Positions 1 through 64,000 of a stretch of 64,000 bases of DNA are shown one piece after another. Both the position numbers and the translations under genes were made by a program. The DNA is from Tindallia sp. MSAO_Bac2 (GTDB lineage Bacteria > Bacillota > Clostridia > Peptostreptococcales > Tindalliaceae), in assembly GCA_003838145.1 (NCBI GenBank), contig QYZZ01000123.1:1-64000 (forward strand), given 5' to 3'. The stretch's first letter is position 1; the number at the start of each line of letters is the position of its first letter. The notes beneath the pieces were generated by a model, which worked only from the letters and a program-made list of their open reading frames with translations, was not told where the DNA came from and did not search any database.

Positions 1-121
1 GATGGAGGATCTATCGAATCATGAATTTGCTGGCTTCCTGCAAATCACAGGCCGGCTCTAAATGATGAACATAGTGGCTCTAAATGATCGCACCGCTGGC
101 TCATTTTGATCGCTGTAAACA
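1..121. mobile_element. End of an IS21-like insertion sequence (partial)
   Basis: Three near-identical 22-bp units begin GGCTC at 54, 76 and 98; the first two share GGCTCTAAATGAT. The block ends ...TGTAAACA at 121, just before normal chromosomal sequence. Read from the other strand the end begins TGTTTACAGCGATCA. Multiple internal terminal repeats and TG...CA tips are typical of IS21-family ends. An open frame of 19 codons (2-61) runs in from the left and could be the tail of the IstB-like helper ATPase, but it is too short to identify. The rest of the element lies outside the window. The family assignment is inference. Confidence 0.45.
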
Positions 122-151
122 TCTATACAGAAAATTAAAAGGGAGATTTGT

Positions 152-1393
152 ATGGTTGAAAAACACGAACTAAAAAATGGTCTTCGGATTGTAACTGAAA
201 AAATACCTCACGTAAAATCTGTAGCTGTTGGCATATGGGTTAAATCGGGTGTTATTCATGAAACAAAAGAACAAAATGGTATTTCTCACTTTATAGAGCA
301 TATGCTTTTTAAAGGTACGGAAAAGCGCTCTGCGCGTCAATTAGCAGAAGATGTCGACCTTGTCGGTGGGCATATTAATGCTTATACCAGTCGTGAATAT
401 ACTTGTTACTATATTAAAGTGCTGGATGAACATATAGAGTTAGCAATAGATATTTTAACTGATATGTTTTTTCATTCTGAATTTGATCCAGAAGAAATCG
501 AAAAAGAAAAATCCGTCATCATGGAAGAAATCAGTATGTATGACGATTCTCCCGAAGACTTGGCTCATGACATCCTTATAGAATCAATGCTATCCGGCAG
601 CGCATTAGGATATCCAATTTTAGGCACTATGGAATCGGTTACTGCCATGAGTCAACATAAACTTAAAAAATATATGAATGAAGTTTACAGACCAGATAAT
701 ACAGTAATATCTCTGGCAGGAAATTTTAACGAGAAGGAAACCATTGAGTTACTCAAAAGCCGCTTTGAAGACTGGAAAACTGTTTCTGATCATCAGGAAA
801 ATTGCAGTCAAATAATTAAACTTCGGTATGACGACTGGTATCGATATAAAGATATAGAGCAAATTCATTTAAATTTAGGATACCAGGGAGCTCCTCTGGG
901 TACGGAAGATATGTATGATCTTCTTTTAGTCAATAATATTTTGGGTGGCAGCATGAGCTCCAGACTTTTTCAAACAATTCGTGAAGATAAAGGTCTGGCT
1001 TACAGTATATACTCTTACATGCAGAACTATTCCAAGGTAGGTATGTTAAGTATTTATTGCAGCTTGAATCCGGATCAATTGGATGCTGCCTATCACTTGA
1101 TCAACCTTGAAATGACCAAACTTAGAAACTATGGACTAACAAGCGATGAGTTTATTAAAGCAAAAAATCAGCTAAAAGGAAGCTTTATACTTGGTATGGA
1201 AAGCACTAGTGGACGTATGGCCACTATGGGTAAGTCTCTATTAATGCTGGACAGAATAGACACTCAGGATACCATTCTTAGTAAAATAAACAGCATAAGC
1301 TATGACCGAATTATGGAAACAATTCATAATTATTTTCACAATGAGAAAAAATCAAGCGTTGTAGTAGGGAAAAATCATGGCCCCCTAAACTGA
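152..1393 (+). CDS. M16-family zinc metallopeptidase (MlpA/YmxG-like)
   Basis: This is a 413-residue processing-protease-like M16B peptidase, probably cytoplasmic. The inverted zinc motif HFIEH is at residues 46-50, with the distal metal ligand Glu126 in MEEIS. The C-terminal half carries the usual R/Y loop (LFQTIREDKGLAYS). The length fits the 410-430 residues of B. subtilis MlpA. A GGGAG ribosome site lies 7 nt before the ATG. In Bacillus this gene also sits upstream of the spoIIIE-recA region, so the family call is firm; the substrate is unknown. The 5' flank is cut by an IS end at 121, so the original promoter may have been displaced. Confidence 0.9.
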   Translation: MVEKHELKNGLRIVTEKIPHVKSVAVGIWVKSGVIHETKEQNGISHFIEHMLFKGTEKRSARQLAEDVDLVGGHINAYTSREYTCYYIKVLDEHIELAIDILTDMFFHSEFDPEEIEKEKSVIMEEISMYDDSPEDLAHDILIESMLSGSALGYPILGTMESVTAMSQHKLKKYMNEVYRPDNTVISLAGNFNEKETIELLKSRFEDWKTVSDHQENCSQIIKLRYDDWYRYKDIEQIHLNLGYQGAPLGTEDMYDLLLVNNILGGSMSSRLFQTIREDKGLAYSIYSYMQNYSKVGMLSIYCSLNPDQLDAAYHLINLEMTKLRNYGLTSDEFIKAKNQLKGSFILGMESTSGRMATMGKSLLMLDRIDTQDTILSKINSISYDRIMETIHNYFHNEKKSSVVVGKNHGPLN

Positions 1394-1430
1394 CCGGTAA
1401 ATCCTTTTTGAATATAACGAGGTGCTATGG

Positions 1431-3668
1431 ATGCGAAAAACAAGTAAAAAAAAGAAATCTATCAATAAATATAAATCACAGATATTAAAGAAACTTCGAC
1501 CATCCACTTATCCTGAAGAGATAAGAGGCATATTGTTGTTGTCCTTCTCCGTATTATTATTAATTTCTTTGCACTCTAATGCAGCCGGGCTGATTGGTTC
1601 TCTTCTCCGGGACCTTTTTATGGGTTTTTTCAGTTTGTTTTCTTATTTTTTCTCTTATGCTTTACTTGGTTTTTCTATTTTATACTTATTGAAGAAAAAA
1701 ATGGGAAAACAAATTATGAGAAGATTATTCACTCTTACAATCATATTGATCTATACGATGATGATTCGTGGTGTATTTGACAGATCAATTACTTCAGTAT
1801 TCGAAATCCACCACTTTGGTGAAATACTGACACTCGCATATAACAACGGTTTAGAGGGAATCGGTGCAGGAGCAGTACCTGCTGCATTTCATTATTGGAT
1901 CTTCCCGTTGCTTGGTGTTTTTGGTACTTTGATTATGTGGACAGCCCTTGCATCAATATGTATTTTCCTGATCACACCAGATGCTTACAACACTTTGGAA
2001 AAAAATATTAAAAAATATTTTTTAAATAATAATCGCAAGGAAAAGCAAATTAAAGCATATACCAAACCTAACCAGAATGTTAAGGATGATTATGACGAGG
2101 AAACACTAATGATTAACGAGCTGCCATCTTTGTTAGAAAACGATGTGCAAAGATCTTATCCGGAAGAACAAGCTAAAATCATTAATTATGAAAAAGAATT
2201 ACAGCATAAGGATGATATTTCCCAACTATCAAATAAAAGCAAAACATCATCTATCGAAATAAACCTTCCTCCCATTGAAATTTTAAGTGATTCAGCTACT
2301 CGAACTAATCGCACAGACAGACGAAAAGTCATCGAAAAAGCAAAAATGCTTGAGGATGCACTTCGTAGTTTTGGTGTGGAAACCAAAGTTAGCCGGGTCA
2401 ATCGAGGGCCAACAATAACCCGATATGAATTACAGCCAAGTAAGGGTGTGAAGGTAAGTAAAATTGTCAATCTTAGTGATGATATAGCGCTTAATCTTGC
2501 TGCTTCATCTATCCGTATTGAAGCGCCGATTCCTGGCAAAGCAGCTATTGGTATTGAAATACCAAATGATGAAACGTCTTTAGTTACATTAAAAGAATTA
2601 TTGACAAGTTCAAAATACAAATTCTCTGATGCTGTAATACCTTTTGCTATGGGTAAAAATATATCGGGAGAACCAGTTATTTTTGACCTTTCCAAAGCAC
2701 CTCATATGCTAATTGCAGGTGCTACTGGTTCTGGTAAATCGGTTTGCATTAATACCCTTATACTAAGCATTCTCTTTAAAGCAAAGCCAGATGAAGTAAA
2801 ACTATTAATGATCGATCCAAAAGTAGTTGAATTAAATATTTACAATGGAACTCCTCATTTGATGATTCCCGTGGTCACTGATCCCAAAAAAGCAACTGGT
2901 GCTTTAAGATGGGCAGTGACAGAAATGGAAGAGCGTTATCAAAAATTCGCTGATTCAGGAGTCCGTGATATTGGAAGTTATAATGAGAAATTCCAGGATG
3001 ATTCATTGCCACATATCGTTGTAATTATCGATGAATTGGCAGATTTGATGTTGGCTGCCGCTAAAGAAGTTGAAGATTATATATGTCGTTTGGCACAAAT
3101 GGCAAGAGCCGCTGGCATTCATTTGATTATTGCTACACAAAGACCGTCCGTCGATGTTATTACCGGCATTATAAAAGCAAACATACCGACACGTCTGGCA
3201 TTTTCAGTAGCTTCGCAAGTTGATTCAAGAACAATCTTAGATATGGGTGGTGCTGAAAAGTTACTTGGTAAAGGGGATATGCTGTTTCACCCCGTTGGCG
3301 CCAGTAAATCAACAAGAATCCAAGGCGCTTTTGTAACTGAAGAAGAAGTTCGAAATGTTGTGAACTACTTGAAATCACAATGTGATGAACCTGAATACGA
3401 AGAAGAAGTGTTAGAAAAGATTGAAAATGCTCCAGCTGAAATAAGTGATGATTCTACAGACAGATTGTTCAATGATGCACTCCGTTTGGCCTACGAGCAG
3501 CAGCAAATTTCTATTTCAACGCTGCAAAGAAGATTCAAAATTGGTTATAACCGGGCTGCTCGAATCATTGATGAAATGGAGAATCAGGGCTATGTAGGAC
3601 CTAATGAAGGAACCAAACCAAGAAAAGTAATTAAGCGACCAAGTAATGTGCCTGAAGCTGATGATTAA
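1431..3668 (+). CDS. ftsK: DNA translocase FtsK/SpoIIIE
   Basis: A membrane-anchored hexameric ATPase that pumps chromosomal DNA through the division or sporulation septum. The N-terminal 180 residues hold about four hydrophobic helices. A charged linker follows, then the alpha/beta motor with Walker A GATGSGKS (residues 430-437) and Walker B VVIIDELAD near 530. The C-terminal winged-helix gamma domain (about 685-745) recognises polar DNA motifs. An in-frame GTG at 1422 lies inside the GAGGTG ribosome site (1419-1424), so the ATG at 1431, six bases beyond it, is chosen (745 aa). With one gene in the window, FtsK and SpoIIIE cannot be told apart. Confidence 0.95.
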   Translation: MRKTSKKKKSINKYKSQILKKLRPSTYPEEIRGILLLSFSVLLLISLHSNAAGLIGSLLRDLFMGFFSLFSYFFSYALLGFSILYLLKKKMGKQIMRRLFTLTIILIYTMMIRGVFDRSITSVFEIHHFGEILTLAYNNGLEGIGAGAVPAAFHYWIFPLLGVFGTLIMWTALASICIFLITPDAYNTLEKNIKKYFLNNNRKEKQIKAYTKPNQNVKDDYDEETLMINELPSLLENDVQRSYPEEQAKIINYEKELQHKDDISQLSNKSKTSSIEINLPPIEILSDSATRTNRTDRRKVIEKAKMLEDALRSFGVETKVSRVNRGPTITRYELQPSKGVKVSKIVNLSDDIALNLAASSIRIEAPIPGKAAIGIEIPNDETSLVTLKELLTSSKYKFSDAVIPFAMGKNISGEPVIFDLSKAPHMLIAGATGSGKSVCINTLILSILFKAKPDEVKLLMIDPKVVELNIYNGTPHLMIPVVTDPKKATGALRWAVTEMEERYQKFADSGVRDIGSYNEKFQDDSLPHIVVIIDELADLMLAAAKEVEDYICRLAQMARAAGIHLIIATQRPSVDVITGIIKANIPTRLAFSVASQVDSRTILDMGGAEKLLGKGDMLFHPVGASKSTRIQGAFVTEEEVRNVVNYLKSQCDEPEYEEEVLEKIENAPAEISDDSTDRLFNDALRLAYEQQQISISTLQRRFKIGYNRAARIIDEMENQGYVGPNEGTKPRKVIKRPSNVPEADD

Positions 3669-3688
3669 CTAGTGAGAGGAATTTTTAA

Positions 3689-4741
3689 ATGTATACAGTC
3701 AATATAGATGAAGTAATCAATGACAGTTCCTGTCTATTTGTTGATCTTAGATCACCAGCAGAATTTGAGAAAGGTACTATTCACAATGCTGTTAATCTTC
3801 CGATTTTAGATAATGAAGAAAGGGAATTAATAGGTACTATCTACAAACAGAAAAGTGCTTCTGAGGCTAAATTAGTTGGTATCGACAAAGTTTCACCGAA
3901 GCTGGACATGATGCTGAATAAAATCATTGACTATAAAAGCAGATATAAAAAAATTGTTTTGTTCTGTTCACGCGGAGGTTATCGTAGTGGACCACTGGTT
4001 CACTTGTGCAATCATATGAAAATTAAAGTATTTCAATTGAAAGGTGGCTATAAGTCATACCGGAAATACACTTTGAATTACTTTGACAATATTCACACAT
4101 TTCATAAATTTATTGTATTGCACGGCTACACAGGTGTTGGAAAGACGATCATGCTGGACAAACTGGAAAATGAAGGCTTTCCTTGCATTAATCTTGAAGA
4201 GATGGCACATAACAGCGGTTCTGTTTTTGGGTTCATTGGGCAACCTATAGAAAAAACAACACAAAAGCAATTTGAATCATTACTTTTGGATAAAATGATA
4301 AAAAATAAATCCATTTATTTTTTTATTGAAAGTGAAAGCCAGCGAATTGGCGGAATTACTATCCCGACCGCCATATATAATCAAATGGTTAAGGGTTTTC
4401 ATGTTTTAATTGACACCTCGCACAGTAACCGGGTGGATAATCTAATTAAAGAATATGCTGATGAAATGAGCAAAAAAAACGACGACCTCATTAAAGCATT
4501 AAATGACTTAAAGCAAATTCTCGGAACAGACAAAATACAAAAATATAAAAGGAAGTTGCTTGAAGGCGATTATAAAAGTATCGTTCAGGAATTGACAATA
4601 AACTATTATGATCCACTGTACCGCCACTCTCTTAAAAAGTATTCATATGATTTGAATATCACATATGATACAATAGAGGAGGCGTTGGAACAGTTGCGAC
4701 AATTTTATAAAACGAAAGAAGGCTATCTGATTAATGAGTAA
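3689..4741 (+). CDS. mnmH: tRNA 2-selenouridine synthase MnmH (SelU)
   Basis: Exchanges sulfur for selenium at wobble uridine 34 of tRNAs for Lys, Glu and Gln, through a geranylated intermediate and selenophosphate. The N-terminal rhodanese domain (1-125) has the catalytic Cys93 in FCSRGGYRS. The C-terminal P-loop domain starts with GYTGVGKT (146-153). The 350-residue length is close to E. coli YbbB (364). It begins 20 bases after ftsK with a GAGAGGA site and overlaps rimO by 8 bases, so the two are likely translationally coupled. Its presence implies selenophosphate synthesis (SelD) elsewhere in the genome; selD is not in this window. Confidence 0.92.
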   Translation: MYTVNIDEVINDSSCLFVDLRSPAEFEKGTIHNAVNLPILDNEERELIGTIYKQKSASEAKLVGIDKVSPKLDMMLNKIIDYKSRYKKIVLFCSRGGYRSGPLVHLCNHMKIKVFQLKGGYKSYRKYTLNYFDNIHTFHKFIVLHGYTGVGKTIMLDKLENEGFPCINLEEMAHNSGSVFGFIGQPIEKTTQKQFESLLLDKMIKNKSIYFFIESESQRIGGITIPTAIYNQMVKGFHVLIDTSHSNRVDNLIKEYADEMSKKNDDLIKALNDLKQILGTDKIQKYKRKLLEGDYKSIVQELTINYYDPLYRHSLKKYSYDLNITYDTIEEALEQLRQFYKTKEGYLINE

Positions 4742-6077
4742 AAAAATTTATTTTGAGTCTTTGGGCTGCTCTAAAAATCTTGTTGATGCTGAAATCATGA
4801 TGGATTTATTGCACAAAAATAAATACACGATAACAGATGATCTGGAACAGGCAGAAATAGCCGTCATTAACACTTGTGGTTTTATTGACAGTGCCAAGGA
4901 AGAATCAATACAGCATATATTATCTACTGCGAAGTATAAAGAAAAGCTTTTAAAAAAACTTATAGTGACTGGATGTCTTGCTGAACGTTACAAAGACGAG
5001 TTAATTAATGAAATGCCTGAAATAGATGCATTACTGGGAACTGGTCGTTATGAAGAGATTGTTGACCTGGTTGGCGAGAGCATTTATGAACAAAATCGTA
5101 TAAGAACCGGTAATATTGACCAGCTGTACAATGAAGAAATGAGTCGCTTTAGAACAACTCCTGACTATATGGCTTACGTAAAAATAGCCGATGGATGTGA
5201 TAATCACTGTACTTATTGCGTCATACCACAACTGCGTGGAAAATATCGAAGCAGAGAAATTGATGCGATTGTTAAGGAAGCTGAAAGTCTGGCTGATTCA
5301 GGTGTAAAAGAAATAGTTCTGATAGCTCAGGATACAACTGCTTATGGAATTGATATATACAATAAGTTTATGCTGCCGGAACTCCTGTATAAGCTGGAAA
5401 ATATTCATGGAATACAATGGATCAGACTCCTGTACTGTTATCCTGAAAGAATTACAGATGAACTGATTTATGCAATGAAAACCTGCTCTAAAGTTTGCAA
5501 GTATCTTGATATACCAATCCAACACTCGGAGGATCGGATTCTTAAACGGATGAACAGAGCTGCGAGAAAAGATAAAATAATTCAACTTGTGAGTAAGTTA
5601 CGCAATGAAATGCCTGGCATAACCATACGAACAACTCTAATTGTTGGTTTTCCCGGTGAAACAGAGGAAGAATTCAATTCTTTGAAAGAATTCGTAAAAA
5701 CAATGAAATTTGATAAACTTGGTGTTTTTGATTATTCCCAGGAAGAAGGTACACCGGCCGCGACCATGGCTCAGCAGATCGATCACAATGTAAAAATTCA
5801 AAGAAAAGAGTCGGTGATGCTCCTACAACAGCAAATATCTGCTGAAATCCAAAACGGATATGTTGGTCAGGTTAAACAGATAATTGTTGAAGAAAGCCTT
5901 GTTGAATCAGATGACATCATAGAATATATTGGAAGAACTGAAAATGACGCACCGGAAATAGATGGTTCCGTATACTTTACCAGCAGGTTAAAGCTGACAA
6001 TAGGCGACATAGTTCCAGTAAGAATCACCGGTGCCCTGGAATATGATTTGATGGGAGAGGCAATTGATGAAACTTAA
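4734..6077 (+). CDS. rimO: Ribosomal protein S12 methylthiotransferase RimO
   Basis: A radical-SAM enzyme with two Fe-S clusters that methylthiolates a conserved Asp of ribosomal protein S12. The N-terminal UPF0004 domain opens with LGCSKNLVDAE, characteristic of RimO rather than MiaB. The radical-SAM cysteines are C155, C159 and C162 (CDNHCTYC). A TRAM RNA-binding domain fills the last 65 residues. The 447-aa length is normal. It overlaps mnmH by 8 bases at its start and pgsA by 11 bases at its end, which indicates one operon. The paralogue miaB is present at 27491. Confidence 0.95.
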   Translation: MSKKIYFESLGCSKNLVDAEIMMDLLHKNKYTITDDLEQAEIAVINTCGFIDSAKEESIQHILSTAKYKEKLLKKLIVTGCLAERYKDELINEMPEIDALLGTGRYEEIVDLVGESIYEQNRIRTGNIDQLYNEEMSRFRTTPDYMAYVKIADGCDNHCTYCVIPQLRGKYRSREIDAIVKEAESLADSGVKEIVLIAQDTTAYGIDIYNKFMLPELLYKLENIHGIQWIRLLYCYPERITDELIYAMKTCSKVCKYLDIPIQHSEDRILKRMNRAARKDKIIQLVSKLRNEMPGITIRTTLIVGFPGETEEEFNSLKEFVKTMKFDKLGVFDYSQEEGTPAATMAQQIDHNVKIQRKESVMLLQQQISAEIQNGYVGQVKQIIVEESLVESDDIIEYIGRTENDAPEIDGSVYFTSRLKLTIGDIVPVRITGALEYDLMGEAIDET

Positions 6078-6612
6078 CCTTGCAAACAAATTGACTATCT
6101 TAAGAATCTTCATGATCCCGGTCTTCATGATTTTTCTGTTGAATAAAATACCTTACGGTGTTCCAATTGCAGCATTTATATTTATTTTGGCAGCATTAAC
6201 GGATACACTGGACGGTTATATCGCCCGTAAACGTAATCAGGTAACAACATTGGGAAAATTTATTGATCCTTTAGCTGATAAGCTTTTGGTTTCTGCTGCC
6301 CTCATATCTCTGGTTCAAATGGGCGAATTATCCGCCTGGGTTGTTGTCATCATTATTTCACGCGAATTTACCATCAGTATATTAAGGGCTGTAGCTGCAT
6401 CAGAAGGAGTAGTGATTGCTGCCAGCTGGTGGGGAAAAGCAAAAACAATAACTCAAATTTTAGCTATAATAGCTATTTTAATGAACAATTTTCCGTTTTC
6501 ATATATTGGCTTTCCCTTTGATCAGATAATGGTTTTACTGGCTGTTGTTTTCACGATTATTTCTGGAGTAGATTATTTAAAACTAAATATGCATATTTTG
6601 ACAAAAGAGTAG
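6067..6612 (+). CDS. pgsA: CDP-diacylglycerol-glycerol-3-phosphate phosphatidyltransferase
   Basis: An integral membrane enzyme making phosphatidylglycerol phosphate, the committed step to phosphatidylglycerol and cardiolipin. The CDP-alcohol phosphotransferase signature is intact at about residues 49-77: DTLDGYIAR followed by [10 protein letters not shown], giving the four metal-binding Asp. Five to six hydrophobic helices cover the 181 residues. A TTG one codon upstream is only 3 bases from the GGAGAGG site (6054-6060); the ATG at 6067 is 6 bases away and preferred. The position immediately before recA is conserved in Bacilli and Clostridia (there often with cinA between; cinA is absent here). 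Confidence 0.94.
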
Positions 6613-6646
6613 CAAAACTAATCTAAAAAAAGGTGGTGATCCAGCA

Positions 6647-7699
6647 TTGGCTGGAAAAACAATGGACAAATCTAAAGCTTTGGAATCAGCAATTAATCAA
6701 ATTGAGAAACAATTTGGCAAGGGTTCTGTAATGAAATTGGGAGAAGAAGCAAAAGTAAAATTAGCTACTATATCAACTGGTTCTATTGATTTGGATGTAG
6801 CCCTTGGATTGGGCGGTGTTCCAAGGGGTCGTGTAGTTGAAATATTTGGACCTGAATCCTCTGGTAAGACTACGCTGGCGCTTCACATTATTGCTGAAGC
6901 CCAAAAAGACGGTGGTACAGCCGCATTTATTGACGCAGAACATGCACTGGATCCAATGTATGCAGCAAAACTTGGAGTTGATGTTGAGAATTTGATTGTT
7001 TCTCAACCTGATACGGGAGAACAGGCTTTGGAAATCGCTGAAGCTTTGGTACGCAGTGGAGCCATTGATGTTATTGTGGTTGATTCAGTAGCTGCTTTGG
7101 TACCAAGAGCAGAAATTGAAGGTGAAATGGGAGACAGTCATGTTGGCCTTCAGGCGCGATTAATGTCTCAGGCACTAAGAAAACTTGCAGGCTCAGTTAA
7201 TAAATCAAAAACAACAACTATTTTTATTAACCAGCTTCGCGAAAAAGTCGGTGTTATGTTCGGTAACCCGGAGACAACGCCCGGCGGCCGTGCACTTAAA
7301 TTCTATTCTTCCGTTCGTTTGGATGTACGAAGGATAGAAAGCATCAAACAGGGAAGCGATATTCTAGGAAACCGTACGCGTGTTAAAGTAGTAAAAAATA
7401 AAGTTGCGCCACCATTTAAAATTGCTGAGTTCGATATAATGTACGGACAAGGTATCTCCAGCTATGGAGATGTGCTGGATGTTGCCAGTAATCTGGATAT
7501 TGTAAAAAAATCAGGCGCCTGGTACAGTTATGGCGAAACAAGGCTGGGACAGGGCCGCGAAGCAGCAAAGCAGTTTTTGCAGGATAATCAGCAATTGTTT
7601 TCAGAAATCGATAATAAAATACGTGAACATTTTGATTTGCCGTTAAAAAATCGTGAAATTACGGCATCTGAATCTGACGAGTCATCAGAGTCAGAATAA
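6647..7699 (+). CDS. recA: Recombinase RecA
   Basis: The central homologous-recombination ATPase and co-protease of LexA. Walker A GPESSGKT is at residues 68-75, the L2 region has [17 protein letters not shown], and the C-terminus is acidic and serine-rich as usual. The 350-aa length is typical. The start is TTG, placed 6 bases after the strong site AAGGTGGTGAT; an ATG five codons on is too far. No GAAC-N4-GTTC LexA box was seen in the short space after pgsA, so SOS control, if any, acts on a promoter further upstream. A hairpin terminator follows at 7725. Confidence 0.98.
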
Positions 7700-7724
7700 A
7701 GCATTTTATTAATATAACAACAAT

Positions 7725-7760
7725 AAACTCCAGGAACAACATCCTGGAGTTTTACTGTAT
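7725..7760 (+). terminator. Intrinsic terminator after recA
   Basis: An 11-bp perfect stem (7725-7735 with 7742-7752) encloses a 6-base loop and runs into a T-rich tract. It ends the mnmH-rimO-pgsA-recA transcript and separates it from rny. Confidence 0.85.
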
Positions 7761-7812
7761 TTTATCCCTTAATAATACTGATACTCAAACTCTTGAGTCA
7801 CTAATGCTTTTC

Positions 7813-7841
7813 TTGACACTTGATAGAAAAAAAGATAGAAT
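7813..7841 (+). promoter_or_regulatory. Sigma-A promoter for rny
   Basis: TTGACA (7813-7818), a 17-base spacer, then TAGAAT (7836-7841). Transcription should start near 7848, giving a leader of about 100 bases. A short inverted repeat (ACTCAA/TTGAGT, 7783-7798) lies just upstream; its role is unknown. Confidence 0.8.
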
Positions 7842-7945
7842 GAAATAGTCATAGTTTAATGTTTATTGTGAGCATAAATGTGTTTTTTGGGTTTCGACAG
7901 CTGGAAAAATCTTGTTAAAAAACTTAATAAAGGAGGTGTCCGCAT

Positions 7946-9487
7946 ATCAATTCTGGCATTATGATTCTACTATTAATCGTTGTTGCCGTTGCAGGATGCC
8001 TTGTCGGCTATTTTGTTCGAAAAAACATTGCTGAAGGAAAGTTAAACGCCGCAGAAGAGTTGGCTAAAAAAATTGTTGAAGAAGCTGAAAAAGAAGTTGA
8101 AACAACAAAAAAAGAGCTTCTGATTGAAGCCAAAGAAGAAGTTCATAAACTTCGCAGTGAGTTCGAAAGAGAAAGCAGAGAAAGGCGCAACGAGCTTCAA
8201 AAGTTTGAAAAAAGATTAATGCAGAAAGAAGAATCACTGGATAAAAAGTCAGATAATCTTGAGAAAAAAGAGGATAAACTGGCAAAAAAACTGCATGATC
8301 TCGAAGAAAAAAATATTGAAATTGAACAACTTCGCGAGCAGGAAAAGGAAAAGCTTGAAGAATTATCCGGATTAACGGGTGAAGAGGCTAAGACATTGCT
8401 GCTTCGTGATGTGGAAAAAGAAATTCGTGTAGAAACTGCCATGATGATCAAGGAAATGGAATCAAAGGCAAAAGAAGAGGCAGAAAAACGAGCAAAAGAA
8501 ATTGTTTCCTACACCATTCAAAAGTGCGCAGCTGACCACGTCGCAGAAACAACCGTATCAGTGGTGCAGTTACCTAATGATGAAATGAAAGGGCGTATTA
8601 TTGGTCGGGAGGGAAGAAATATAAGAGCCCTCGAAACCTTAACGGGAATAGACTTAATTATTGATGATACACCTGAAGCCGTAATTTTATCAGGATTTGA
8701 CCCAATACGTCGGGAAACAGCACGGATAGCTCTTGAAAAACTGATTGTTGATGGACGCATTCATCCAGCACGAATTGAAGAAATGGTGGATAAAGCTAAA
8801 AAAGAAATTGAAACAATGATTAAAGATGAAGGTGAACAAGCTACCTTTGATGCTGGTGTACACAATGTTCACCCTGAACTGATTAAATTATTGGGCCGTT
8901 TGAAGTACAGAACCAGCTATGGTCAAAGTGTTTTAAAGCACGCTTTGGAAGTATCCCATCTTTCTGGTATTATGGCAGAAGAGCTTGGTGCCGATGTTAA
9001 AGTAGCAAAAAGAGCTGGATTATTCCATGATATTGGAAAAGCTGTTGATCATGAGCTTGAGGGTACTCATATAGAAATAGGTATGGAATTACTGAGAAAA
9101 TATAAAGAGTCTAAAGACGTAATCCATGCTATGTCTACTCATCACGGTGATTATGAGCCCCAAACCATTGAAGCTGTTCTTGTTACAGCTGCAGACGCAA
9201 TATCTGCAGCGCGCCCGGGAGCCCGTAGAGAGACACTTGAATCTTACATTAAACGACTTGAGAAATTGGAAGAAATTGCCAATGACTATGACGGAGTTGA
9301 AAAGTCTTTTGCGATTCAAGCTGGAAGAGAAATACGGATTTTAGTAAAACCTGAATCTTACTCAGATACTGAAATTGTGATGCTGGCCAGGGACTTAACC
9401 AAAAAGATTGAATCTGAATTAGAGTATCCTGGACAGATTAAGATTAATGTAATCAGAGAAACCAGAGCAGTTGAATATGCAAAATAA
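7946..9487 (+). CDS. rny: Ribonuclease Y
   Basis: A membrane-anchored endoribonuclease that starts mRNA decay. An N-terminal helix is followed by a long charged coiled coil (about 30-200), a KH domain ([10 protein letters not shown] from residue 216) and an HD domain with HDIGK near 361. The first ATG in frame is 7961, 22 bases after the near-perfect site AAAGGAGGTG (7929-7938), which is too far. The in-frame ATC at 7946 is 7 bases from it and restores exactly 20 residues before GYFVRK, as in B. subtilis. I therefore place the start at an AUC codon. With the ATG the protein would be 508 aa instead of 513. Family identity is certain; the start is inference. Confidence 0.93.
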
Positions 9488-9510
9488 GCTTGCTATTATG
9501 ATATGAAACG

Positions 9511-9546
9511 AACAGCTTTTCTCAAACGAGGAAAGCTGTTTTATAT
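9511..9546 (+). terminator. Intrinsic terminator after rny
   Basis: AACAGCTTTTCTC pairs with GAGGAAAGCTGTT around an AAAC loop (9511-9540), followed by TTATAT. The U-tract is short but the stem is strong. Confidence 0.75.
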
Positions 9547-9613
9547 GGTTCAATATTATAAATAGATTTATTTTATGATTGATAAAAATTTAATAAAATA
9601 TTTTAGCAAAAAA

Positions 9614-9642
9614 GAAGGATTTCAGAAATCCTCATCGAATAA
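9614..9642 (+). promoter_or_regulatory. Sigma-H-type promoter for spoVS
   Basis: GAAGGATTT (9614-9622), 11 bases, then ATCGAATAA (9634-9642). This fits the Bacillus sigma-H consensus RNAGGAWWW-N11-14-RNNGAATWW at every fixed position. B. subtilis spoVS is a known sigma-H gene, which supports the call. A palindrome, AGGATTT-CAG-AAATCCT (9616-9632), overlaps the -35 half and could be an operator. Confidence 0.7.
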
Positions 9643-9714
9643 TTATACAGAAACAATAAAATAGTTAAGATAAGTTCAGTTACAGCAAAAGTAATTAAAG
9701 GGGGCAAAGTAAAC

Positions 9715-9975
9715 ATGGAAGTATTAAAAGTATCATCTAAGTCGAACCCAAACTCTGTTGCCGGAGCATTGGCTGGTGTTTTAAGAGAAAACGGTTCCGC
9801 GGAAATGCAGGCTATTGGAGCTGGGGCTTTAAATCAAGCCGTTAAAGCAGTTGCTATTGCCAGAGGCTTTGTAGCTCCTAGTGGTCTCGATCTGATTTGT
9901 ATACCAGCTTTCGCGGACATCCAGATTGAAGGAGAAGAAAGAACAGCTATTAAATTAATAGTTGAGCCACGCTGA
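9715..9975 (+). CDS. spoVS: Stage V sporulation protein S
   Basis: An 86-residue Alba-like nucleic-acid-binding protein needed for late sporulation in B. subtilis and also affecting septation. It is one of the most conserved small Firmicute proteins. The opening EVLKVSSKSNPNSVAGALAG and the end FADIQIEGEERTAIKLIVEPR match the family over its whole length. The ATG follows AAAGGGGG by 10 bases. The gene is monocistronic here: a sigma-H-like promoter lies before it and a terminator directly after. Confidence 0.97.
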   Translation: MEVLKVSSKSNPNSVAGALAGVLRENGSAEMQAIGAGALNQAVKAVAIARGFVAPSGLDLICIPAFADIQIEGEERTAIKLIVEPR

Positions 9976-9991
9976 TAGATTCTGACTGATC

Positions 9992-10021
9992 AGTCTGCAC
10001 TTTACAGGTGCAGGCTTTTTT
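9992..10021 (+). terminator. Intrinsic terminator after spoVS
   Basis: A 9-bp stem (9992-10000 with 10008-10016, one G-T pair) with a 7-base loop is followed by TTTTT. Confidence 0.85.
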
Positions 10022-10040
10022 ATATATTATATTTTCGTAT

Positions 10041-10070
10041 TTGACGGGTATGACGTCATTAAATTATAAT
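10041..10070 (+). promoter_or_regulatory. Sigma-A promoter for the PHP-purB-asnS group
   Basis: TTGACG (10041-10046), an 18-base spacer, then a consensus TATAAT (10065-10070). The 8-bp palindrome TGACGTCA (10051-10058) sits in the spacer and may be fortuitous. Confidence 0.7.
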
Positions 10071-10094
10071 AGTAATAATGATGTAGAAAGAAGG

Positions 10095-10976
10095 ATGATG
10101 CCTATCAACACTTTGGATTATAAGCAAGGTAAAATAGATCTTCATACTCACTCAAATGCTTCTGATGGCACATTATCTCCCGGTGAATTAATAAAATATG
10201 CTTATACCCATGGGTTGTCTGGCATTTCATTAACGGATCATGATTCAGTGTCAGGGCTGGATGAAGCACTCGAAGCTTCCGGAAAACTGAAAAACTTTTA
10301 TTTTATTCCGGGAGTAGAGCTTAGCGCCGAATATCGAGGTATAGAAATACATTTGATAGGATATGCAATAGACTGGAAAAATAACGACTTTTTAAACAAA
10401 TTAAATGTGATCCACAACGCACGTTTTGAAAGACTTAATAAAATGATCGAAAAGTTACTGAAACTGGGTATAGAGTTACATCAAAATCATTTATATAAGC
10501 TCCAAACTTTGCCAAATCCAGGCAGACTTCATGTAGCAAAAGTTTTAAAAGACATGAAAGTTGTCGGGTCTACAGATGATGCTTTCAGACTTTACTTAAA
10601 CAAAAACGCACCGGCATACAGTCCACGATATAAACTCACACCAGGAGAAGCTATTGAGTTAATAATAAATGCCGGTGGGCTTCCTGTATTGGCCCATCCG
10701 GGTCTGATGAATCGTGATGATATTATATCAGTTTTACTTCAGTATCCACTGGCCGGCATAGAAGTTTATTACCCATCTCATTCCAATTCAGAAATACAAC
10801 GATATTTATCCTTGGCAAATAAAAATGATCTTTTAGTTACCGGTGGATCGGATTTTCATGCACCACCAGATGACGATATCCGAGATAATCGCATTGGTGA
10901 ATGTTCGATGACAAAAGAATCTGTGGCAAAGCTGATTGAGTACTCAAATGAGCGTCTTGAAAGGAGATTAATATGA
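10095..10976 (+). CDS. PHP-domain phosphoesterase (RNase AM/YciV-like)
   Basis: A metal-dependent phosphatase of the PHP family. It opens with DLHTHSNASDGTLSP and later has GISLTDHDS, PGVELSAE, LAHPG and GGSDFH, together supplying the trinuclear metal ligands. The best-matching group is the nucleoside 3',5'-bisphosphate phosphatase/5'-3' exonuclease RNase AM (YciV), but substrate is inferred. The frame is open from 10008, which would start inside the spoVS terminator. The ATG pair at 10095/10098 after GAAAGAAGG, downstream of a good promoter, is chosen (293 aa). Its TGA overlaps the purB ATG by 4 bases. Confidence 0.82.
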   Translation: MMPINTLDYKQGKIDLHTHSNASDGTLSPGELIKYAYTHGLSGISLTDHDSVSGLDEALEASGKLKNFYFIPGVELSAEYRGIEIHLIGYAIDWKNNDFLNKLNVIHNARFERLNKMIEKLLKLGIELHQNHLYKLQTLPNPGRLHVAKVLKDMKVVGSTDDAFRLYLNKNAPAYSPRYKLTPGEAIELIINAGGLPVLAHPGLMNRDDIISVLLQYPLAGIEVYYPSHSNSEIQRYLSLANKNDLLVTGGSDFHAPPDDDIRDNRIGECSMTKESVAKLIEYSNERLERRLI

Positions 10977-12412
10977 TAAATGAAACAAATGTTTACCAAA
11001 ACCCTTTGGTTGAACGTTATGCCAGCAAAGAAATGTTATACCTGTTTTCTCATGACTATAAATTTTCGACATGGCGGAAATTATGGATCGCACTGGCAGA
11101 ATCTCAGAAAGAGCTGGGATTGGAAATATCTGATCTTCAGATCGAAGAGTTGAAAGAGTATGTTGAAGATATCAACTATTCTGTCGCCGCAGAAAAAGAA
11201 AAAGAGATAAGGCATGATGTGATGGCACATGTTTACGCCTATGGAATCCAGTGTCCAACAGCACGTCCAATAATACATCTTGGAGCAACCAGTGCCTTCG
11301 TTGGAGATAATACTGATCTTGTACAAATGAAACATGCAATGCAATTAATTCACAACAAAACGCTGCTTTTAATGAAATCCATGGCTAACTTCTGCGAAAA
11401 GTATAAAGACTTACCAACCCTGGGCTTCACTCATTTTCAGCCAGCACAGTTAACAACAGTTGGCAAGAGAGGTAGTTTATGGCTTTACGATATTTTTATG
11501 GATCTCGAAAATATTCAGCATCAGTTATCCAGAATTAAATTCAGAGGAGTTAAAGGTACTACAGGAACTCAGGCAAGTTTTTTGAAGCTTTTTAATAATG
11601 ACCACAAAAAAGTGGAAGCTTTAGATCAAAAAATTGCACAGCGAATGGGTTTTTCTGAAAGATTACCGGTAACCGGACAAACATACAGTAGAAAAATCGA
11701 TTATGAGGTCGTTAGTACTCTCAGTGGGATCGCCCAGTCCTTGCATAAAATATCAAATGATATACGGTTACTGCAACATTTAAAAGAAATTGAAGAACCT
11801 TTTGAAAAACATCAGGTTGGCTCTTCGGCAATGGCTTATAAGCGTAATCCGATGAGAAGTGAAAGAATAGCAGCTTTATCACGCTATATTATCAATCTAA
11901 CCCAAAATACAGCTATGACTCAGTCATCACAATGGTTTGAACGAACACTTGATGATTCTGCCAACAAGCGATTAACCATTCCTGAAGCTTTTCTGGCTAC
12001 AGATGCAATTTTAGATATAGCCATTAATGTTTTTGATGGATTGGTTGTTTATGAAAAAATGATTCAACGTCATATAGAACAGGAGCTTCCATTTATGCTT
12101 ACAGAAAATATCCTGATGGAAGCTGTTCAGAAAGGCGGTGATCGTCAGGAGTTACACGAACGAATTCGTGTCCATTCCATGGAAGCTTCACGAGAGGTTA
12201 AAAAAGAAGGAAAAGAAAACGATCTGTTAGCTCGTATACTGGAAGATGATGCTTTTGACTTATCTGAAAAGGAACTGAATAATATTCTGCATCCAAACCA
12301 CTATATTGGCAGGTCATCAGAACAGGTGACACAATTATTAAATGATTATGTTTATCCTGTTTTTAAAGAATTCGAACACATATCCATGCAAAAAACAGAC
12401 CTTAAGGTCTGA
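10973..12412 (+). CDS. purB: Adenylosuccinate lyase
   Basis: Cleaves SAICAR and adenylosuccinate in purine synthesis. The 479 residues belong to the longer clostridial/eukaryote-like type. The fumarase-superfamily signature is [14 protein letters not shown] (about 284-297). THFQPAQ carries a conserved catalytic-region His, and [15 protein letters not shown] is the substrate loop. It is translationally coupled to the PHP gene by ATGA and preceded by AAAGGAG. No other purine genes are adjacent. Confidence 0.95.
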
Positions 12413-12446
12413 TAGCAATTGTTTTCAAAAAACTGGAGGGATAATA

Positions 12447-13745
12447 ATGAAGGAATGTGTATCAATTGAAAAAATGAAACAATTTGAAGGCCAGAGCATT
12501 ACCATCAGTGGCTGGTTATATAACAAACGATCAAGTGGAAAAATTGTTTTTCTTCAGATTCGCGATGGCAGTGGATTTGTGCAGGGAGTTGTTGTTAAAA
12601 AAGAAGTGTCTCCTGACGTGTTTGATCTATGTAAAGAACTAACCCAGGAGTCTTCTATTTATGTTACCGGTATTGTACAGAAAGATGATCGCTCAAAGCT
12701 TGGCTATGAGCTTCTTGTCAGTGATGTAGAATTAGTTGCTCAGGCGGAGGAAGGCTACCCTATTTCATTAAAAGAACACGGAACTGATTTCTTAATGGAT
12801 TTTCGTCATCTCTGGATGAGAACTCCAAAGCAAAATGCGATTCTTCGTATTCGTGATGAAATTAACCTGGCTATTCGGAATCATTTTCATGACAATGGAT
12901 TTATACTTGTAGAACCACCTGTCATTACACCTACAAGCTGTGAAGGCACTACTGAGTTGTTTGAAATTGATTATTTTGGTGAACAGGCATATCTATCTCA
13001 AACAGGCCAGTTATATGCGGAGGCAGCTGCCATGGCCTTTGGAAAGGTTTATAGTTTTGGTCCGACCTTTAGAGCAGAAAAATCGAAAACAAGAAAACAC
13101 TTAAATGAGTTCTGGATGGTGGAACCAGAAATGGCATACGTAGATTTTGATGGCAATCTAAAAGTGCAGGAAGAGTTAATTACCAAAATTGTTAAGACGG
13201 TTTTAAAGAATCGTAAGCATGAGTTATCGATTTTAGAAAGAGACACTTCAGTTTTAGAAAAAACAGAGCCGCCATTTCCACGTATTACCTATACGGATGC
13301 CGTAACATTGCTTCAGGAAGCTGAATTTGATTTTGAATGGGGCGATGACTTTGGAGCTCCGCATGAAACATATATTGCAGATCAATACGATAAACCGGTT
13401 TTTATAACGCATTTTCCTGCAAATATGAAACCATTTTACATGGAGCCTTGTCCGGAAAATCCTAACGTTATTTTGGGAGCTGATCTTATTGCGCCAGAAG
13501 GCTACGGAGAAATCATTGGTGGCTCTCAGCGTATTCATGACTTAGATTTGCTGCTTACAAAAATGAAAGAAGAGGATTTACCGCAAGAAGCTTATCAATG
13601 GTATATAGAGTTGCGAAAATATGGTTCAGTTCCTCATTCCGGTTTTGGCATGGGATTGGAGAGAACCGTTGCGTGGATATGCGGAGTTGAACATATTCGC
13701 CAAACAATTCCCTTTGCCAGAACCTTAAACCGGATTTACCCTTAA
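12447..13745 (+). CDS. asnS: Asparaginyl-tRNA synthetase
   Basis: A class IIb aminoacyl-tRNA synthetase of 432 aa. The N-terminal OB fold (to about 105) binds the anticodon. Motif 2 is [21 protein letters not shown] and motif 3 is [15 protein letters not shown]. The [10 protein letters not shown] stretch is typical of AsnRS rather than AspRS. The frame is open upstream into purB, but the ATG at 12447 has CTGGAGGGA 6-8 bases before it. It lies 34 bases after purB. Confidence 0.94.
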
Positions 13746-13758
13746 AGGAGCTGCTGTC

Positions 13759-14484
13759 TTGAGATTACAAAAATATTTAGCTCAGTGTGGTATTGCCTCC
13801 CGAAGAAAGTGTGAGCTTTACATTCATAATGGAGAAGTGGCTGTCAACGGTAAAATCATCACCGAAATGGGCTATATCGTTGATCCTTATAAAGATCATA
13901 TTACTTTTAGGGGCAATGATGTTAAAAATCCTGAAAACAATGTCTATCTTCTACTTAATAAACCAAAGGAGACAGTGACAACATCAAAAGACCAGTTTAA
14001 CAGAAAATCAGTTATTGATCTGGTCGATGTCCCACAAAGAGTATATCCCGTCGGAAGACTGGACTATCATACAACAGGTTTACTGATACTGACTAATGAC
14101 GGAGAATTAGCACAGCGACTGACTCATCCAAGTCATAGTATTGAAAAAATATATCAGGCTCTTGTTAAAGGGGAAGTCAGCCAGGATACACTCCAGAAGC
14201 TGCGTCTAGGCATCGAAATAGATGGAAGAAAAACTCGCAAAGCAACAGCACGAATTGTCAGATCTTACACTGGTAAAAATAGAACACTGCTGGAAATAGG
14301 TATTAAAGAAGGCCGAAACCGTCAGGTTAGGAAAATGTGCGAAGCGGTTGACCATCCGGTAATCTATTTGAAAAGAATTTCTGTTGGGTCTTTAACAATT
14401 GGAAATCTTAAGCCCGGCGAATACCGCAACTTAAAACCAGAAGAGGTAAATCGATTAAAAAAAGAGGCAGGGATGGTATTATGA
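13759..14484 (+). CDS. rluB: RNA pseudouridine synthase, RsuA/RluB family
   Basis: Probably isomerises a uridine of 23S rRNA (U2605 type). An S4 RNA-binding domain (1-60, LRLQKYLAQCGIASRRKCE) precedes the catalytic domain with GRLDYHTTGLLILTNDG, where the Asp is the nucleophile. The 241-aa length suits RluB. The start is TTG, 9 bases after AAAGGAG. The stop overlaps the next gene by 4 bases (ATGA). The exact target (RluB against RsuA) is inferred from length only. Confidence 0.88.
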   Translation: MRLQKYLAQCGIASRRKCELYIHNGEVAVNGKIITEMGYIVDPYKDHITFRGNDVKNPENNVYLLLNKPKETVTTSKDQFNRKSVIDLVDVPQRVYPVGRLDYHTTGLLILTNDGELAQRLTHPSHSIEKIYQALVKGEVSQDTLQKLRLGIEIDGRKTRKATARIVRSYTGKNRTLLEIGIKEGRNRQVRKMCEAVDHPVIYLKRISVGSLTIGNLKPGEYRNLKPEEVNRLKKEAGMVL

Positions 14485-14969
14485 TTTCAATAAAAGAGCT
14501 AAATCCATTACACTATGATGCATTCATGGTTTATTTGACCAACAGTTCATTGCCGGCTTCCTTTACCTGTAATGAATATCATCCAATATGGATTGCCACG
14601 GAAGGAGAGGAAATAAAAGGCTTCCTGTCAGTACACATTACCAGTGGTCATCATGTGGTTTTAAGTTTCCTGAAAAGTGACGATAAAAATATTAAAGATG
14701 GGCTGATGAGAACTGCCTTAAATTCTTTATATAAAAAAAACATTAAATGGGTGTTATGTCATGAATCTTTTTATCATCAATCTTTTCCTCTAAAAGAGCA
14801 TTTTACCTTGTTGAAAGATAACCAGAAGCTGTATGATGAAATAAAAAATGATTCATCACTGAGCATTGACAAAGACCACTATTATGTCGTCAATGCCAGC
14901 ATTATATATGAAACTGGCACTTGTAAAGGGGGGGCAAATCTCAGTGAATCAAACTCCTCCAGCCACTAA
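14481..14969 (+). CDS. Hypothetical protein, possibly GNAT-like
   Basis: I do not recognise this 162-residue protein. It is soluble, without signal peptide or membrane segment. The first 110 residues alternate strands and helices like a degenerate N-acetyltransferase (WIATEGEEIKGFLSVHI resembles a GNAT central strand pair). The acetyl-CoA loop (Q/RxxGxG/A) is not visible, so enzyme activity is doubtful. It overlaps rluB by 4 bases and the following mnmM-like gene by 26, indicating coupled translation within a run of RNA-modification genes. Confidence 0.7.
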   Translation: MISIKELNPLHYDAFMVYLTNSSLPASFTCNEYHPIWIATEGEEIKGFLSVHITSGHHVVLSFLKSDDKNIKDGLMRTALNSLYKKNIKWVLCHESFYHQSFPLKEHFTLLKDNQKLYDEIKNDSSLSIDKDHYYVVNASIIYETGTCKGGANLSESNSSSH

Positions 14970-15552
14970 ACATAAAGCTTTACGAATAACTGCAATGAAT
15001 CATGTGATGATAAAAGAATATATAAAACCTGGCTCCGAAGTAATTGATGCCACTGCCGGTAATGGACATGACTCCATTTTCTTGTTAAAACAAATTGACC
15101 CTGGTGGCACCTTATACGCCTTCGATACACAGGCGGCTGCACTGGAAAATACGAAAAACAGAATAGAAAACCTGATTTTGAATTCAGATACGAAGTTTCA
15201 TCTTATTAATGACAGTCATGGTAATATTCATCAATATATAAAAGGACCAGCTGACGCTGCTGTTTTTAATCTGGGATATCTGCCAGGAAGTGATCATACA
15301 GTCACTACTACATGGAATGAGCTTTACAAGGCTCTGAATGCTCTAACGTTACACTTAATTAAACCTGGTGGTATTATTAGCATTATTTCTTATAGCGGCC
15401 ACCAGGGAGGAAAAGAAGAACAGGAAAAAATATTCCATTTTCTGGAGGAATTACCCGCAAATAAATTTTCTGTTCACATTACTAAAAAATGGAATGCAAT
15501 AAAATCATCTCCCGTACTTATTCTAATTGAATGTCTTAAAAATGAATTATAA
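14944..15552 (+). CDS. mnmM: tRNA U34 methyltransferase MnmM (YtqB family)
   Basis: A Rossmann-fold SAM methyltransferase. Motif I is EVIDATAGNGHDSIFL, with AFDTQ for ribose binding and FNLGYLPGSDH as the catalytic-site motif of the YtqB family. B. subtilis YtqB methylates nm5(s2)U34 of tRNA to mnm5(s2)U. The frame opens at 14866 inside the previous gene. The GTG at 14944, 9 bases after AAAGGGGGGG, is chosen (202 aa). Together with MnmH this gives two wobble-uridine enzymes in the window. Confidence 0.85.
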   Translation: MNQTPPATKHKALRITAMNHVMIKEYIKPGSEVIDATAGNGHDSIFLLKQIDPGGTLYAFDTQAAALENTKNRIENLILNSDTKFHLINDSHGNIHQYIKGPADAAVFNLGYLPGSDHTVTTTWNELYKALNALTLHLIKPGGIISIISYSGHQGGKEEQEKIFHFLEELPANKFSVHITKKWNAIKSSPVLILIECLKNEL

Positions 15553-15637
15553 TCAATAAATCTTTCATTTCATAAAGTTGTTTAACTATAGCTTAAATTT
15601 CATATAATTATTTATTGGAATTACACATTAATTCAGC

Positions 15638-15666
15638 TTGAAAAAAAGAACCAGTTGCTTTATACT
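15638..15666 (+). promoter_or_regulatory. Sigma-A promoter for the carboxyltransferase gene
   Basis: TTGAAA (15638-15643), a 17-base spacer and TATACT (15661-15666), giving a leader of about 100 bases before the ATG at 15775. Confidence 0.7.
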
Positions 15667-15774
15667 TTACTAGTGGATGTCAATTTTCTAAGACTTAAAA
15701 CAAATAATGCAAGTAGAATATATAATCTTGCGTTATGGCGAAAAATAAGTTATTTATTTAAAGGAGGCGTAAAA

Positions 15775-17169
15775 ATGGGAGTTAAGTTTACAGATACTAC
15801 TTATCGGGATGCTCACCAGTCCTTAATGGCTACCAGAATGTCAACAGATGTAATGATACCTATTGCAGAAAAAATGGATAATGCAGGGTATCATTCACTC
15901 GAAATGTGGGGCGGTGCAACTTTTGACAGTTGCTTGCGCTATTTGAATGAAGATCCCTGGGAAAGACTGAGGACTATCAGAAAACATATAAAAAAGACAA
16001 AACTGCAGATGCTTTTAAGAGGTCAAAATATATTGGGCTACAAACACTATGCTGATGATGTTGTAGAAGAATTTGTTAAACGGGCTATTGGAAACGGGAT
16101 TGATATTATACGTGTTTTTGATGCGGTTAATGATGTTCGAAATCTGGAAACTGCAGTAAGAGCCATAAATCAGGAAGGTGGCCATGCACAGTGTTGCATA
16201 TCTTACACTATAAGTCCGGTTCATAATACAGATTATTATTTAGAACGAGCTAAAAAAATGAAAGAGATGGGTGCTGACTCACTGTGTATAAAAGACATGT
16301 CAGGTATTCTTGAACCATACGTGGCTTATGATCTAGTTAAAGCTCTGAAGGATAATTTTGATCTTCCAGTTCAGGTTCATACTCATTATACCTGTGGTCT
16401 TGCATCAATGACCTATCTAAAAGCCATCGAAGCCGGTGCTGATGTTGTAGATACAGCGATATCACCAATGGCTCTTGGTACTTCTCAACCGGCTGCTGAA
16501 CCACTGGTTGCTTCACTCCAGGGAACAGAGTACGATACCGGTATGGATCTGGTTGCCCTTGATGAAATAGCCTCATATTTCAGACCATTACGTGATAAGT
16601 ACTTTAAAGAAGGCTTGATTAATGAAAAAGTCCTTAGTATCGACACCCGTACACTGATAAATCAAATTCCCGGCGGTATGATGTCTAATTTTATTTCACA
16701 GTTAAATGAACAAAACAAATTGGATAGAATGGATGACGTAATGAAAGAAGTACCGCGTGTACGCGAAGATTTAGGTTATCCACCGCTGGTAACGCCAACC
16801 AGCCAAATTGTCGGAACACAAGCTTTGTTTAATGTTCTTTCGGGTGAACGATATAAAATGATACCGAAGGAAGTAAAAGACTATGTTAAAGGCCTTTACG
16901 GCCAGCCTGCCAAAGAAATGGATCCGGAGATTATCAAAAAAATAGTTGGTGATGAAAAAGTTATTACACATCGCCCTGCAGATGATATCCCGCCACAGCT
17001 GGAAAAAATCAAAAGTGAGATCAAAGAGTATATTGAACAGGATGAAGATGTATTATCTTATGCTTTATTCCCACAAATAGCCATGAAATACTTTAAGGAA
17101 AGATGGACTAAAAAGTATCAGATTGAACCTGAGTTGTATAATGAAGAGGACATGACACATCCTGTATAA
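15775..17169 (+). CDS. Pyruvate/oxaloacetate carboxyltransferase subunit (OadA/PycB/5S type) without biotin domain
   Basis: The carboxyltransferase TIM barrel of biotin enzymes that interconvert pyruvate and oxaloacetate. FTDTTYRDAHQSLMATRM near the N-terminus and VHTHYTCGLASM supply the metal site; ADVVDTAISPMA is typical of the HMG-lyase-like barrel. The C-terminal conserved PYC/OADA domain follows. At 464 residues it stops where full OadA (about 590) would continue to the biotinyl domain, and no MKM motif exists. A separate biotin carrier must be encoded elsewhere. The ATG has AAAGGAGGCG 6 bases before it; the open frame upstream to 15655 is leader. Confidence 0.88.
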   Translation: MGVKFTDTTYRDAHQSLMATRMSTDVMIPIAEKMDNAGYHSLEMWGGATFDSCLRYLNEDPWERLRTIRKHIKKTKLQMLLRGQNILGYKHYADDVVEEFVKRAIGNGIDIIRVFDAVNDVRNLETAVRAINQEGGHAQCCISYTISPVHNTDYYLERAKKMKEMGADSLCIKDMSGILEPYVAYDLVKALKDNFDLPVQVHTHYTCGLASMTYLKAIEAGADVVDTAISPMALGTSQPAAEPLVASLQGTEYDTGMDLVALDEIASYFRPLRDKYFKEGLINEKVLSIDTRTLINQIPGGMMSNFISQLNEQNKLDRMDDVMKEVPRVREDLGYPPLVTPTSQIVGTQALFNVLSGERYKMIPKEVKDYVKGLYGQPAKEMDPEIIKKIVGDEKVITHRPADDIPPQLEKIKSEIKEYIEQDEDVLSYALFPQIAMKYFKERWTKKYQIEPELYNEEDMTHPV

Positions 17170-17190
17170 CAGAAGCTGAAATAATACAAC

Positions 17191-17235
17191 GAACAGCTGG
17201 TATTGTCCTTTGGACAAGACCAGCTGTTCTATATA
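17191..17235 (+). terminator. Strong hairpin between the carboxyltransferase gene and surE
   Basis: GAACAGCTGGT pairs with ACCAGCTGTTC (17191-17201 and 17219-17229), and TTGTCC pairs inside with GGACAA. Only TCTATAT follows, so the U-tract is poor. It may be a terminator or an mRNA-stabilising or attenuating hairpin. Confidence 0.6.
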
Positions 17236-17259
17236 AAAAGAAGTATAGGAGAGCTGCGA

Positions 17260-18033
17260 ATGCACATTTTAATCACCAATGATGATGGAATATATGCACC
17301 TGGTATAAAATCATTAATAAATGCCCTTAAACAGATAGGAAGAATAACTGTTGCTGCACCAGATAAAGAAAGAAGCGCTACCGGACACGCAATTACGATG
17401 CATTCACCTATCATGGCTAAATCTATTGATAAATATGGCGAGGAGATTAAAGCGCATGCTGTAAGTGGAACGCCTGCAGACTGTGTTAAACTAGCTTTGG
17501 ATATGTTTATTAAAGACGATTGGCCGGATATAGTTGTTTCCGGGATTAACAACGGACCCAATCTTGGAACCGATGTCATATATTCAGGTACAGTATCTGG
17601 AGCGATAGAAGCATCCATGATGGGGGTTCCTTCCATTGCAATTTCAATGTCAGATCATCGTTTTATATCATTTGAGGATGCAGCGGCTTTCACATCAAAA
17701 ATGGTGTGCAAAGTATTTGAATGCTCAATCACATCATCGCCTATTTTTAATATTAATTATCCTGTCTGCAAGCCTGGTGAAGTTAAGGGAGCCAAAATTA
17801 CCAAACTGGGTATTCGAAAGTATCGTAATAACTTTATCCATCGTGAAGATCCTCGGGGTAATCGTTACTACTGGATGGCTGGAGAGCTTGAAGACCTACC
17901 TCAGGATGACAATAGCGACATTGTTGCTATCAATAATAATTATATTTCTATAACACCATTACAGTTCGATCTGACTCATTACAAAGTAATGGAATCAATT
18001 AAAGGATGGGAATCCACTTTTGATCTGAAATAA
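17260..18033 (+). CDS. surE: 5'-nucleotidase SurE
   Basis: A survival-protein phosphatase acting on nucleoside 5'- and 3'-monophosphates. ILITNDDGIYAPG at the N-terminus holds the metal-binding Asp pair. SGTPADCVKLAL, VSGINNGPNLGTDVIYSGTVSGA and FNINYP are family landmarks. The length of 257 aa is usual. The ATG at 17260 follows TAGGAGAGC; the frame open from 17203 would begin inside the preceding hairpin. It appears monocistronic. Confidence 0.95.
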   Translation: MHILITNDDGIYAPGIKSLINALKQIGRITVAAPDKERSATGHAITMHSPIMAKSIDKYGEEIKAHAVSGTPADCVKLALDMFIKDDWPDIVVSGINNGPNLGTDVIYSGTVSGAIEASMMGVPSIAISMSDHRFISFEDAAAFTSKMVCKVFECSITSSPIFNINYPVCKPGEVKGAKITKLGIRKYRNNFIHREDPRGNRYYWMAGELEDLPQDDNSDIVAINNNYISITPLQFDLTHYKVMESIKGWESTFDLK

Positions 18034-18354
18034 CGTTATTGATGTGCAAAATATGCAGGATTTATTCTCGCTCCTTCAATTTTATCCAGGAAAACGATTT
18101 CAATCATGTACAAAATAAGCTCTATACCCTATTGCAGAACAACTTGCAAGATTTAACAAAAATGACTCTTATGGGATCACATCGATAAAAACGCAACAAT
18201 TGAAATTAAAATTTCATGTTTTCAACAAGCCGGAAGAAAATGAAATATTTATTGCATTTTCTTCCGGCTTTTGTTATGATTAAAACATAGATTATTAAAT
18301 CATTTAAGGTAGTTTAGACCAGAGATTTAATAGAATGTATAAGGAGTTGAAAAA
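18034..18354. other. 321-base intergenic region: terminator, palindrome and kor leader
   Basis: The first 170 bases hold no convincing gene; a 22-codon frame from 18052 has no recognisable product. A 16-bp palindrome, TGAAATT-AA-AATTTCA, is at 18201-18216. The surE terminator is at 18227. The remaining 75 bases are an AT-rich leader for korD, with no clear consensus promoter seen. Confidence 0.6.
18227..18275 (+). terminator. Intrinsic terminator after surE
   Basis: A 16-bp perfect stem (18227-18242 with 18255-18270) with a 12-base loop, followed by TTGTT. It is the strongest terminator in the + strand half. Confidence 0.88.
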
Positions 18355-18576
18355 ATGGCAATGGCACAAGAACAGAAAAAGAAAAAGAATCTGAAAACCA
18401 TTCGTGAATGGTGTAAAGGTTGCGGAATTTGTGTGGCTTTCTGTCCGGTTAAGGTTTTAAAGCTGGAAGACGAAAAAGTTAAGGTTATTGATTATGACAA
18501 ATGTACACGATGCGGATTATGCGAGCTACGCTGTCCTGATTTAGCAATTTATCTGGAGGAGGATCAGAATGAGTAA
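18355..18576 (+). CDS. korD: 2-oxoacid:ferredoxin oxidoreductase, delta (4Fe-4S ferredoxin) subunit
   Basis: A 73-residue ferredoxin-like subunit with two 4Fe-4S motifs, CKGCGICVAFCP and CTRCGLCELRCP. It passes electrons from the TPP-bound intermediate to free ferredoxin. The ATG is preceded by AAGGAG. Its end overlaps korA by 8 bases. The order delta-alpha-beta-gamma is typical of the four-subunit KOR/VOR complexes of Clostridia and archaea. Gene naming as korD is by position. Confidence 0.9.
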   Translation: MAMAQEQKKKKNLKTIREWCKGCGICVAFCPVKVLKLEDEKVKVIDYDKCTRCGLCELRCPDLAIYLEEDQNE

Positions 18577-19708
18577 AAAAGTAGTTAAACTAATGCAGGG
18601 AAACGAAGCATGTGTTGAAGGTGCTTTGGCTGCAGGACTTCAATTCTATGCCGGATATCCTATCACACCTTCAACGGAAATCGCTGAGATTTGTTCAGAA
18701 AAACTACCTTTAGTAGGCGGTAAATTTATACAGATGGAAGACGAAATTGCCGGTATGGCAGCCACAATTGGTGGATCCCTGGCTGGCCTTAAGTCAATGA
18801 CTGCCACCAGTGGACCTGGATTTTCCCTGAAACAGGAAAACATTGGCTATGCTGCCATGGCTCAAATTCCATGCGTTGTCGTTGATGTCATGAGAGCTGG
18901 TCCAAGCACCGGGCTTCCAACAGCACCTTCACAAGGAGATGTTATGCAGGCTAAATGGGGAACACACGGTGACCATCCCACTATTACACTTACACCAAAT
19001 TCAGTTAGAGAAGCCTTTGATCTTACTGTTCGTGCTTTTAATCTGGCAGAAAAATACCGCACTCCCGTTTTCTTATTGATGGACGAAGTGATCGGCCATC
19101 TAAGAGAGCGAATTGAAATACCATCACCAGGTGAATATGAAGTTTTTGATCGAATTAAGCCAATCCCCAACGATAAGAATTATAAAGCTTATGCTGTTAA
19201 AGAAGGTGAAATTGTTCCCAGAATGGCCGCCTTTGGCGATGGCTTTTCTTACCATGTCACCGGTCTGGTATATGATGAATTTGGTTTTCCAAAAACCGAC
19301 ACCGATGTTGCAGAGAACCTGCTTAATCATCTAATGGGTAAAATAGAAAACAACGTAGATGACATTATCACGTATGAAGAGACCCAGACCGAAGATGCTG
19401 AACTGCTTATTATTGCATATGGTGGTGTCGCCAGAGCGGCTGCAAAAGCAGTTAAAGAATGCCGCGAGCAGGGCTTGAAGGTTGGTCTGTTCCGCCCTAT
19501 TACTTTATGGCCTTTCCCTGAAAAAAGGGTGAATCAACTAACTCAGAAATCTAAAAAGGTATTAGTTGTTGAAATGAATTTAGGTCAATATGTAATTCCC
19601 GTTCACCGTGTCAAAGAACCGGATTCTAAAGTATTCCACTACGGTAAGGTGAACGGTGAACCAATTGCCCCCGACGAAATTATCAAGAAAATAAAGGAGG
19701 CCTACTAA
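18569..19708 (+). CDS. korA: 2-oxoacid:ferredoxin oxidoreductase, alpha subunit
   Basis: The 379-residue subunit carries the PFOR pyrimidine-binding domain (GNEACVEGALAAGLQFYAGYPITPSTEI at the start) and the central transketolase-like domain (ELLIIAYGGVARAAAKAV). MQMEDEIAGMAATIGGSLAG-like motifs match KorA. It forms the catalytic core with the beta subunit and oxidises a 2-oxoacid to its CoA ester. Whether the substrate is 2-oxoglutarate, a branched-chain oxoacid or another acid cannot be told from sequence alone. The gap to korB is 2 bases, and GGAGG precedes both. Confidence 0.9.
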   Translation: MSKKVVKLMQGNEACVEGALAAGLQFYAGYPITPSTEIAEICSEKLPLVGGKFIQMEDEIAGMAATIGGSLAGLKSMTATSGPGFSLKQENIGYAAMAQIPCVVVDVMRAGPSTGLPTAPSQGDVMQAKWGTHGDHPTITLTPNSVREAFDLTVRAFNLAEKYRTPVFLLMDEVIGHLRERIEIPSPGEYEVFDRIKPIPNDKNYKAYAVKEGEIVPRMAAFGDGFSYHVTGLVYDEFGFPKTDTDVAENLLNHLMGKIENNVDDIITYEETQTEDAELLIIAYGGVARAAAKAVKECREQGLKVGLFRPITLWPFPEKRVNQLTQKSKKVLVVEMNLGQYVIPVHRVKEPDSKVFHYGKVNGEPIAPDEIIKKIKEAY

Positions 19709-19710
19709 TC

Positions 19711-20550
19711 ATGAGTTTAGGAAGCCCAGTTGTAAAAGAGTATTTCAGAAGCGACCGTCTGCCTCATATTTGGTGTCCCGGATGCGGCCATGGAGTTATT
19801 ATGCGTGGTATTGCAGTTGCCATCGATAATTTAAAACTTGACAAAAACAAGGTATGTATTGTGTCTGGAATTGGGTGTTCTTCACGAGCTGCCGGATATA
19901 TGGATTTTAATACACTCCATACAGCACATGGCCGTGCATTGGCTTTTGCTACCGGAGTGAAGCTTGCCAATCCTGAGCTGGAAGTAATCGTTGTTACAGG
20001 TGATGGTGACTGTACTGCCATTGGAGGTAATCACTTTATTCATGCAGCCAGAAGGAATATAGATATAACCACGATACTATTCAACAATAAAATATACGGT
20101 ATGACAGGTGGTCAGTCTTCCCCTGCAACACCGCAGACGGAGAAGGGAACAACTGCACCTTACGGAACAGTAGATCCTGATTTCGATATCTGTAAACTTG
20201 CTACGGGTGCTGGTTCTTCCTATGTAGCGCGTTCAACAGCTTATCATGCCAATCAGTTAATCAAGTATATTGAAAAAGGCATTGAAAACAAAGGTTTTTC
20301 TTTGATCGAGGCCATCAGCGGATGCCCCACTTATTACGGAAGAAAAAACAAAAAAGGCTCAGCTGTTGACTTGATGAATTATTATAAAGACTATGCTTTA
20401 GATATTAAAGCGGCCGAGAAACTGCCTGAAGACAAAAAAGCCGGTAAATTTCTGGTCGGAGAATTTCATAATGAAACCAGACCAGAGTACGTTTCCGAGT
20501 ACATGAAATTAGTAGAAAAAGTACAGAAGGAGCGATCCGAAAATGAGTAA
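19711..20550 (+). CDS. korB: 2-oxoacid:ferredoxin oxidoreductase, beta (TPP) subunit
   Basis: The 279-residue TPP-binding subunit. WCPGCGHG near residue 23 starts the iron-sulfur/TPP region, and TGDGDCTAIGGNHFIHA followed by FNNKIYGMTGGQSSP is the TPP-Mg motif (GDG-N25-30-NN). With korA it makes the active site. It overlaps korC by 8 bases, continuing the tightly coupled operon. Confidence 0.93.
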   Translation: MSLGSPVVKEYFRSDRLPHIWCPGCGHGVIMRGIAVAIDNLKLDKNKVCIVSGIGCSSRAAGYMDFNTLHTAHGRALAFATGVKLANPELEVIVVTGDGDCTAIGGNHFIHAARRNIDITTILFNNKIYGMTGGQSSPATPQTEKGTTAPYGTVDPDFDICKLATGAGSSYVARSTAYHANQLIKYIEKGIENKGFSLIEAISGCPTYYGRKNKKGSAVDLMNYYKDYALDIKAAEKLPEDKKAGKFLVGEFHNETRPEYVSEYMKLVEKVQKERSENE

Positions 20551-21082
20551 ACAAACAGAAATAAGATTGGGCGGTTCCGGCGGCCAGGGATTAATCCTCG
20601 GCGGAATTATTTTGGCAGAAGCTGCCATTCTTGAGGATAAAAATGCTGTTCAAGCGCAATCCTATGGTCCGGAAGCTCGTGGCGGCGCCAGCAAAGCAGA
20701 GGTTATAATCAGTGACGGTGATATTGATTATCCAAAGGTACAAAAAGCAGATGTATTTCTGGCCTTGACACAGAAAGCCTGTGACAAATACTTGCCGGAC
20801 TTAAAAATGAATGGCTTATTGATCTTAGATGATAAAATTGAGTTGAATCCGACTGCCTACGAAAATTTCAAAGTTGTTAAAGTACCAATCATTAAAACTG
20901 CAGTAGAAGATCTTAAAAAAGGAATGGTAGCAAACATTGTAGCGATGGCGGTTATTCAACAGCTTACCCAGGTTATTTCTAAAGAATCCCTGGAAGCCGC
21001 TGTCCTGAAAAGAGTACCAAAAGGAACTGAAGAGTTAAACAAAAAAGCGTTGGTAGCGGGTTATGAGCTGGTAAAAAAATAA
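20543..21082 (+). CDS. korC: 2-oxoacid:ferredoxin oxidoreductase, gamma subunit
   Basis: This 179-residue PFOR gamma-domain protein opens with IRLGGSGGQGLILGG, the glycine-rich signature of the family, and has QAQSYGPEARGGASKAEV. It completes the korDABC complex. The regulator gene starts 21 bases later with CCGGAGGTG and is probably in the same transcript. Confidence 0.92.
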   Translation: MSKQTEIRLGGSGGQGLILGGIILAEAAILEDKNAVQAQSYGPEARGGASKAEVIISDGDIDYPKVQKADVFLALTQKACDKYLPDLKMNGLLILDDKIELNPTAYENFKVVKVPIIKTAVEDLKKGMVANIVAMAVIQQLTQVISKESLEAAVLKRVPKGTEELNKKALVAGYELVKK

Positions 21083-21103
21083 GCTTAACCCGGAGGTGTC
21101 TAA

Positions 21104-21967
21104 ATGGAAGAAAGAAACGACTTGATTCTCAGTATTCAGAAACAATTTCCTAAGCTTAGCAAGGGTCAGAAACGTATTGCTCAGTTTATCATAGAAAACT
21201 ATGAAAAAGCAGCATTTATGACTGCATCTAAACTGGGTATGGAAACTAACGTCAGTGAATCTACCGTTGTACGATTTGCCAATAATCTTGGCTTCGATGG
21301 TTATCCGCAGTTACAGCGAGCGCTGCAGGATATTATAAAAACAAAGCTAACAACTGTACAGCGCGTTGATATGGGTAAAGAGTATTCAACGGACCTGGAA
21401 GTTGTTGAGCGCATAATGAAATCAGATATGGAGAACATGCGCAATACTATCGACATGATCAACGCAGAAAAAATCGAATCTGTCATTGATATGATACTGA
21501 GTGCTGACAAAGTCTATGTTCTGGGACTTCGAAGCTCCAAATCTCTTGCTGACTTTCTTGGTTTCTACCTTGGCTTGATACTCGGCGATGTTGTACTGGT
21601 TGGACATGGTATTAGTGATATCTATGAACAGATGCTGCGCATTTCCGATAAAGACCTTCTTATCAGCCTTAGTTTTCCACGCTATTCCAGCCGAAGTATT
21701 GAAGTGACAAGATACGCTAAGGAACAAGGCACAAAGGTCGTTGCGATTACTGACAGTGAAATATCTCCTATCGCCAGTATGGCAGACGAATACCTGACTG
21801 CAAAAAGCAATATGGCATCCTTTGTCGATTCATTAGTTGCTCCTCTAAGCTTGTTAAATGCTTTAATTGTAGCAATAGGCATGAGGGAAAAAAGCGATAT
21901 TAAAGAACACTTTAACAAACTTGAAACCATTTGGGAAAAGTACAAAATTTATGATGGTGATTACTAA
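21104..21967 (+). CDS. MurR/RpiR-family transcriptional regulator
   Basis: A 287-residue repressor or activator with an N-terminal HTH_6 domain (about 1-78, ASKLGMETNVSESTVVRFANNLGFDGYPQLQ) and a C-terminal SIS sugar-phosphate-binding domain (about 125-260, VYVLGLRSSKSLADFL). It lies 21 bases after korC and ahead of a strong terminator. It may therefore respond to a metabolite tied to the 2-oxoacid oxidoreductase; that link is inference. No operator was identified. Confidence 0.88.
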   Translation: MEERNDLILSIQKQFPKLSKGQKRIAQFIIENYEKAAFMTASKLGMETNVSESTVVRFANNLGFDGYPQLQRALQDIIKTKLTTVQRVDMGKEYSTDLEVVERIMKSDMENMRNTIDMINAEKIESVIDMILSADKVYVLGLRSSKSLADFLGFYLGLILGDVVLVGHGISDIYEQMLRISDKDLLISLSFPRYSSRSIEVTRYAKEQGTKVVAITDSEISPIASMADEYLTAKSNMASFVDSLVAPLSLLNALIVAIGMREKSDIKEHFNKLETIWEKYKIYDGDY

Positions 21968-21988
21968 AAACCTATTGAATAATCTAAG

Positions 21989-22010
21989 CGCGGTGGAAAC
22001 ACCGCGTTTT
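21989..22010 (+). terminator. Intrinsic terminator of the kor-rpiR operon
   Basis: CGCGGTG-GAAA-CACCGCG: a perfect 7-bp GC stem with a GNRA loop (21989-22006), then TTTT. Confidence 0.88.
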
Positions 22011-22097
22011 AGGTTGTTAACAAACTAACCTTTTAACGCGTCTTTTGATTTTGCTTTTCCATTCCAACCTGCCACCTGACATCTTTCTCCTTGTACC

Positions 22098-22126
22098 TTG
22101 AGGTTTTAAACATGATAAGGTATAAT
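22098..22126 (+). promoter_or_regulatory. Sigma-A promoter for ispH-cmk
   Basis: TTGAGG (22098-22103), a 17-base spacer, then a consensus TATAAT (22121-22126). Confidence 0.75.
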
Positions 22127-22187
22127 TATATGGTGTGTATTATAAACAGGGTATCATGAATAATTCTCAAAACAGGAGCTGAATTGA

Positions 22188-23690
22188 TTGAAAGTTGTAC
22201 TTGCTAAGCACTCAGGTTTTTGCTTTGGTGTTCAGAAAGCTATTGAAAAAGCTTTTCAAGAAATGGATAATTCAAAAAGTCGTGGTGAAGATATCTATTC
22301 ACTCGGTCCTTTGATCCATAATAACCAGGTTGTAGAAGATCTCCAGTCCCGGGGATTAATTCTTTCAGATACCGTTGATGAAATAGAAAGCGGATCTGTC
22401 ATTATCAGATCCCACGGTGTTCCTAAACAAATATATACCGATATAAAAAATAAAGATCTACAGTTAGTTGATACAACCTGTCCCTTTGTTAAAAGAATAC
22501 AAAAAATAGTTGATCAATACCATAGAGATCACTACACCATAGTAATAGTAGGCAGTGCAACACATCCGGAAGTAATAGGAATTAATGGCTGGTGCGGGCA
22601 TGATGGTTATGTCATACAAAGTCCTGAAGATATTCATCGAATACCTTCTGATCGTCCCCTTTGTGTTGTATCTCAAACAACGATGCCAATTCCACTTTTT
22701 GAGAATGTTGTAGCAGCATTAAAGAAACAGCATACTAATATAAAAGTTTTTAATACAATTTGTCTTGCAACACAGGATCGACAAGAGGCAGCTTTGGAAC
22801 TTTCACAGCAGGTGGATGCTATGATTGTAATTGGCGGAAGACATAGCTCTAATACACAAAAACTTGTAGAGCTTTGTAGGCGAATACTTCCCAACGACAC
22901 CTATGCCATAGAACATTCTGTTGATTTAGATCAGTTTAGTTTGGAAAATTATTCAGTTGTTGGTATCACCGCAGGTGCTTCTACTCCTAATTATATAATT
23001 AAAGAAGTTATGAATAAAATCGAAAAAAGTTATCGAAGCAATAAACAAATTGCCATTGACGGTCCTGCAGGAGCCGGAAAAAGCACGATAGCTAAAAAAT
23101 TGGCAAAAGAAACAGGATTTTTATATATTGATACAGGGGCTATGTATCGGGCGCTAACTTTAAAAATCCTTGAGAAGAACGTCAATTTGTACGACCAGGC
23201 TGAATTACAACAGCTTTTGAATGAGACGAAAATCGATATCAGAAATGATCAAATCATACTTGATGGAAATCTTGTTGAAGAAGAAATTAGAACCGCCGAA
23301 GTTACCTCTAATGTTTCTAAAGTTGCAGCTTTAAGAGATGTCCGAAATAAACTGGTGGAAATGCAGCAGCAGATAGCTTCGAATAACGATGTTGTGATGG
23401 ATGGCAGAGATATAGGAACTGTAGTATTACCTAACGCTGATTTGAAAGTATTTTTAACTGCATCTGTTGACGAGAGGGCTAAACGCCGTTATGCAGAGTT
23501 AAAAGAAAGTAGCCAGTCTAAGATTACTCTTGAAGAAATCAAGCGGACAATCCAAAGCCGGGACTATGAAGACGAAAACAGGGAAATTAATCCTCTTATT
23601 CCGGCGAGTGATTCCGTTCATATAGATACAACAAAGTTAACAATAGAGGAAGTGGTTCAAAAAATCAAAAGTCTATTTGAAAAAGTATAA
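22188..23690 (+). CDS. Bifunctional HMBPP reductase (IspH) - cytidylate kinase (Cmk) fusion
   Basis: One uninterrupted 500-codon frame encodes two enzymes. Residues 1-280 are IspH, the last MEP-pathway enzyme making IPP/DMAPP. Its three cluster cysteines are C12 (HSGFCFGV), C98 (DTTCPFVK) and C192 (NTICLATQDRQ). After about six linker residues, 286-500 are a full (d)CMP kinase with P-loop GPAGAGKST, DTGAMYRALT and DGRDIGTVVLP. The start is TTG, 9 bases after GGAG. In Clostridia cmk, ispH and rpsA are often neighbours, and rpsA-like follows here, so gene fusion is easy to picture. No frameshift or internal RBS need be assumed. Confidence 0.92.
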   Translation: MKVVLAKHSGFCFGVQKAIEKAFQEMDNSKSRGEDIYSLGPLIHNNQVVEDLQSRGLILSDTVDEIESGSVIIRSHGVPKQIYTDIKNKDLQLVDTTCPFVKRIQKIVDQYHRDHYTIVIVGSATHPEVIGINGWCGHDGYVIQSPEDIHRIPSDRPLCVVSQTTMPIPLFENVVAALKKQHTNIKVFNTICLATQDRQEAALELSQQVDAMIVIGGRHSSNTQKLVELCRRILPNDTYAIEHSVDLDQFSLENYSVVGITAGASTPNYIIKEVMNKIEKSYRSNKQIAIDGPAGAGKSTIAKKLAKETGFLYIDTGAMYRALTLKILEKNVNLYDQAELQQLLNETKIDIRNDQIILDGNLVEEEIRTAEVTSNVSKVAALRDVRNKLVEMQQQIASNNDVVMDGRDIGTVVLPNADLKVFLTASVDERAKRRYAELKESSQSKITLEEIKRTIQSRDYEDENREINPLIPASDSVHIDTTKLTIEEVVQKIKSLFEKV

Positions 23691-23854
23691 CATGAGATTT
23701 AAGATTTTGGAATTATACCTATTTTTTTTTCGAATAAAAGAAGGAATTTCAAAAGTTATGTAGAAATAGGATGATAGTGAGAAAGGTATGAAATTATTTA
23801 CCAATTTTTATTTATTACCTTTTTTTGAAATTTATTCACATGGGAGGTTATTGA

Positions 23855-25141
23855 ATGAGCAACAATAACGATCAGTCAAACGAAATGAATGAAATGATGG
23901 AAGAAATTGAAAAATCAATGGTACGCTTGCACAGTGGCGATATCGTGAAAGGCCACGTAATTGACGTAACTCCAAACGAAGTAATAGTAAATCTGGGATA
24001 CAAATCCGATGGGATTATTCCACGTGAAGAATTTACTCCTGAACTGGCTGCCGATTTGCCTGCACACTTTAATACAGGCGATGAAATAGAAGTATTTGTT
24101 CAACAAGTTGATGATGGAGAAGGAAACGTGCTGCTTTCTAAAAAGAAAGTTGATGCTATGAACGAATGGGTAGAACTGAATGAAGCTCAGGAAAATGATA
24201 ATATGATAACTGTCACATTAAAGGAAGTTGTACGTGGCGGTATGATTGCCTATTATAAAAACGTGAAATGCTTTATCCCTGCCAGTCAGCTATCTGATCG
24301 ATACGTGGATGATTTGAGTGTTTTTGTGGGAGAAACTGTTAATGCACGAATTTTAGAAATGGACAGACGCAGAAGCAAAGTAATCCTTTCCAGAAAAGCC
24401 GTGCTGCAGGAAGAAAAAGAGATAAAGAAAAAAGAATTGCTTGAAACCCTCCAAAAAGGACAGGTAGTTGACGGACAAGTAAAACAGATTACAAACTTCG
24501 GGGCATTTGTTGATATTGGAGGAATTGATGGATTAATCCATATTTCAGAACTTTCTTGGGGCCGGGTAAAGCATCCTTCTGATGTTCTCAGTATTGGGGA
24601 ACAGGTTAAGGTAGAAGTTCTGGATTTCGAAGAATCGAGCGAGAGAATTTCTCTAAGCTTAAAATCCACTCAGCCTGAACCATGGAAAGTTGCCGGTGAA
24701 AAATATGAAATTGGACAAATTATTGAAGGTGAAGTTGTTCGATTAGTTGATTTTGGAGCATTTATTGAAATCGAGCCCGGACTTGACGGATTAGTTCATA
24801 TATCACAAATAAGTGAAGAGCACGTCGCAAAACCTTCTGATGTATTGCAAAAAGGGCAGAAAGTTATGGTTAAAATTCTTGATATCAATACTGAAGACCA
24901 GCGAATGAGCTTAAGCATGTCAGCTATAGAAAAGGATAAAAAAGAAGAAGAAGAAAAACAGGAAGCTGCTGCAGCTGAGGAAGCAATCCAGGAAGACCAG
25001 CAAGTTACCATAGGAGATGCTCTGGGACATGTAGAAAACCAGGAAACAGACTCACCAAAAGAAATAACTGAAATGAAAGTAGAAGAAAAAACAGCAGAAG
25101 CGGAAGAAGCTGGAGAAGAAGCGGAAGAAGTTAAAGAGTAG
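23855..25141 (+). CDS. rpsA: S1-domain RNA-binding protein (30S ribosomal protein S1-like)
   Basis: A 428-residue protein with four S1 repeats, at about 27-100, 112-182, 200-270 and 285-355. Repeats 3 and 4 are the best ([22 protein letters not shown] and [22 protein letters not shown]). The C-terminal 70 residues are a low-complexity Glu/Ala tail. It probably aids mRNA binding to the ribosome, as expected for the short Firmicute S1. The ATG follows GGGAGG by 8 bases. The 164-base gap before it is very AT-rich, with a weak AAAGGTA/TACCTTT inverted repeat and no clear promoter. Confidence 0.9.
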
Positions 25142-25168
25142 TATTATAACTTATTTATTAAAGCATTT

Positions 25169-25222
25169 ACAACCAGGTTAGTTTGGAAGTTTATCTCTTC
25201 CATATTTGCCTGGTTGTCTTTC
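25169..25222 (+). terminator. Terminator after the S1 gene
   Basis: ACAACCAGG (25169-25177) pairs with CCTGGTTGT (25209-25217), with an inner TGGAAG/CTTCCA stem, then CTTTC. Confidence 0.7.
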
Positions 25223-25248
25223 AATCATAAAGAAAAGGAAGAATCGAT

Positions 25249-26019
25249 ATGGAAGGTTATGAATCATTTAAGACAAAAATATACCAGTTCACAGGCATAA
25301 ACCTTTCCAGCTACAAGGAAAGACAAATGAAAAGAAGAATCGAATCATTAATCTCCAGAAATAAGTTTAGTGGTTACGAATCCTATTTTTCTGAATTGAA
25401 GAAAAACAAAGATTTATTGGAAGAGTTTATCAACTATTTGACTATTAATGTTTCTGAATTTCGACGTAATCCACAGCAATGGGACGTGCTAGAAAAAGAC
25501 ATCATGCCTTCAATACTGCAGAAATCTAAAAAACCTAAAATTTGGAGTGCGGCTTGTTCAACAGGAGAAGAACCTTATACATTGGTAATGCTAATGAATA
25601 AGTTTATGCCACTCTCTGAAATCGAAATTCATGCCACCGATATTGATTCCGGAGCTCTAGAAAAAGCGGATATTGGTATGTATAATGAAAAAGCAACAAA
25701 GAATCTACCTCCTGATGACGTCAAAAGGTTTTTCCTTCGAAATGGTGATTTTTACCAGATTAAAAAAGAAGTCAAAGATCAGGTAAAGTTTAAAAAACAC
25801 AATTTACTTGAGGATAAATATCCGGATAACTGTGACTTGATTATTTGTAGAAATGTAATGATTTACTTTACCGAAGATACAAAAAGTGTGATGTATCATA
25901 AATTCCATGATGCACTAAAGCCCGGAGGTGTCCTCTTCGTAGGAAGTACTGAGCAAATAATTATGCCTAATCGGTATAAACTTACTCCTTTGAAAACATT
26001 CTTTTATCAAAAGAAATAG
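25249..26019 (+). CDS. cheR: Chemotaxis methyltransferase CheR
   Basis: Methylates glutamates of chemoreceptors with SAM. The 256 residues have the N-terminal all-helical CheR domain (FTGINLSSYKERQMKRRIESL) and the SAM domain with WSAACSTGEEPYTLVM and LIICRNVMIYFTE. It stands alone between two terminators, away from other chemotaxis genes, as in several Clostridia. It starts with ATG after AAAGGAAG. Confidence 0.93.
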   Translation: MEGYESFKTKIYQFTGINLSSYKERQMKRRIESLISRNKFSGYESYFSELKKNKDLLEEFINYLTINVSEFRRNPQQWDVLEKDIMPSILQKSKKPKIWSAACSTGEEPYTLVMLMNKFMPLSEIEIHATDIDSGALEKADIGMYNEKATKNLPPDDVKRFFLRNGDFYQIKKEVKDQVKFKKHNLLEDKYPDNCDLIICRNVMIYFTEDTKSVMYHKFHDALKPGGVLFVGSTEQIIMPNRYKLTPLKTFFYQKK

Positions 26020-26053
26020 TAAAATGCACCCACTAAGCTGGGTGCATTTTACT
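26018..26053. terminator. Bidirectional terminator between cheR and the aminotransferase
   Basis: A perfect 15-bp stem (26018-26032 with 26039-26053) and 6-base loop, rich in A/T at its base. It can serve both convergent genes. Confidence 0.85.
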
Positions 26054-26054
26054 A

Positions 26055-27251
26055 TTATTGAGTTTTTCCCGGATAAGATTCCAGTGCAATTGTTAATATT
26101 TTCATCGCTCTTTTCAATTCCTCTGAATTTAAAATGTAAGCAATTCTGACTTCATCCTTGCCAAGACCATAGGTTGAATAAAACCCTTCTGCTGGTGCCA
26201 GCATAAGAGTTTCTCCCTCATGATCAAACTCTTTAAGGAGCCACATTACAAATTTTTCGGCATCATCGACCGGCAGTTTTGCTATGACATAAAAAGCTCC
26301 TGCTGGTTTTTTACATATAACGCCGGAGACTTCGTTAAGTGTATTCATAACAATGTCACGTCGTTTTGCGTACTCTTTATTAACCTTTTGTAAATATGCT
26401 GATGGAGTTTTGTACAGTTGTGTTGCACCGATCTGTTCAAGCGTCGGAACGCAAAGGCGCACCTGGCAAAGCTTAAGAATCTGTTTTATCAGCTCTTTAT
26501 TCTTTGAAGCAATACTGCCAATTCGCGCTCCGCAGGCACTATAGCGTTTAGAGATACTGTCAACAATAATAACACGGTCCTGAATGCTTTTAATATGACC
26601 AAAGCTGATAAAACTCATTCCATCATAAACAAACTCTCGATACACCTCGTCAGCTATGATAAACAAATCGTATTCTACAGCCAATTCAGCGATCATTTGA
26701 ACTTCCTCTTTACTATAAACAACACCTGTCGGGTTTCCCGGATTAGATAGCATAATTGCTTTTGTCCGTGGTTTTATGCTTTCTTCTATTGTCTTTTTGT
26801 CAGGTAAATGAAACCCATCCTCTGCTTTGCATGTGATTGGTGCTACTTTAACGTTTACTGCTGAGCTGAAACCGTTATAATTTGTGTAGAACGGCTCTGG
26901 AATAAGCACCTCATCACCCGAGTCAGCAACAGCAATAATTGAGAATATAATAGCTTCTGATCCACCATTCGTTATAAGAATTTCATCTGATTCAAAATCC
27001 AAATCATAGCTTTTGTAATAATCCATAATTGCATCAATCAGCTCTGGAATCCCCTGAGAAAGAGTATAAGCCAATACTTTTTCATCAAATTGTTTAACAG
27101 CATCCATAAAGCTTGACGGTGTTTCAATATCCGGCTGTCCTATGTTCAAATGATAAACGTGTTTTCCGTCTGCTTTAGCTTTCTGTGCAAAAGGTACCAG
27201 TTTTCGGATCGGCGACTCCTGCATTGCCATAATTCGTTTTGAAAATTCCAT
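26055..27251 (-). CDS. Class I/II pyridoxal-phosphate aminotransferase
   Basis: A fold-type I PLP aminotransferase of 398 aa. Landmarks are the N-terminal SPIRKLVPFA, LNIGQPDIETP, SNPGNPTGVVYSKEE, IIADEVYREF and the PLP lysine in SISKRYSACGARIGS. It resembles AspC/PatA-like enzymes; substrate is not predictable. A frame extending to 27413 is open, but the ATG at 27251 has AGGAGGGAAAGAATT directly before it and matches homologue length. It is the only - strand gene in the first 36 kb. Confidence 0.88.
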   Translation of the reverse strand: MEFSKRIMAMQESPIRKLVPFAQKAKADGKHVYHLNIGQPDIETPSSFMDAVKQFDEKVLAYTLSQGIPELIDAIMDYYKSYDLDFESDEILITNGGSEAIIFSIIAVADSGDEVLIPEPFYTNYNGFSSAVNVKVAPITCKAEDGFHLPDKKTIEESIKPRTKAIMLSNPGNPTGVVYSKEEVQMIAELAVEYDLFIIADEVYREFVYDGMSFISFGHIKSIQDRVIIVDSISKRYSACGARIGSIASKNKELIKQILKLCQVRLCVPTLEQIGATQLYKTPSAYLQKVNKEYAKRRDIVMNTLNEVSGVICKKPAGAFYVIAKLPVDDAEKFVMWLLKEFDHEGETLMLAPAEGFYSTYGLGKDEVRIAYILNSEELKRAMKILTIALESYPGKTQ

Positions 27252-27290
27252 AATTCTTTCCCTCCTGTCATCACAGTGCCTATAATTTAG

Positions 27291-27303
27291 TAGTGCCATT
27301 ATA
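27291..27303 (-). promoter_or_regulatory. Extended -10 promoter for the aminotransferase gene
   Basis: On the - strand TGTTATAAT forms an extended -10 (TATAAT at 27303-27298). No good -35 is present. The start would be near 27291. Confidence 0.5.
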
Positions 27304-27490
27304 ACATAGATCATAAACAGATTGTTAAATGCAATCAATGTCCCAAACTTGTGTATATTCAGACTCTTGAGATTGGTAAATCGGTCTGATCCATTCATCA
27401 CTTTCTGTGGCACTTTCTTTCTGACACCTTTTTTTAAGCTTAAAAATAAGGTACAATGAATTATGATATCTAAAGAAAGGTGAGCTAAAA

Positions 27491-28849
27491 TTGAACTTTA
27501 CAAATAACACTAATAACTCTGAAATGAAAACATTGAGATACAATGTTCAGACATTTGGATGCCAAATGAACTTTCATGACTCTGAAAAACTCTCTGCCAT
27601 GCTTCAGCAGATGGGCTACCTGGAAACGGAGAGAAAAGAACAAGCGGACCTCATTATTATCAATACCTGCTGCGTTCGTGAAAATGCGGAACTTAAAGTA
27701 TATGGTAATTTAGGTGAATTAAAGCGTATGAAACAAAATAATCCCAACTTGGTTTTGGCAATATGTGGATGCATGATGCAGCAAAAACACGTAGTCGAGA
27801 AAATCCAAAGATCATACCCATTCGTCGATTTGGTATTTGGAACCCATAATATACACCGGTTTCCTGAACTGTTAAACAATGCATCCCAAATGGAAGGATT
27901 ACTCGTTGAAGTATGGGACCACGAAGAAGACATTCCGGAAGACTTGCCGGTGCAAAGAAAGTTTTCCAGCAAAGCTTTTGTAAACATTATGTATGGTTGT
28001 AATAATTTTTGTTCCTATTGCATAGTACCTTATACAAGAGGAAGAGAACGTAGCCGTGAACCGGAAAAAATTATTGAAGAAGTTACTAATCTAGCCAATG
28101 CCGGCACTTTGGAAATAACCTTGCTTGGACAGAACGTAAATTCATACGGTAAAACCCTGGATAAAGAAATTGATTTTGCAGACTTATTGACGCTAATAAA
28201 TCAGATTCCCGGAATCCAACGAATCCGTTTTATGACATCACATCCGGCTGACTTTTCTGAAAAACTAATGGATGCCATTGCCAACCTGGAGAAAGTATCT
28301 CCTCATATCCATTTACCAGTGCAGGCAGGAAGTGACAGAATTCTAAAAGCAATGAACCGGAAGTATACCAGTGATCAGTATCTGAAAAAAATTGAATTAT
28401 TAAAAACAAAAGTACCGGAAATTGCAATTTCTACTGACATTATAGTTGGATTCCCTGGAGAAACAGAAGATGACTTCCTTGACACATTAGATTTAATTCG
28501 TAAAGCGGAATATGATTCAGCTTTTACATTTCTGTACTCCATCCGGACCGGTACTCCGGCAGCAAATATGGAGGAACAAGTTCCTGATGAAGATAAAATG
28601 CAGCGATTCAACCGACTTGTTGAACTTGTTAATGAAATTGGATTAAGGAAAAACTTATCATTGATAGGAAAAACAATGCCCGTTTTAGTTGAAGGGATCA
28701 GTAAGAATAACGCAAATCGATTAACTGGTCGAACTGACACACACAAACTGGTTAACTTTGATGGTCCGGAGTACTATATCGGAAAAATTGTCCCTGTAAA
28801 AATCACTGAAGCAAAAACATTTTCTTTGTTGGGAACTCTCGAAGAATAA
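27491..28849 (+). CDS. miaB: tRNA-2-methylthio-N6-dimethylallyladenosine synthase MiaB
   Basis: A radical-SAM methylthiotransferase that converts i6A37 to ms2i6A37. The UPF0004 domain has [13 protein letters not shown], the MiaB signature. The radical-SAM cysteines are C170, C174 and C177 ([20 protein letters not shown]). A TRAM domain ends the 452 residues. The start is TTG, 6 bases after AAAGGTGAG. It acts on the product of MiaA (33529), and the miaB-mutS-mutL-miaA-hfq order is conserved in Firmicutes. Confidence 0.96.
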
Positions 28850-28881
28850 CGTTAATTCTCGGTTAAGGAGCGATTCTGCCC

Positions 28882-31572
28882 ATGGCAAAATTAACACCTA
28901 TGATGCAACAGTTTTTTGACATTAAAAATAAATATCAGGATGCACTGTTATTTTTTAGGCTAGGCGATTTTTACGAACTGTTTTATGATGATGCATTAAT
29001 TGCTTCTCAGGAGCTGGAAATTACTTTGACAGGCCGAAACTGCGGACAAGAGGAACGAGCACCAATGTGCGGAGTTCCTCATCATTCTGCGCAAACTTAT
29101 ATCGATCGTCTAATTAAAAAAGGATATAAAGTTGCCATCTGCGAACAGGTAGAAGATCCAGAAACGGCTCCCGGCATTGTGAAAAGAGAAGTAGTCAGAG
29201 TTGTTACCCCCGGAACTGCTTACGATAGTCAGATTCTTGAAGAAAAAAACAATCATTACCTATTATCCATACATTACCAGAAGGGTGGCTGGGGAATGGG
29301 TTATGTTGATTTATCCACCGGAGAAATGCTCTGCACTCAAAGTCGAAGTGATGATGATTTTCTGACTTTAGTCAATGAGACCAACAAAATTCAACCTGGC
29401 GAAATTATTTTTAGTACAGAAAGTGAAGCAGAAAGCAGAAAGCTTAATAACTGGCTGAAGACAACTTCTTATTTCGTCAGCTCCTCCAATGATTATGCAA
29501 AAGATATTTATAGTGGAAAAAAATTTCTCCATGAACATTTTGAATTAAAAGAATCAAAGAGTTTTATTTTGAGTGAAGAACATCTTGCATTACCAGCCCT
29601 TGTAAACCTTTTCAATTATCTTAAAGATACTCAAAAACGAAGCTTGGATCACATAACGGATTTAATTCATTATCAACTGGACGACCGAATGATGCTAGAC
29701 CAGTATACCAGAAAAAATCTTGAATTAACTGAAACGCTACAAGATCATGAAAAAAAAGGCTCATTATTAGGTATATTGGATAAAACCAAAACGGCTATGG
29801 GTGGAAGATTGCTTCGAAAATGGGTTGAAGAGCCGTTAACAGATACAGCAGCGATCAATGAACGTCTGGATGCTGTTACTGATTTTGTTTATAACCCTTT
29901 ATTGAGAAAAGACTTAAGACGGTTGATGCGACATGTTTATGATATAGAAAGACTGGTTGCCAAAGTTGGTCTTCAGTCAGCTGGACCAAGAGATTTAATA
30001 AGTTTGAAACAAACTTTGGAACAGGTAAAGAACATCAAAATTTTGCTGCAAAATGAAAGCCAATCCAGCCTAATTAATAAATGGGACTCCATGTTGGACC
30101 CACATATAGTAATCATCGAATTATTGGAGAATGCCATTGCAGATGACCCACCTGTAACTTTAAAAGACGGTGGATTCATCAAAGAAGGATTTGATAGTAA
30201 AATAGATGAACTGAAAATTGCTGCACGTGAAGGAAAAATGTGGATTGCAGAGTATGAAAAAAAAGAACGGGATCGCACCGGTATTAAAACGCTTAAAACC
30301 GGCTATAATAAAGTTTTTGGCTATTATATAGAAGTATCCAAATCATACATGAATTCAGTTCCGGATGAATATCAGCGAAAACAAACCCTCTCTAACTGTG
30401 AACGGTATATTACCGATCCTCTGAAAGAGCTGGAATCAAAAATATTGGGAGCGGAAGAACAATCACAAGTTCTTGAAATTCAGGCTTTTAAAGACATAAG
30501 AGAAGCCCTGGCTCATCATATTTTTACGTTGCAACAGACCGCTAAAGCTGTTGCGGGGCTGGATGTCATGACAGCTCTTGCTGAAGTTGCTTTTTTAAAT
30601 CAATATTCAAAACCTGAATTGAAAGAAGATCCAATTATCCAAATAGAAAATGGGCGACATCCGGTAGTGGAAAAAATGCTTGAACAGGAAATGTTTGTTC
30701 CAAACCATACCTATATGGATTCCAAAGACCAGACTATTCAAATAATTACAGGTCCTAACATGGCTGGCAAATCAACATATATGCGCCAAGTTGCTCTTAT
30801 AGTGCTTATGGCTCAGATCGGGTCCTATGTTCCAGCTGATAAAGTAACCCTGGGAGTAGTTGATCGCATTTTCACCCGTATCGGAGCTAGCGATGACTTA
30901 TCCCAGGGTCGCAGCACATTTATGATGGAGATGAGTGAAGTCTCCACTATTTTAAAAGAAGCAACACCAGATAGCCTTATTATTCTTGACGAAGTGGGGA
31001 GAGGTACCAGCACCTATGATGGCCTGAGTATTGCCTGGTCCGTTGTGAAATACATTCATCAGCAAATAAAAGCAAAAACTTTATTTTCCACTCATTATCA
31101 TGAATTGACTGAGCTGGCTGATATTTTACCAGGTATTAAAAACTATAAAGTATCCGTCAAAGAAGATGGTCATGATATCATATTTCTCAGAAAGGTGACT
31201 GAAGGAACAAGTGATAAAAGTTATGGTGTTCAGGTAGCCAGATTGGCAGGTTTGCCGGAATCATTGCTGACTGAAGCAAAAGATATTCTTGAAGGTCTTG
31301 AATGTGGTAAAGATATCACTCATCGGACCATACCCCTTTTTGAGAGAAAAGAAAAAACAAGACTAAAAGAGGAGAAGCATGAATCGGGTAACCCGCAGAT
31401 CGATAAGAAAAAAGAAAAAATTCTTCAAAAAATAAGTGGTACTGATGTGATGCAAATGTCACCCTTGGAAGCATTAAACTACTTATACGAGTTACAGCAG
31501 GAACTCAAGGAAACCAGCTCCGAAAGAACAGTTACCACTAGCAGACATAGAATTGGGGAGATTGGTAAATAA
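28882..31572 (+). CDS. mutS: DNA mismatch repair protein MutS
   Basis: Recognises mismatches and recruits MutL. The mismatch-binding FYELF motif is at about residues 36-40 (GDFYELFYDDA). The ATPase has GPNMAGKST from residue 624 and DEVGRGTST near 703. The C-terminus ends with the dimer/tetramer region. The 896-aa length is slightly above B. subtilis (858) through a charged insert near 815-850. Its stop shares one base with the mutL start. Confidence 0.97.
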   Translation: MAKLTPMMQQFFDIKNKYQDALLFFRLGDFYELFYDDALIASQELEITLTGRNCGQEERAPMCGVPHHSAQTYIDRLIKKGYKVAICEQVEDPETAPGIVKREVVRVVTPGTAYDSQILEEKNNHYLLSIHYQKGGWGMGYVDLSTGEMLCTQSRSDDDFLTLVNETNKIQPGEIIFSTESEAESRKLNNWLKTTSYFVSSSNDYAKDIYSGKKFLHEHFELKESKSFILSEEHLALPALVNLFNYLKDTQKRSLDHITDLIHYQLDDRMMLDQYTRKNLELTETLQDHEKKGSLLGILDKTKTAMGGRLLRKWVEEPLTDTAAINERLDAVTDFVYNPLLRKDLRRLMRHVYDIERLVAKVGLQSAGPRDLISLKQTLEQVKNIKILLQNESQSSLINKWDSMLDPHIVIIELLENAIADDPPVTLKDGGFIKEGFDSKIDELKIAAREGKMWIAEYEKKERDRTGIKTLKTGYNKVFGYYIEVSKSYMNSVPDEYQRKQTLSNCERYITDPLKELESKILGAEEQSQVLEIQAFKDIREALAHHIFTLQQTAKAVAGLDVMTALAEVAFLNQYSKPELKEDPIIQIENGRHPVVEKMLEQEMFVPNHTYMDSKDQTIQIITGPNMAGKSTYMRQVALIVLMAQIGSYVPADKVTLGVVDRIFTRIGASDDLSQGRSTFMMEMSEVSTILKEATPDSLIILDEVGRGTSTYDGLSIAWSVVKYIHQQIKAKTLFSTHYHELTELADILPGIKNYKVSVKEDGHDIIFLRKVTEGTSDKSYGVQVARLAGLPESLLTEAKDILEGLECGKDITHRTIPLFERKEKTRLKEEKHESGNPQIDKKKEKILQKISGTDVMQMSPLEALNYLYELQQELKETSSERTVTTSRHRIGEIGK

Positions 31573-33479
31573 TGGATAGATTACAAAGAATCCATAAACT
31601 TGATCAGCAGGTTATCAATCAGATCGCTGCTGGCGAAGTCATTGAAGCACCTCATTCAGCCGTAAAAGAACTAATCGAAAACTCTATTGATGCCCAGGCA
31701 ACTGAAATTAAGGTGGAAATTATAAAGGGTGGGAAGAAGCTGATTAAAGTAGCTGATAATGGAATCGGCATCGACGCCGATGAATTGGCCACGGCATTTT
31801 TACCGCATACAACCTCTAAGCTTCAAAAGCTTGAAGATTTAGACCGGATTCTTTCGCTTGGTTTTCGTGGGGAGGCATTGGCAAGCATAGCTTCAGTAGC
31901 AAAAGTAGAAGTGTATACTAAATCCCTGGAGGCAGAACACGGTACCTATGCGATCTTTCAAAATGGACAGCTCAGTTTACAAAAACCAGCCGGCTGTCCT
32001 CAGGGAACCAGTATAATAATCCATGATCTTTTTTCCAATACACCCGCAAGATTTAAGTACCTAAGAAATGATGGTGCTGAATCAAGCCGCATTACAGAAC
32101 TAATAACACGGATGGCGTTAAGCAAACCGGATATTGCTTTTCAATATGTTAACAATAATAATGTTATGTTAACCACCAGAGGCGATCATTCCATCAAAAC
32201 TGCAATAGCTTCTATTTTCCCAAGGGAATTAGCATCAGCTATGATTGAGGGAGAAGAAGAGAGTGCTTTCGTAGAAAATAAAGAGCTTACTGTTCATGGT
32301 CTGATCGGTCAGGCACATGCAACCCGTGGCAACCGCTCTTATCAGATTTTTTACGTGAATAACCGGCTAATACGCAGTTCTTTTTTATCTAAGATTTTTG
32401 AAGAAGCATATGGTGAGTCTTTAATGGTGCGTCGTCATCCTGTGGGCATAGTGTACTTATCGATACCACCTGCAATGATCGATGTAAACGTTCATCCTTC
32501 AAAAACCACTGTTAAGTTTGCCAACGAAGAGATTATCCAGGATATAGTTCAGAAATTTGTTATAAACAATTTAAACAAGCACGCAACCTTATCTTCTGCA
32601 TCACCCCACGATTCTTCAGATAACAGTGCTGCTGCTTCTAAGAAAAATAACAATACCGCAGATTATGCTTCATCAGTTCAGGAAACCATCTACAATTATG
32701 ATATTGATGATCGTGCTAAAACTAAAGTGAAAATACTGGAAGGCCCGTCAAAAAATACAAATAATGAACTCAAAGAAACCTTCAAATCAAATGAATCATC
32801 AATATCAAATATCGTACATTCAGAAGGAAGCAGTGTCGATACGAACCCTATAAAACAAGAAGATCATTCAAATAAACAAATACACTTTATCGAAGAAGTT
32901 TTAAAAAACAGGATGTATCGATTTGCCGGGCATATCTTCAACACCTATATTATATTAGAGTCAGGTGAATCTGTATATTATATTGATCAGCATGCTGCTC
33001 ATGAAAGAGTTGTTTATGAATTAATGATAGATGCATATCGACGGGAAGCCATTTCTGTACAACAGTTAATGGATGGACAGCTACTGGAATTAAGTGTTGA
33101 AGAAGCAGAAGTAGTTTCTTTATATGAGCATATATTTTCTAGAATTGGCATTGAAATTCAGAAGTATGGACCTTATTCTTATCGACTAACAGGAGTTCCT
33201 TACGAAATGGGTGTACCGGTTGGCAAGAACTGGATAATGAATTTAATTGACGACTTAAGAGAAAACCATCGTGCCAACAATAACATACCAACAGAAAAAA
33301 TAATAAGAAATGCCTGCCATTATTCTATAAGAGCAAAAGAGTCTTTAAATAACCATGAAATGGTTTCTTTGCTGGACCAACTAAAAAATCTTAAGCCTCC
33401 GTTAACCTGCCCCCATGGCAGACCTATTGTTGTTCATCAACGATTATATGATATTGAAAGAATGTTCAAACGGGTATAG
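31572..33479 (+). CDS. mutL: DNA mismatch repair protein MutL (endonuclease type)
   Basis: A GHKL ATPase (1-330; ELIENSIDAQATEIKV, DNGIGI, GFRGEALASIASV) joined by a long polar linker (340-435) to the C-terminal dimerisation domain. The latent endonuclease motif DQHA(x)2E(x)4E is present from D472, and CPHGRP near the end is the accessory zinc-site motif. This matches MutH-less bacteria, where MutL nicks the new strand. The ATG overlaps the mutS TAA. Confidence 0.96.
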   Translation: MDRLQRIHKLDQQVINQIAAGEVIEAPHSAVKELIENSIDAQATEIKVEIIKGGKKLIKVADNGIGIDADELATAFLPHTTSKLQKLEDLDRILSLGFRGEALASIASVAKVEVYTKSLEAEHGTYAIFQNGQLSLQKPAGCPQGTSIIIHDLFSNTPARFKYLRNDGAESSRITELITRMALSKPDIAFQYVNNNNVMLTTRGDHSIKTAIASIFPRELASAMIEGEEESAFVENKELTVHGLIGQAHATRGNRSYQIFYVNNRLIRSSFLSKIFEEAYGESLMVRRHPVGIVYLSIPPAMIDVNVHPSKTTVKFANEEIIQDIVQKFVINNLNKHATLSSASPHDSSDNSAAASKKNNNTADYASSVQETIYNYDIDDRAKTKVKILEGPSKNTNNELKETFKSNESSISNIVHSEGSSVDTNPIKQEDHSNKQIHFIEEVLKNRMYRFAGHIFNTYIILESGESVYYIDQHAAHERVVYELMIDAYRREAISVQQLMDGQLLELSVEEAEVVSLYEHIFSRIGIEIQKYGPYSYRLTGVPYEMGVPVGKNWIMNLIDDLRENHRANNNIPTEKIIRNACHYSIRAKESLNNHEMVSLLDQLKNLKPPLTCPHGRPIVVHQRLYDIERMFKRV

Positions 33480-33528
33480 CGCAGGTATTAACTTCAGATA
33501 ACTAATTTTCGAAAGCAGGTGATGATCA

Positions 33529-34509
33529 TTGCCGAGTTTCTATAATCCTGTTATCCCCATTATTGTAGGCCCTACAGCTATTGGCAAAACATATTTGGGT
33601 ATACAGCTTGCCTTAAAAATGGAAGGCGAAATAATTTCTGCTGATTCGATGCAGGTTTATAAATATATGAACATAGGAACCGCCAAGCCCGATTTAAATG
33701 AAAAAAATGGCATTACTCATCATTTAATTGATTTTGTATCCCCGGAAGATAGGTTTACGGTGGCTGATTTTCAGGAAATGGCATTGAAGAAGATAGAAGA
33801 CCTTCTCGCACAAAATACATTACCCATCATTGTCGGCGGAACAGGTCTATATATCCACTCATTGCTTTATGATATGGATTTTACTGAACAGGAAATTGAT
33901 GTGGATTTACGTTCACAACTTGAAAAAATATATCAGAATGAAGGCAGTCATGTCCTTTTTCAAAAATTAAAGAAACTTGACCCGGAGGTTGCTCTGCGAA
34001 TTCATCCAAACAACTGGAAGCGGATTATTCGTGCTATTGAAGTATGTTCTAACACAAAGGAAGGTATTAAAGATTTTTCAAAGGATTTAAAATTAAGAAA
34101 AAACTTCAGTTTTAAAGTATATGGCTTATATCAGGATCGTGATCTTTTGTATGAATCAATAAATCATAGAGTAGACAATATGATTCAACAAGGACTGGAA
34201 AAAGAAGTAGAATTCTTGTTAAATTCAGGCTTCAACCCTAATTTACCAGCAATGAAAGGTGTTGGTTATAAGGAATTAATCAGTTATTTAAACGGTGAAT
34301 ATGGGTATGAAAGAGCTGTAGAGTTAATCAAACGTAATACCAGGAGATTTGCAAAGCGGCAGATGACTTGGTTTAAAAGAACTCCAAATGTTACCTGGTT
34401 TCAGCTTCACAAATCAGATCCGGAAGAAAAGAAAGCGGAAATAGTGAAAATAAGCAGGCACATTACTAATGAACTGGAAGGGATGGTTGATAATGAAAAG
34501 CAATGTTAA
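33529..34509 (+). CDS. miaA: tRNA dimethylallyltransferase MiaA
   Basis: Transfers dimethylallyl from DMAPP to A37 of tRNAs reading UNN codons. The P-loop GPTAIGKT is at residues 14-21, and the IPT landmarks are [36 protein letters not shown] and [15 protein letters not shown]. The start is TTG, 5 bases after AGGTGAT. It overlaps hfq by 17 bases. Confidence 0.95.
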
Positions 34510-34744
34510 TCTACAAGATGTTTTTTTAAATCAAGTGCGCAAAGAAAGCATATCTATTACAATTTTTCTGGTCAATGGGTTCCAATTGAAAGGGCAGGTT
34601 AAAGGGTTTGACAATTATACCATTGTATTGGAGTCAGAAGGTAAGCAGCAATTAATTTATAAGCACGCTATATCAACCATTATTCCCTTTAAATCAGTTA
34701 ATTTTTATCAAGCATCACAACAAAACAATGAACATCAGGAGTAA
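34493..34744 (+). CDS. hfq: RNA chaperone Hfq
   Basis: An 83-residue Sm-like protein that forms hexamers binding small RNAs and m[39 protein letters not shown] (Sm1) and IYKHAISTI (Sm2, the YKHA type) are intact. The frame is open upstream, but the ATG at 34493 follows GGAAGGGATGG and gives the correct N-terminus. It overlaps the end of miaA. Confidence 0.95.
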
Positions 34745-34800
34745 ACAAGGTTTACCATAATAATATTATGACAACTTACTTCGTAAAAGGAATGATTTAT

Positions 34801-36093
34801 GTGTCTGATTTTTTAAAGGAAAAGTATCAATTAGATCCTGGAATAGTAGAACTGGTGGAAGCCTCTGAGAACAGCCTGGCTTCCATTTTTCTGGGGAGAG
34901 AGAAAATTAAAGAGGAGAACCAGTACAAAGTGATTCATGCTATGCAAAAACACAACTTAAGCGATCAACACTTTAACTGGACAACAGGATACGGTTATAA
35001 TGACCTTGGTCGGGAAAAAACAGAAGCTATTTTTGCAGAAATTTTTGATACAGAAGATGCTCTTGTGCGTCCAAATATTGTAAACGGAACACATGCTTTA
35101 AGTCTATGCTTATCCGCATTGCTGAGCCCGGGTGATTTAATGTTATCTGTTACAGGCGCACCTTATGACACCCTTCATGAGTTGATTGGCCTGGAGGGAA
35201 GCTACCCACATAGCCTGAAAAATTTAAATATAAAATACGAGCAAATGGATTTGGACATAATTATTAAAGACGGAAATTTCATTAATAGTGCAAGAATACG
35301 TGAATTAAACCCAAAACTGGTTTATTTGCAACGTTCCACAGGTTACAGCTTCAGGCCGGCCATTAGGATCTCTGAAATGGAAAAAATCATTCAACATATA
35401 AAAGAACAGTTGCCTCATGTTATTATCATGGTAGACAACTGTTATGGAGAATTTATAGAAACAACAGAACCGACCAGTGTTGGTGCTGACATCATTGCAG
35501 GGTCACTAATAAAAAATCCTGGTGGTGGAATCGCTTTAACCGGTGGATATATAGCTGGTAAATCAAACCTTGTAGAATTGGTGTCCCAACGGCTAACTGC
35601 ACCTGGCATTGGAAAGGAATGTGGCCTCACCTTCGGAACTACCCGCTCTGTACTTCAGGGAGTTTTTTTAGCACCAAATGTTGTGAGCGAGGCTGTGAAA
35701 GGTGCCATTCTGGCCTCACACATATTTAATAAACTGGGTTATTCAGTAAATCCCGAACCAAATGAAGCTCGCAGTGATATTATCCAGGCAATTTGCCTCA
35801 ATTCTCCTGAGAAGCTGATGGCATTCTGCAAAGGTGTTCAGGAAGCTGCTCCAGTAGATTCATTTGTAACTCCAATGCCATGGGATATGCCAGGTTATCA
35901 GGACCAAGTCATAATGGCTGCAGGAGCCTTTATACAGGGATCTTCAATTGAACTAAGTGCAGACGGCCCCATGAGGCCGCCTTACCACGTTTATTATCAG
36001 GGCGGTCTAACCTATGCTCACTCAAAGCTGGGAATTATGAAAGCTTTACAACATTTGAAAGAGATCCCTAAAAACGACGTAATAAACCAATAA
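34801..36093 (+). CDS. Methionine gamma-lyase-like / 'aluminium resistance' PLP protein (YnbB family)
   Basis: A PLP-dependent enzyme of the Cys/Met-metabolism fold found after hfq in many Firmicutes and annotated as aluminium resistance or methionine gamma-lyase family. Features are [48 protein letters not shown] and the PLP lysine in [18 protein letters not shown]. The true function is unproven. Starts at 34768, 34792 and GTG 34801 share the frame; AAAAGG at 34785-34790 best suits 34801 (430 aa). It overlaps lexA by 26 bases, tail to tail. Confidence 0.82.
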
Positions 36094-36694
36094 TTTTTCC
36101 TAAAATCACCACTTCTGAGACATAAAAAGGTTCCATTGCACTATTTTCCGGTTGAAGTCGGAACCCTTTTTTCTCCTTGTAAAATCGTTTTACTGTTGCT
36201 TCATCATCCAGCAATGCCACAACAATATCACCATTTTGAGCTGTACTTTGTTTTTTTACTATAACACTATCTCCATCCAGTATACCGGCTTCAACCATTG
36301 AAGATCCTTCAACCTGTAGTAGAAATACATCTTCGCTTGTTTCCAGGAAATCCTGAGGCAAAGGAAACACATCTTCAATATTTTCATTGGCCAGAATAGG
36401 CTGACCTGCAGTAACCTTGCCAACAAGCGGAACATTAACCATGCGTTTTTTAAAACTTTGTTCCTGATGCGGATAATCCATTATTTCAATGGCTCTTGGT
36501 TTCGTTGGATCCCTTTTAATATAACCTTTCTTTTCAAGATTAGTCAGGTGGCTATGTACTGTGGAGGTTGATTTTAAGCCCACTGCTTCACAAGTTTCAC
36601 GGACTGATGGTGGATAACCTCTTTTATGAACTACCTCTTTCAAAAAATCCAGCACACTCTTTTGTTTTGCTGTTAAGTCTTCGTACAAGACCAT
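36068..36694 (-). CDS. lexA: SOS repressor LexA
   Basis: A 208-residue repressor with an N-terminal winged HTH ([21 protein letters not shown]) and S24 autoprotease domain. The self-cleavage bond is the Ala-Gly in VTAGQPI, the Ser is in [10 protein letters not shown] and the Lys in DDEATVKRF. RecA at 6647 is its co-protease. The ATG at 36694 is only about 3 bases after AAAGGAG; a TTG two codons on (36688, protein beginning YEDLTAKQ) has better spacing and could be the real start. A possible LexA box lies upstream at 36777. Confidence 0.95.
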
Positions 36695-36743
36695 TCTCTC
36701 CTTTCGGAAAACAGGTTATTTATTTTTTTATTTAGTTAATTGT

Positions 36744-36788
36744 TTATATAATTATATCACATTAAATATCCATTTAAAACAAACGTTC
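36744..36788 (-). promoter_or_regulatory. lexA promoter (extended -10) with candidate LexA box
   Basis: On the - strand TGATATAAT is an extended -10 (TATAAT at 36756-36751), with start near 36744. About 33-44 bases upstream, GAACGTTTGTTT (36788-36777) resembles the Firmicute SOS box GAAC-N4-GTTY, though outer bases deviate. Position fits autorepression. Confidence 0.45.
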
Positions 36789-37937
36789 CTATTTTTTATC
36801 CTGATGTACAATCCATTCAAAATTTTTAACAAGTTCTCTTTTTACATCCTTACGGTGCGCAGCATAAAGCTGTGTAGTTGCCACATTTTCATGATCCATT
36901 AAATTTTGAACATCAAAAATAGAAAACCCTTGTTGAATTAAAGAAGTAGCAGCAGTAGCTCGTAATTTGTGAGGACTATATCCATGAGAAGCAGAAGTGT
37001 TTAGAATTAGCGCAGTATATTTTTTAACCATATTTCTGATAGCTCTTACAGTCATTCGTCGCTTTTGAAGAGACAGAAACAATGCGCTCTGATGTTCTAA
37101 AGGTATGGATTCCTGCACAGGCCGTTCATGTTGGATATATTCCTTTATGACTTCTTCACAGGAAAAATTAATGGGCATTAATGTTTCTTTCCCACGCTTA
37201 CGGTAAATTTTGAATTCTCCACGGTTAAAGTTGAAGGATGATATATCCAGTTGATGGAGTTCATTCAATCTTAACCCGTAAGTCAAAAACAATACTAATA
37301 TAGCCCTGTCTCTATATTTCGTTTTTTTCCAATATCTTTTTTCCTTTTCTGTCAATTCTTCTCCAGTTTCCACCAGTTCCAGCAAACGCACAACTTCATC
37401 AATATCTAACCGTTTAATGGCATCCGGCTGAGGTTTAGGTAACTGTATAGGGTTAAAACCGTCAGTTATATTTTTTGTAAGGATCTCGTCTCTGTATAAG
37501 TTTTTAAACATGACAGACAGCGAAGACTTCTTCCTGGCAAGCGATCTTTGATGGTTTTCCATCACACGCACAGATTTTTCATCCTCAAGAAGATAGCGGC
37601 TACAGTATTGTCCCAAAAATTGATTGATATCTTTTGCAGTCAGAAGCTGAAATTCACTTATAGAAATATCAGCCGGATCTTCAGCCATTGTTTTTGGTGT
37701 TTCCTTTACAAGATACTGGCAGAAGAAGTATATGTCTTCCAGATAAGCAAGACGCGTTGTTGCAGCAACAGAACTTTTAAGATATAAAAAGAAATCAAAC
37801 ATGAAAGCAGGCAGCCTGGCCTCAATGTCCAGACATCGTTGGATGATTCTTTGTTCCTGAAGAACAACATGGTCTGGTTTATCTGTTTTATTATGAATGA
37901 CTAAGTTTTTTTTGTTCTTATCATCAGTATCCTTCAT
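36789..37937 (-). CDS. Tyrosine recombinase (XerC/XerD-like)
   Basis: A 382-residue site-specific recombinase. The N-terminal core-binding domain covers about 40-165. The catalytic domain has Arg in TYGLRLNEL, the HxxR pair in SPHKLRATAATS, a His in LMDHENVATT and the nucleophile Tyr in TTQLYAAH. It is longer than XerC/D (about 295) by an N-terminal charged extension. The canonical XerD is a separate gene at 46116. No phage genes surround it, and it sits beside lexA, so a chromosomal role (dimer resolution or other) is likelier than a prophage integrase. It has its own promoter and an AAAGGAGC site. Confidence 0.85.
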   Translation of the reverse strand: MKDTDDKNKKNLVIHNKTDKPDHVVLQEQRIIQRCLDIEARLPAFMFDFFLYLKSSVAATTRLAYLEDIYFFCQYLVKETPKTMAEDPADISISEFQLLTAKDINQFLGQYCSRYLLEDEKSVRVMENHQRSLARKKSSLSVMFKNLYRDEILTKNITDGFNPIQLPKPQPDAIKRLDIDEVVRLLELVETGEELTEKEKRYWKKTKYRDRAILVLFLTYGLRLNELHQLDISSFNFNRGEFKIYRKRGKETLMPINFSCEEVIKEYIQHERPVQESIPLEHQSALFLSLQKRRMTVRAIRNMVKKYTALILNTSASHGYSPHKLRATAATSLIQQGFSIFDVQNLMDHENVATTQLYAAHRKDVKRELVKNFEWIVHQDKK

Positions 37938-37990
37938 TAGAAGCTCCTTTCAACAACGGAAGTTGTACTGTTCCCAAAATATACATTTAA

Positions 37991-38019
37991 AGAATAGTAC
38001 AAAATCACATTCCTGTCAA
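37991..38019 (-). promoter_or_regulatory. Sigma-A promoter for the tyrosine recombinase gene
   Basis: On the - strand TTGACA (38019-38014), a 17-base spacer and TATTCT (37996-37991). Confidence 0.7.
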
Positions 38020-38038
38020 GTAATTGTCAATTTCTTTT

Positions 38039-38638
38039 TCATTCATCAGATTCATCCATAATTTTATCCTGTAAATGCTCCTGTTCAAATTCTGAAGGCT
38101 TATCCGGTGTTTCATCTTCTATTTCCTCAAAGGACTCCGGGTCAGGCAAGTCCTCCAAAGATTCAAGGCCATAAACTTTTAAAAATGTATGGGTTGTTCC
38201 ATATAATATGGGTCTGCCTATTTTATCCATACGGCCCTTCTCCTCGATCAGGTTTTTCTCCAGCAATGTCCTCACCGCATGATCCGATTTCACGCCTCGT
38301 ATATCGTCCAACATGGACCGTGTAATGGGCTGACGATATGCTATAATGGCTAAAACCTCCAGAGCAGCCTGTGATAAAGATTTTTGTTTTTGTGGTGCTA
38401 CAAGCTTTTCAAGGTATTCAGCATAAGTTGGGTTGGCTGCAATCTGATAATGATCTTCCATCCGAATTAGCAGGATACCACGATGATAAAATTTATAATC
38501 TTCTTCCATTTCCTTCAATAAAGACTGTACTTCCTTATAGGAGAATCCTGTAGCTTTAGATAACTCTCCGGCAGCAATAGGTTCTCCCCAGGCAAATAAA
38601 AGTGCCTCAAGGACAGCTTTTTTCTTTTCTACGCTCAC
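38039..38638 (-). CDS. scpB: Segregation and condensation protein B
   Basis: A kleisin-associated tandem winged-helix protein of 199 aa, part of the SMC-ScpA-ScpB condensin. Typical text is EALLFAWGEPIAAGELSKATG, LSQAALEVLAIIAYRQPITRSMLDDIRGV and GRPILYGTTHTFLKVYGLESLEDLP. An acidic tail closes it. It lies 3 bases after scpA with a small overlap of signals, so they are co-translated. Confidence 0.94.
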   Translation of the reverse strand: MSVEKKKAVLEALLFAWGEPIAAGELSKATGFSYKEVQSLLKEMEEDYKFYHRGILLIRMEDHYQIAANPTYAEYLEKLVAPQKQKSLSQAALEVLAIIAYRQPITRSMLDDIRGVKSDHAVRTLLEKNLIEEKGRMDKIGRPILYGTTHTFLKVYGLESLEDLPDPESFEEIEDETPDKPSEFEQEHLQDKIMDESDE

Positions 38639-38641
38639 TTT

Positions 38642-39397
38642 TTATGTCACTTCCTTTATTTCTGCATCCATCTGTTTATTAAGCAGATTAACTTGTACCA
38701 TACCTTTATGAATCATCTCAAGCAGAGCCAGGAACGTTACCACCATTTCCTGACGACACTCCAGAGATTTAAAAAACAGACTAAAAGACAAAGTACCTTT
38801 AGAAGAACGCAGCGCCCTGGTGATTTTAGTGATCTGTTGAGATACTTTGTAAGTCTCCCTGGCTACATAAATAGGTTTAGGCCGATAAGCCAGTGCATCC
38901 CGTTTCATGGCCTGAGTAATCACTGTTTCAAACAATGCTTTTAGATCATCTATATTTGCATTCTGTTCCAGATTTTCCAATGCCTCATTATGATGATTCA
39001 TATAACAGCTTAAATCATCCTGATTTTTAAAATACAAATTAAAGCCTGTCTTTTCTTTTTCCTTCAGCTCATCAGCCACTCGTTTATATCGCTGATATTC
39101 CAATAATTTACTTACCAGCTCATCTCTTGGATCCTCTTCTACTTCTTCTTCCTCCGAATTAGTGTTCGTATTCGGTAATAGCATCCGTGATTTTATTTCC
39201 ATTAAGGTAGCAGCCATCACCAAAAATTCGCTGGTTACTTCCATATCCAGCGAATTCATTCCATGTAAATAAGCCATGTACTGATCTGTAATTTCATGAA
39301 TCGGTATATCATAAATATCTATCTCATTCTCCCGGATCAAATGATAAAGTAGATCCAATGGCCCTTCAAAAGCTTTTAGCTTTAACTGATACGTCAT
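38642..39397 (-). CDS. scpA: Segregation and condensation protein A
   Basis: The 251-residue kleisin that bridges SMC heads. It opens YQLKLKAFEGPLDLLYHLIRENEIDIYDIPI, the family hallmark, and has the C-terminal winged helix with FLALLEMIHKGMVQVNL. It forms an operon with scpB. Confidence 0.95.
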   Translation of the reverse strand: MTYQLKLKAFEGPLDLLYHLIRENEIDIYDIPIHEITDQYMAYLHGMNSLDMEVTSEFLVMAATLMEIKSRMLLPNTNTNSEEEEVEEDPRDELVSKLLEYQRYKRVADELKEKEKTGFNLYFKNQDDLSCYMNHHNEALENLEQNANIDDLKALFETVITQAMKRDALAYRPKPIYVARETYKVSQQITKITRALRSSKGTLSFSLFFKSLECRQEMVVTFLALLEMIHKGMVQVNLLNKQMDAEIKEVT

Positions 39398-39459
39398 TCA
39401 GACACCTTCATTTCAGTTTCCATTTCAATAATGCACTAATTAAATTTCCCTGTACTATA

Positions 39460-40089
39460 TTAAAAAACAATCATGCTGAGGTATAATAGCAAGACATTAT
39501 ATAACGCACTGACAATCGGAAATAAAACATTTCGTATTACACCAAAAACCAACAACAAAATTAAAATAATAACAGAGTATTGTTCAATTTGGTAAAAAGT
39601 TTCTTCAAAACGGGATGGAAAAAGAGACATCAATATTTTCGACCCATCAAGGGGTGGAATTGGAAACAAATTAAATACCGCCAGAACCAGGTTTATTGAA
39701 ACTGCCGACAAAATCACTTGCTGAACTGCAAAACCGGCGCCTGTCGTTCTCATAAGAATTCCCAGCAAGGTAGTTAGCAAAAAAGCCATTATGATATTGG
39801 AAGCTGGTCCTGCAATAGAAACAAGAAAGGTTCCTTTGCGCCTGTCTGTAAAAAAATAAGGATTAATAGGGACAGGCTTTGCCCATCCAAATCCTGCAAA
39901 CATGAGCATCAAAAAACCGATAGGGTCAATATGAGCCACTGGATTAAGTGTGAGCCTGCCCTGGTTACGGGCAGTATCATCGCCCAGCAGGTAAGCTGTA
40001 TATCCATGAGAGAATTCATGAACTGTTAATCCCAGTAATATTCCTGGCAAAATCATAATAATGCTTGTTGGATCCAGTGTTCTAAACAT
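39460..40089 (-). CDS. Site-2 protease family (M50) membrane metalloprotease
   Basis: A 209-residue polytopic protein of the YwhC/SpoIVFB-related M50 group. The zinc motif HEFSH lies in the first helix (LTVHEFSHGYTAYLLGD), and the second metal ligand in NLFPIPPLDGSKIL. About five hydrophobic helices are visible. A frame open to 40158 would overlap the upstream gene; the ATG at 40089 follows GAAGGAGG by 11 bases and gives the normal start just ahead of the first helix. Substrate unknown. It commonly neighbours scpA in Firmicutes. Confidence 0.88.
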   Translation of the reverse strand: MFRTLDPTSIIMILPGILLGLTVHEFSHGYTAYLLGDDTARNQGRLTLNPVAHIDPIGFLMLMFAGFGWAKPVPINPYFFTDRRKGTFLVSIAGPASNIIMAFLLTTLLGILMRTTGAGFAVQQVILSAVSINLVLAVFNLFPIPPLDGSKILMSLFPSRFEETFYQIEQYSVIILILLLVFGVIRNVLFPIVSALYNVLLLYLSMIVF

Positions 40090-40093
40090 TAAT

Positions 40094-42715
40094 TTATTTT
40101 CCTCCTTCAAGTCGCTGGTACATATTTCTGGCATATTCCAGTTCGCTGTTGCGATCATAAATGGTGCCCAGAACCTTTGCCTTCAATACACTGTCCAAAA
40201 TTTTCTTATATACAGGTCCTGGTTTGATCCCCATAGACTGCAGATCATTTCCGGTTATTGTCAATTGAATATTTGCCAGCTTTAGTTTATAAAATGCAAT
40301 GTAATGACGGATATACGGATTTTCTGAGTCGTTATAAAAGAATACCAGACCCTCATCCGAATGCGGTTTTAATGCATTATAGACTGTGTAACGGTCCACT
40401 TCTTCCTTGTTCAGCGTTTCATAAACGTATTCTCTCTGCTTCATCGATTGAGCTATAGATGATACCAGCGTTTCATTAACAATCAGTTTTTTCAGCACTC
40501 TGGTGACATCCTTATCATTAACGGCAGATACCAATTGCATCATCATAACAATAGTCTGGTTAAATGGCTTTTTGGAAAGCTGACGAAACCCTTCCAGGGA
40601 AAAACGAATATTTTTGATCTTCCGAATCGTATCCTCAGTAATCACCAGAGATGGCTCAATCGCCTTAAAAATATTAAGGGAATTCATCAACTGGAGGCTT
40701 TGAACCAGCACATCCTGTTCCCTGATAATATGCAGCATTTCTTCCCGGATTCTGTCATTGCTTAATTTGTCAATCATGTCCGCATTCACGGCTTGCTCAA
40801 TATACTGGCGGGTAGACTTTTCTATGCGAAATCCAAAACGTGCAGCAAATCGGATTGCTCGAAATATTCGGGTGGGATCCTCAATAAAGCTTAAATTATA
40901 TAAGACCCTTATTTGTTTGTTTTGAAGATCTTTCATGCCGCCAAAATAGTCAATCATTTCGCCAAAATTATCCTGGTTTAAAATAACAGCCATGCAGTTA
41001 ATGGTAAAGTCACGACGGAACAAATCACTCCAGATATTACTTCGCTCCACTTTAGGAAGTGCAGCCGGATACTCGTAATATTCCCTGCGGGCCGTTACAA
41101 TATCGAGGGCAATAAACTTGGGTAGTTTAATCACGGCGGTACCAAACTTACTATGCTCCGTAAGCTTTCCACCCAGTCTTTCATTCAAGGCTCTGGCATA
41201 CTCTATGCCGTCCCCTTCAGTAACAAAATCCAGATCCCAGTTATCTGTCTTTAGCAGCAAGTCTCTGACAAAGCCACCAACAATATATACTCTCTGGTTC
41301 AGTTCATCTCCAACCTGACCTGCAGTAATTAGCAAATCCCGTATTTTGGGCGGTAAATCTTTAATGGCCTCAGAGCACTGGTATACCTGTTCACCTGTAT
41401 CATTAAACAGTTTTTGATACCAGTAGGATGTATTGGTTCCATGTAAGTATTTTAGCAAATCAGTTCTGGTAACAATCCCCGTCAGATGACCGTCTTCAAC
41501 CACTGGTAATCTTCCGATATTGTGGGTCACTAAAAGTTCATTAATTTCATTTAATGAAGTGGTTGGCTCCACTGTAACGACATCATGGCTCATGAATGCT
41601 TTAACCGGAGCATGTCCCAGTCCGTGATTCATTGCTTTTTCGATATCCGTTCTTGAAATTATTCCACAAATCTTTTGCTGATCGTCAATTACCGGCATTC
41701 CGGTATGTCCATACCTCAACATAATCTTATTTGCCTCATGAATGGAAATGCTCTGATCCAGTGACTTAACCGGCCAGCTCATTATTTCTTTTGCAACCAC
41801 CTGCGGAGTAATTCTTTTTTCAAGCTCCTCTACAAGCTCATGCTTAAGCTGATCCGGGTTACCTTCCCGGATTGTAGCCGACGCTGCTCTTGGATGCCCC
41901 GCTCCTTTAAATTTTTTAAGGATAAAGGGAATATTTATATTGTCTTCCAGACTTCTTCCAATAATATAGCATCGGGCTTCCATTCGAACAATCAGAAAGA
42001 CCGCATCTACCCGAAGCACATCTAATATTTTATTGGCTATAATTCCAATCTCATTTACAAACTCAGGACTGGTGTAGGTAGCAACCGCCACTCTGAAATG
42101 ATTGATTTCAAGAGTTTGGGAGTTTTGTAACAAAAAAGTGAATATTTCTTCATGCTCCGGACTCCAGGTATCCTGAATATATTCATTAATTATTTCCAGA
42201 TTAGCTCCATTTTCAAGGAGGAATGACAAAGCTTTTGCATCTGCACTGGTAGAATTGGAAAAGGTCAGACAGTTGGTGTCTGCATAGATGCCAAGTGCAA
42301 ATAAGGTTGCTTCAAAAGGATTAATGGAAATATCGTTTTTAATCAGTTCTTCGATCAAAATGGTAATGCAGGCTCCATATTTTCGCATATGCAATTCAGC
42401 ATCCGGAATAGCCTTATCATGCAGGTAATGATGATCGAATATTGTAACCGGCACTTTATCAACTATTTTACTGAATTTACCAATTCGGTCAGATGTATGA
42501 ATATCTACAATTATCAGACTTGTTACATGATCTGTTTTGATTTTATTGGAAAAACGAATAGACAATACATTCTTGTAAAATGTATAAAACCGTTTAACCT
42601 CCTGCTCCAGATTTCCGGAAAAAGCCATCACCGCATCCGGATGTAGCTTGGAGCAAGCCACCATACTGGCAAGTCCGTCAAAATCCAGGTTTTGATGACT
42701 GGTGATCAGCTTCAT
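40094..42715 (-). CDS. DHH-CBS-CBS-tRNA nucleotidyltransferase fusion (CCA-adding/poly(A) polymerase family)
   Basis: An 873-residue multidomain protein. Residues 1-300 are a DHH/DHHA1 phosphoesterase (LDFDGLASM, IFDHHYLHD, GAGHPRAASATI). Two CBS domains follow (about 315-430). From about 465 comes the nucleotidyltransferase head (YIVGGFVRDLLL, with the DxD in NWDLDFV) and the tRNA-binding helices. It matures tRNA 3' ends or adds A residues; the DHH part resembles nano-RNase/c-di-AMP phosphodiesterases. The ATG at 42715 is 8 bases after AAGGAG; a GTG three codons earlier lies within that site. The fusion exists in other bacteria; division of labour is unclear. Confidence 0.88.
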   Translation of the reverse strand: MKLITSHQNLDFDGLASMVACSKLHPDAVMAFSGNLEQEVKRFYTFYKNVLSIRFSNKIKTDHVTSLIIVDIHTSDRIGKFSKIVDKVPVTIFDHHYLHDKAIPDAELHMRKYGACITILIEELIKNDISINPFEATLFALGIYADTNCLTFSNSTSADAKALSFLLENGANLEIINEYIQDTWSPEHEEIFTFLLQNSQTLEINHFRVAVATYTSPEFVNEIGIIANKILDVLRVDAVFLIVRMEARCYIIGRSLEDNINIPFILKKFKGAGHPRAASATIREGNPDQLKHELVEELEKRITPQVVAKEIMSWPVKSLDQSISIHEANKIMLRYGHTGMPVIDDQQKICGIISRTDIEKAMNHGLGHAPVKAFMSHDVVTVEPTTSLNEINELLVTHNIGRLPVVEDGHLTGIVTRTDLLKYLHGTNTSYWYQKLFNDTGEQVYQCSEAIKDLPPKIRDLLITAGQVGDELNQRVYIVGGFVRDLLLKTDNWDLDFVTEGDGIEYARALNERLGGKLTEHSKFGTAVIKLPKFIALDIVTARREYYEYPAALPKVERSNIWSDLFRRDFTINCMAVILNQDNFGEMIDYFGGMKDLQNKQIRVLYNLSFIEDPTRIFRAIRFAARFGFRIEKSTRQYIEQAVNADMIDKLSNDRIREEMLHIIREQDVLVQSLQLMNSLNIFKAIEPSLVITEDTIRKIKNIRFSLEGFRQLSKKPFNQTIVMMMQLVSAVNDKDVTRVLKKLIVNETLVSSIAQSMKQREYVYETLNKEEVDRYTVYNALKPHSDEGLVFFYNDSENPYIRHYIAFYKLKLANIQLTITGNDLQSMGIKPGPVYKKILDSVLKAKVLGTIYDRNSELEYARNMYQRLEGGK

Positions 42716-42738
42716 ATGTGACACTCCTTCACGCCGAA

Positions 42739-44043
42739 TTACTTTATAACTGCCTGCACCATATCAATGGATTCAGGAGCATTTTCTCTTAAAGAATACG
42801 CCTTCTCAATCCAGTCTATGGCTTCAGGAATTGCATCCTCAACATTAGCATGGATAACAGCAACCGTTTCTCCCCTGGTTACAAAGTCACCACGTTTTTT
42901 CTTTAAAACTACTCCCACACTCAAATCAATAATACTGTCTTTCTGTGTACGCCCGGCACCAAGAACCAAAGCAGCTTTTCCTATGTTCTCCGCATTGATT
43001 GCCACAACATATCCTTCTCCATCAACTGTAACTTCTCTGATAAAATGCGCCTGGTCATAAGCATCCGGATGATCAATAATCTGTGTATCTCCATTTTGCT
43101 CCTGAACAAATTCTTTTAATTTTGCCAGAGCTTTTCCATTACTGATGCTTTCTTGCATTAACTCTCTGGCAGATGCTAAACTATCTGTTTTTTCAGCCAG
43201 CAAAAGCATTTGTGCTCCCAATTCAATGCATAGATACTTCAGATCCTCCGGACCATTACCTTTCAAAACATCAATTGCTTCCAAAACTTCCAGTGTATTA
43301 CCCACAGAACAGCCCAAAGGCTGATCCATATCCGTTACAAGCGCTACTACCTGACGGTCTAGTTTTTTGCCAATTGAAACCATGGATTCCGCCAGCTTCT
43401 TAGCTTCTTCCAAAGACTTCATAAAAGCCCCACTGCCATATTTTACATCAAGCACAATGGCATCTGCGCCAGAAGCCAGTTTTTTTGACATAATGCTGCT
43501 GGCAATTAAAGAAATATTGTCCACTGTTCCTGTTACATCTCTCAGGGCATACAGTTTTTTATCAGCCGGTGCCAGGTTTGCTGTCTGCCCGGCTACCGCC
43601 AGTTTAATATCATTGACACGATTGATGAATGCTTCAATGGACATTTCTGTTTCCAGATTTTTAAAAGCCTCCAGCTTGTCGATAGTTCCTCCGGTATGAC
43701 CAAGACCCCGGCCTGACATTTTTGCCACCGGAACATCACAGGCAGCCACCATGGGAGCAAGAACTATCGTTGTCTTGTCTCCAACCCCGCCGGTGCTGTG
43801 TTTATCCACTTTTATTCCATCAATGTTTTTCAATGAAATTATATCTCCGGAATGCATCATTGCCTCCGTAAGATCAGCTGTTTCGCGTTCATTCATTTTT
43901 TGGAAATATACAGCCATTAAAAAAGCCGACACCTGATAATCCGGAAACTCATCATCAGTGACTCCTTTGACAAAAAAGTTTATTTCATCCTTTGTAAGCT
44001 CATATCCGTTACGCTTTTTATAAATTAAATCAAGCATTCTCAT
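42739..44043 (-). CDS. pdp: Pyrimidine-nucleoside phosphorylase
   Basis: Splits uridine, thymidine and deoxyuridine with phosphate. The 434 residues carry KHSTGGVGDKTTIVLAPMVAA and KMSGRGLGHTGGTIDKLE, the family signature. The ATG at 44043 after AGAGGG yields the usual N-terminus MRMLDLIYKKRNG; an open extension overlaps punA. It is the last gene of deoB-punA-pdp, which feeds ribose 1-phosphate into central metabolism. Confidence 0.95.
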   Translation of the reverse strand: MRMLDLIYKKRNGYELTKDEINFFVKGVTDDEFPDYQVSAFLMAVYFQKMNERETADLTEAMMHSGDIISLKNIDGIKVDKHSTGGVGDKTTIVLAPMVAACDVPVAKMSGRGLGHTGGTIDKLEAFKNLETEMSIEAFINRVNDIKLAVAGQTANLAPADKKLYALRDVTGTVDNISLIASSIMSKKLASGADAIVLDVKYGSGAFMKSLEEAKKLAESMVSIGKKLDRQVVALVTDMDQPLGCSVGNTLEVLEAIDVLKGNGPEDLKYLCIELGAQMLLLAEKTDSLASARELMQESISNGKALAKLKEFVQEQNGDTQIIDHPDAYDQAHFIREVTVDGEGYVVAINAENIGKAALVLGAGRTQKDSIIDLSVGVVLKKKRGDFVTRGETVAVIHANVEDAIPEAIDWIEKAYSLRENAPESIDMVQAVIK

Positions 44044-44044
44044 A

Positions 44045-44869
44045 TTAAAAGCCCTCTTTAATAAGATCACGAATTAATTGCTTAAACGTATCCTCCACCT
44101 GTTTTGCCGTATGCATTACTTCTTCATGCGTCAGGGGTTGATCCAGGATGCCGGCTGCCATGTTGGTAATACAGGATATGCCCAGTACTTTCATACCAGC
44201 GTGAACCGCAGTCAGGACTTCAGGCACGGTAGACATTCCCACCGCATCTGCGCCAATAGTTCTAGCCATTCGTATTTCAGCCGGTGTTTCAAAGCTGGGA
44301 CCTGTGAACCAGGCATAAACACCCTCCTGAAGCGTTAAGTTCTGTTTTTGTGCTGCTTCTTTTGCTTTCCTTCTCATAAGCGGGTTATAGGCATTTGACA
44401 TATCAGGAAAACGTGGACCAAAATGATCCACATTGGGTCCCATCAACGGGTTTCGGGTTGCCAGATTTATATGGTCTTCAATAATCATAAGATCACCCGG
44501 CTTGAAGGATTCATTTACACCGCCGGCAGCGTTGGTAACAACAAGATGATTTATTCCCAACTCTTTCATCACCCTTACCGGGAAAGCCAATAAAGATGGA
44601 TCATATCCTTCATACAGATGAAACCTGCCCTTCATCATTAAAACCTGCCTGCCGCTCAGTTCACCGATAATCAGCTGGTTGGCATGGCCTTCTACCATCG
44701 AAACAGGAAAATGCGGAATTTCTTCATAAGGAATGATAACCGGATCTTTAATTTCATCCGCTAAAATTCCCAGACCAGAGCCAAGAATCATACCAATTTC
44801 CGGCTTGGATTTAAGTTTTTCTTCAATATAAAAAGCCGCAGTCGAAATCATTTCATAGGATACCATCAT
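44045..44869 (-). CDS. punA: Purine-nucleoside phosphorylase
   Basis: The trimeric PNP type, 274 aa. Motifs are IGMILGSGLGILADE, HFPVSMVEGHANQL, VTNAAGGVN and the substrate-site TGPSFETPAEIRM. It lies between deoB and pdp in a salvage operon, with 29 bases to deoB and 1 base to the pdp start. The start is the first of two ATGs after a GGGGGC site. Confidence 0.95.
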   Translation of the reverse strand: MMVSYEMISTAAFYIEEKLKSKPEIGMILGSGLGILADEIKDPVIIPYEEIPHFPVSMVEGHANQLIIGELSGRQVLMMKGRFHLYEGYDPSLLAFPVRVMKELGINHLVVTNAAGGVNESFKPGDLMIIEDHINLATRNPLMGPNVDHFGPRFPDMSNAYNPLMRRKAKEAAQKQNLTLQEGVYAWFTGPSFETPAEIRMARTIGADAVGMSTVPEVLTAVHAGMKVLGISCITNMAAGILDQPLTHEEVMHTAKQVEDTFKQLIRDLIKEGF

Positions 44870-44898
44870 TTATAGCCCCCATCTTTTATTAAATTAAA

Positions 44899-46071
44899 TC
44901 ATCGCATTACTTTGTCGGCAAAACTGGTACCAACTTCAGTGTCTTTTACATTCAGCAGCTCAGAAATGGTACTGGCGATGTCCGCAAAAGTTCTGCGGGT
45001 GCCAATATCTGTTCCTGCCGACACTTTTTCTCCCAGTACAAGTATAGGCACATACTCCCTGGTGTGATCCGTTCCTTTATGCGTTGGATCATTTCCATGA
45101 TCAGCCGTGATAATCAGTATATCTTCCTGATTCATAGCCTTCAGGATTTCCGGGATTCTTTTATCAGCATCCTCCAGAGCTTCCTTGTAACCTTCAGGAT
45201 CTCTTCGGTGGCCATATTTCATATCAAAATCCACCAGATTAGTAAAAATCAACCCCTGTTGATGCTCTTGCATCGCTTTAAGCATCAGGTCAACTCCATC
45301 CATGTTGCTTTCAGTATGAACAGCATGAGTTATACCCTTACCATTATAAATGTCTTCAATTTTCCCCACTCCGACTACCGGATAGCCTGCTTCAACGCAA
45401 TAATCCAGCACAGTTGGTGACGGGGGTGAAAGGGAATAGTCTTTGCGCCGGTGCGTACGGGTAAAGGCTCCGGGTTCACCAACAAACGGTCTGGCAATAA
45501 TACGCGCCAGTGCATATTCTCCCTGCATAATTTCCCTGGCTGTTTCGCACATTCTGTAAAGTTCTTCAATAGGAATAATATCTTCATGAGCCGCAATTTG
45601 AAATACGCTGTCAGCAGATGTATAAACGATGGGAAAACCGGTTTCCATATGTTCTTTTCCCAATTCTTCAATAATAACAGTTCCGGAAGCAGCATAATTG
45701 CCCAGAGATTTTCTTCCGATTCTCTCCTCAAAGCTATTCATTACTTCATCCGGAAACCCATCCGGAAAGGTTTTAAAGGGCTCTTTAATATGCAGCCCGG
45801 CAATTTCCCAGTGACCGGTAGTTGTATCTTTTCCCATTGAAATTTCCGCAGCTCTTCCAAAGGCACCAATAGGCTTATTGATCGCATCTATCCCATCGAC
45901 ACCTTTAATATTTCCAATACCTGCCTGCTGCAAATTCGGCAGATTGATACCCCCTGTAGCTTTCACAATATTTCCCAGCGTATCAGCTCCTAAGTCACCA
46001 AACTGATCTGCGTCAGGCAAAGCACCAATGCCTACACTATCAAGTATCAAAAGCAAAACCCGTCTGATCAT
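44899..46071 (-). CDS. deoB: Phosphopentomutase
   Basis: Interconverts (deoxy)ribose 1- and 5-phosphates. The 390 residues belong to the alkaline-phosphatase superfamily: metal ligands in LILDSVGIGALPDA, the phospho-Thr in KDTTTGHWE, and ITADHGNDPTHKGTDHTREY. First gene of the nucleoside salvage operon; GGAGGTGACTGG precedes the ATG. The order deoB-punA after xerD is conserved in B. subtilis (ripX-drm-punA). Confidence 0.96.
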   Translation of the reverse strand: MIRRVLLLILDSVGIGALPDADQFGDLGADTLGNIVKATGGINLPNLQQAGIGNIKGVDGIDAINKPIGAFGRAAEISMGKDTTTGHWEIAGLHIKEPFKTFPDGFPDEVMNSFEERIGRKSLGNYAASGTVIIEELGKEHMETGFPIVYTSADSVFQIAAHEDIIPIEELYRMCETAREIMQGEYALARIIARPFVGEPGAFTRTHRRKDYSLSPPSPTVLDYCVEAGYPVVGVGKIEDIYNGKGITHAVHTESNMDGVDLMLKAMQEHQQGLIFTNLVDFDMKYGHRRDPEGYKEALEDADKRIPEILKAMNQEDILIITADHGNDPTHKGTDHTREYVPILVLGEKVSAGTDIGTRRTFADIASTISELLNVKDTEVGTSFADKVMR

Positions 46072-46115
46072 ATCCAGTCACCTCCGTTATTTATTCCTGC
46101 AATTCGATAAAACGA

Positions 46116-47003
46116 TTATGCCCTGGGATGAGTCTTACTGTACACATCTCTCAATTTAGATTTAATCATTTGAGCATAAACTTGTGTTGTAGAAATATCC
46201 GAATGACCCATCATTTCCTGAACTGATTTCAAGTCTGCGCCATTTTCAATCAGATGAGTGGCAAAAGAATGTCGCAAGGTATGAGGCGTAATTTCTGCAT
46301 CTATACCAGCGGAAGCTGCATAAGCTTTTATAATTTTCCAGAAGCCCTGTCGTGACATAGGTTTTCCCTGCATATTCAAAAAAAGTTTATCCCCAACTCC
46401 AAAATCCGAATAATGATTCCAATACAATTCCAGGTATCCGTTCAAGGCATTAATGGCCTGACTGCCTAAAGGAATAATTCTTGATTTTCCTCTGCTTCCT
46501 TTGCAATTAATAAACCCCATAGCCAGATTCACATCCTCCAACTTAAGGTTGATCAGTTCTGTAACACGAATTCCGGTAGCATAAAGAATCTCCAGCATGG
46601 CCCGATCCCTTGCTCCTTTAAAGGTGCTGGTATCCGGCTGCCCAATCAAACGTTCGATTTCCTGTGTTTTCAGGCTTTCAGGTGCTTTTTTCTCACTTTT
46701 GGGAGCCTCCAGGATAGAAGCCGGATTATCTTCAATATGCTTTTCCTTTGTCAAAAAATGAAAAAAACATCGGATACTGGCAATACTGCGAGCAATAGTG
46801 GAAGGAGCACGTCCTTCTTTTTCCATCAGCACGCAGTAGCTAAGAAGTGTTGTTTGACTGACATCATTAAGCTGGTTAATTTCTTTGTTTTGTAAAAACC
46901 TTATTAGTTGCTTTACATCTCTTCTATAGGAAATCGCCGTATTTTCAGAGAGATCACGGTCGGAAATCAAAAAGTTTGAAAAGTCATCCAGTAATCGAAC
47001 CAT
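46116..47003 (-). CDS. xerD: Site-specific tyrosine recombinase XerD
   Basis: A 295-residue recombinase resolving chromosome dimers at dif. The catalytic set is Arg in ATGIRVTEL, Lys in CKGSRGKSR, HTLRHSFATHLIENGADLKSVQEMMGH and Tyr in STTQVYAQ. Length and position before deoB (as B. subtilis ripX) favour XerD. Confidence 0.93.
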   Translation of the reverse strand: MVRLLDDFSNFLISDRDLSENTAISYRRDVKQLIRFLQNKEINQLNDVSQTTLLSYCVLMEKEGRAPSTIARSIASIRCFFHFLTKEKHIEDNPASILEAPKSEKKAPESLKTQEIERLIGQPDTSTFKGARDRAMLEILYATGIRVTELINLKLEDVNLAMGFINCKGSRGKSRIIPLGSQAINALNGYLELYWNHYSDFGVGDKLFLNMQGKPMSRQGFWKIIKAYAASAGIDAEITPHTLRHSFATHLIENGADLKSVQEMMGHSDISTTQVYAQMIKSKLRDVYSKTHPRA

Positions 47004-47038
47004 ATCTTTCTCCTTTTCTTGTCAGTTATTTATTTCGC

Positions 47039-47578
47039 TTATTTGTTTCGTGTTTTTAATATGCGATCCGCAGCCAAAATACCGATCACTGTTTTACTGT
47101 CTTTAATCTCGCCATCCATGATTTTTTGAAGCAATTCATCAAAAGGTATTTCGATAACTTCTAAATACTCATCTTCATCTGGCTTGGCCTTACCTTCTTC
47201 CAAATTATGGGCCAGATAAATATGTATAATTTCATCGGAAAACCCGGGACTTGTATAATAATCCAGAATTTTTTCCAAATGATCTGTGGAATACCCGGTT
47301 TCTTCAGCCAGTTCTCTTCTCGCACAGGTTTCCGGATCTTCATCCTGCTCCAGCCTCCCCGCCGGAATTTCCAGCAGCACGGTTTCAACAGGCTTTCGGT
47401 ATTGCTTCACAACAATTACATTGCCCTCTGTTGTAACCGGCACAACGGCAGCAGCACCTGAATGCTCCACTATTTCTCTTTTGGAGTATTTCTTATCCGG
47501 AAGCTCCACAGTATCCAATCGCAACGTCACAATCTTACCTTCATATATTTTTTGGCTTTTTAGTGTTTTTTCCTCCAC
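47039..47578 (-). CDS. nudF: ADP-ribose pyrophosphatase (Nudix)
   Basis: A 179-residue Nudix hydrolase with the box GRLEQDEDPETCARRELAEETGY. It probably hydrolyses ADP-ribose to AMP and ribose 5-phosphate, which fits a location next to xerD-deoB, as in B. subtilis. The start is GTG after AGGGGGAG. It is divergent from recX. Confidence 0.9.
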   Translation of the reverse strand: MEEKTLKSQKIYEGKIVTLRLDTVELPDKKYSKREIVEHSGAAAVVPVTTEGNVIVVKQYRKPVETVLLEIPAGRLEQDEDPETCARRELAEETGYSTDHLEKILDYYTSPGFSDEIIHIYLAHNLEEGKAKPDEDEYLEVIEIPFDELLQKIMDGEIKDSKTVIGILAADRILKTRNK

Positions 47579-47652
47579 TGGTTTCTCCCCCTCTTAAACA
47601 CGCCACTTTAACAGCAACTCAGTTTCTTCTATCATACCTGTTTTTAGAGCTG

Positions 47653-47680
47653 TTGACAAGGATAACAAAGCATGTACAAT
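47653..47680 (+). promoter_or_regulatory. Sigma-A promoter for recX
   Basis: TTGACA (47653-47658), a 16-base spacer and TACAAT (47675-47680). No LexA box is seen near it. Confidence 0.65.
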
Positions 47681-47724
47681 GATGATATAATTCATATTAA
47701 TTGCTTAAAGAAAGGAACATAATC

Positions 47725-48390
47725 ATGACAAAAAAAGAAACCGCTCTCTCAAAGGCTCTGCATTATCTTTCCTGGCGCTCCCGCACAAAATCTGAAGTAG
47801 TCCAGCACCTAAGAGCAAAAGATTACACCGAAGAAGAAATAACCGAAGCAATTCAGCGACTTTCAGAATATGGTTACGTTAATGACGAAGAGTATATTAA
47901 GCGGGTGACCGAAACCATCAGACTGCATCCCGGTAAAGGGAAGCATACGATCAAACAAAGAGTAAGGAACAAAGGAATTGAAGATCAGCTGGTCAGTCAG
48001 TTCATTGAAAACTATGATGAAAAAGTGGATGAAGAGAAGGCAATTCAGTTAGCAAAAAAACTGATAGAGCGATCCTCCAGCCTTCCATGGAAAAAAATTC
48101 AGGAAAAAATAAGCCGCCAGTTAATGAGCAAAGGCTTCTCACAGGAAGTCATACAGAAAACCTTTCTGGAACTGGACAAAAGTTCCGATATCATTCAATT
48201 GTATGATGAAAGACATGAGGAGCGAAAAGAAAAGGCCTTAGCCGAAGCTGTTAAACTCTATCATAAATGGATAAAAAAAGAAAAAGACCGTCGGATAATA
48301 CGGTCTAAACTGATGCAGTCCCTTTATCAGAAAGGATATTCAACAGAGCTGATCCAACAGGCAATAGATATTGTTATGCAAGAGGATTAG
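47725..48390 (+). CDS. recX: Regulatory protein RecX
   Basis: A modulator of RecA filaments, 221 aa, made of tandem three-helix repeats (ALHYLSWRSRTKSEVVQHLRAKDY; YGYVNDEEYIKRV; QLMSKGFSQEVIQKTFLEL). The ATG at 47725 follows AAAGGAAC; the frame is open from 47701. It is separate from recA and is the only + strand gene in the right half. Its 3' end overlaps recN by 17 bases. Confidence 0.88.
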   Translation: MTKKETALSKALHYLSWRSRTKSEVVQHLRAKDYTEEEITEAIQRLSEYGYVNDEEYIKRVTETIRLHPGKGKHTIKQRVRNKGIEDQLVSQFIENYDEKVDEEKAIQLAKKLIERSSSLPWKKIQEKISRQLMSKGFSQEVIQKTFLELDKSSDIIQLYDERHEERKEKALAEAVKLYHKWIKKEKDRRIIRSKLMQSLYQKGYSTELIQQAIDIVMQED

Positions 48391-50071
48391 CAGACTCAGA
48401 AGCCTTTAGCATTTCTCTGGCATGCTGCAAGGTAATATCCGTTACCTTTCCATCCAGCAATCGACCCAATTCGTGCAAACGCTCTTCTTCCTCCAGGATA
48501 TTTACCTGAACCTTCGTTTTCTTTCCGATGGCTTTTTTTTCAATCTGGAAATGATTTTTCGCCATGGCAGCTATTTGTGGCAAGTGAGTAATACATATGA
48601 CCTGATGATTCTGAGAAACATAGGAAAGCTTTTCTCCTACAACCTGAGCGGTACGGCCACTAATTCCAGCATCAATCTCGTCAAAGATTAAGGTCGGAAT
48701 AGAATCTATTCGTGCAAATAATGTTTTAAATGCCAGCATAATACGTGACATTTCTCCACCGGAAGCAATTTTTGAAAGCGGCTTAAGGGGCTCACCCTGA
48801 TTGGTGGAAATTAAAAAAGAAATTTCATCTATACCGGAAGCTTTCATTTCTGTTGGCTGGCGGTCCACAGAAAACGTTACCTTGCCCATATTCAGTGTTT
48901 TAAGTATATCCACCATTTCTTTCTGCAGTTTTCGGGCAGTCTCCATTCTTGTTTTGGATAATTTCTCAGCTAATTCCATAGCCGCATTTTTTTCGGCTTC
49001 CAGTTCCTTTATTGTCTGCTCATATTTTTCAGCGCTGTTATTTAACTCATCCAGTTCATTTTGCAGAGATTCCCGGAAGTCCAGGATTTCTTCAATGCTG
49101 GAACCATATTTTCGCTTCAAATGATTGATTTGTTCCAGCCTTTGTTGTATCGTCTCCAGTTCCTCCGGCATAAAGTCCACCTGATCATGGTAAGATCTGA
49201 CATCGCGGCACAACTCTTCCAGGTTAATTCTAATTTCCTCAGCCCGCTGGGAAAAATCCTCCAAAGGCTTACTTAAATGCGCCAATGAAAACATTTCCTT
49301 TACGTGCATACTCAATAAGTCTAAAGAAGAAGGGTATTCTCCTCCTTCATATACACCTTCATGAAAAGCACCCAGTGTCTGAAAAATCTGCTGGCCATGC
49401 CTAAGAAATTCATTACGTTCTTTCAACGTTTCTTCTTCACCGGCCGAGAGACCCGCTTCGTCAATTTCTTCAATTTGAGCTTGTAAAAAATCTAATTGAC
49501 GAGCTCTTTCCTGATCACTGGTTCCCAGTCTTTCCAACTCTTTTCTCAGTGAAAGAATATTTTCGTAGCGGTCTTTATAATTTTCATATAAAGTTTCCAG
49601 TTTCTTTCCACCATATACATCAAGAATCTTACAATGCCTGCTCTGGTCCAGCAGGGACTGATGCTCATGCTGACCGTGGATATCCATTAAACGACTCATT
49701 ACCCTTTTGAGAATCTGCTGAGTTACCGTCAGTCCATTCAGACGACAGATGCTGCGTCCGTTCTGATATAAATCTCTGCTAACCACCAGCTGATGGTCAT
49801 CATCAATATCAACTCCATATTCCTCCAAAAGCGTCAGTACTTCTTCCTCACATTCGGCCACGTCAAATACAGCCTGTATTCGCGCCTTATCCCTTCCGGA
49901 CTTCACCAGCTCCCGGTCTCCGCGGCCACCAAGGCACAGACCAACTGCATCAATGATAATTGATTTTCCCGCACCGGTCTCACCGGTTAATACCGTAAAT
50001 CCTTTGTTAAAGGCTACAGCAACATGATCAATGAGCGCAAAATCTCTGATATCCAGTTCAATCAGCATCAT
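48374..50071 (-). CDS. recN: DNA repair protein RecN
   Basis: An SMC-like ATPase acting early in double-strand-break repair. Walker A GETGAGKSIIIDAVG is near residues 30-45, a central coiled coil spans about 155-390, and the C-terminal signature LSKIASGGEMSRIMLAFKT and LIFDEIDAGISG complete the ATPase. 565 aa is the normal size. It follows argR by 26 bases, as in B. subtilis ahrC-recN. Confidence 0.96.
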   Translation of the reverse strand: MMLIELDIRDFALIDHVAVAFNKGFTVLTGETGAGKSIIIDAVGLCLGGRGDRELVKSGRDKARIQAVFDVAECEEEVLTLLEEYGVDIDDDHQLVVSRDLYQNGRSICRLNGLTVTQQILKRVMSRLMDIHGQHEHQSLLDQSRHCKILDVYGGKKLETLYENYKDRYENILSLRKELERLGTSDQERARQLDFLQAQIEEIDEAGLSAGEEETLKERNEFLRHGQQIFQTLGAFHEGVYEGGEYPSSLDLLSMHVKEMFSLAHLSKPLEDFSQRAEEIRINLEELCRDVRSYHDQVDFMPEELETIQQRLEQINHLKRKYGSSIEEILDFRESLQNELDELNNSAEKYEQTIKELEAEKNAAMELAEKLSKTRMETARKLQKEMVDILKTLNMGKVTFSVDRQPTEMKASGIDEISFLISTNQGEPLKPLSKIASGGEMSRIMLAFKTLFARIDSIPTLIFDEIDAGISGRTAQVVGEKLSYVSQNHQVICITHLPQIAAMAKNHFQIEKKAIGKKTKVQVNILEEEERLHELGRLLDGKVTDITLQHAREMLKASESANPLA

Positions 50072-50097
50072 TCGTCCTCCATTGTTAAGAACCTTTA

Positions 50098-50547
50098 TTA
50101 TTCAGTCAGTTCGCGAAAACGAGCCTTTACTTCTTCTACCTGATCTTCTTCACGAATCAGCACAAAAATAGTATCATCACCAGCTATCGTACCAACAACC
50201 TCTTCGAAATTTGCTGCATCAATGGCAGATGCGGCTGCCTGTCCGGCTGCAATAATGGTCTTGATAACAATAATATTTCCAGCATGATCAATAGACACAA
50301 TAGACTCCTTGAATAGCCGCACCAGGCGCTCTGTCAGCATAGATTCCTGACTTCCCATAGCCGCATATTTGTATCGGCCGTTACGTGACATCTGCTTAAT
50401 AAGATGAAGTTCTTTAATATCTCTTGAAACAGTGGCCTGAGTGACATTCATGCCCATTTCCTTAAGCGCCCGGGTCAGCTCTTCCTGGGTTTCAATGTCC
50501 CGGTGACTAATAATCTCCAGAATTTTAGCGTGACGTATATATTTCAT
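50098..50547 (-). CDS. argR: Arginine repressor ArgR/AhrC
   Basis: A 149-residue arginine-dependent regulator. The winged HTH is at 1-70 (TQEELTRALKEMGMNVTQATVSRDIKELHL), with the C-terminal oligomerisation and arginine-binding region ending EVVGTIAGDDTIFVL. No arginine genes are adjacent; the tlyA-argR-recN order is a conserved Firmicute arrangement. Confidence 0.96.
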   Translation of the reverse strand: MKYIRHAKILEIISHRDIETQEELTRALKEMGMNVTQATVSRDIKELHLIKQMSRNGRYKYAAMGSQESMLTERLVRLFKESIVSIDHAGNIIVIKTIIAAGQAAASAIDAANFEEVVGTIAGDDTIFVLIREEDQVEEVKARFRELTE

Positions 50548-50577
50548 GACTCCCTCCTTATTCTACGGTAAACCATT

Positions 50578-51399
50578 TTAAAACTGATGTGACTGTGATT
50601 CATTAACAACCGCTGTAACTTTTTCATTATCAATGCTTACATGATCAGCTATCGAAATTCCATCCTCCGCTTTTTGTGCCAGTAAGAGAAATTCGACATT
50701 GCCTTTAGGGCCTTTTATCGGAGAAAAAGTAAGATCCAGTGCCTTTAGCCCCCATTCAGGACAAAGGTTTAATATTTTTTCAATCACCTGTTGATGCACG
50801 GAAGCATCCCGAACCACACCATTCTTTCCAACCAGTTCTCTGCCAGCTTCAAATTGCGGTTTAATAAGAGCAACAATATAGGAACCTGGCTTTATAAGCG
50901 CTGTTACCACAGGCAAAACAAGTTTCAAAGAAATAAAGGAAACGTCTACGGAAGCAAAGTCGGCTGCTTCTTCCAATTGATCCGGCTGAACGTATCGGAT
51001 GTTGGTTCTTTCCATCACAACAACCCGTTCATCTTTGCGCAATGACCAATCCAGCTGGCCGTATCCTACATCAATGGCATAGACTTTGTTAGCACCGTTT
51101 TTCAGCATGCAGTCTGTAAAACCGCCCGTTGATGCACCAATATCAAGGCAAACCTTGTCCTTTAAACTTAATTTAAAGGAATTCAGAGCTTTTTCAAGTT
51201 TTAAGCCACCTCTGCTAACATAGGGGATATCCGTTCCTTTAACGACTATTTCTGCTTCTTCGTCAACCTTGGCTCCGGCTTTCTCTACCGGCATATTATC
51301 AACTTTAATGAGTCCAGCCATTAAAGCACTTCTGGCTTTTTCCCGGCTTTTAAAAAACCCTTTTTCCACCAACAAAACATCAATTCGCTGTTTTTTCAT
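50578..51399 (-). CDS. tlyA: TlyA-family rRNA methyltransferase
   Basis: 273 aa with an N-terminal S4 domain (RIDVLLVEKGFFKSREKARSALMAGLI) and an FtsJ-like SAM domain (CLDIGASTGGFTDCML, SFISLKLVLP). TlyA proteins 2'-O-methylate rRNA, and some were called haemolysins. The ATG at 51399 after AAAGGAAAAG is preferred over a longer open frame. It overlaps the end of dxs by 20 bases. Confidence 0.92.
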   Translation of the reverse strand: MKKQRIDVLLVEKGFFKSREKARSALMAGLIKVDNMPVEKAGAKVDEEAEIVVKGTDIPYVSRGGLKLEKALNSFKLSLKDKVCLDIGASTGGFTDCMLKNGANKVYAIDVGYGQLDWSLRKDERVVVMERTNIRYVQPDQLEEAADFASVDVSFISLKLVLPVVTALIKPGSYIVALIKPQFEAGRELVGKNGVVRDASVHQQVIEKILNLCPEWGLKALDLTFSPIKGPKGNVEFLLLAQKAEDGISIADHVSIDNEKVTAVVNESQSHQF

Positions 51400-53308
51400 G
51401 TCTTTTCCTTTCGTCTGACTGAATCGAAACAACTTTAGATGCATGATTCTTCCAGGCTTCTTGAATGCTCTCAAACAAGTCATCTGCCGTCAGGCCAACC
51501 TGCTTATATAAAGCCGTCATATCTCCCTGTTCTGTAAACTCGTCAGGCAGGGCAAAAATAGTTACTTTTTTCATTAAATCATGCTCCTGATATAAATGCT
51601 GCACCAGCGAGCCAAAGCCTCCAATTTTCTGGTTTTCTTCCATTACATATACAAAATCGGAAGTCTGTCCATATTCCAGCAATAACTGATGATCTAGTGG
51701 TTTTATAAACCGGGGATCAATCAGGGTACCCAGTATTCCGATTTCTTTTGCTTTTTCCAGCACTTCCAGCCCTACTCGGCTAAGACTGCCAACAGCTATC
51801 AGAACAAAGTCGCGCCCATATTCTTTTATAACTCTTCCTTTTCCTGTTTTAACAGGTGTATTATCAGTCGGAAGTGTAAAGGCCTGTCCCCGGGGATATC
51901 GGATCAACGAAGGCCCGGAAAGCGTCATGGTATGATTTACCATAGCTTTCAGGTCGCTTTCATCAGAAGGAGACATGATGGTTAAACCAGGTACAGCAGA
52001 AAGACACGAAATATCAAATACTCCGTGATGCGTTTCGCCATCATTACCAACAAGGCCAGCCCTGTCTACCATAAAGGTGACCGGAAGCCTTTGCAGGGCA
52101 ACATCATGAATAACCTGATCGTAAGCCCGTTGCAAAAATGAGGAATATACTGCAAAGAATGGCCTGAGACCTGCTACAGCCTGTCCTGCAGCAAAGGTTA
52201 CAGCGTGTTGCTCTGCGATACCAACATCAAAAATACGGTTGGGAAAACGATCCTTGAAGTTATTCAACCCTGTTCCATCCGGCATAGCAGCTGTTATGGC
52301 CACAATGCGTTCATCTTTCTCCGCCAGTGCTTCCATCGCAGAACCAGCCACCGCCGAAAAGTCTTTTGCAGAAGGTTTAATTTTCTTTCCGGTATTAACA
52401 TCAAAAGGACCAATTCCATGAAATTTTGCCGGATATTTTTCTGCCATATCATAGCCTTTTCCTTTTACTGTCAGAACATGAACCACTTTAGGTCCCTTAA
52501 TTTTTTTAGACAAATTAAGAGCCTCTGTCACATCTTCAATGTTGTGACCATCAATGGGTCCGATATAGGTAAAGCCAAGTTCTTCAAACAATACACCCGG
52601 GACAAAAAAATACTTGATTGAATCCTTGGCTTTCTCAGCTGTTCGATAAACAGATTTTCCAAGAGCCGGCAAGTGACCAATAAAGCTTTCAAGATCTTCT
52701 TTCAGCCGTGAATAAACAGGAAAACTGCGAATCCGGGTAAGATAATTAGACAGCCCACCCACATTTTCTGCAATAGACATTTCATTATCATTGAGAACAA
52801 CCGTAAGGTCTGTTCGATTTTGGCCTGCATGGTTCAGTGCCTCAAATGCCATACCACCCGTCAGAGCTCCATCACCAATTATTGCCGCAACCTGATAAGA
52901 CTCGTTTTTCAGATCTCTGGCTGTAGCCATTCCAAGGGCTGCCGAAAGTGAAGTAGCACTATGACCGGTGTTAAAATGATCATGAATGCTCTCATAACGT
53001 TTTGGAAATCCACTCAATCCGCCAAACTGGCGCAAAGAATCAAAGTCGTCCCTGCGACCTGTTAACAATTTATGCACATAGCACTGATGACCCACGTCCC
53101 AAACAACCTTATCCTGGAAGGTATTCAGAGAACTATGTAATGCAATGGTCAGTTCTACTACGCCAAGGTTTGAAGCCAGATGACCGCCAGTCTGAGATAC
53201 TTTTTCAAGTAAAAACTCGCGTATTTCTGCCGCAAGTTGTTTTTTTTCACGGTTATTAAGAGCTTTCAGATCAGATGGTGACTGAATCTGATGCAAATAT
53301 GAAGCCAT
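51380..53308 (-). CDS. dxs: 1-deoxy-D-xylulose-5-phosphate synthase
   Basis: The first enzyme of the MEP isoprenoid pathway; 642 aa with TPP site GDGALTGGMAFEALNHAG and transketolase domains (DRAGLVGNDGETHHGVFD). It joins IspH (22188) and IspA (55169) in isoprenoid synthesis. AAGGAGG lies 6 bases before the ATG. Its own promoter lies in the 89-base gap after oapA. Confidence 0.96.
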   Translation of the reverse strand: MASYLHQIQSPSDLKALNNREKKQLAAEIREFLLEKVSQTGGHLASNLGVVELTIALHSSLNTFQDKVVWDVGHQCYVHKLLTGRRDDFDSLRQFGGLSGFPKRYESIHDHFNTGHSATSLSAALGMATARDLKNESYQVAAIIGDGALTGGMAFEALNHAGQNRTDLTVVLNDNEMSIAENVGGLSNYLTRIRSFPVYSRLKEDLESFIGHLPALGKSVYRTAEKAKDSIKYFFVPGVLFEELGFTYIGPIDGHNIEDVTEALNLSKKIKGPKVVHVLTVKGKGYDMAEKYPAKFHGIGPFDVNTGKKIKPSAKDFSAVAGSAMEALAEKDERIVAITAAMPDGTGLNNFKDRFPNRIFDVGIAEQHAVTFAAGQAVAGLRPFFAVYSSFLQRAYDQVIHDVALQRLPVTFMVDRAGLVGNDGETHHGVFDISCLSAVPGLTIMSPSDESDLKAMVNHTMTLSGPSLIRYPRGQAFTLPTDNTPVKTGKGRVIKEYGRDFVLIAVGSLSRVGLEVLEKAKEIGILGTLIDPRFIKPLDHQLLLEYGQTSDFVYVMEENQKIGGFGSLVQHLYQEHDLMKKVTIFALPDEFTEQGDMTALYKQVGLTADDLFESIQEAWKNHASKVVSIQSDERKRHEKTAN

Positions 53309-53366
53309 GACAAACCTCCTTAGAATAGAAACGGTTTTTCATTATTATATGTTTCTTCCGTTTATA

Positions 53367-53395
53367 ATTCTACATCATTTATACAATTTATTCAA
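53367..53395 (-). promoter_or_regulatory. Sigma-A promoter for dxs
   Basis: On the - strand TTGAAT (53395-53390), a 17-base spacer and TAGAAT (53372-53367). dxs can therefore be transcribed independently of the OLE region. An AAACGG/CCGTTT inverted repeat lies in the leader (about 53329-53364). Confidence 0.65.
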
Positions 53396-53397
53396 AG

Positions 53398-53985
53398 CTA
53401 AGAAATATTAATTATTTTGGAAACCGCATGAACTAACTGATGGGATTTTTCAAGAGCAACGTTTTTACCAACGGCTTTACCGCCTACAGTTAGCGAAGCA
53501 ACAAATCCGCCTAATACTAAAGTTGCAGCAACCTGCTGTAATGAAGTAAGATTAGGCGACAGCTTCAATAAAATCGTTGCAGAAGCTACACCACTGACAA
53601 TACCGCATATATCGCCTACCACGTCGTTACAGATGTTGGAAACAATTCCGGCATTTTTCAGTAATTGAATTGCTTTTCGGGCTGAAGGCACCTTGTCCGC
53701 CGCCATAGCATGAAAAGGCTTTTCCGAAGCAACAGCAACAGCTATTCCAATCATATCAAAAAAAACACCAAGTAAAACAATAAAAACCAAAATGATAAAA
53801 GCAGGAATAACGCTGGACCTTATTAATATTTGTTCTGACAGATAGTGAAACCCGGCTGCCAGAAAAAAAGTCCAAAAGGATACCAGTGCCACCCACTTCA
53901 GATTATACTTTTTAAATAATTCTTCAATATGATTTTGTTCGGAACGTTCAATTCCGTTTTTAACCATCCTTTTCCATTTGGTCAA
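53398..53985 (-). CDS. oapA: OLE-associated membrane protein OapA-like (DUF21-like, four helices)
   Basis: A 195-residue integral membrane protein. A basic, amphipathic N-terminus is followed by hydrophobic helices at about 30-50, 58-82, 112-137 and 145-170. The stretch around AVASEKPFHAMAADKVPSARKAIQLLKNA resembles the DUF21 membrane domain of CNNM/CorC magnesium-related proteins. It lies immediately after the 0.6-kb non-coding block and before dxs, which is where OapA, the protein that tethers OLE RNA to membranes in B. halodurans, is found. The start is TTG, 9 bases after GGAGG. The identification is from context, size and topology. Confidence 0.82.
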   Translation of the reverse strand: MTKWKRMVKNGIERSEQNHIEELFKKYNLKWVALVSFWTFFLAAGFHYLSEQILIRSSVIPAFIILVFIVLLGVFFDMIGIAVAVASEKPFHAMAADKVPSARKAIQLLKNAGIVSNICNDVVGDICGIVSGVASATILLKLSPNLTSLQQVAATLVLGGFVASLTVGGKAVGKNVALEKSHQLVHAVSKIINIS

Positions 53986-54029
53986 CTCTAAATTCCTCCA
54001 TTAATCTTTCCAGGCATGCTATTTTAACC

Positions 54030-54654
54030 AGAAAAGCTGATAGCCTTTGTGAGCTATCAGCTAAAGCTGCAGTGGTAACAAGTCAGGTAAATTTTACGGC
54101 TTAGGTCCAGTAAGTTTTCCCAGACTTCTACTGCGTGTCGCCATCACAGCGGTTTCCCTTTAAAAAAGTCTCTGCTATGTCGCCATACGCAGAACTGGAT
54201 TGCCACTTAGTCCGCACTGTAATCCCTGACTCATCTCTTTGTGAACAGTCTAGGAGATTTCCTCAACAGGTTCACCGAATCTTAGCCTCTTTTGCAATGA
54301 AGGTTTCAAGCAGCAATAATTTTTTCAGCCGGGCCCTGGCTTCCAAAATCTGATCCACTTATCTGCCAACATCACTCAAGGCAGGCTACACTGTGCGCTA
54401 CGCTGCCTCATTAAGGACGCCTGCACAGGTTTCCACCTCTCCGGCCCGATTACCGGAGAAGCCTCCACGAAGCGAGGGTCAACGCCCGCATGCCATTGCG
54501 GATCGCCCCCATCTTCTTTACTCCCAGAATCGACCCACAACTGGGCGTCACAAGCCGAAACCAGAAACTTCATCGATGTGCCCTTCGACGGATTTTTAGG
54601 CCCGCCTTCAGATACCGGTGATTCTGACTAGAATACTGCACCACTGCATTCTGT
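54030..54654 (-). ncRNA. ole: OLE RNA (ornate, large, extremophilic RNA)
   Basis: About 625 bases without a plausible gene on either strand, clearly richer in G and C than the neighbouring intergenic DNA and full of local inverted repeats. The sense strand is -: a promoter precedes it, and a 10-bp hairpin followed by TTTTC closes it (54062-54035). Established knowledge: OLE is a roughly 600-nt structured RNA, encoded among isoprenoid and DNA-repair genes next to a membrane-protein gene. It forms a membrane ribonucleoprotein with OapA, OapB and OapC. Mutants in B. halodurans are sensitive to alcohols, cold and magnesium. Size, orientation, ispA/dxs setting and the adjacent OapA-like gene all agree. 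No covariance search could be run here. Confidence 0.85.
54035..54062 (-). terminator. 3' hairpin of the OLE RNA
   Basis: AGCTGATAGC and GCTATCAGCT form a perfect 10-bp stem with an 8-base loop, followed on the - strand by TTTTC. The U-tract is short, so read-through into oapA is possible. Confidence 0.65.
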
Positions 54655-54689
54655 AGTTAAAGTATATCATATTTGTTACAGGAACTCAA
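54654..54689 (-). promoter_or_regulatory. Sigma-A promoter for OLE RNA
   Basis: On the - strand TTGAGT (54689-54684), exactly 17 bases, then TATACT (54666-54661). The predicted start is A at 54654. The promoter begins only 20 bases past the yuiD-like stop, showing that OLE has independent expression. Confidence 0.75.
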
Positions 54690-54708
54690 TCAAAGCGGCC
54701 GTTTAGAG

Positions 54709-55152
54709 TCATATCATCCACAGCGCAACAACAACCCCCAAAACCGCCCCTGCAAAAACCTCGATGGGTGTGTGTCCCACCAGCTCCTTAAGCTGTTCCT
54801 CCGACATTTTTCGGTCTTTCTGGTAATCTTTCATGATTTCATTAAGTATAATCGCTTGTTTGCCAACGGCATATCGGACACCTGCCGCATCATACATCAC
54901 GACAAAAGCAAATACCAGTGTTACTGTAAACAATGGTGAATCCCAGCCATAAATTTTACCCATCCCCGTTGCCAGACTCATTACAAAGGATGAGTGTGAA
55001 CTGGGCATACCTCCAGATCCAACAAATCTGAGAACATTAAATCGCTTATCAACAATCAATGTAAAGAGAACCTTGAGTGCCTGCGCAATAAACCAGGCAA
55101 TCATCGTTACCCATAAAAGTCTGTTGCTCCCAATTCCCTGAAAAAAATCCAT
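54709..55152 (-). CDS. Divergent PAP2 family protein (YuiD-like)
   Basis: A 147-residue membrane protein of the acid-phosphatase/vanadium-dependent-haloperoxidase-related group (YuiD). About four helices are visible, with the motif GGMPSSHSSFVMSLATGMG containing the Ser-His phosphatase-like signature, and EVFAGAVLGVVVAL at the end. It may act on undecaprenyl- or prenyl-diphosphate-like lipids, which would fit its place after ispA; this is inference. It starts 16 bases after ispA, with GGAGGGC before the ATG. Confidence 0.85.
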   Translation of the reverse strand: MDFFQGIGSNRLLWVTMIAWFIAQALKVLFTLIVDKRFNVLRFVGSGGMPSSHSSFVMSLATGMGKIYGWDSPLFTVTLVFAFVVMYDAAGVRYAVGKQAIILNEIMKDYQKDRKMSEEQLKELVGHTPIEVFAGAVLGVVVALWMI

Positions 55153-55168
55153 CCTGCAGCCCTCCTGA

Positions 55169-56056
55169 TCATGAACGACGATTCACTAATGCTTCTGTTA
55201 ATGATCGTAGAAAATCAGCTTTTTCGCCATATGGATTAAATGCTTCCAATACTTGCTGCGTTAACTCGTTAATCTTTTTGCGGGATTTTTCAATCCCATA
55301 AAGTGCCGGATACGTAGCTTTTTTATTTTTCTCATCGCTACCAACCGGTTTACCCATTTCCGCTGCATCCCCTTCAATATCCAGCAAGTCATCCTGAATT
55401 TGAAACGCGGTGCCCAGAGCATAACCAATATTTTCCCACTGATCAGCTTCTTTGTCATCCACTCCAGCCATTTGGGCACCAGCCTTAACAGCTGCTGAAA
55501 TCAATGCGCCGGTTTTATGATGATGTATATACGAAAGCATGGAATCATTAATCTCCTTACCTTCGTTTTGCAAGTCTGCAGTCTGACCACCAATCATTCC
55601 CTGCACACCGGAAGCATCCGCTATGCTTTTCATGGCTTTCAAACCGTGCATTGGCTCTTCCAGGGTCAGGGTGTTGTCTGTCATTATTTCAAATGCCCTG
55701 TTAAGCAAACCATCACCTGCCAGAATTGCTACCCCCTCACCATAAACAATATGATTGGTTGGTTTTCCCCGTCTGGTTTCATCATCATCCATGGCAGGTA
55801 AATCATCATGAATTAAAGAATATGTATGAATCATCTCCAGTGCGCAGGCGTAGGGCAGGGCAACAGCAGGTTTTTTCCCCAACATACCACAAACCGCCAG
55901 CATCAGCACCGGTCTCAGTCGTTTTCCACCTGCAAAAAGACTATATTTCATGGATTCAAGTACAATGGCGTTTGGCTCTTCCGTAAGGATAATATAGTCA
56001 TCAAGAGCTTTATTAATCATTTCTATATATTCATTCATCTCAGCCTTCCAGTCCAC
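55169..56056 (-). CDS. ispA: Polyprenyl (farnesyl/geranylgeranyl) diphosphate synthase
   Basis: Condenses IPP with DMAPP/GPP. 295 aa with the first Asp-rich motif in IHDDLPAMDDDETRRGKPT and the second in QIQDDLLD. The xseB-ispA-dxs neighbourhood is standard in Firmicutes; here a PAP2-like gene, OLE and oapA separate ispA from dxs. The 3-base gap to xseB suggests coupling. Confidence 0.95.
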   Translation of the reverse strand: MDWKAEMNEYIEMINKALDDYIILTEEPNAIVLESMKYSLFAGGKRLRPVLMLAVCGMLGKKPAVALPYACALEMIHTYSLIHDDLPAMDDDETRRGKPTNHIVYGEGVAILAGDGLLNRAFEIMTDNTLTLEEPMHGLKAMKSIADASGVQGMIGGQTADLQNEGKEINDSMLSYIHHHKTGALISAAVKAGAQMAGVDDKEADQWENIGYALGTAFQIQDDLLDIEGDAAEMGKPVGSDEKNKKATYPALYGIEKSRKKINELTQQVLEAFNPYGEKADFLRSLTEALVNRRS

Positions 56057-56059
56057 GAG

Positions 56060-56272
56060 CTATTCCTCCTTTTCGGTAATTAATCCATTCTCTTCCATGA
56101 TCGTTGTCAACATTTTTTCTGTATCAGTCAAACGTTCATGGCATTTCCGATACATTTCTATGCCTTGCTGAAACAACTCCAGAGATTCCTCCAGGGACAA
56201 CTGCTGACTTTCAAGTTTTTCAACGATGTCTTCCAGTTTTTTAAAGTCTTTTTCATACTGACCTTTTTTCAC
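56060..56272 (-). CDS. xseB: Exodeoxyribonuclease VII small subunit
   Basis: A 70-residue helical hairpin with the family pattern FKKLEDIVEKLESQQLSLEESLELFQQGI. It pairs with XseA and overlaps it by 4 bases. Confidence 0.94.
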   Translation of the reverse strand: MKKGQYEKDFKKLEDIVEKLESQQLSLEESLELFQQGIEMYRKCHERLTDTEKMLTTIMEENGLITEKEE

Positions 56273-57483
56273 GATTCTAATCCACCTTCCTCAGTGTTCA
56301 TCAGTTTTGCCAGTAATTTACCATCCTGCATACTGACCTTAAAAAGTTCATCTAATTGCAGTTGATGAATACTCGTAATTGTTTTGCCCTCAGAATCCTG
56401 AACTACCCCATAGCCTCTTTTCATAACAGATAATGGACTTAAGTGATCCAGCTTTTCACCCTGGCCGGTCAGCTTAAGTTTTTCCTTACTAATGGATTCT
56501 GTCATAGAGCGTATCATACTCTTTTTATACTGCTCTAAAGCTCTTAAGTCGGCTTCAAGCATTCTTTCAGGAAAACGAAACGGCATTCGCTGACTGACAG
56601 CCTTCAGCTCAGATTTTTTATTAGTAAGTAATTGCTCCGTGTATCTTTTCATGTTACGCAGATGTTGATCCAACCGCTCACGCAACTCTTCAATATCCGG
56701 TACAGCTATTTCAGCAGCTGCCGTTGGTGTATGCGCCCGATAATCAGCAACAAAATCAGCAATGGTAAAATCCGTTTCATGACCAATTCCGGTAATAATT
56801 GGTACTTTGGAACCAGCAATGGCATAAGCCAGCGCTTCATCATTAAAAGCCCAAAGCTCCTCAACAGCACCGCCTCCGCGTCCAAGTATCACTACATCCA
56901 GCTCAAATCCCTGAGCCAGGTTAACTGCAGACTCAAGCTCTGAAGCTGCTGCTTCACCCTGTACCTGAACTGGAAATAAATAAAGCCTGGCAATGGGCCA
57001 GCGTTTTTTCAGAACCTTAAGTATATCCTGCAAAGCAGCTCCGGTAGACGATGTGATCAATCCTATTCTTTCCGGATAGTCCGGCAGTTTTTTCTTTCTG
57101 TCTTTATCAAATAAGCCCTGTTTTTCAAGTTTTTCCTTTAGCTTCTGAAAAGCAATATAGTATTCTCCAAGTCCGGTTTCTTCAATAGTTTCAGCATATA
57201 ATTGGTACTGTCCGTCCCTTTCATAAACTGAAATACCACCGTTTACCTTTATCTTCATTCCATCCTTCACGTTAACATCCAGATGCATCGCATGCTGTCG
57301 AAACATAACACAACGCAAACGGGAATTTTCATCCTTCAGGGTAAAGTAGATGTGGCCACTGCTATGAGCTTTAAAACCAGTCACTTCGCCGGCAACAGAC
57401 ACCCGGTGTAATATCGGATCTGCATTAATCAGTCTTTTTACATAGCGATTAAGTTCAGATACAGAAAGCGTTTTAATTCTCAT
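56269..57483 (-). CDS. xseA: Exodeoxyribonuclease VII large subunit
   Basis: Degrades single-stranded DNA in both directions. The OB-fold (VSVAGEVTGFKAHSSGHIYFTLKDE) precedes the catalytic domain (GLITSSTGAALQDIL, VVILGRGGGAVEELWAFNDE, ITGIGHETDFTIADFVAD). The ATG at 57483 (404 aa), after AAAGGATGA, matches homologues; an open frame of nine more codons overlaps the upstream gene. Confidence 0.95.
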   Translation of the reverse strand: MRIKTLSVSELNRYVKRLINADPILHRVSVAGEVTGFKAHSSGHIYFTLKDENSRLRCVMFRQHAMHLDVNVKDGMKIKVNGGISVYERDGQYQLYAETIEETGLGEYYIAFQKLKEKLEKQGLFDKDRKKKLPDYPERIGLITSSTGAALQDILKVLKKRWPIARLYLFPVQVQGEAAASELESAVNLAQGFELDVVILGRGGGAVEELWAFNDEALAYAIAGSKVPIITGIGHETDFTIADFVADYRAHTPTAAAEIAVPDIEELRERLDQHLRNMKRYTEQLLTNKKSELKAVSQRMPFRFPERMLEADLRALEQYKKSMIRSMTESISKEKLKLTGQGEKLDHLSPLSVMKRGYGVVQDSEGKTITSIHQLQLDELFKVSMQDGKLLAKLMNTEEGGLES

Positions 57484-57490
57484 ACCTATA

Positions 57491-58468
57491 TCATCCTTTA
57501 TGGTAACCAAGTTGTTGAATCGTCAGTGCACATACTCCAAGAGCATTGTCACTGCAATGCTCTGGTTGGGCATAAATAACTTCTGCCATCTTAGCCATAT
57601 CCTCATCCAGTGCTTTCCGGAAGATCGAATTGGATGCTACGCCGCCAACCACAAGCAACAAGGGGATCGGTCGTAAACGATGATGATTTAATAACCATTT
57701 AGAAATAGACTTACCCAAAAACTGGAATAATGAACGGGCAATCAGAGATGGATTTTGGGATTCCTTGATTTTTTTCTGCAGAAAAGTTTCAGGGCCTGAA
57801 AAGTTCAGGTCCAACCCTTTTACTCCGCCAGGTATACTGATAAGCTCGCCATCCCACCGAAGCGCTATTTCTTCCAGCTGAGGTCCTGCAGGAAAAGAGT
57901 ATCCCATGGAAACACCCACACGGTCCACCAGTTGTCCTATGCTTATATCTTTAGTCGAGCTGGCAATCACTATATCATATCCACTGTTATTTTTAGGTGT
58001 AATCTCCAGCAGTTCAGTTGTTCCGCCGGATAAATGCAGCGCAAAAAATGAATCAGTATAGACAACACCTTCAGACCACAAGCCTGCTGCTACATGGCCC
58101 TCCTGATGACTGAAAGGACAAAAAGGCACCCCTTCACGAGCTGCCATCGAACGAGCCACTGCTTCTCCTGCCAGAAAAACAGGCATATATGAACCTTCCA
58201 CCGGCCTTGGCGTCACACTGGCTCCAATCCCGATAATATCTGTCACCGACAGCTCCGGTTTCATTTTTTCCAGCAGCTCCGGCAGTTTTTTCACATGCTG
58301 AAACAATGCATCAGACTGTCTCAGTCCTCTACTGCCTTCTGGTACTGTCAGCAACTTTCTGTCTGAAGCCAAAACCTCGCCGTTAATATCCATAAGAGCA
58401 ACAGATGTAGTGTAATTACTGGTATCAAATCCAAGAACAGCAGGCCTTTTACTTTTCATTGTCAGTTT
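57491..58468 (-). CDS. TsaD/Kae1-like peptidase M22 paralogue
   Basis: A 325-residue ASKHA-fold protein with GFDTSNYTTSVAL at the start, the metal motif HQEGH (FSHQEGHVAAGL) and HLSGGTTELLE. It resembles TsaD, which makes t6A37 in tRNA, but belongs to the shorter M22-like group seen in Clostridia beside canonical TsaD. Function unproven. It occupies the slot between nusB and xseA where B. subtilis has folD. Starts at 58468 or 58459 overlap the end of nusB; the longer open frame to 58543 lies within nusB. Confidence 0.8.
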   Translation of the reverse strand, partial: KLTMKSKRPAVLGFDTSNYTTSVALMDINGEVLASDRKLLTVPEGSRGLRQSDALFQHVKKLPELLEKMKPELSVTDIIGIGASVTPRPVEGSYMPVFLAGEAVARSMAAREGVPFCPFSHQEGHVAAGLWSEGVVYTDSFFALHLSGGTTELLEITPKNNSGYDIVIASSTKDISIGQLVDRVGVSMGYSFPAGPQLEEIALRWDGELISIPGGVKGLDLNFSGPETFLQKKIKESQNPSLIARSLFQFLGKSISKWLLNHHRLRPIPLLLVVGGVASNSIFRKALDEDMAKMAEVIYAQPEHCSDNALGVCALTIQQLGYHKG

Positions 58469-58877
58469 CATCCTGTTCCTGATACTCCCGATGATATTTA
58501 CCCAGCACACCATTAATATATGAAGGAGAATGCTCCGTACCAAATTTTTTCGCCAGCTCTACCGCTTCATTAATGGTTACATGATTTGGTACGTCAGGCA
58601 TATAAAGCAGTTCTGAAAAACCAACTTTTAGAATAGCCAGATCTACTCTGGCAATCCGGTCAAACTCCCAATCCACCGAATAGGATTTGATCAGATCATC
58701 CATGGAAGATTTATGTTCAATAACATGATTCAGAACTTCCGTCATGTAAGATTGCTGATTTAAATCTTCCGGATTTTCCTCAACATATAGATCCAATCCG
58801 GTAAAATTATATTCTTCCTTTATAATCATTTCGTACACCAGCTGCATACACAGTTCCCGTGCCTGTGTCCGTTTCAT
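58449..58877 (-). CDS. nusB: Transcription antitermination factor NusB
   Basis: A 142-residue all-helical RNA-binding protein acting with NusE in rRNA antitermination. ARELCMQLVYEM and NEAVELAKKFGTEHSPSYINGVLGK are diagnostic. It follows asp23 by 25 bases, as in B. subtilis yqhY-nusB. Confidence 0.95.
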   Translation of the reverse strand: MKRTQARELCMQLVYEMIIKEEYNFTGLDLYVEENPEDLNQQSYMTEVLNHVIEHKSSMDDLIKSYSVDWEFDRIARVDLAILKVGFSELLYMPDVPNHVTINEAVELAKKFGTEHSPSYINGVLGKYHREYQEQDETDNEK

Positions 58878-58902
58878 AAATTCTCCCCCAGCTCATAAAT
58901 TC

Positions 58903-59286
58903 TTATTCTTCTTTGGGACTTTCATCTGTTTCTTCCGGAAATTTAACAGCCTGAACATGTACATTCACCTGTCTGACTTTCATCGCTGTCATATTTTCCA
59001 CCATTGCTTTTACACGATCCTGAATCTTCCAGGATATATCCGGTATCTTGCAACCATAATCAACAATTAAATTTAAATGAAGCGTTATCATTTTATCCTT
59101 CACTTCAACTTTTACACCTTTGGATAGATTTTTTTTGCCTAAGGCTTCTGCAAATCCACCCGTCAAACCACTGCTCATTCCAGCCACACCTTTAACAGAA
59201 GTAGCGCTGATGCTTGCAATTGTTGCAATTACCTCTTCTGCAATATGAACTTCGCCGGCAGCATTATTAATATCTGATTGCATCAC
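58903..59286 (-). CDS. Asp23/Gls24 family envelope-stress protein (YqhY-like)
   Basis: A 127-residue Asp23-domain protein. GEVHIAEEVIATIASISATSVKGVAGM and VDYGCKIPDISWKIQDRVKAMVENMT are typical. B. subtilis YqhY lies in the same place and affects acetyl-CoA carboxylase activity and lipid metabolism. Function here is by analogy. Confidence 0.9.
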   Translation of the reverse strand: MMQSDINNAAGEVHIAEEVIATIASISATSVKGVAGMSSGLTGGFAEALGKKNLSKGVKVEVKDKMITLHLNLIVDYGCKIPDISWKIQDRVKAMVENMTAMKVRQVNVHVQAVKFPEETDESPKEE

Positions 59287-59310
59287 TATCCCCCCTTTGC
59301 AAATTAAAAG

Positions 59311-59347
59311 AGAAAAAGAAAATCCAATGATTACTCAGAGGATTTTC
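59311..59347 (-). terminator. Terminator after the CD1247-like gene
   Basis: On the - strand GAAAATCC (59347-59340) pairs with GGATTTTC (59325-59318), and TTTTTCT follows. Confidence 0.75.
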
Positions 59348-59369
59348 TTTGCAAAATCATTGATTTCTT

Positions 59370-59813
59370 TTAGTTGGTTTCAGGTTCTTCGTGGTCATGA
59401 CCGCAGCAGCAGCTATCATCACATAAGTCTTCTTCTTCGAATTCAATAATCTCATGACATTGCGGACACAATACCTCGGCGTCATCATCATAAAGAATAT
59501 CTTCGTCCAGATAGATTACTTCGCCACATTTAGGGCATTCCACTTCCATGAAATCGATGTCATCCTCATCATAGTCAAAGTCATCTTCATCAATATCCAG
59601 ATCTTCTTCAACATCTGCCAGGTCATCATCAAGTGCCTCTACATACTCCTCCAGGTCCTCCTGATCTTCCTGAATCTCAACAATTGCCTCAGCCATCTCT
59701 TCCAGGGTGTCCAGAATTCCTAACAGAAGTTTACCTTCCTTGGAGGATTCCTTAATGTCCAACCCTTCCGCCAGTCCTTTCAGATAAGCGACATTTTCAA
59801 ATAAATGATTCAT
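59370..59813 (-). CDS. CD1247-type acidic zinc-ribbon protein
   Basis: 147 aa, extremely acidic. The N-terminal helix (LFENVAYLKGLAEGLDI) is the conserved CD1247 N-terminal domain of Clostridia. An Asp/Glu-rich middle (50-90) and a zinc ribbon with CPKCG and CPQCH follow, and the tail has CCCGHDHEE, a possible metal site. Function unknown. It lies 18 bases after efp and ends at a terminator, so it closes the pepQ-efp transcript. Confidence 0.82.
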   Translation of the reverse strand: MNHLFENVAYLKGLAEGLDIKESSKEGKLLLGILDTLEEMAEAIVEIQEDQEDLEEYVEALDDDLADVEEDLDIDEDDFDYDEDDIDFMEVECPKCGEVIYLDEDILYDDDAEVLCPQCHEIIEFEEEDLCDDSCCCGHDHEEPETN

Positions 59814-59831
59814 TTTACTCCTCCTTTTTTT

Positions 59832-60389
59832 CTACACCCTTGACATATATTCGCCGGTCCTGGTATCAATTTTCACAACATCACCCTCATTAATAAACAA
59901 GGGTACATGAACAACAGCACCTGTTTCCACTTTAGCTGTTTTTGTCACATTAGATGCAGTATCACCTTTTACTCCCGGCTCTGTTTCTATAACTGTCAGC
60001 TCCACAAAGTTTGGAGCATCTAGTTGAAACGCCTTACCCTGATAAAACCTTACCGTTGCACTGTCGTTTTCTTTAAGAAAACCAATAGCATCCGCAACGA
60101 TATCATTTGTTAATGGTACCTGCTCAAATGTTTCATTATCCATAAAGTAATAGAATTCTCCGTCACTGTATAGATACTGCATTTCCTTTGTCTCAATCAA
60201 AGCTTTCTCAAATTTGTCACTTGGATTGAAAGCTTCTTCCCGAATGGCGCCAGTCATTAAATTTTTATATTTGGTTCTGACAAATGCAGCACCTTTACCT
60301 GGCTTAACATGCTGAAAATCCATAACAACACATGGTTCACCATTCTTTTGAAATGTGATGCCTTTCCTAAAATCTCCTGCCTGTATCAT
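59832..60389 (-). CDS. efp: Elongation factor P
   Basis: Relieves ribosome stalling at polyproline. 185 aa with the three beta-barrel domains; the tip Lys32 lies in [11 protein letters not shown] as in B. subtilis, where this Lys carries 5-aminopentanol. It sits 33 bases after the Xaa-Pro peptidase gene, a conserved pair (yqhT-efp). Confidence 0.97.
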
Positions 60390-60422
60390 ACTGTTCCTCC
60401 TTATCGGTTATTTCTGGATCCC

Positions 60423-61487
60423 CTAGGTAATCTCCAGCAATTCCTTGTCTGAGTGCGATAAAACTTCAAATCCATCTTCAGTCACCACCACCAGGTCTTC
60501 AATTCGGACACCACCAGGTTCCGGCAAATAGATACCCGGTTCAATGGTAATCACCATACCCGGCTCCATAGGATTGGTGCCTTTATGATTTATATGTGGT
60601 AGCTCATGAACTTCCAGACCAACACCATGACCCAGTCCATGACCAAAAGCTTCACCAAATCCGGCATCTTTAATGATATTTCGGGCAATTTCATCCAGTT
60701 CAACGCCGGTTATACCTGGACGCACAGCATTTAAGGCCGTTTTCTGAGCCTTCAGAACAGTCTCGTAAATTTTCTTTTGCTGATCAGAGGCTTTGCCAAC
60801 CACCACCGTTCGGGTCATATCCGAACAAAAATGATTCACACGACACCCAAAATCGATGGTGACAAAATCACCCTCATCTATAATTTTATCAGAAGCCCGT
60901 CCATGAGGCAACGAGCTGCGACAGCCAGATGCCGTTATAATTGGAAAACTGATTCCTTCCGCACCATGATTCCTAATAAAAAATTCCAGATCCAGAGCCA
61001 GTTCTTTTTCCATTATACCCGGTCTGATCTGTTCTTTTATGTATTCCCAACCCCTGTCCGTGATTTCTGCAGCACGGCGGATTTCATCGACTTCTTCTTT
61101 AAACTTAACAGAGCGTTCCCTTTCCATCAAACCATCTAAAGGAATCAGTTCAACAGGATCCAGATTCTTTTGAATATCAAGGATTTGACTATAGACTATC
61201 TTTCCTTCTTCCACGCCTATTTTCTTCAACCCGAGTTCCTTCAGATAACCCGTTATAGGATTATGCTGATCAATCATTAAAAATTCATATTCAGGGGACT
61301 CAGATTCTATTTGCTGTTGATAGCGAAAGTCCGAAATTACAAACCTTCTGTCTTTCATTATCAGCACAGCACCGGCAGAACCAGTAAATCCGGAAAGATA
61401 GTAACGATTAGCGCCGCCAGTTATCAGTACGCCGTCTGCCTGATGCTCAACAATCCATTGCCGTATGGCGTCTATTCCCTTTGTCAT
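60423..61487 (-). CDS. pepQ: Xaa-Pro aminopeptidase (M24B, YqhT-like)
   Basis: A cytoplasmic metallopeptidase removing residues next to proline; 354 aa. The creatinase-like N-domain precedes a pita-bread catalytic domain with metal ligands in VTIDFGCRVNHFCSDMTRT, GHGLGHGVGLEVHE, ITIEPGIY and GGVRIEDLV. GGGAGG precedes the ATG. PepQ versus PepP naming is tentative. Confidence 0.9.
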   Translation of the reverse strand: MTKGIDAIRQWIVEHQADGVLITGGANRYYLSGFTGSAGAVLIMKDRRFVISDFRYQQQIESESPEYEFLMIDQHNPITGYLKELGLKKIGVEEGKIVYSQILDIQKNLDPVELIPLDGLMERERSVKFKEEVDEIRRAAEITDRGWEYIKEQIRPGIMEKELALDLEFFIRNHGAEGISFPIITASGCRSSLPHGRASDKIIDEGDFVTIDFGCRVNHFCSDMTRTVVVGKASDQQKKIYETVLKAQKTALNAVRPGITGVELDEIARNIIKDAGFGEAFGHGLGHGVGLEVHELPHINHKGTNPMEPGMVITIEPGIYLPEPGGVRIEDLVVVTEDGFEVLSHSDKELLEIT

Positions 61488-61527
61488 TAAAATCCTCCCA
61501 GTTTATGTTAATTGAGTACCTCAGACC

Positions 61528-61540
61528 CTTATAAAGTATA
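61528..61540 (-). promoter_or_regulatory. Extended -10 promoter of the pepQ-efp operon
   Basis: On the - strand TGATATACT (TATACT at 61540-61535) with no strong -35; start near 61528, 40 bases before the pepQ ATG. Confidence 0.5.
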
Positions 61541-61581
61541 TCACATTTACCAACCAGTGAACAGTGTTATTCTATCATACC

Positions 61582-61845
61582 TCAGTGTCTGGGATGGGTT
61601 TTAACCTTTTCGATACCCTGGATCAATGCTCTGACAACATCCGCCTCAAACTGGATCGTTAGATCCTTGGCCTTCGTATACACTTCCCCTTTTTCCGTTA
61701 CAAAGTATTGCGGTGGCAGATTATTAAGAGCAAAAGCTTTAATATCCAGAATACAATTTTCACACTGACAAATATCCGAGTCTTTTTCGATAAACTTTTT
61801 GAGCATCCGATCCACTACAATTTCCATATGATTTTTTAATTCCAT
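61582..61845 (-). CDS. Late-competence ComFB family protein
   Basis: An 87-residue ComFB-domain protein (NHMEIVVDRMLKKFIE, CQCENCILDIKAFALNNLPPQYF). Three cysteines in CQCENC probably bind zinc. Related ComFB proteins in cyanobacteria bind cyclic dinucleotides and link to natural competence and pili. The ATG at 61845, 6 bases after AAAGGAGG, is preferred to one adjoining that site. It follows the pilin-like genes by 16 bases. Confidence 0.85.
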   Translation of the reverse strand: MELKNHMEIVVDRMLKKFIEKDSDICQCENCILDIKAFALNNLPPQYFVTEKGEVYTKAKDLTIQFEADVVRALIQGIEKVKTHPRH

Positions 61846-61861
61846 AACCATCCTCCTTTTG

Positions 61862-62434
61862 TTAAACCTCCGGATAACCCTGTAAAAGAGATTGCAGATA
61901 CAAATTCCGTATCCTCACATTCTCAGTGCCATCCTCAGCAATATCCGTTTCTATGCGAGGCATCAGAACAATTCCTTCCAGATATATCCTCGCATTTGCA
62001 TAATACCCCTGAACCCTTATCTTAAGCGTTTTTCTGTTAGCAGATGGCTTTACGGATACATAGATGCCATGATCCTGTTTGTATTCCGGATATAGCTGGC
62101 TCATGGCAGTGTGTTCATATTGATTGATGATGTATAGTCGATTAATAATGTTTTCTTCAAGAAAAGCATTTGACTGAAAAGGGAAAGGTTTTTCATCCTC
62201 TGTCATACTCAGAAGATCTTCAATGGCCTCTTCTGCCCAGAGGTTTAACTGATGCATCGTCATATCCATCCCGGACTCGGCCAGATACTGAGCCCTTATC
62301 CGATTGGCAGATGACCGCTGTATATGAAAATCGTTCATATATAAAGTCATAACCGATAAAGTTAAGGCAATAACACTCATTCCAATAATAAGGCAAACAA
62401 TGCTGATGTATCCTTCCTGTCTATGCTTTATCAT
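61862..62434 (-). CDS. Pilin-like protein (PilX/GspK-type)
   Basis: A 190-residue protein with an N-terminal hydrophobic helix (YISIVCLIIGMSVIALTLSVMTLYM) followed by RAQYLAESGMDMT, a motif of PilX-like minor pilins. The prepilin site is atypical: EGYISIV has a Gly-aromatic junction but no Glu5. It overlaps the previous pilin gene by 4 bases. Probably a minor component of a type IV pilus or pseudopilus. Confidence 0.7.
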   Translation of the reverse strand: MIKHRQEGYISIVCLIIGMSVIALTLSVMTLYMNDFHIQRSSANRIRAQYLAESGMDMTMHQLNLWAEEAIEDLLSMTEDEKPFPFQSNAFLEENIINRLYIINQYEHTAMSQLYPEYKQDHGIYVSVKPSANRKTLKIRVQGYYANARIYLEGIVLMPRIETDIAEDGTENVRIRNLYLQSLLQGYPEV

Positions 62435-62970
62435 GTTTCCTCCACCGGCCAGTTCAGGCGAACATCTGTATAGGCCTGATAATCAGTATTTCTGCAGTAA
62501 ATAGTTATGCGTACCAGTCGGCCCGGAATAACTTCATCCGTTTCAATACGACCAATACCAGAGATTAGAACATTGTGCTCTCCTTTCAGGTTAACCCGCA
62601 GTGTTCCGGAATTCCGATGAAAGTACAGCCAAGTGTTCGTTTTCTTGGGATTCTCTCCATCAAACTGCAAATAAACCGGATACCACTGACTGGTCTTTTC
62701 ATCATACAATTCACTGACAAACAAGCTCTGGTTTGATCGATAAGCCAATCGCTGCTGGTTACTCTGTTGAATTCGTTTTTCAATGGCAATGATGGCATGT
62801 CGGATATTTTGTTCGTGTCTCAGCCTGTCAATTTGTTCCTGACTGTTTTTCTGAAGAAAAACACTTCCGGTTGCCATGGTCATCAACAGAAGCGATAATA
62901 ATGAAAAGGATATCATTACTTCGATTAGCGTCAGCCCTTTTTCATAACAACGTTGGTTATTCTTCATCAT
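62431..62970 (-). CDS. Type IV prepilin-like protein (PilW-type)
   Basis: 179 aa with a class III signal peptide: the prepilin peptidase site is EKG/LTLIEVMIS with Glu5, then a hydrophobic helix. The start is one of two ATGs at 62970/62967, overlapping the upstream pilin gene by 14 bases; a longer open frame lies inside that gene. No cysteine pair or other functional site is evident. Confidence 0.75.
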   Translation of the reverse strand: MMKNNQRCYEKGLTLIEVMISFSLLSLLLMTMATGSVFLQKNSQEQIDRLRHEQNIRHAIIAIEKRIQQSNQQRLAYRSNQSLFVSELYDEKTSQWYPVYLQFDGENPKKTNTWLYFHRNSGTLRVNLKGEHNVLISGIGRIETDEVIPGRLVRITIYCRNTDYQAYTDVRLNWPVEET

Positions 62971-63331
62971 GGACCGCTGCCTGATAATATTTAATGGAAT
63001 TCCAGGGTTTGTCTTCCAGGTAACCGGTATAAAGGAGAAGAAACTCGCTATCCGTCTCATCACATTCAGCTTTAACATGAACTCTATATATCATTTCTGA
63101 TTCATCCAAAGCAAAGGCAGCAACACCATCCTCATTTGTTTCACCGGCCAGGTAATTTTCAAGTTGAGATTTTGCCTTTGTTGTCAGTTCATGTTGAATA
63201 TCAGACTGTTTTCTAACCTGTAAAGATTGCATTAATGCACCACCGGCAGTCATAAAAAAAAGGCTGATGACAAATAATGACAGTAATACTTCCACTAATG
63301 TAAAACCCTTATGTCCATGTGTTTTTTTCAA
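62957..63331 (-). CDS. Type IV prepilin-like protein (PilV/GspI-type)
   Basis: 124 aa with prepilin site HKG/FTLVEVLLSLFVI and Glu5. The upstream TTG at 63346 includes the GGAGG ribosome site itself, so the TTG at 63331 after GGAGGCGACGG is chosen. First of three overlapping pilin-like genes downstream of aroE. Confidence 0.78.
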   Translation of the reverse strand: MKKTHGHKGFTLVEVLLSLFVISLFFMTAGGALMQSLQVRKQSDIQHELTTKAKSQLENYLAGETNEDGVAAFALDESEMIYRVHVKAECDETDSEFLLLYTGYLEDKPWNSIKYYQAAVHDEE

Positions 63332-63368
63332 TTCCGTCGCCTCCAAAGATGTTTAGTAGTAAAACCGA

Positions 63369-64000
63369 TCACTGACCCGTAAAACTATTTCTGACCAGGT
63401 CAACCGGCATTTCACAGCCGGTCCAAATTTTGAAAGCCAGTGCTCCCTGCCCAATAATCATACCTGATCCATTAATAATATGACATCCTTCCTTTTCCGC
63501 CATTTTTAGCATTTTAGTTTTAGCTGGCGAATATATTATATCCGCCACAACCAAAGGATGGTGAAAAACATCAGGATCTGTAATAATCGATTCATTGATG
63601 CTATTCCCCATTCCGACATTTGTTGTGTTTATCAAAACAGCTGAATCTTTACACTGCTCCTTAAAGATATCCATATTGATCTCAAACCAGTTAATTTTAC
63701 ATCTGGGTATATACGCATTGATCAGTTGTACTAAACTGTTTGCCGGCTGTTTACTTCGATTAAAAAGGGCAATTTCCTCAGCACCCTCCATGGCTAAACG
63801 TATTACTATACTTTTTGCCGCACCACCAGCTCCAATTACAGTAAATTTATTTCCTTCCACTTGAATACCCTCGTCATAAAGAGATCTTACAAATCCCATA
63901 CCATCAGTATTGTAGCCAATCAGTTTCCCGTTGTCATTTTTTACAGTATTAACAGCCCCACACAGTTTTGCTTCTTCTGAAATTTCATCAAGCAGAGGAA
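63369..64000 (-). CDS. aroE: Shikimate dehydrogenase AroE (5' end outside window)
   Basis: NADPH-dependent reduction of 3-dehydroshikimate. The visible 210 codons include GAVNTV, GYNTDGMGF (substrate/catalytic region), the nucleotide-binding VIGAGGAAKSIVIRLA, NTTNVGM and GSGMIIGQGALAFKIWTG. The frame is open to the right edge, so the N-terminal quarter lies beyond 64000. The pilin genes follow 38 bases later. Confidence 0.93.
   Translation of the reverse strand, partial: PLLDEISEEAKLCGAVNTVKNDNGKLIGYNTDGMGFVRSLYDEGIQVEGNKFTVIGAGGAAKSIVIRLAMEGAEEIALFNRSKQPANSLVQLINAYIPRCKINWFEINMDIFKEQCKDSAVLINTTNVGMGNSINESIITDPDVFHHPLVVADIIYSPAKTKMLKMAEKEGCHIINGSGMIIGQGALAFKIWTGCEMPVDLVRNSFTGQ

Follow-up and report, generated by a model that had tools for sequence, protein, structure and literature searches.

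The question raised by this locus of Tindallia sp. MSAO_Bac2, a member of the Peptostreptococcales, is what is encoded in a long gap within an otherwise packed operon. In the window, i.e., the whole stretch of 64,000 nucleotides analysed, the minus-strand gene order is ispA, yuiD (DUF212), the gap, oapA, dxs, tlyA, argR and recN, the names tlyA, argR and recN having been given from sequence alone, without a family-library run. A first-pass annotation had described the gap as about 700 bases long, oriented with the operon, and without a credible open reading frame. These descriptions hold: the non-coding interval from yuiD to oapA is 723 bases, all genes are on the minus strand, and the only open reading frames are short ones (65-72 aa, both strands) inside covarying RNA, on which grounds a protein-coding gap was rejected. 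The annotation had also placed the gap between ispA/yuiD and dxs. The upstream side of this placement is right, but the gene immediately downstream is oapA, with dxs following it. argR (window 50098-50547) is in the same gene cluster as ole, and its product reportedly interacts with OLE RNA. The main features of the locus are:

55169 to 56056, minus strand: ispA, farnesyl diphosphate synthase (family matches)
54709 to 55152, minus strand: yuiD-like DUF212 gene, upstream of ole (PF02681, 3e-50)
54661 to 54689, minus strand: predicted ole promoter, -35 TTGAGT (54689-54684) and extended -10 TGATATACT (start predicted at about 54654; -10 kept in relatives)
54056 to 54660, minus strand: OLE RNA (RF01071), full length, 605 nt; OLE position p is window position 54661 - p (cmscan; helices covary in 37 sequences)
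54028 to 54062, minus strand: 3' hairpin AGCTGATAGC-loop-GCTATCAGCT with T-rich tail (sequence-preserved in relatives)
53398 to 53985, minus strand: oapA, OLE-associated membrane protein, 195 aa, TTG start (weak CNNM match; comparison with 11 relatives)
51380 to 53308, minus strand: dxs (TIGR00204, 778 bits)

The gap had been read as an OLE RNA gene, and a covariance-model scan of its minus strand supports that reading. The Rfam OLE model (RF01071) matched 54056-54660 over its full length, positions 1-616 of 616, with 482.3 bits and an E value of 8.7e-140 (cmscan), against a gathering score of 50 bits. No other Rfam family reached its gathering score anywhere in the window, and another RNA family in the gap was rejected for that reason. 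The RNA is 49.9% GC versus 39.1% for the window, as expected of a gap said to be richer in GC. The limits first given, 54030-54654, hold in part: the Rfam core is 54056-54660, the position near 54654 is the predicted transcript start, and 54030 marks where the terminator-like tail stops. Further, the gap is bounded by a promoter and a hairpin, as had been claimed, the former being TTGAGT-N17-TATACT at 54689-54661, which ends immediately ahead of the first OLE model position, and the latter lying at 54062-54035. An exact copy of the extended -10, TGNTATAAT, was found at the promoter position in 32 of 52 OLE loci versus 0.7% of shuffled flanks, and this conservation supports the prediction that ole has its own extended -10 promoter. 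The Tindallia genome has a single OLE copy, at this locus. Among other genomes, three copies were seen in G095 (C1, C6, C22) and two in G049 (C282, C403); in G033 the OLE match is in two pieces covering part of the model (C182:6059-6484), possibly a degraded or truncated copy; and the MAG RGIG5575 has two oapA-dxs loci (L029, L030).

The minus strand folded better than 20 of 20 dinucleotide shuffles (z -3.96), in agreement with the earlier remark that the gap is rich in inverted repeats; the plus strand was not outstanding by the same comparison (z -1.53). For covariation, the Rfam structure was projected onto an alignment of the window RNA with 36 OLE sequences (37 in total). The 149 model pairs were paired in 85.2% of cells, a percentage slightly favoured by the projection, which went via one of the aligned sequences; because the structure entered in this way, the double changes found in 111 pairs are stronger evidence than the paired percentage. 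The covariation score was 0.448, versus 0.196 for shuffled data and at most 0.163 when the structure was slid 1-3 columns. The model has 159 pairs in total, 149 of them present in the window sequence and 133 of these standard pairs. Covariation thus supports folding of the window RNA into the OLE architecture, for which the following parts were located:

54640 to 54647, minus strand: 5' strand of the end-closing helix P1, pairing with 54069-54076 (97.3% of cells paired; 5 of 6 pairs changed on both sides)
54069 to 54076, minus strand: 3' strand of P1 (same covariation)
54568 to 54576, minus strand: bulged strand UCGAUGAAG of the OapC-binding k-turn, second strand at 54515-54519 (conservation; site by homology)
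54469 to 54516, minus strand: P6 stem, equivalent of the bS21-binding site (model alignment and covariation)
54172 to 54192, minus strand: GNRA-capped hairpin, P13 by our own count, part of the OapB-binding region (model alignment and covariation)

P1, which is undrawn in the Rfam structure line, pairs AGUGGU with ACCACU. The OapC-binding k-turn site was defined in H. halodurans (PMC9723947); here its strands beside P5, UCGAUGA and AAG, are retained in nearly all sequences, ATCGATGAAG being kept in 36 of 37 with AAG on the opposite strand. In P6, the region to which bS21 binding has been mapped (PMC12054373), three GGG/CCC pairs are invariant across the 37 sequences. The exact CCUCCU anti-SD mimic is absent from the P6 site of the window OLE, and changes in these letters are tolerated for bS21 binding (PMC12054373). 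The P13 numbering was inferred from PMC9723947 and PMC12265935.

The RNA belongs to the full-length type rather than to variant 1 or 2, with P7, P8, P9 and the OapB-binding hairpin all aligned. It shares with the class RF01071 the full model match, conserved blocks, covarying helices, P1 and the k-turn, the GNRA-capped hairpins of the OapB region, the isoprenoid/argR/recN gene neighbourhood, and oapA directly downstream at 53398-53985, the neighbour that the annotation had named. It departs from the class in a P7 shorter than the Rfam consensus and in the sequence-preserved 3' hairpin that follows it. The host fits the Bacillota, typically anaerobic or extremophilic, that carry OLE. OLE was found in 4 of 4 genus genomes and 7 of 7 family genomes examined, and in 50 of the 98 genomes sampled from the order; among relatives that have names, the closest are a Tindallia MAG, whose OapA is 91% identical, and Anoxynatronum buryatiense. 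A published survey is said to list more than 2,800 OLE members. Every testable defining feature of OLE is present at the locus, and we put the probability that this is an ordinary full-length OLE RNA gene of the usual kind, and functional, at about 0.96, a figure for membership in that kind which leaves aside the role of the hairpin.

OLE lies upstream of the adjacent oapA, an order kept in Clostridia, Tissierellia and Bacilli loci. OapA is 40-76% identical to the OLE-adjacent proteins of 11 relatives, and its NDxxxD motif is invariant; judged by spacing rather than alignment, this motif is probably the counterpart of the D100/D104 residues changed in H. halodurans PM1 (PMC9723947). Like the MpfA/CorC (CNNM) Mg2+ exporters, OapA matches the CNNM domain, weakly, as published (PMC11332333); unlike them it has no CBS or CorC domain. 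Elsewhere in the genome are encoded OapB (94 aa, between map and infA; match to the solved OapB 7k9b, E 3.9e-14), OapC (87 aa, between rpoC and rpsL; match to YbxF) and bS21, and thus all four proteins of the particle, OapA included, are present. The H. halodurans ole-oapA locus likewise has its own promoter, ole followed by oapA, and OapB, OapC and bS21 in the genome, but the Tindallia locus has a terminator-like hairpin between ole and oapA. In H. halodurans, OLE is reportedly processed from a single polycistronic RNA spanning the cluster (PMC12265935, PMC9723947). No canonical MpfA Mg2+ exporter was found in the Tindallia genome, of 97% estimated completeness; rarity or absence of MpfA is a correlate of the OLE RNP, not strictly a defining trait, and is seen here. 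The sole CNNM protein besides OapA has 349 aa and no CBS domain hit (G000:C6:10591-11067; L117:2568-3617). Families f6 and f12 of the order also have CNNM proteins of about this size; the 349-aa protein is missing from the three other members of the genus. Among genomes at least 90% complete within the 98 sampled from the order, counted by hand, a CNNM match over the cut-off was missing in 11 of 47 OLE genomes versus 0 of 40 non-OLE genomes (Fisher p 0.0007, kinship uncorrected). This tally repeats the OLE-MpfA anticorrelation already published (PMC11332333).

Directly after P1 (54062-54028), and outside the Rfam OLE model, comes a CTGATAG-loop-CTATCAG hairpin, here AGCTGATAGC-tcacaaag-GCTATCAGCT followed by TTTCTGGTT, with a stability of -19.7 kcal/mol. 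A CTGATAG/CTATCAG stem (7 bp, at least 12 of 14 letters matching) was found within 85 nt of the OLE 3' end in 29 of 52 loci of the order; shuffles yielded the stem once in 10,400. By family the counts were 7/7 in f1, 13/13 in f3, 2/2 in f6, 1/1 in f7, 4/6 in f5 and 2/12 in f11, with none in f2, f8 and f12 among these 52 loci. The hairpin also stands 3' of OLE in Tissierellales, e.g., Soehngenia and Tissierella, and followed OLE in none of the Bacilli loci examined. Loci with the preserved stem 3' of OLE include L008-L015, L017, L018, L020-L022 and L024-L026, as well as L036, L037, L068, L071 and L079. A genome-wide repeat was rejected, there being one exact copy in the Tindallia genome and 16 places with the exact 8-bp pattern in 98 genomes, 13 of which are OLE 3' ends. 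The stem is all but confined to OLE in these genomes. The three non-OLE copies are isolated; some 90 nt downstream of one there is a cobalamin riboswitch match. A DNA operator is unlikely given the varying arm spacing (loops of 4-10 nt). Neither hairpin arm has an exact complement of at least 6 bases in the window RNA, and pairing of an arm with the OLE body as an antiterminator was set aside.

The hairpin could be a plain intrinsic terminator, undrifted by common descent, whose letters have no special function. We consider this quite plausible, if short of probable: the stable stem and T-rich tail suit it, and the absence of the hairpin from f2, f8, f12, most of f11 and the Bacilli loci indicates that OLE does not need it. 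Such a terminator fits less well with seven stem pairs that retain their letters around a loop of variable length and sequence, and do so across genera and orders in which OapA identity is about 50%. The stem differs in few places, and most of these differences are G-U exchanges. Further, the terminators of tmRNA and 6S RNA are not preserved in the same genomes, arm identity between genera being 0.52 and 0.60, respectively, versus 0.83 for OLE, as measured with one simple hairpin finder. Tentatively, then, the hairpin may instead be an undescribed functional 3' element of OLE in much of Clostridia and Tissierellia, with selection on the stem letters and not only on pairing. It would be a controlled terminator (leaky, or recognised by protein or RNA) between ole and oapA, with the OLE particle or its state setting the amount of OapA, or else an additional binding site in the OLE RNP. 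By terminating transcription in a leaky or regulated manner, the hairpin may set the OLE:OapA ratio. In many genomes oapA starts only 20-53 nt past the hairpin, so that a separate complete oapA promoter is unlikely there, and the simplest reading is that oapA is expressed by read-through or processing. The text of the searchable OLE literature makes no mention of a terminator at OLE, and the published stem names stop at P15 (PMC12265935). Counting the Rfam helices ourselves, we take P15 to be the last internal hairpin, which would probably leave the 3' hairpin without a name.

The same spacing, with its little room for an oapA promoter, also bears on a reading in which the oapA-dxs transcript begins with a long cis-acting leader and the element would be a riboswitch-like regulator rather than a stand-alone RNA. 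In its favour, oapA follows the element directly and in the same orientation, and the hairpin ahead of oapA resembles an attenuator. We nevertheless judge a leader very unlikely, since OLE is established as an abundant stand-alone RNA (PMC9723947, PMC12265935), ole has its own conserved promoter, and several lineages have no such hairpin before oapA. OLE could be a stand-alone RNA and the hairpin still play a part in oapA expression. A decayed or non-functional OLE copy, as might be suspected from a score of 482 bits versus up to 558 in the best members and from the shortened P7, is improbable in the extreme given the retention of the conserved blocks, scores of 462-487 bits throughout the family, an intact oapA, and the conservation of promoter and hairpin.

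Few structured bacterial RNAs of unassigned biochemical function are, to our knowledge, as large as OLE; a catalytic activity has reportedly been proposed for it. In Tindallia, ole would be transcribed on the minus strand from its own predicted extended -10 promoter; the hairpin would probably end most transcripts, giving an abundant RNA, and the remaining transcripts would read through into oapA. By homology with H. halodurans, the OLE RNA would assemble a membrane-bound RNP in which an OapA dimer would anchor OLE in the membrane, OapC would bind the k-turn beside P5, bS21 would bind P6, and OapB would bind P12.2/P13. By analogy with the published OLE functions (PMC11332333, PMC9723947, PMC12054373, PMC12265935), the particle most likely contributes to tolerance of Mg2+, cold, solvent and energy stress, and most likely takes over the work of the MpfA-type Mg2+ exporters of other Bacillota. 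One more OLE member adds little alone. What the locus offers for experiment is the 3' hairpin, which keeps its letters and stands between ole and oapA in many anaerobes; it could lead to a new binding partner, or to an understanding of how the ratio of RNA to protein in the particle is determined.
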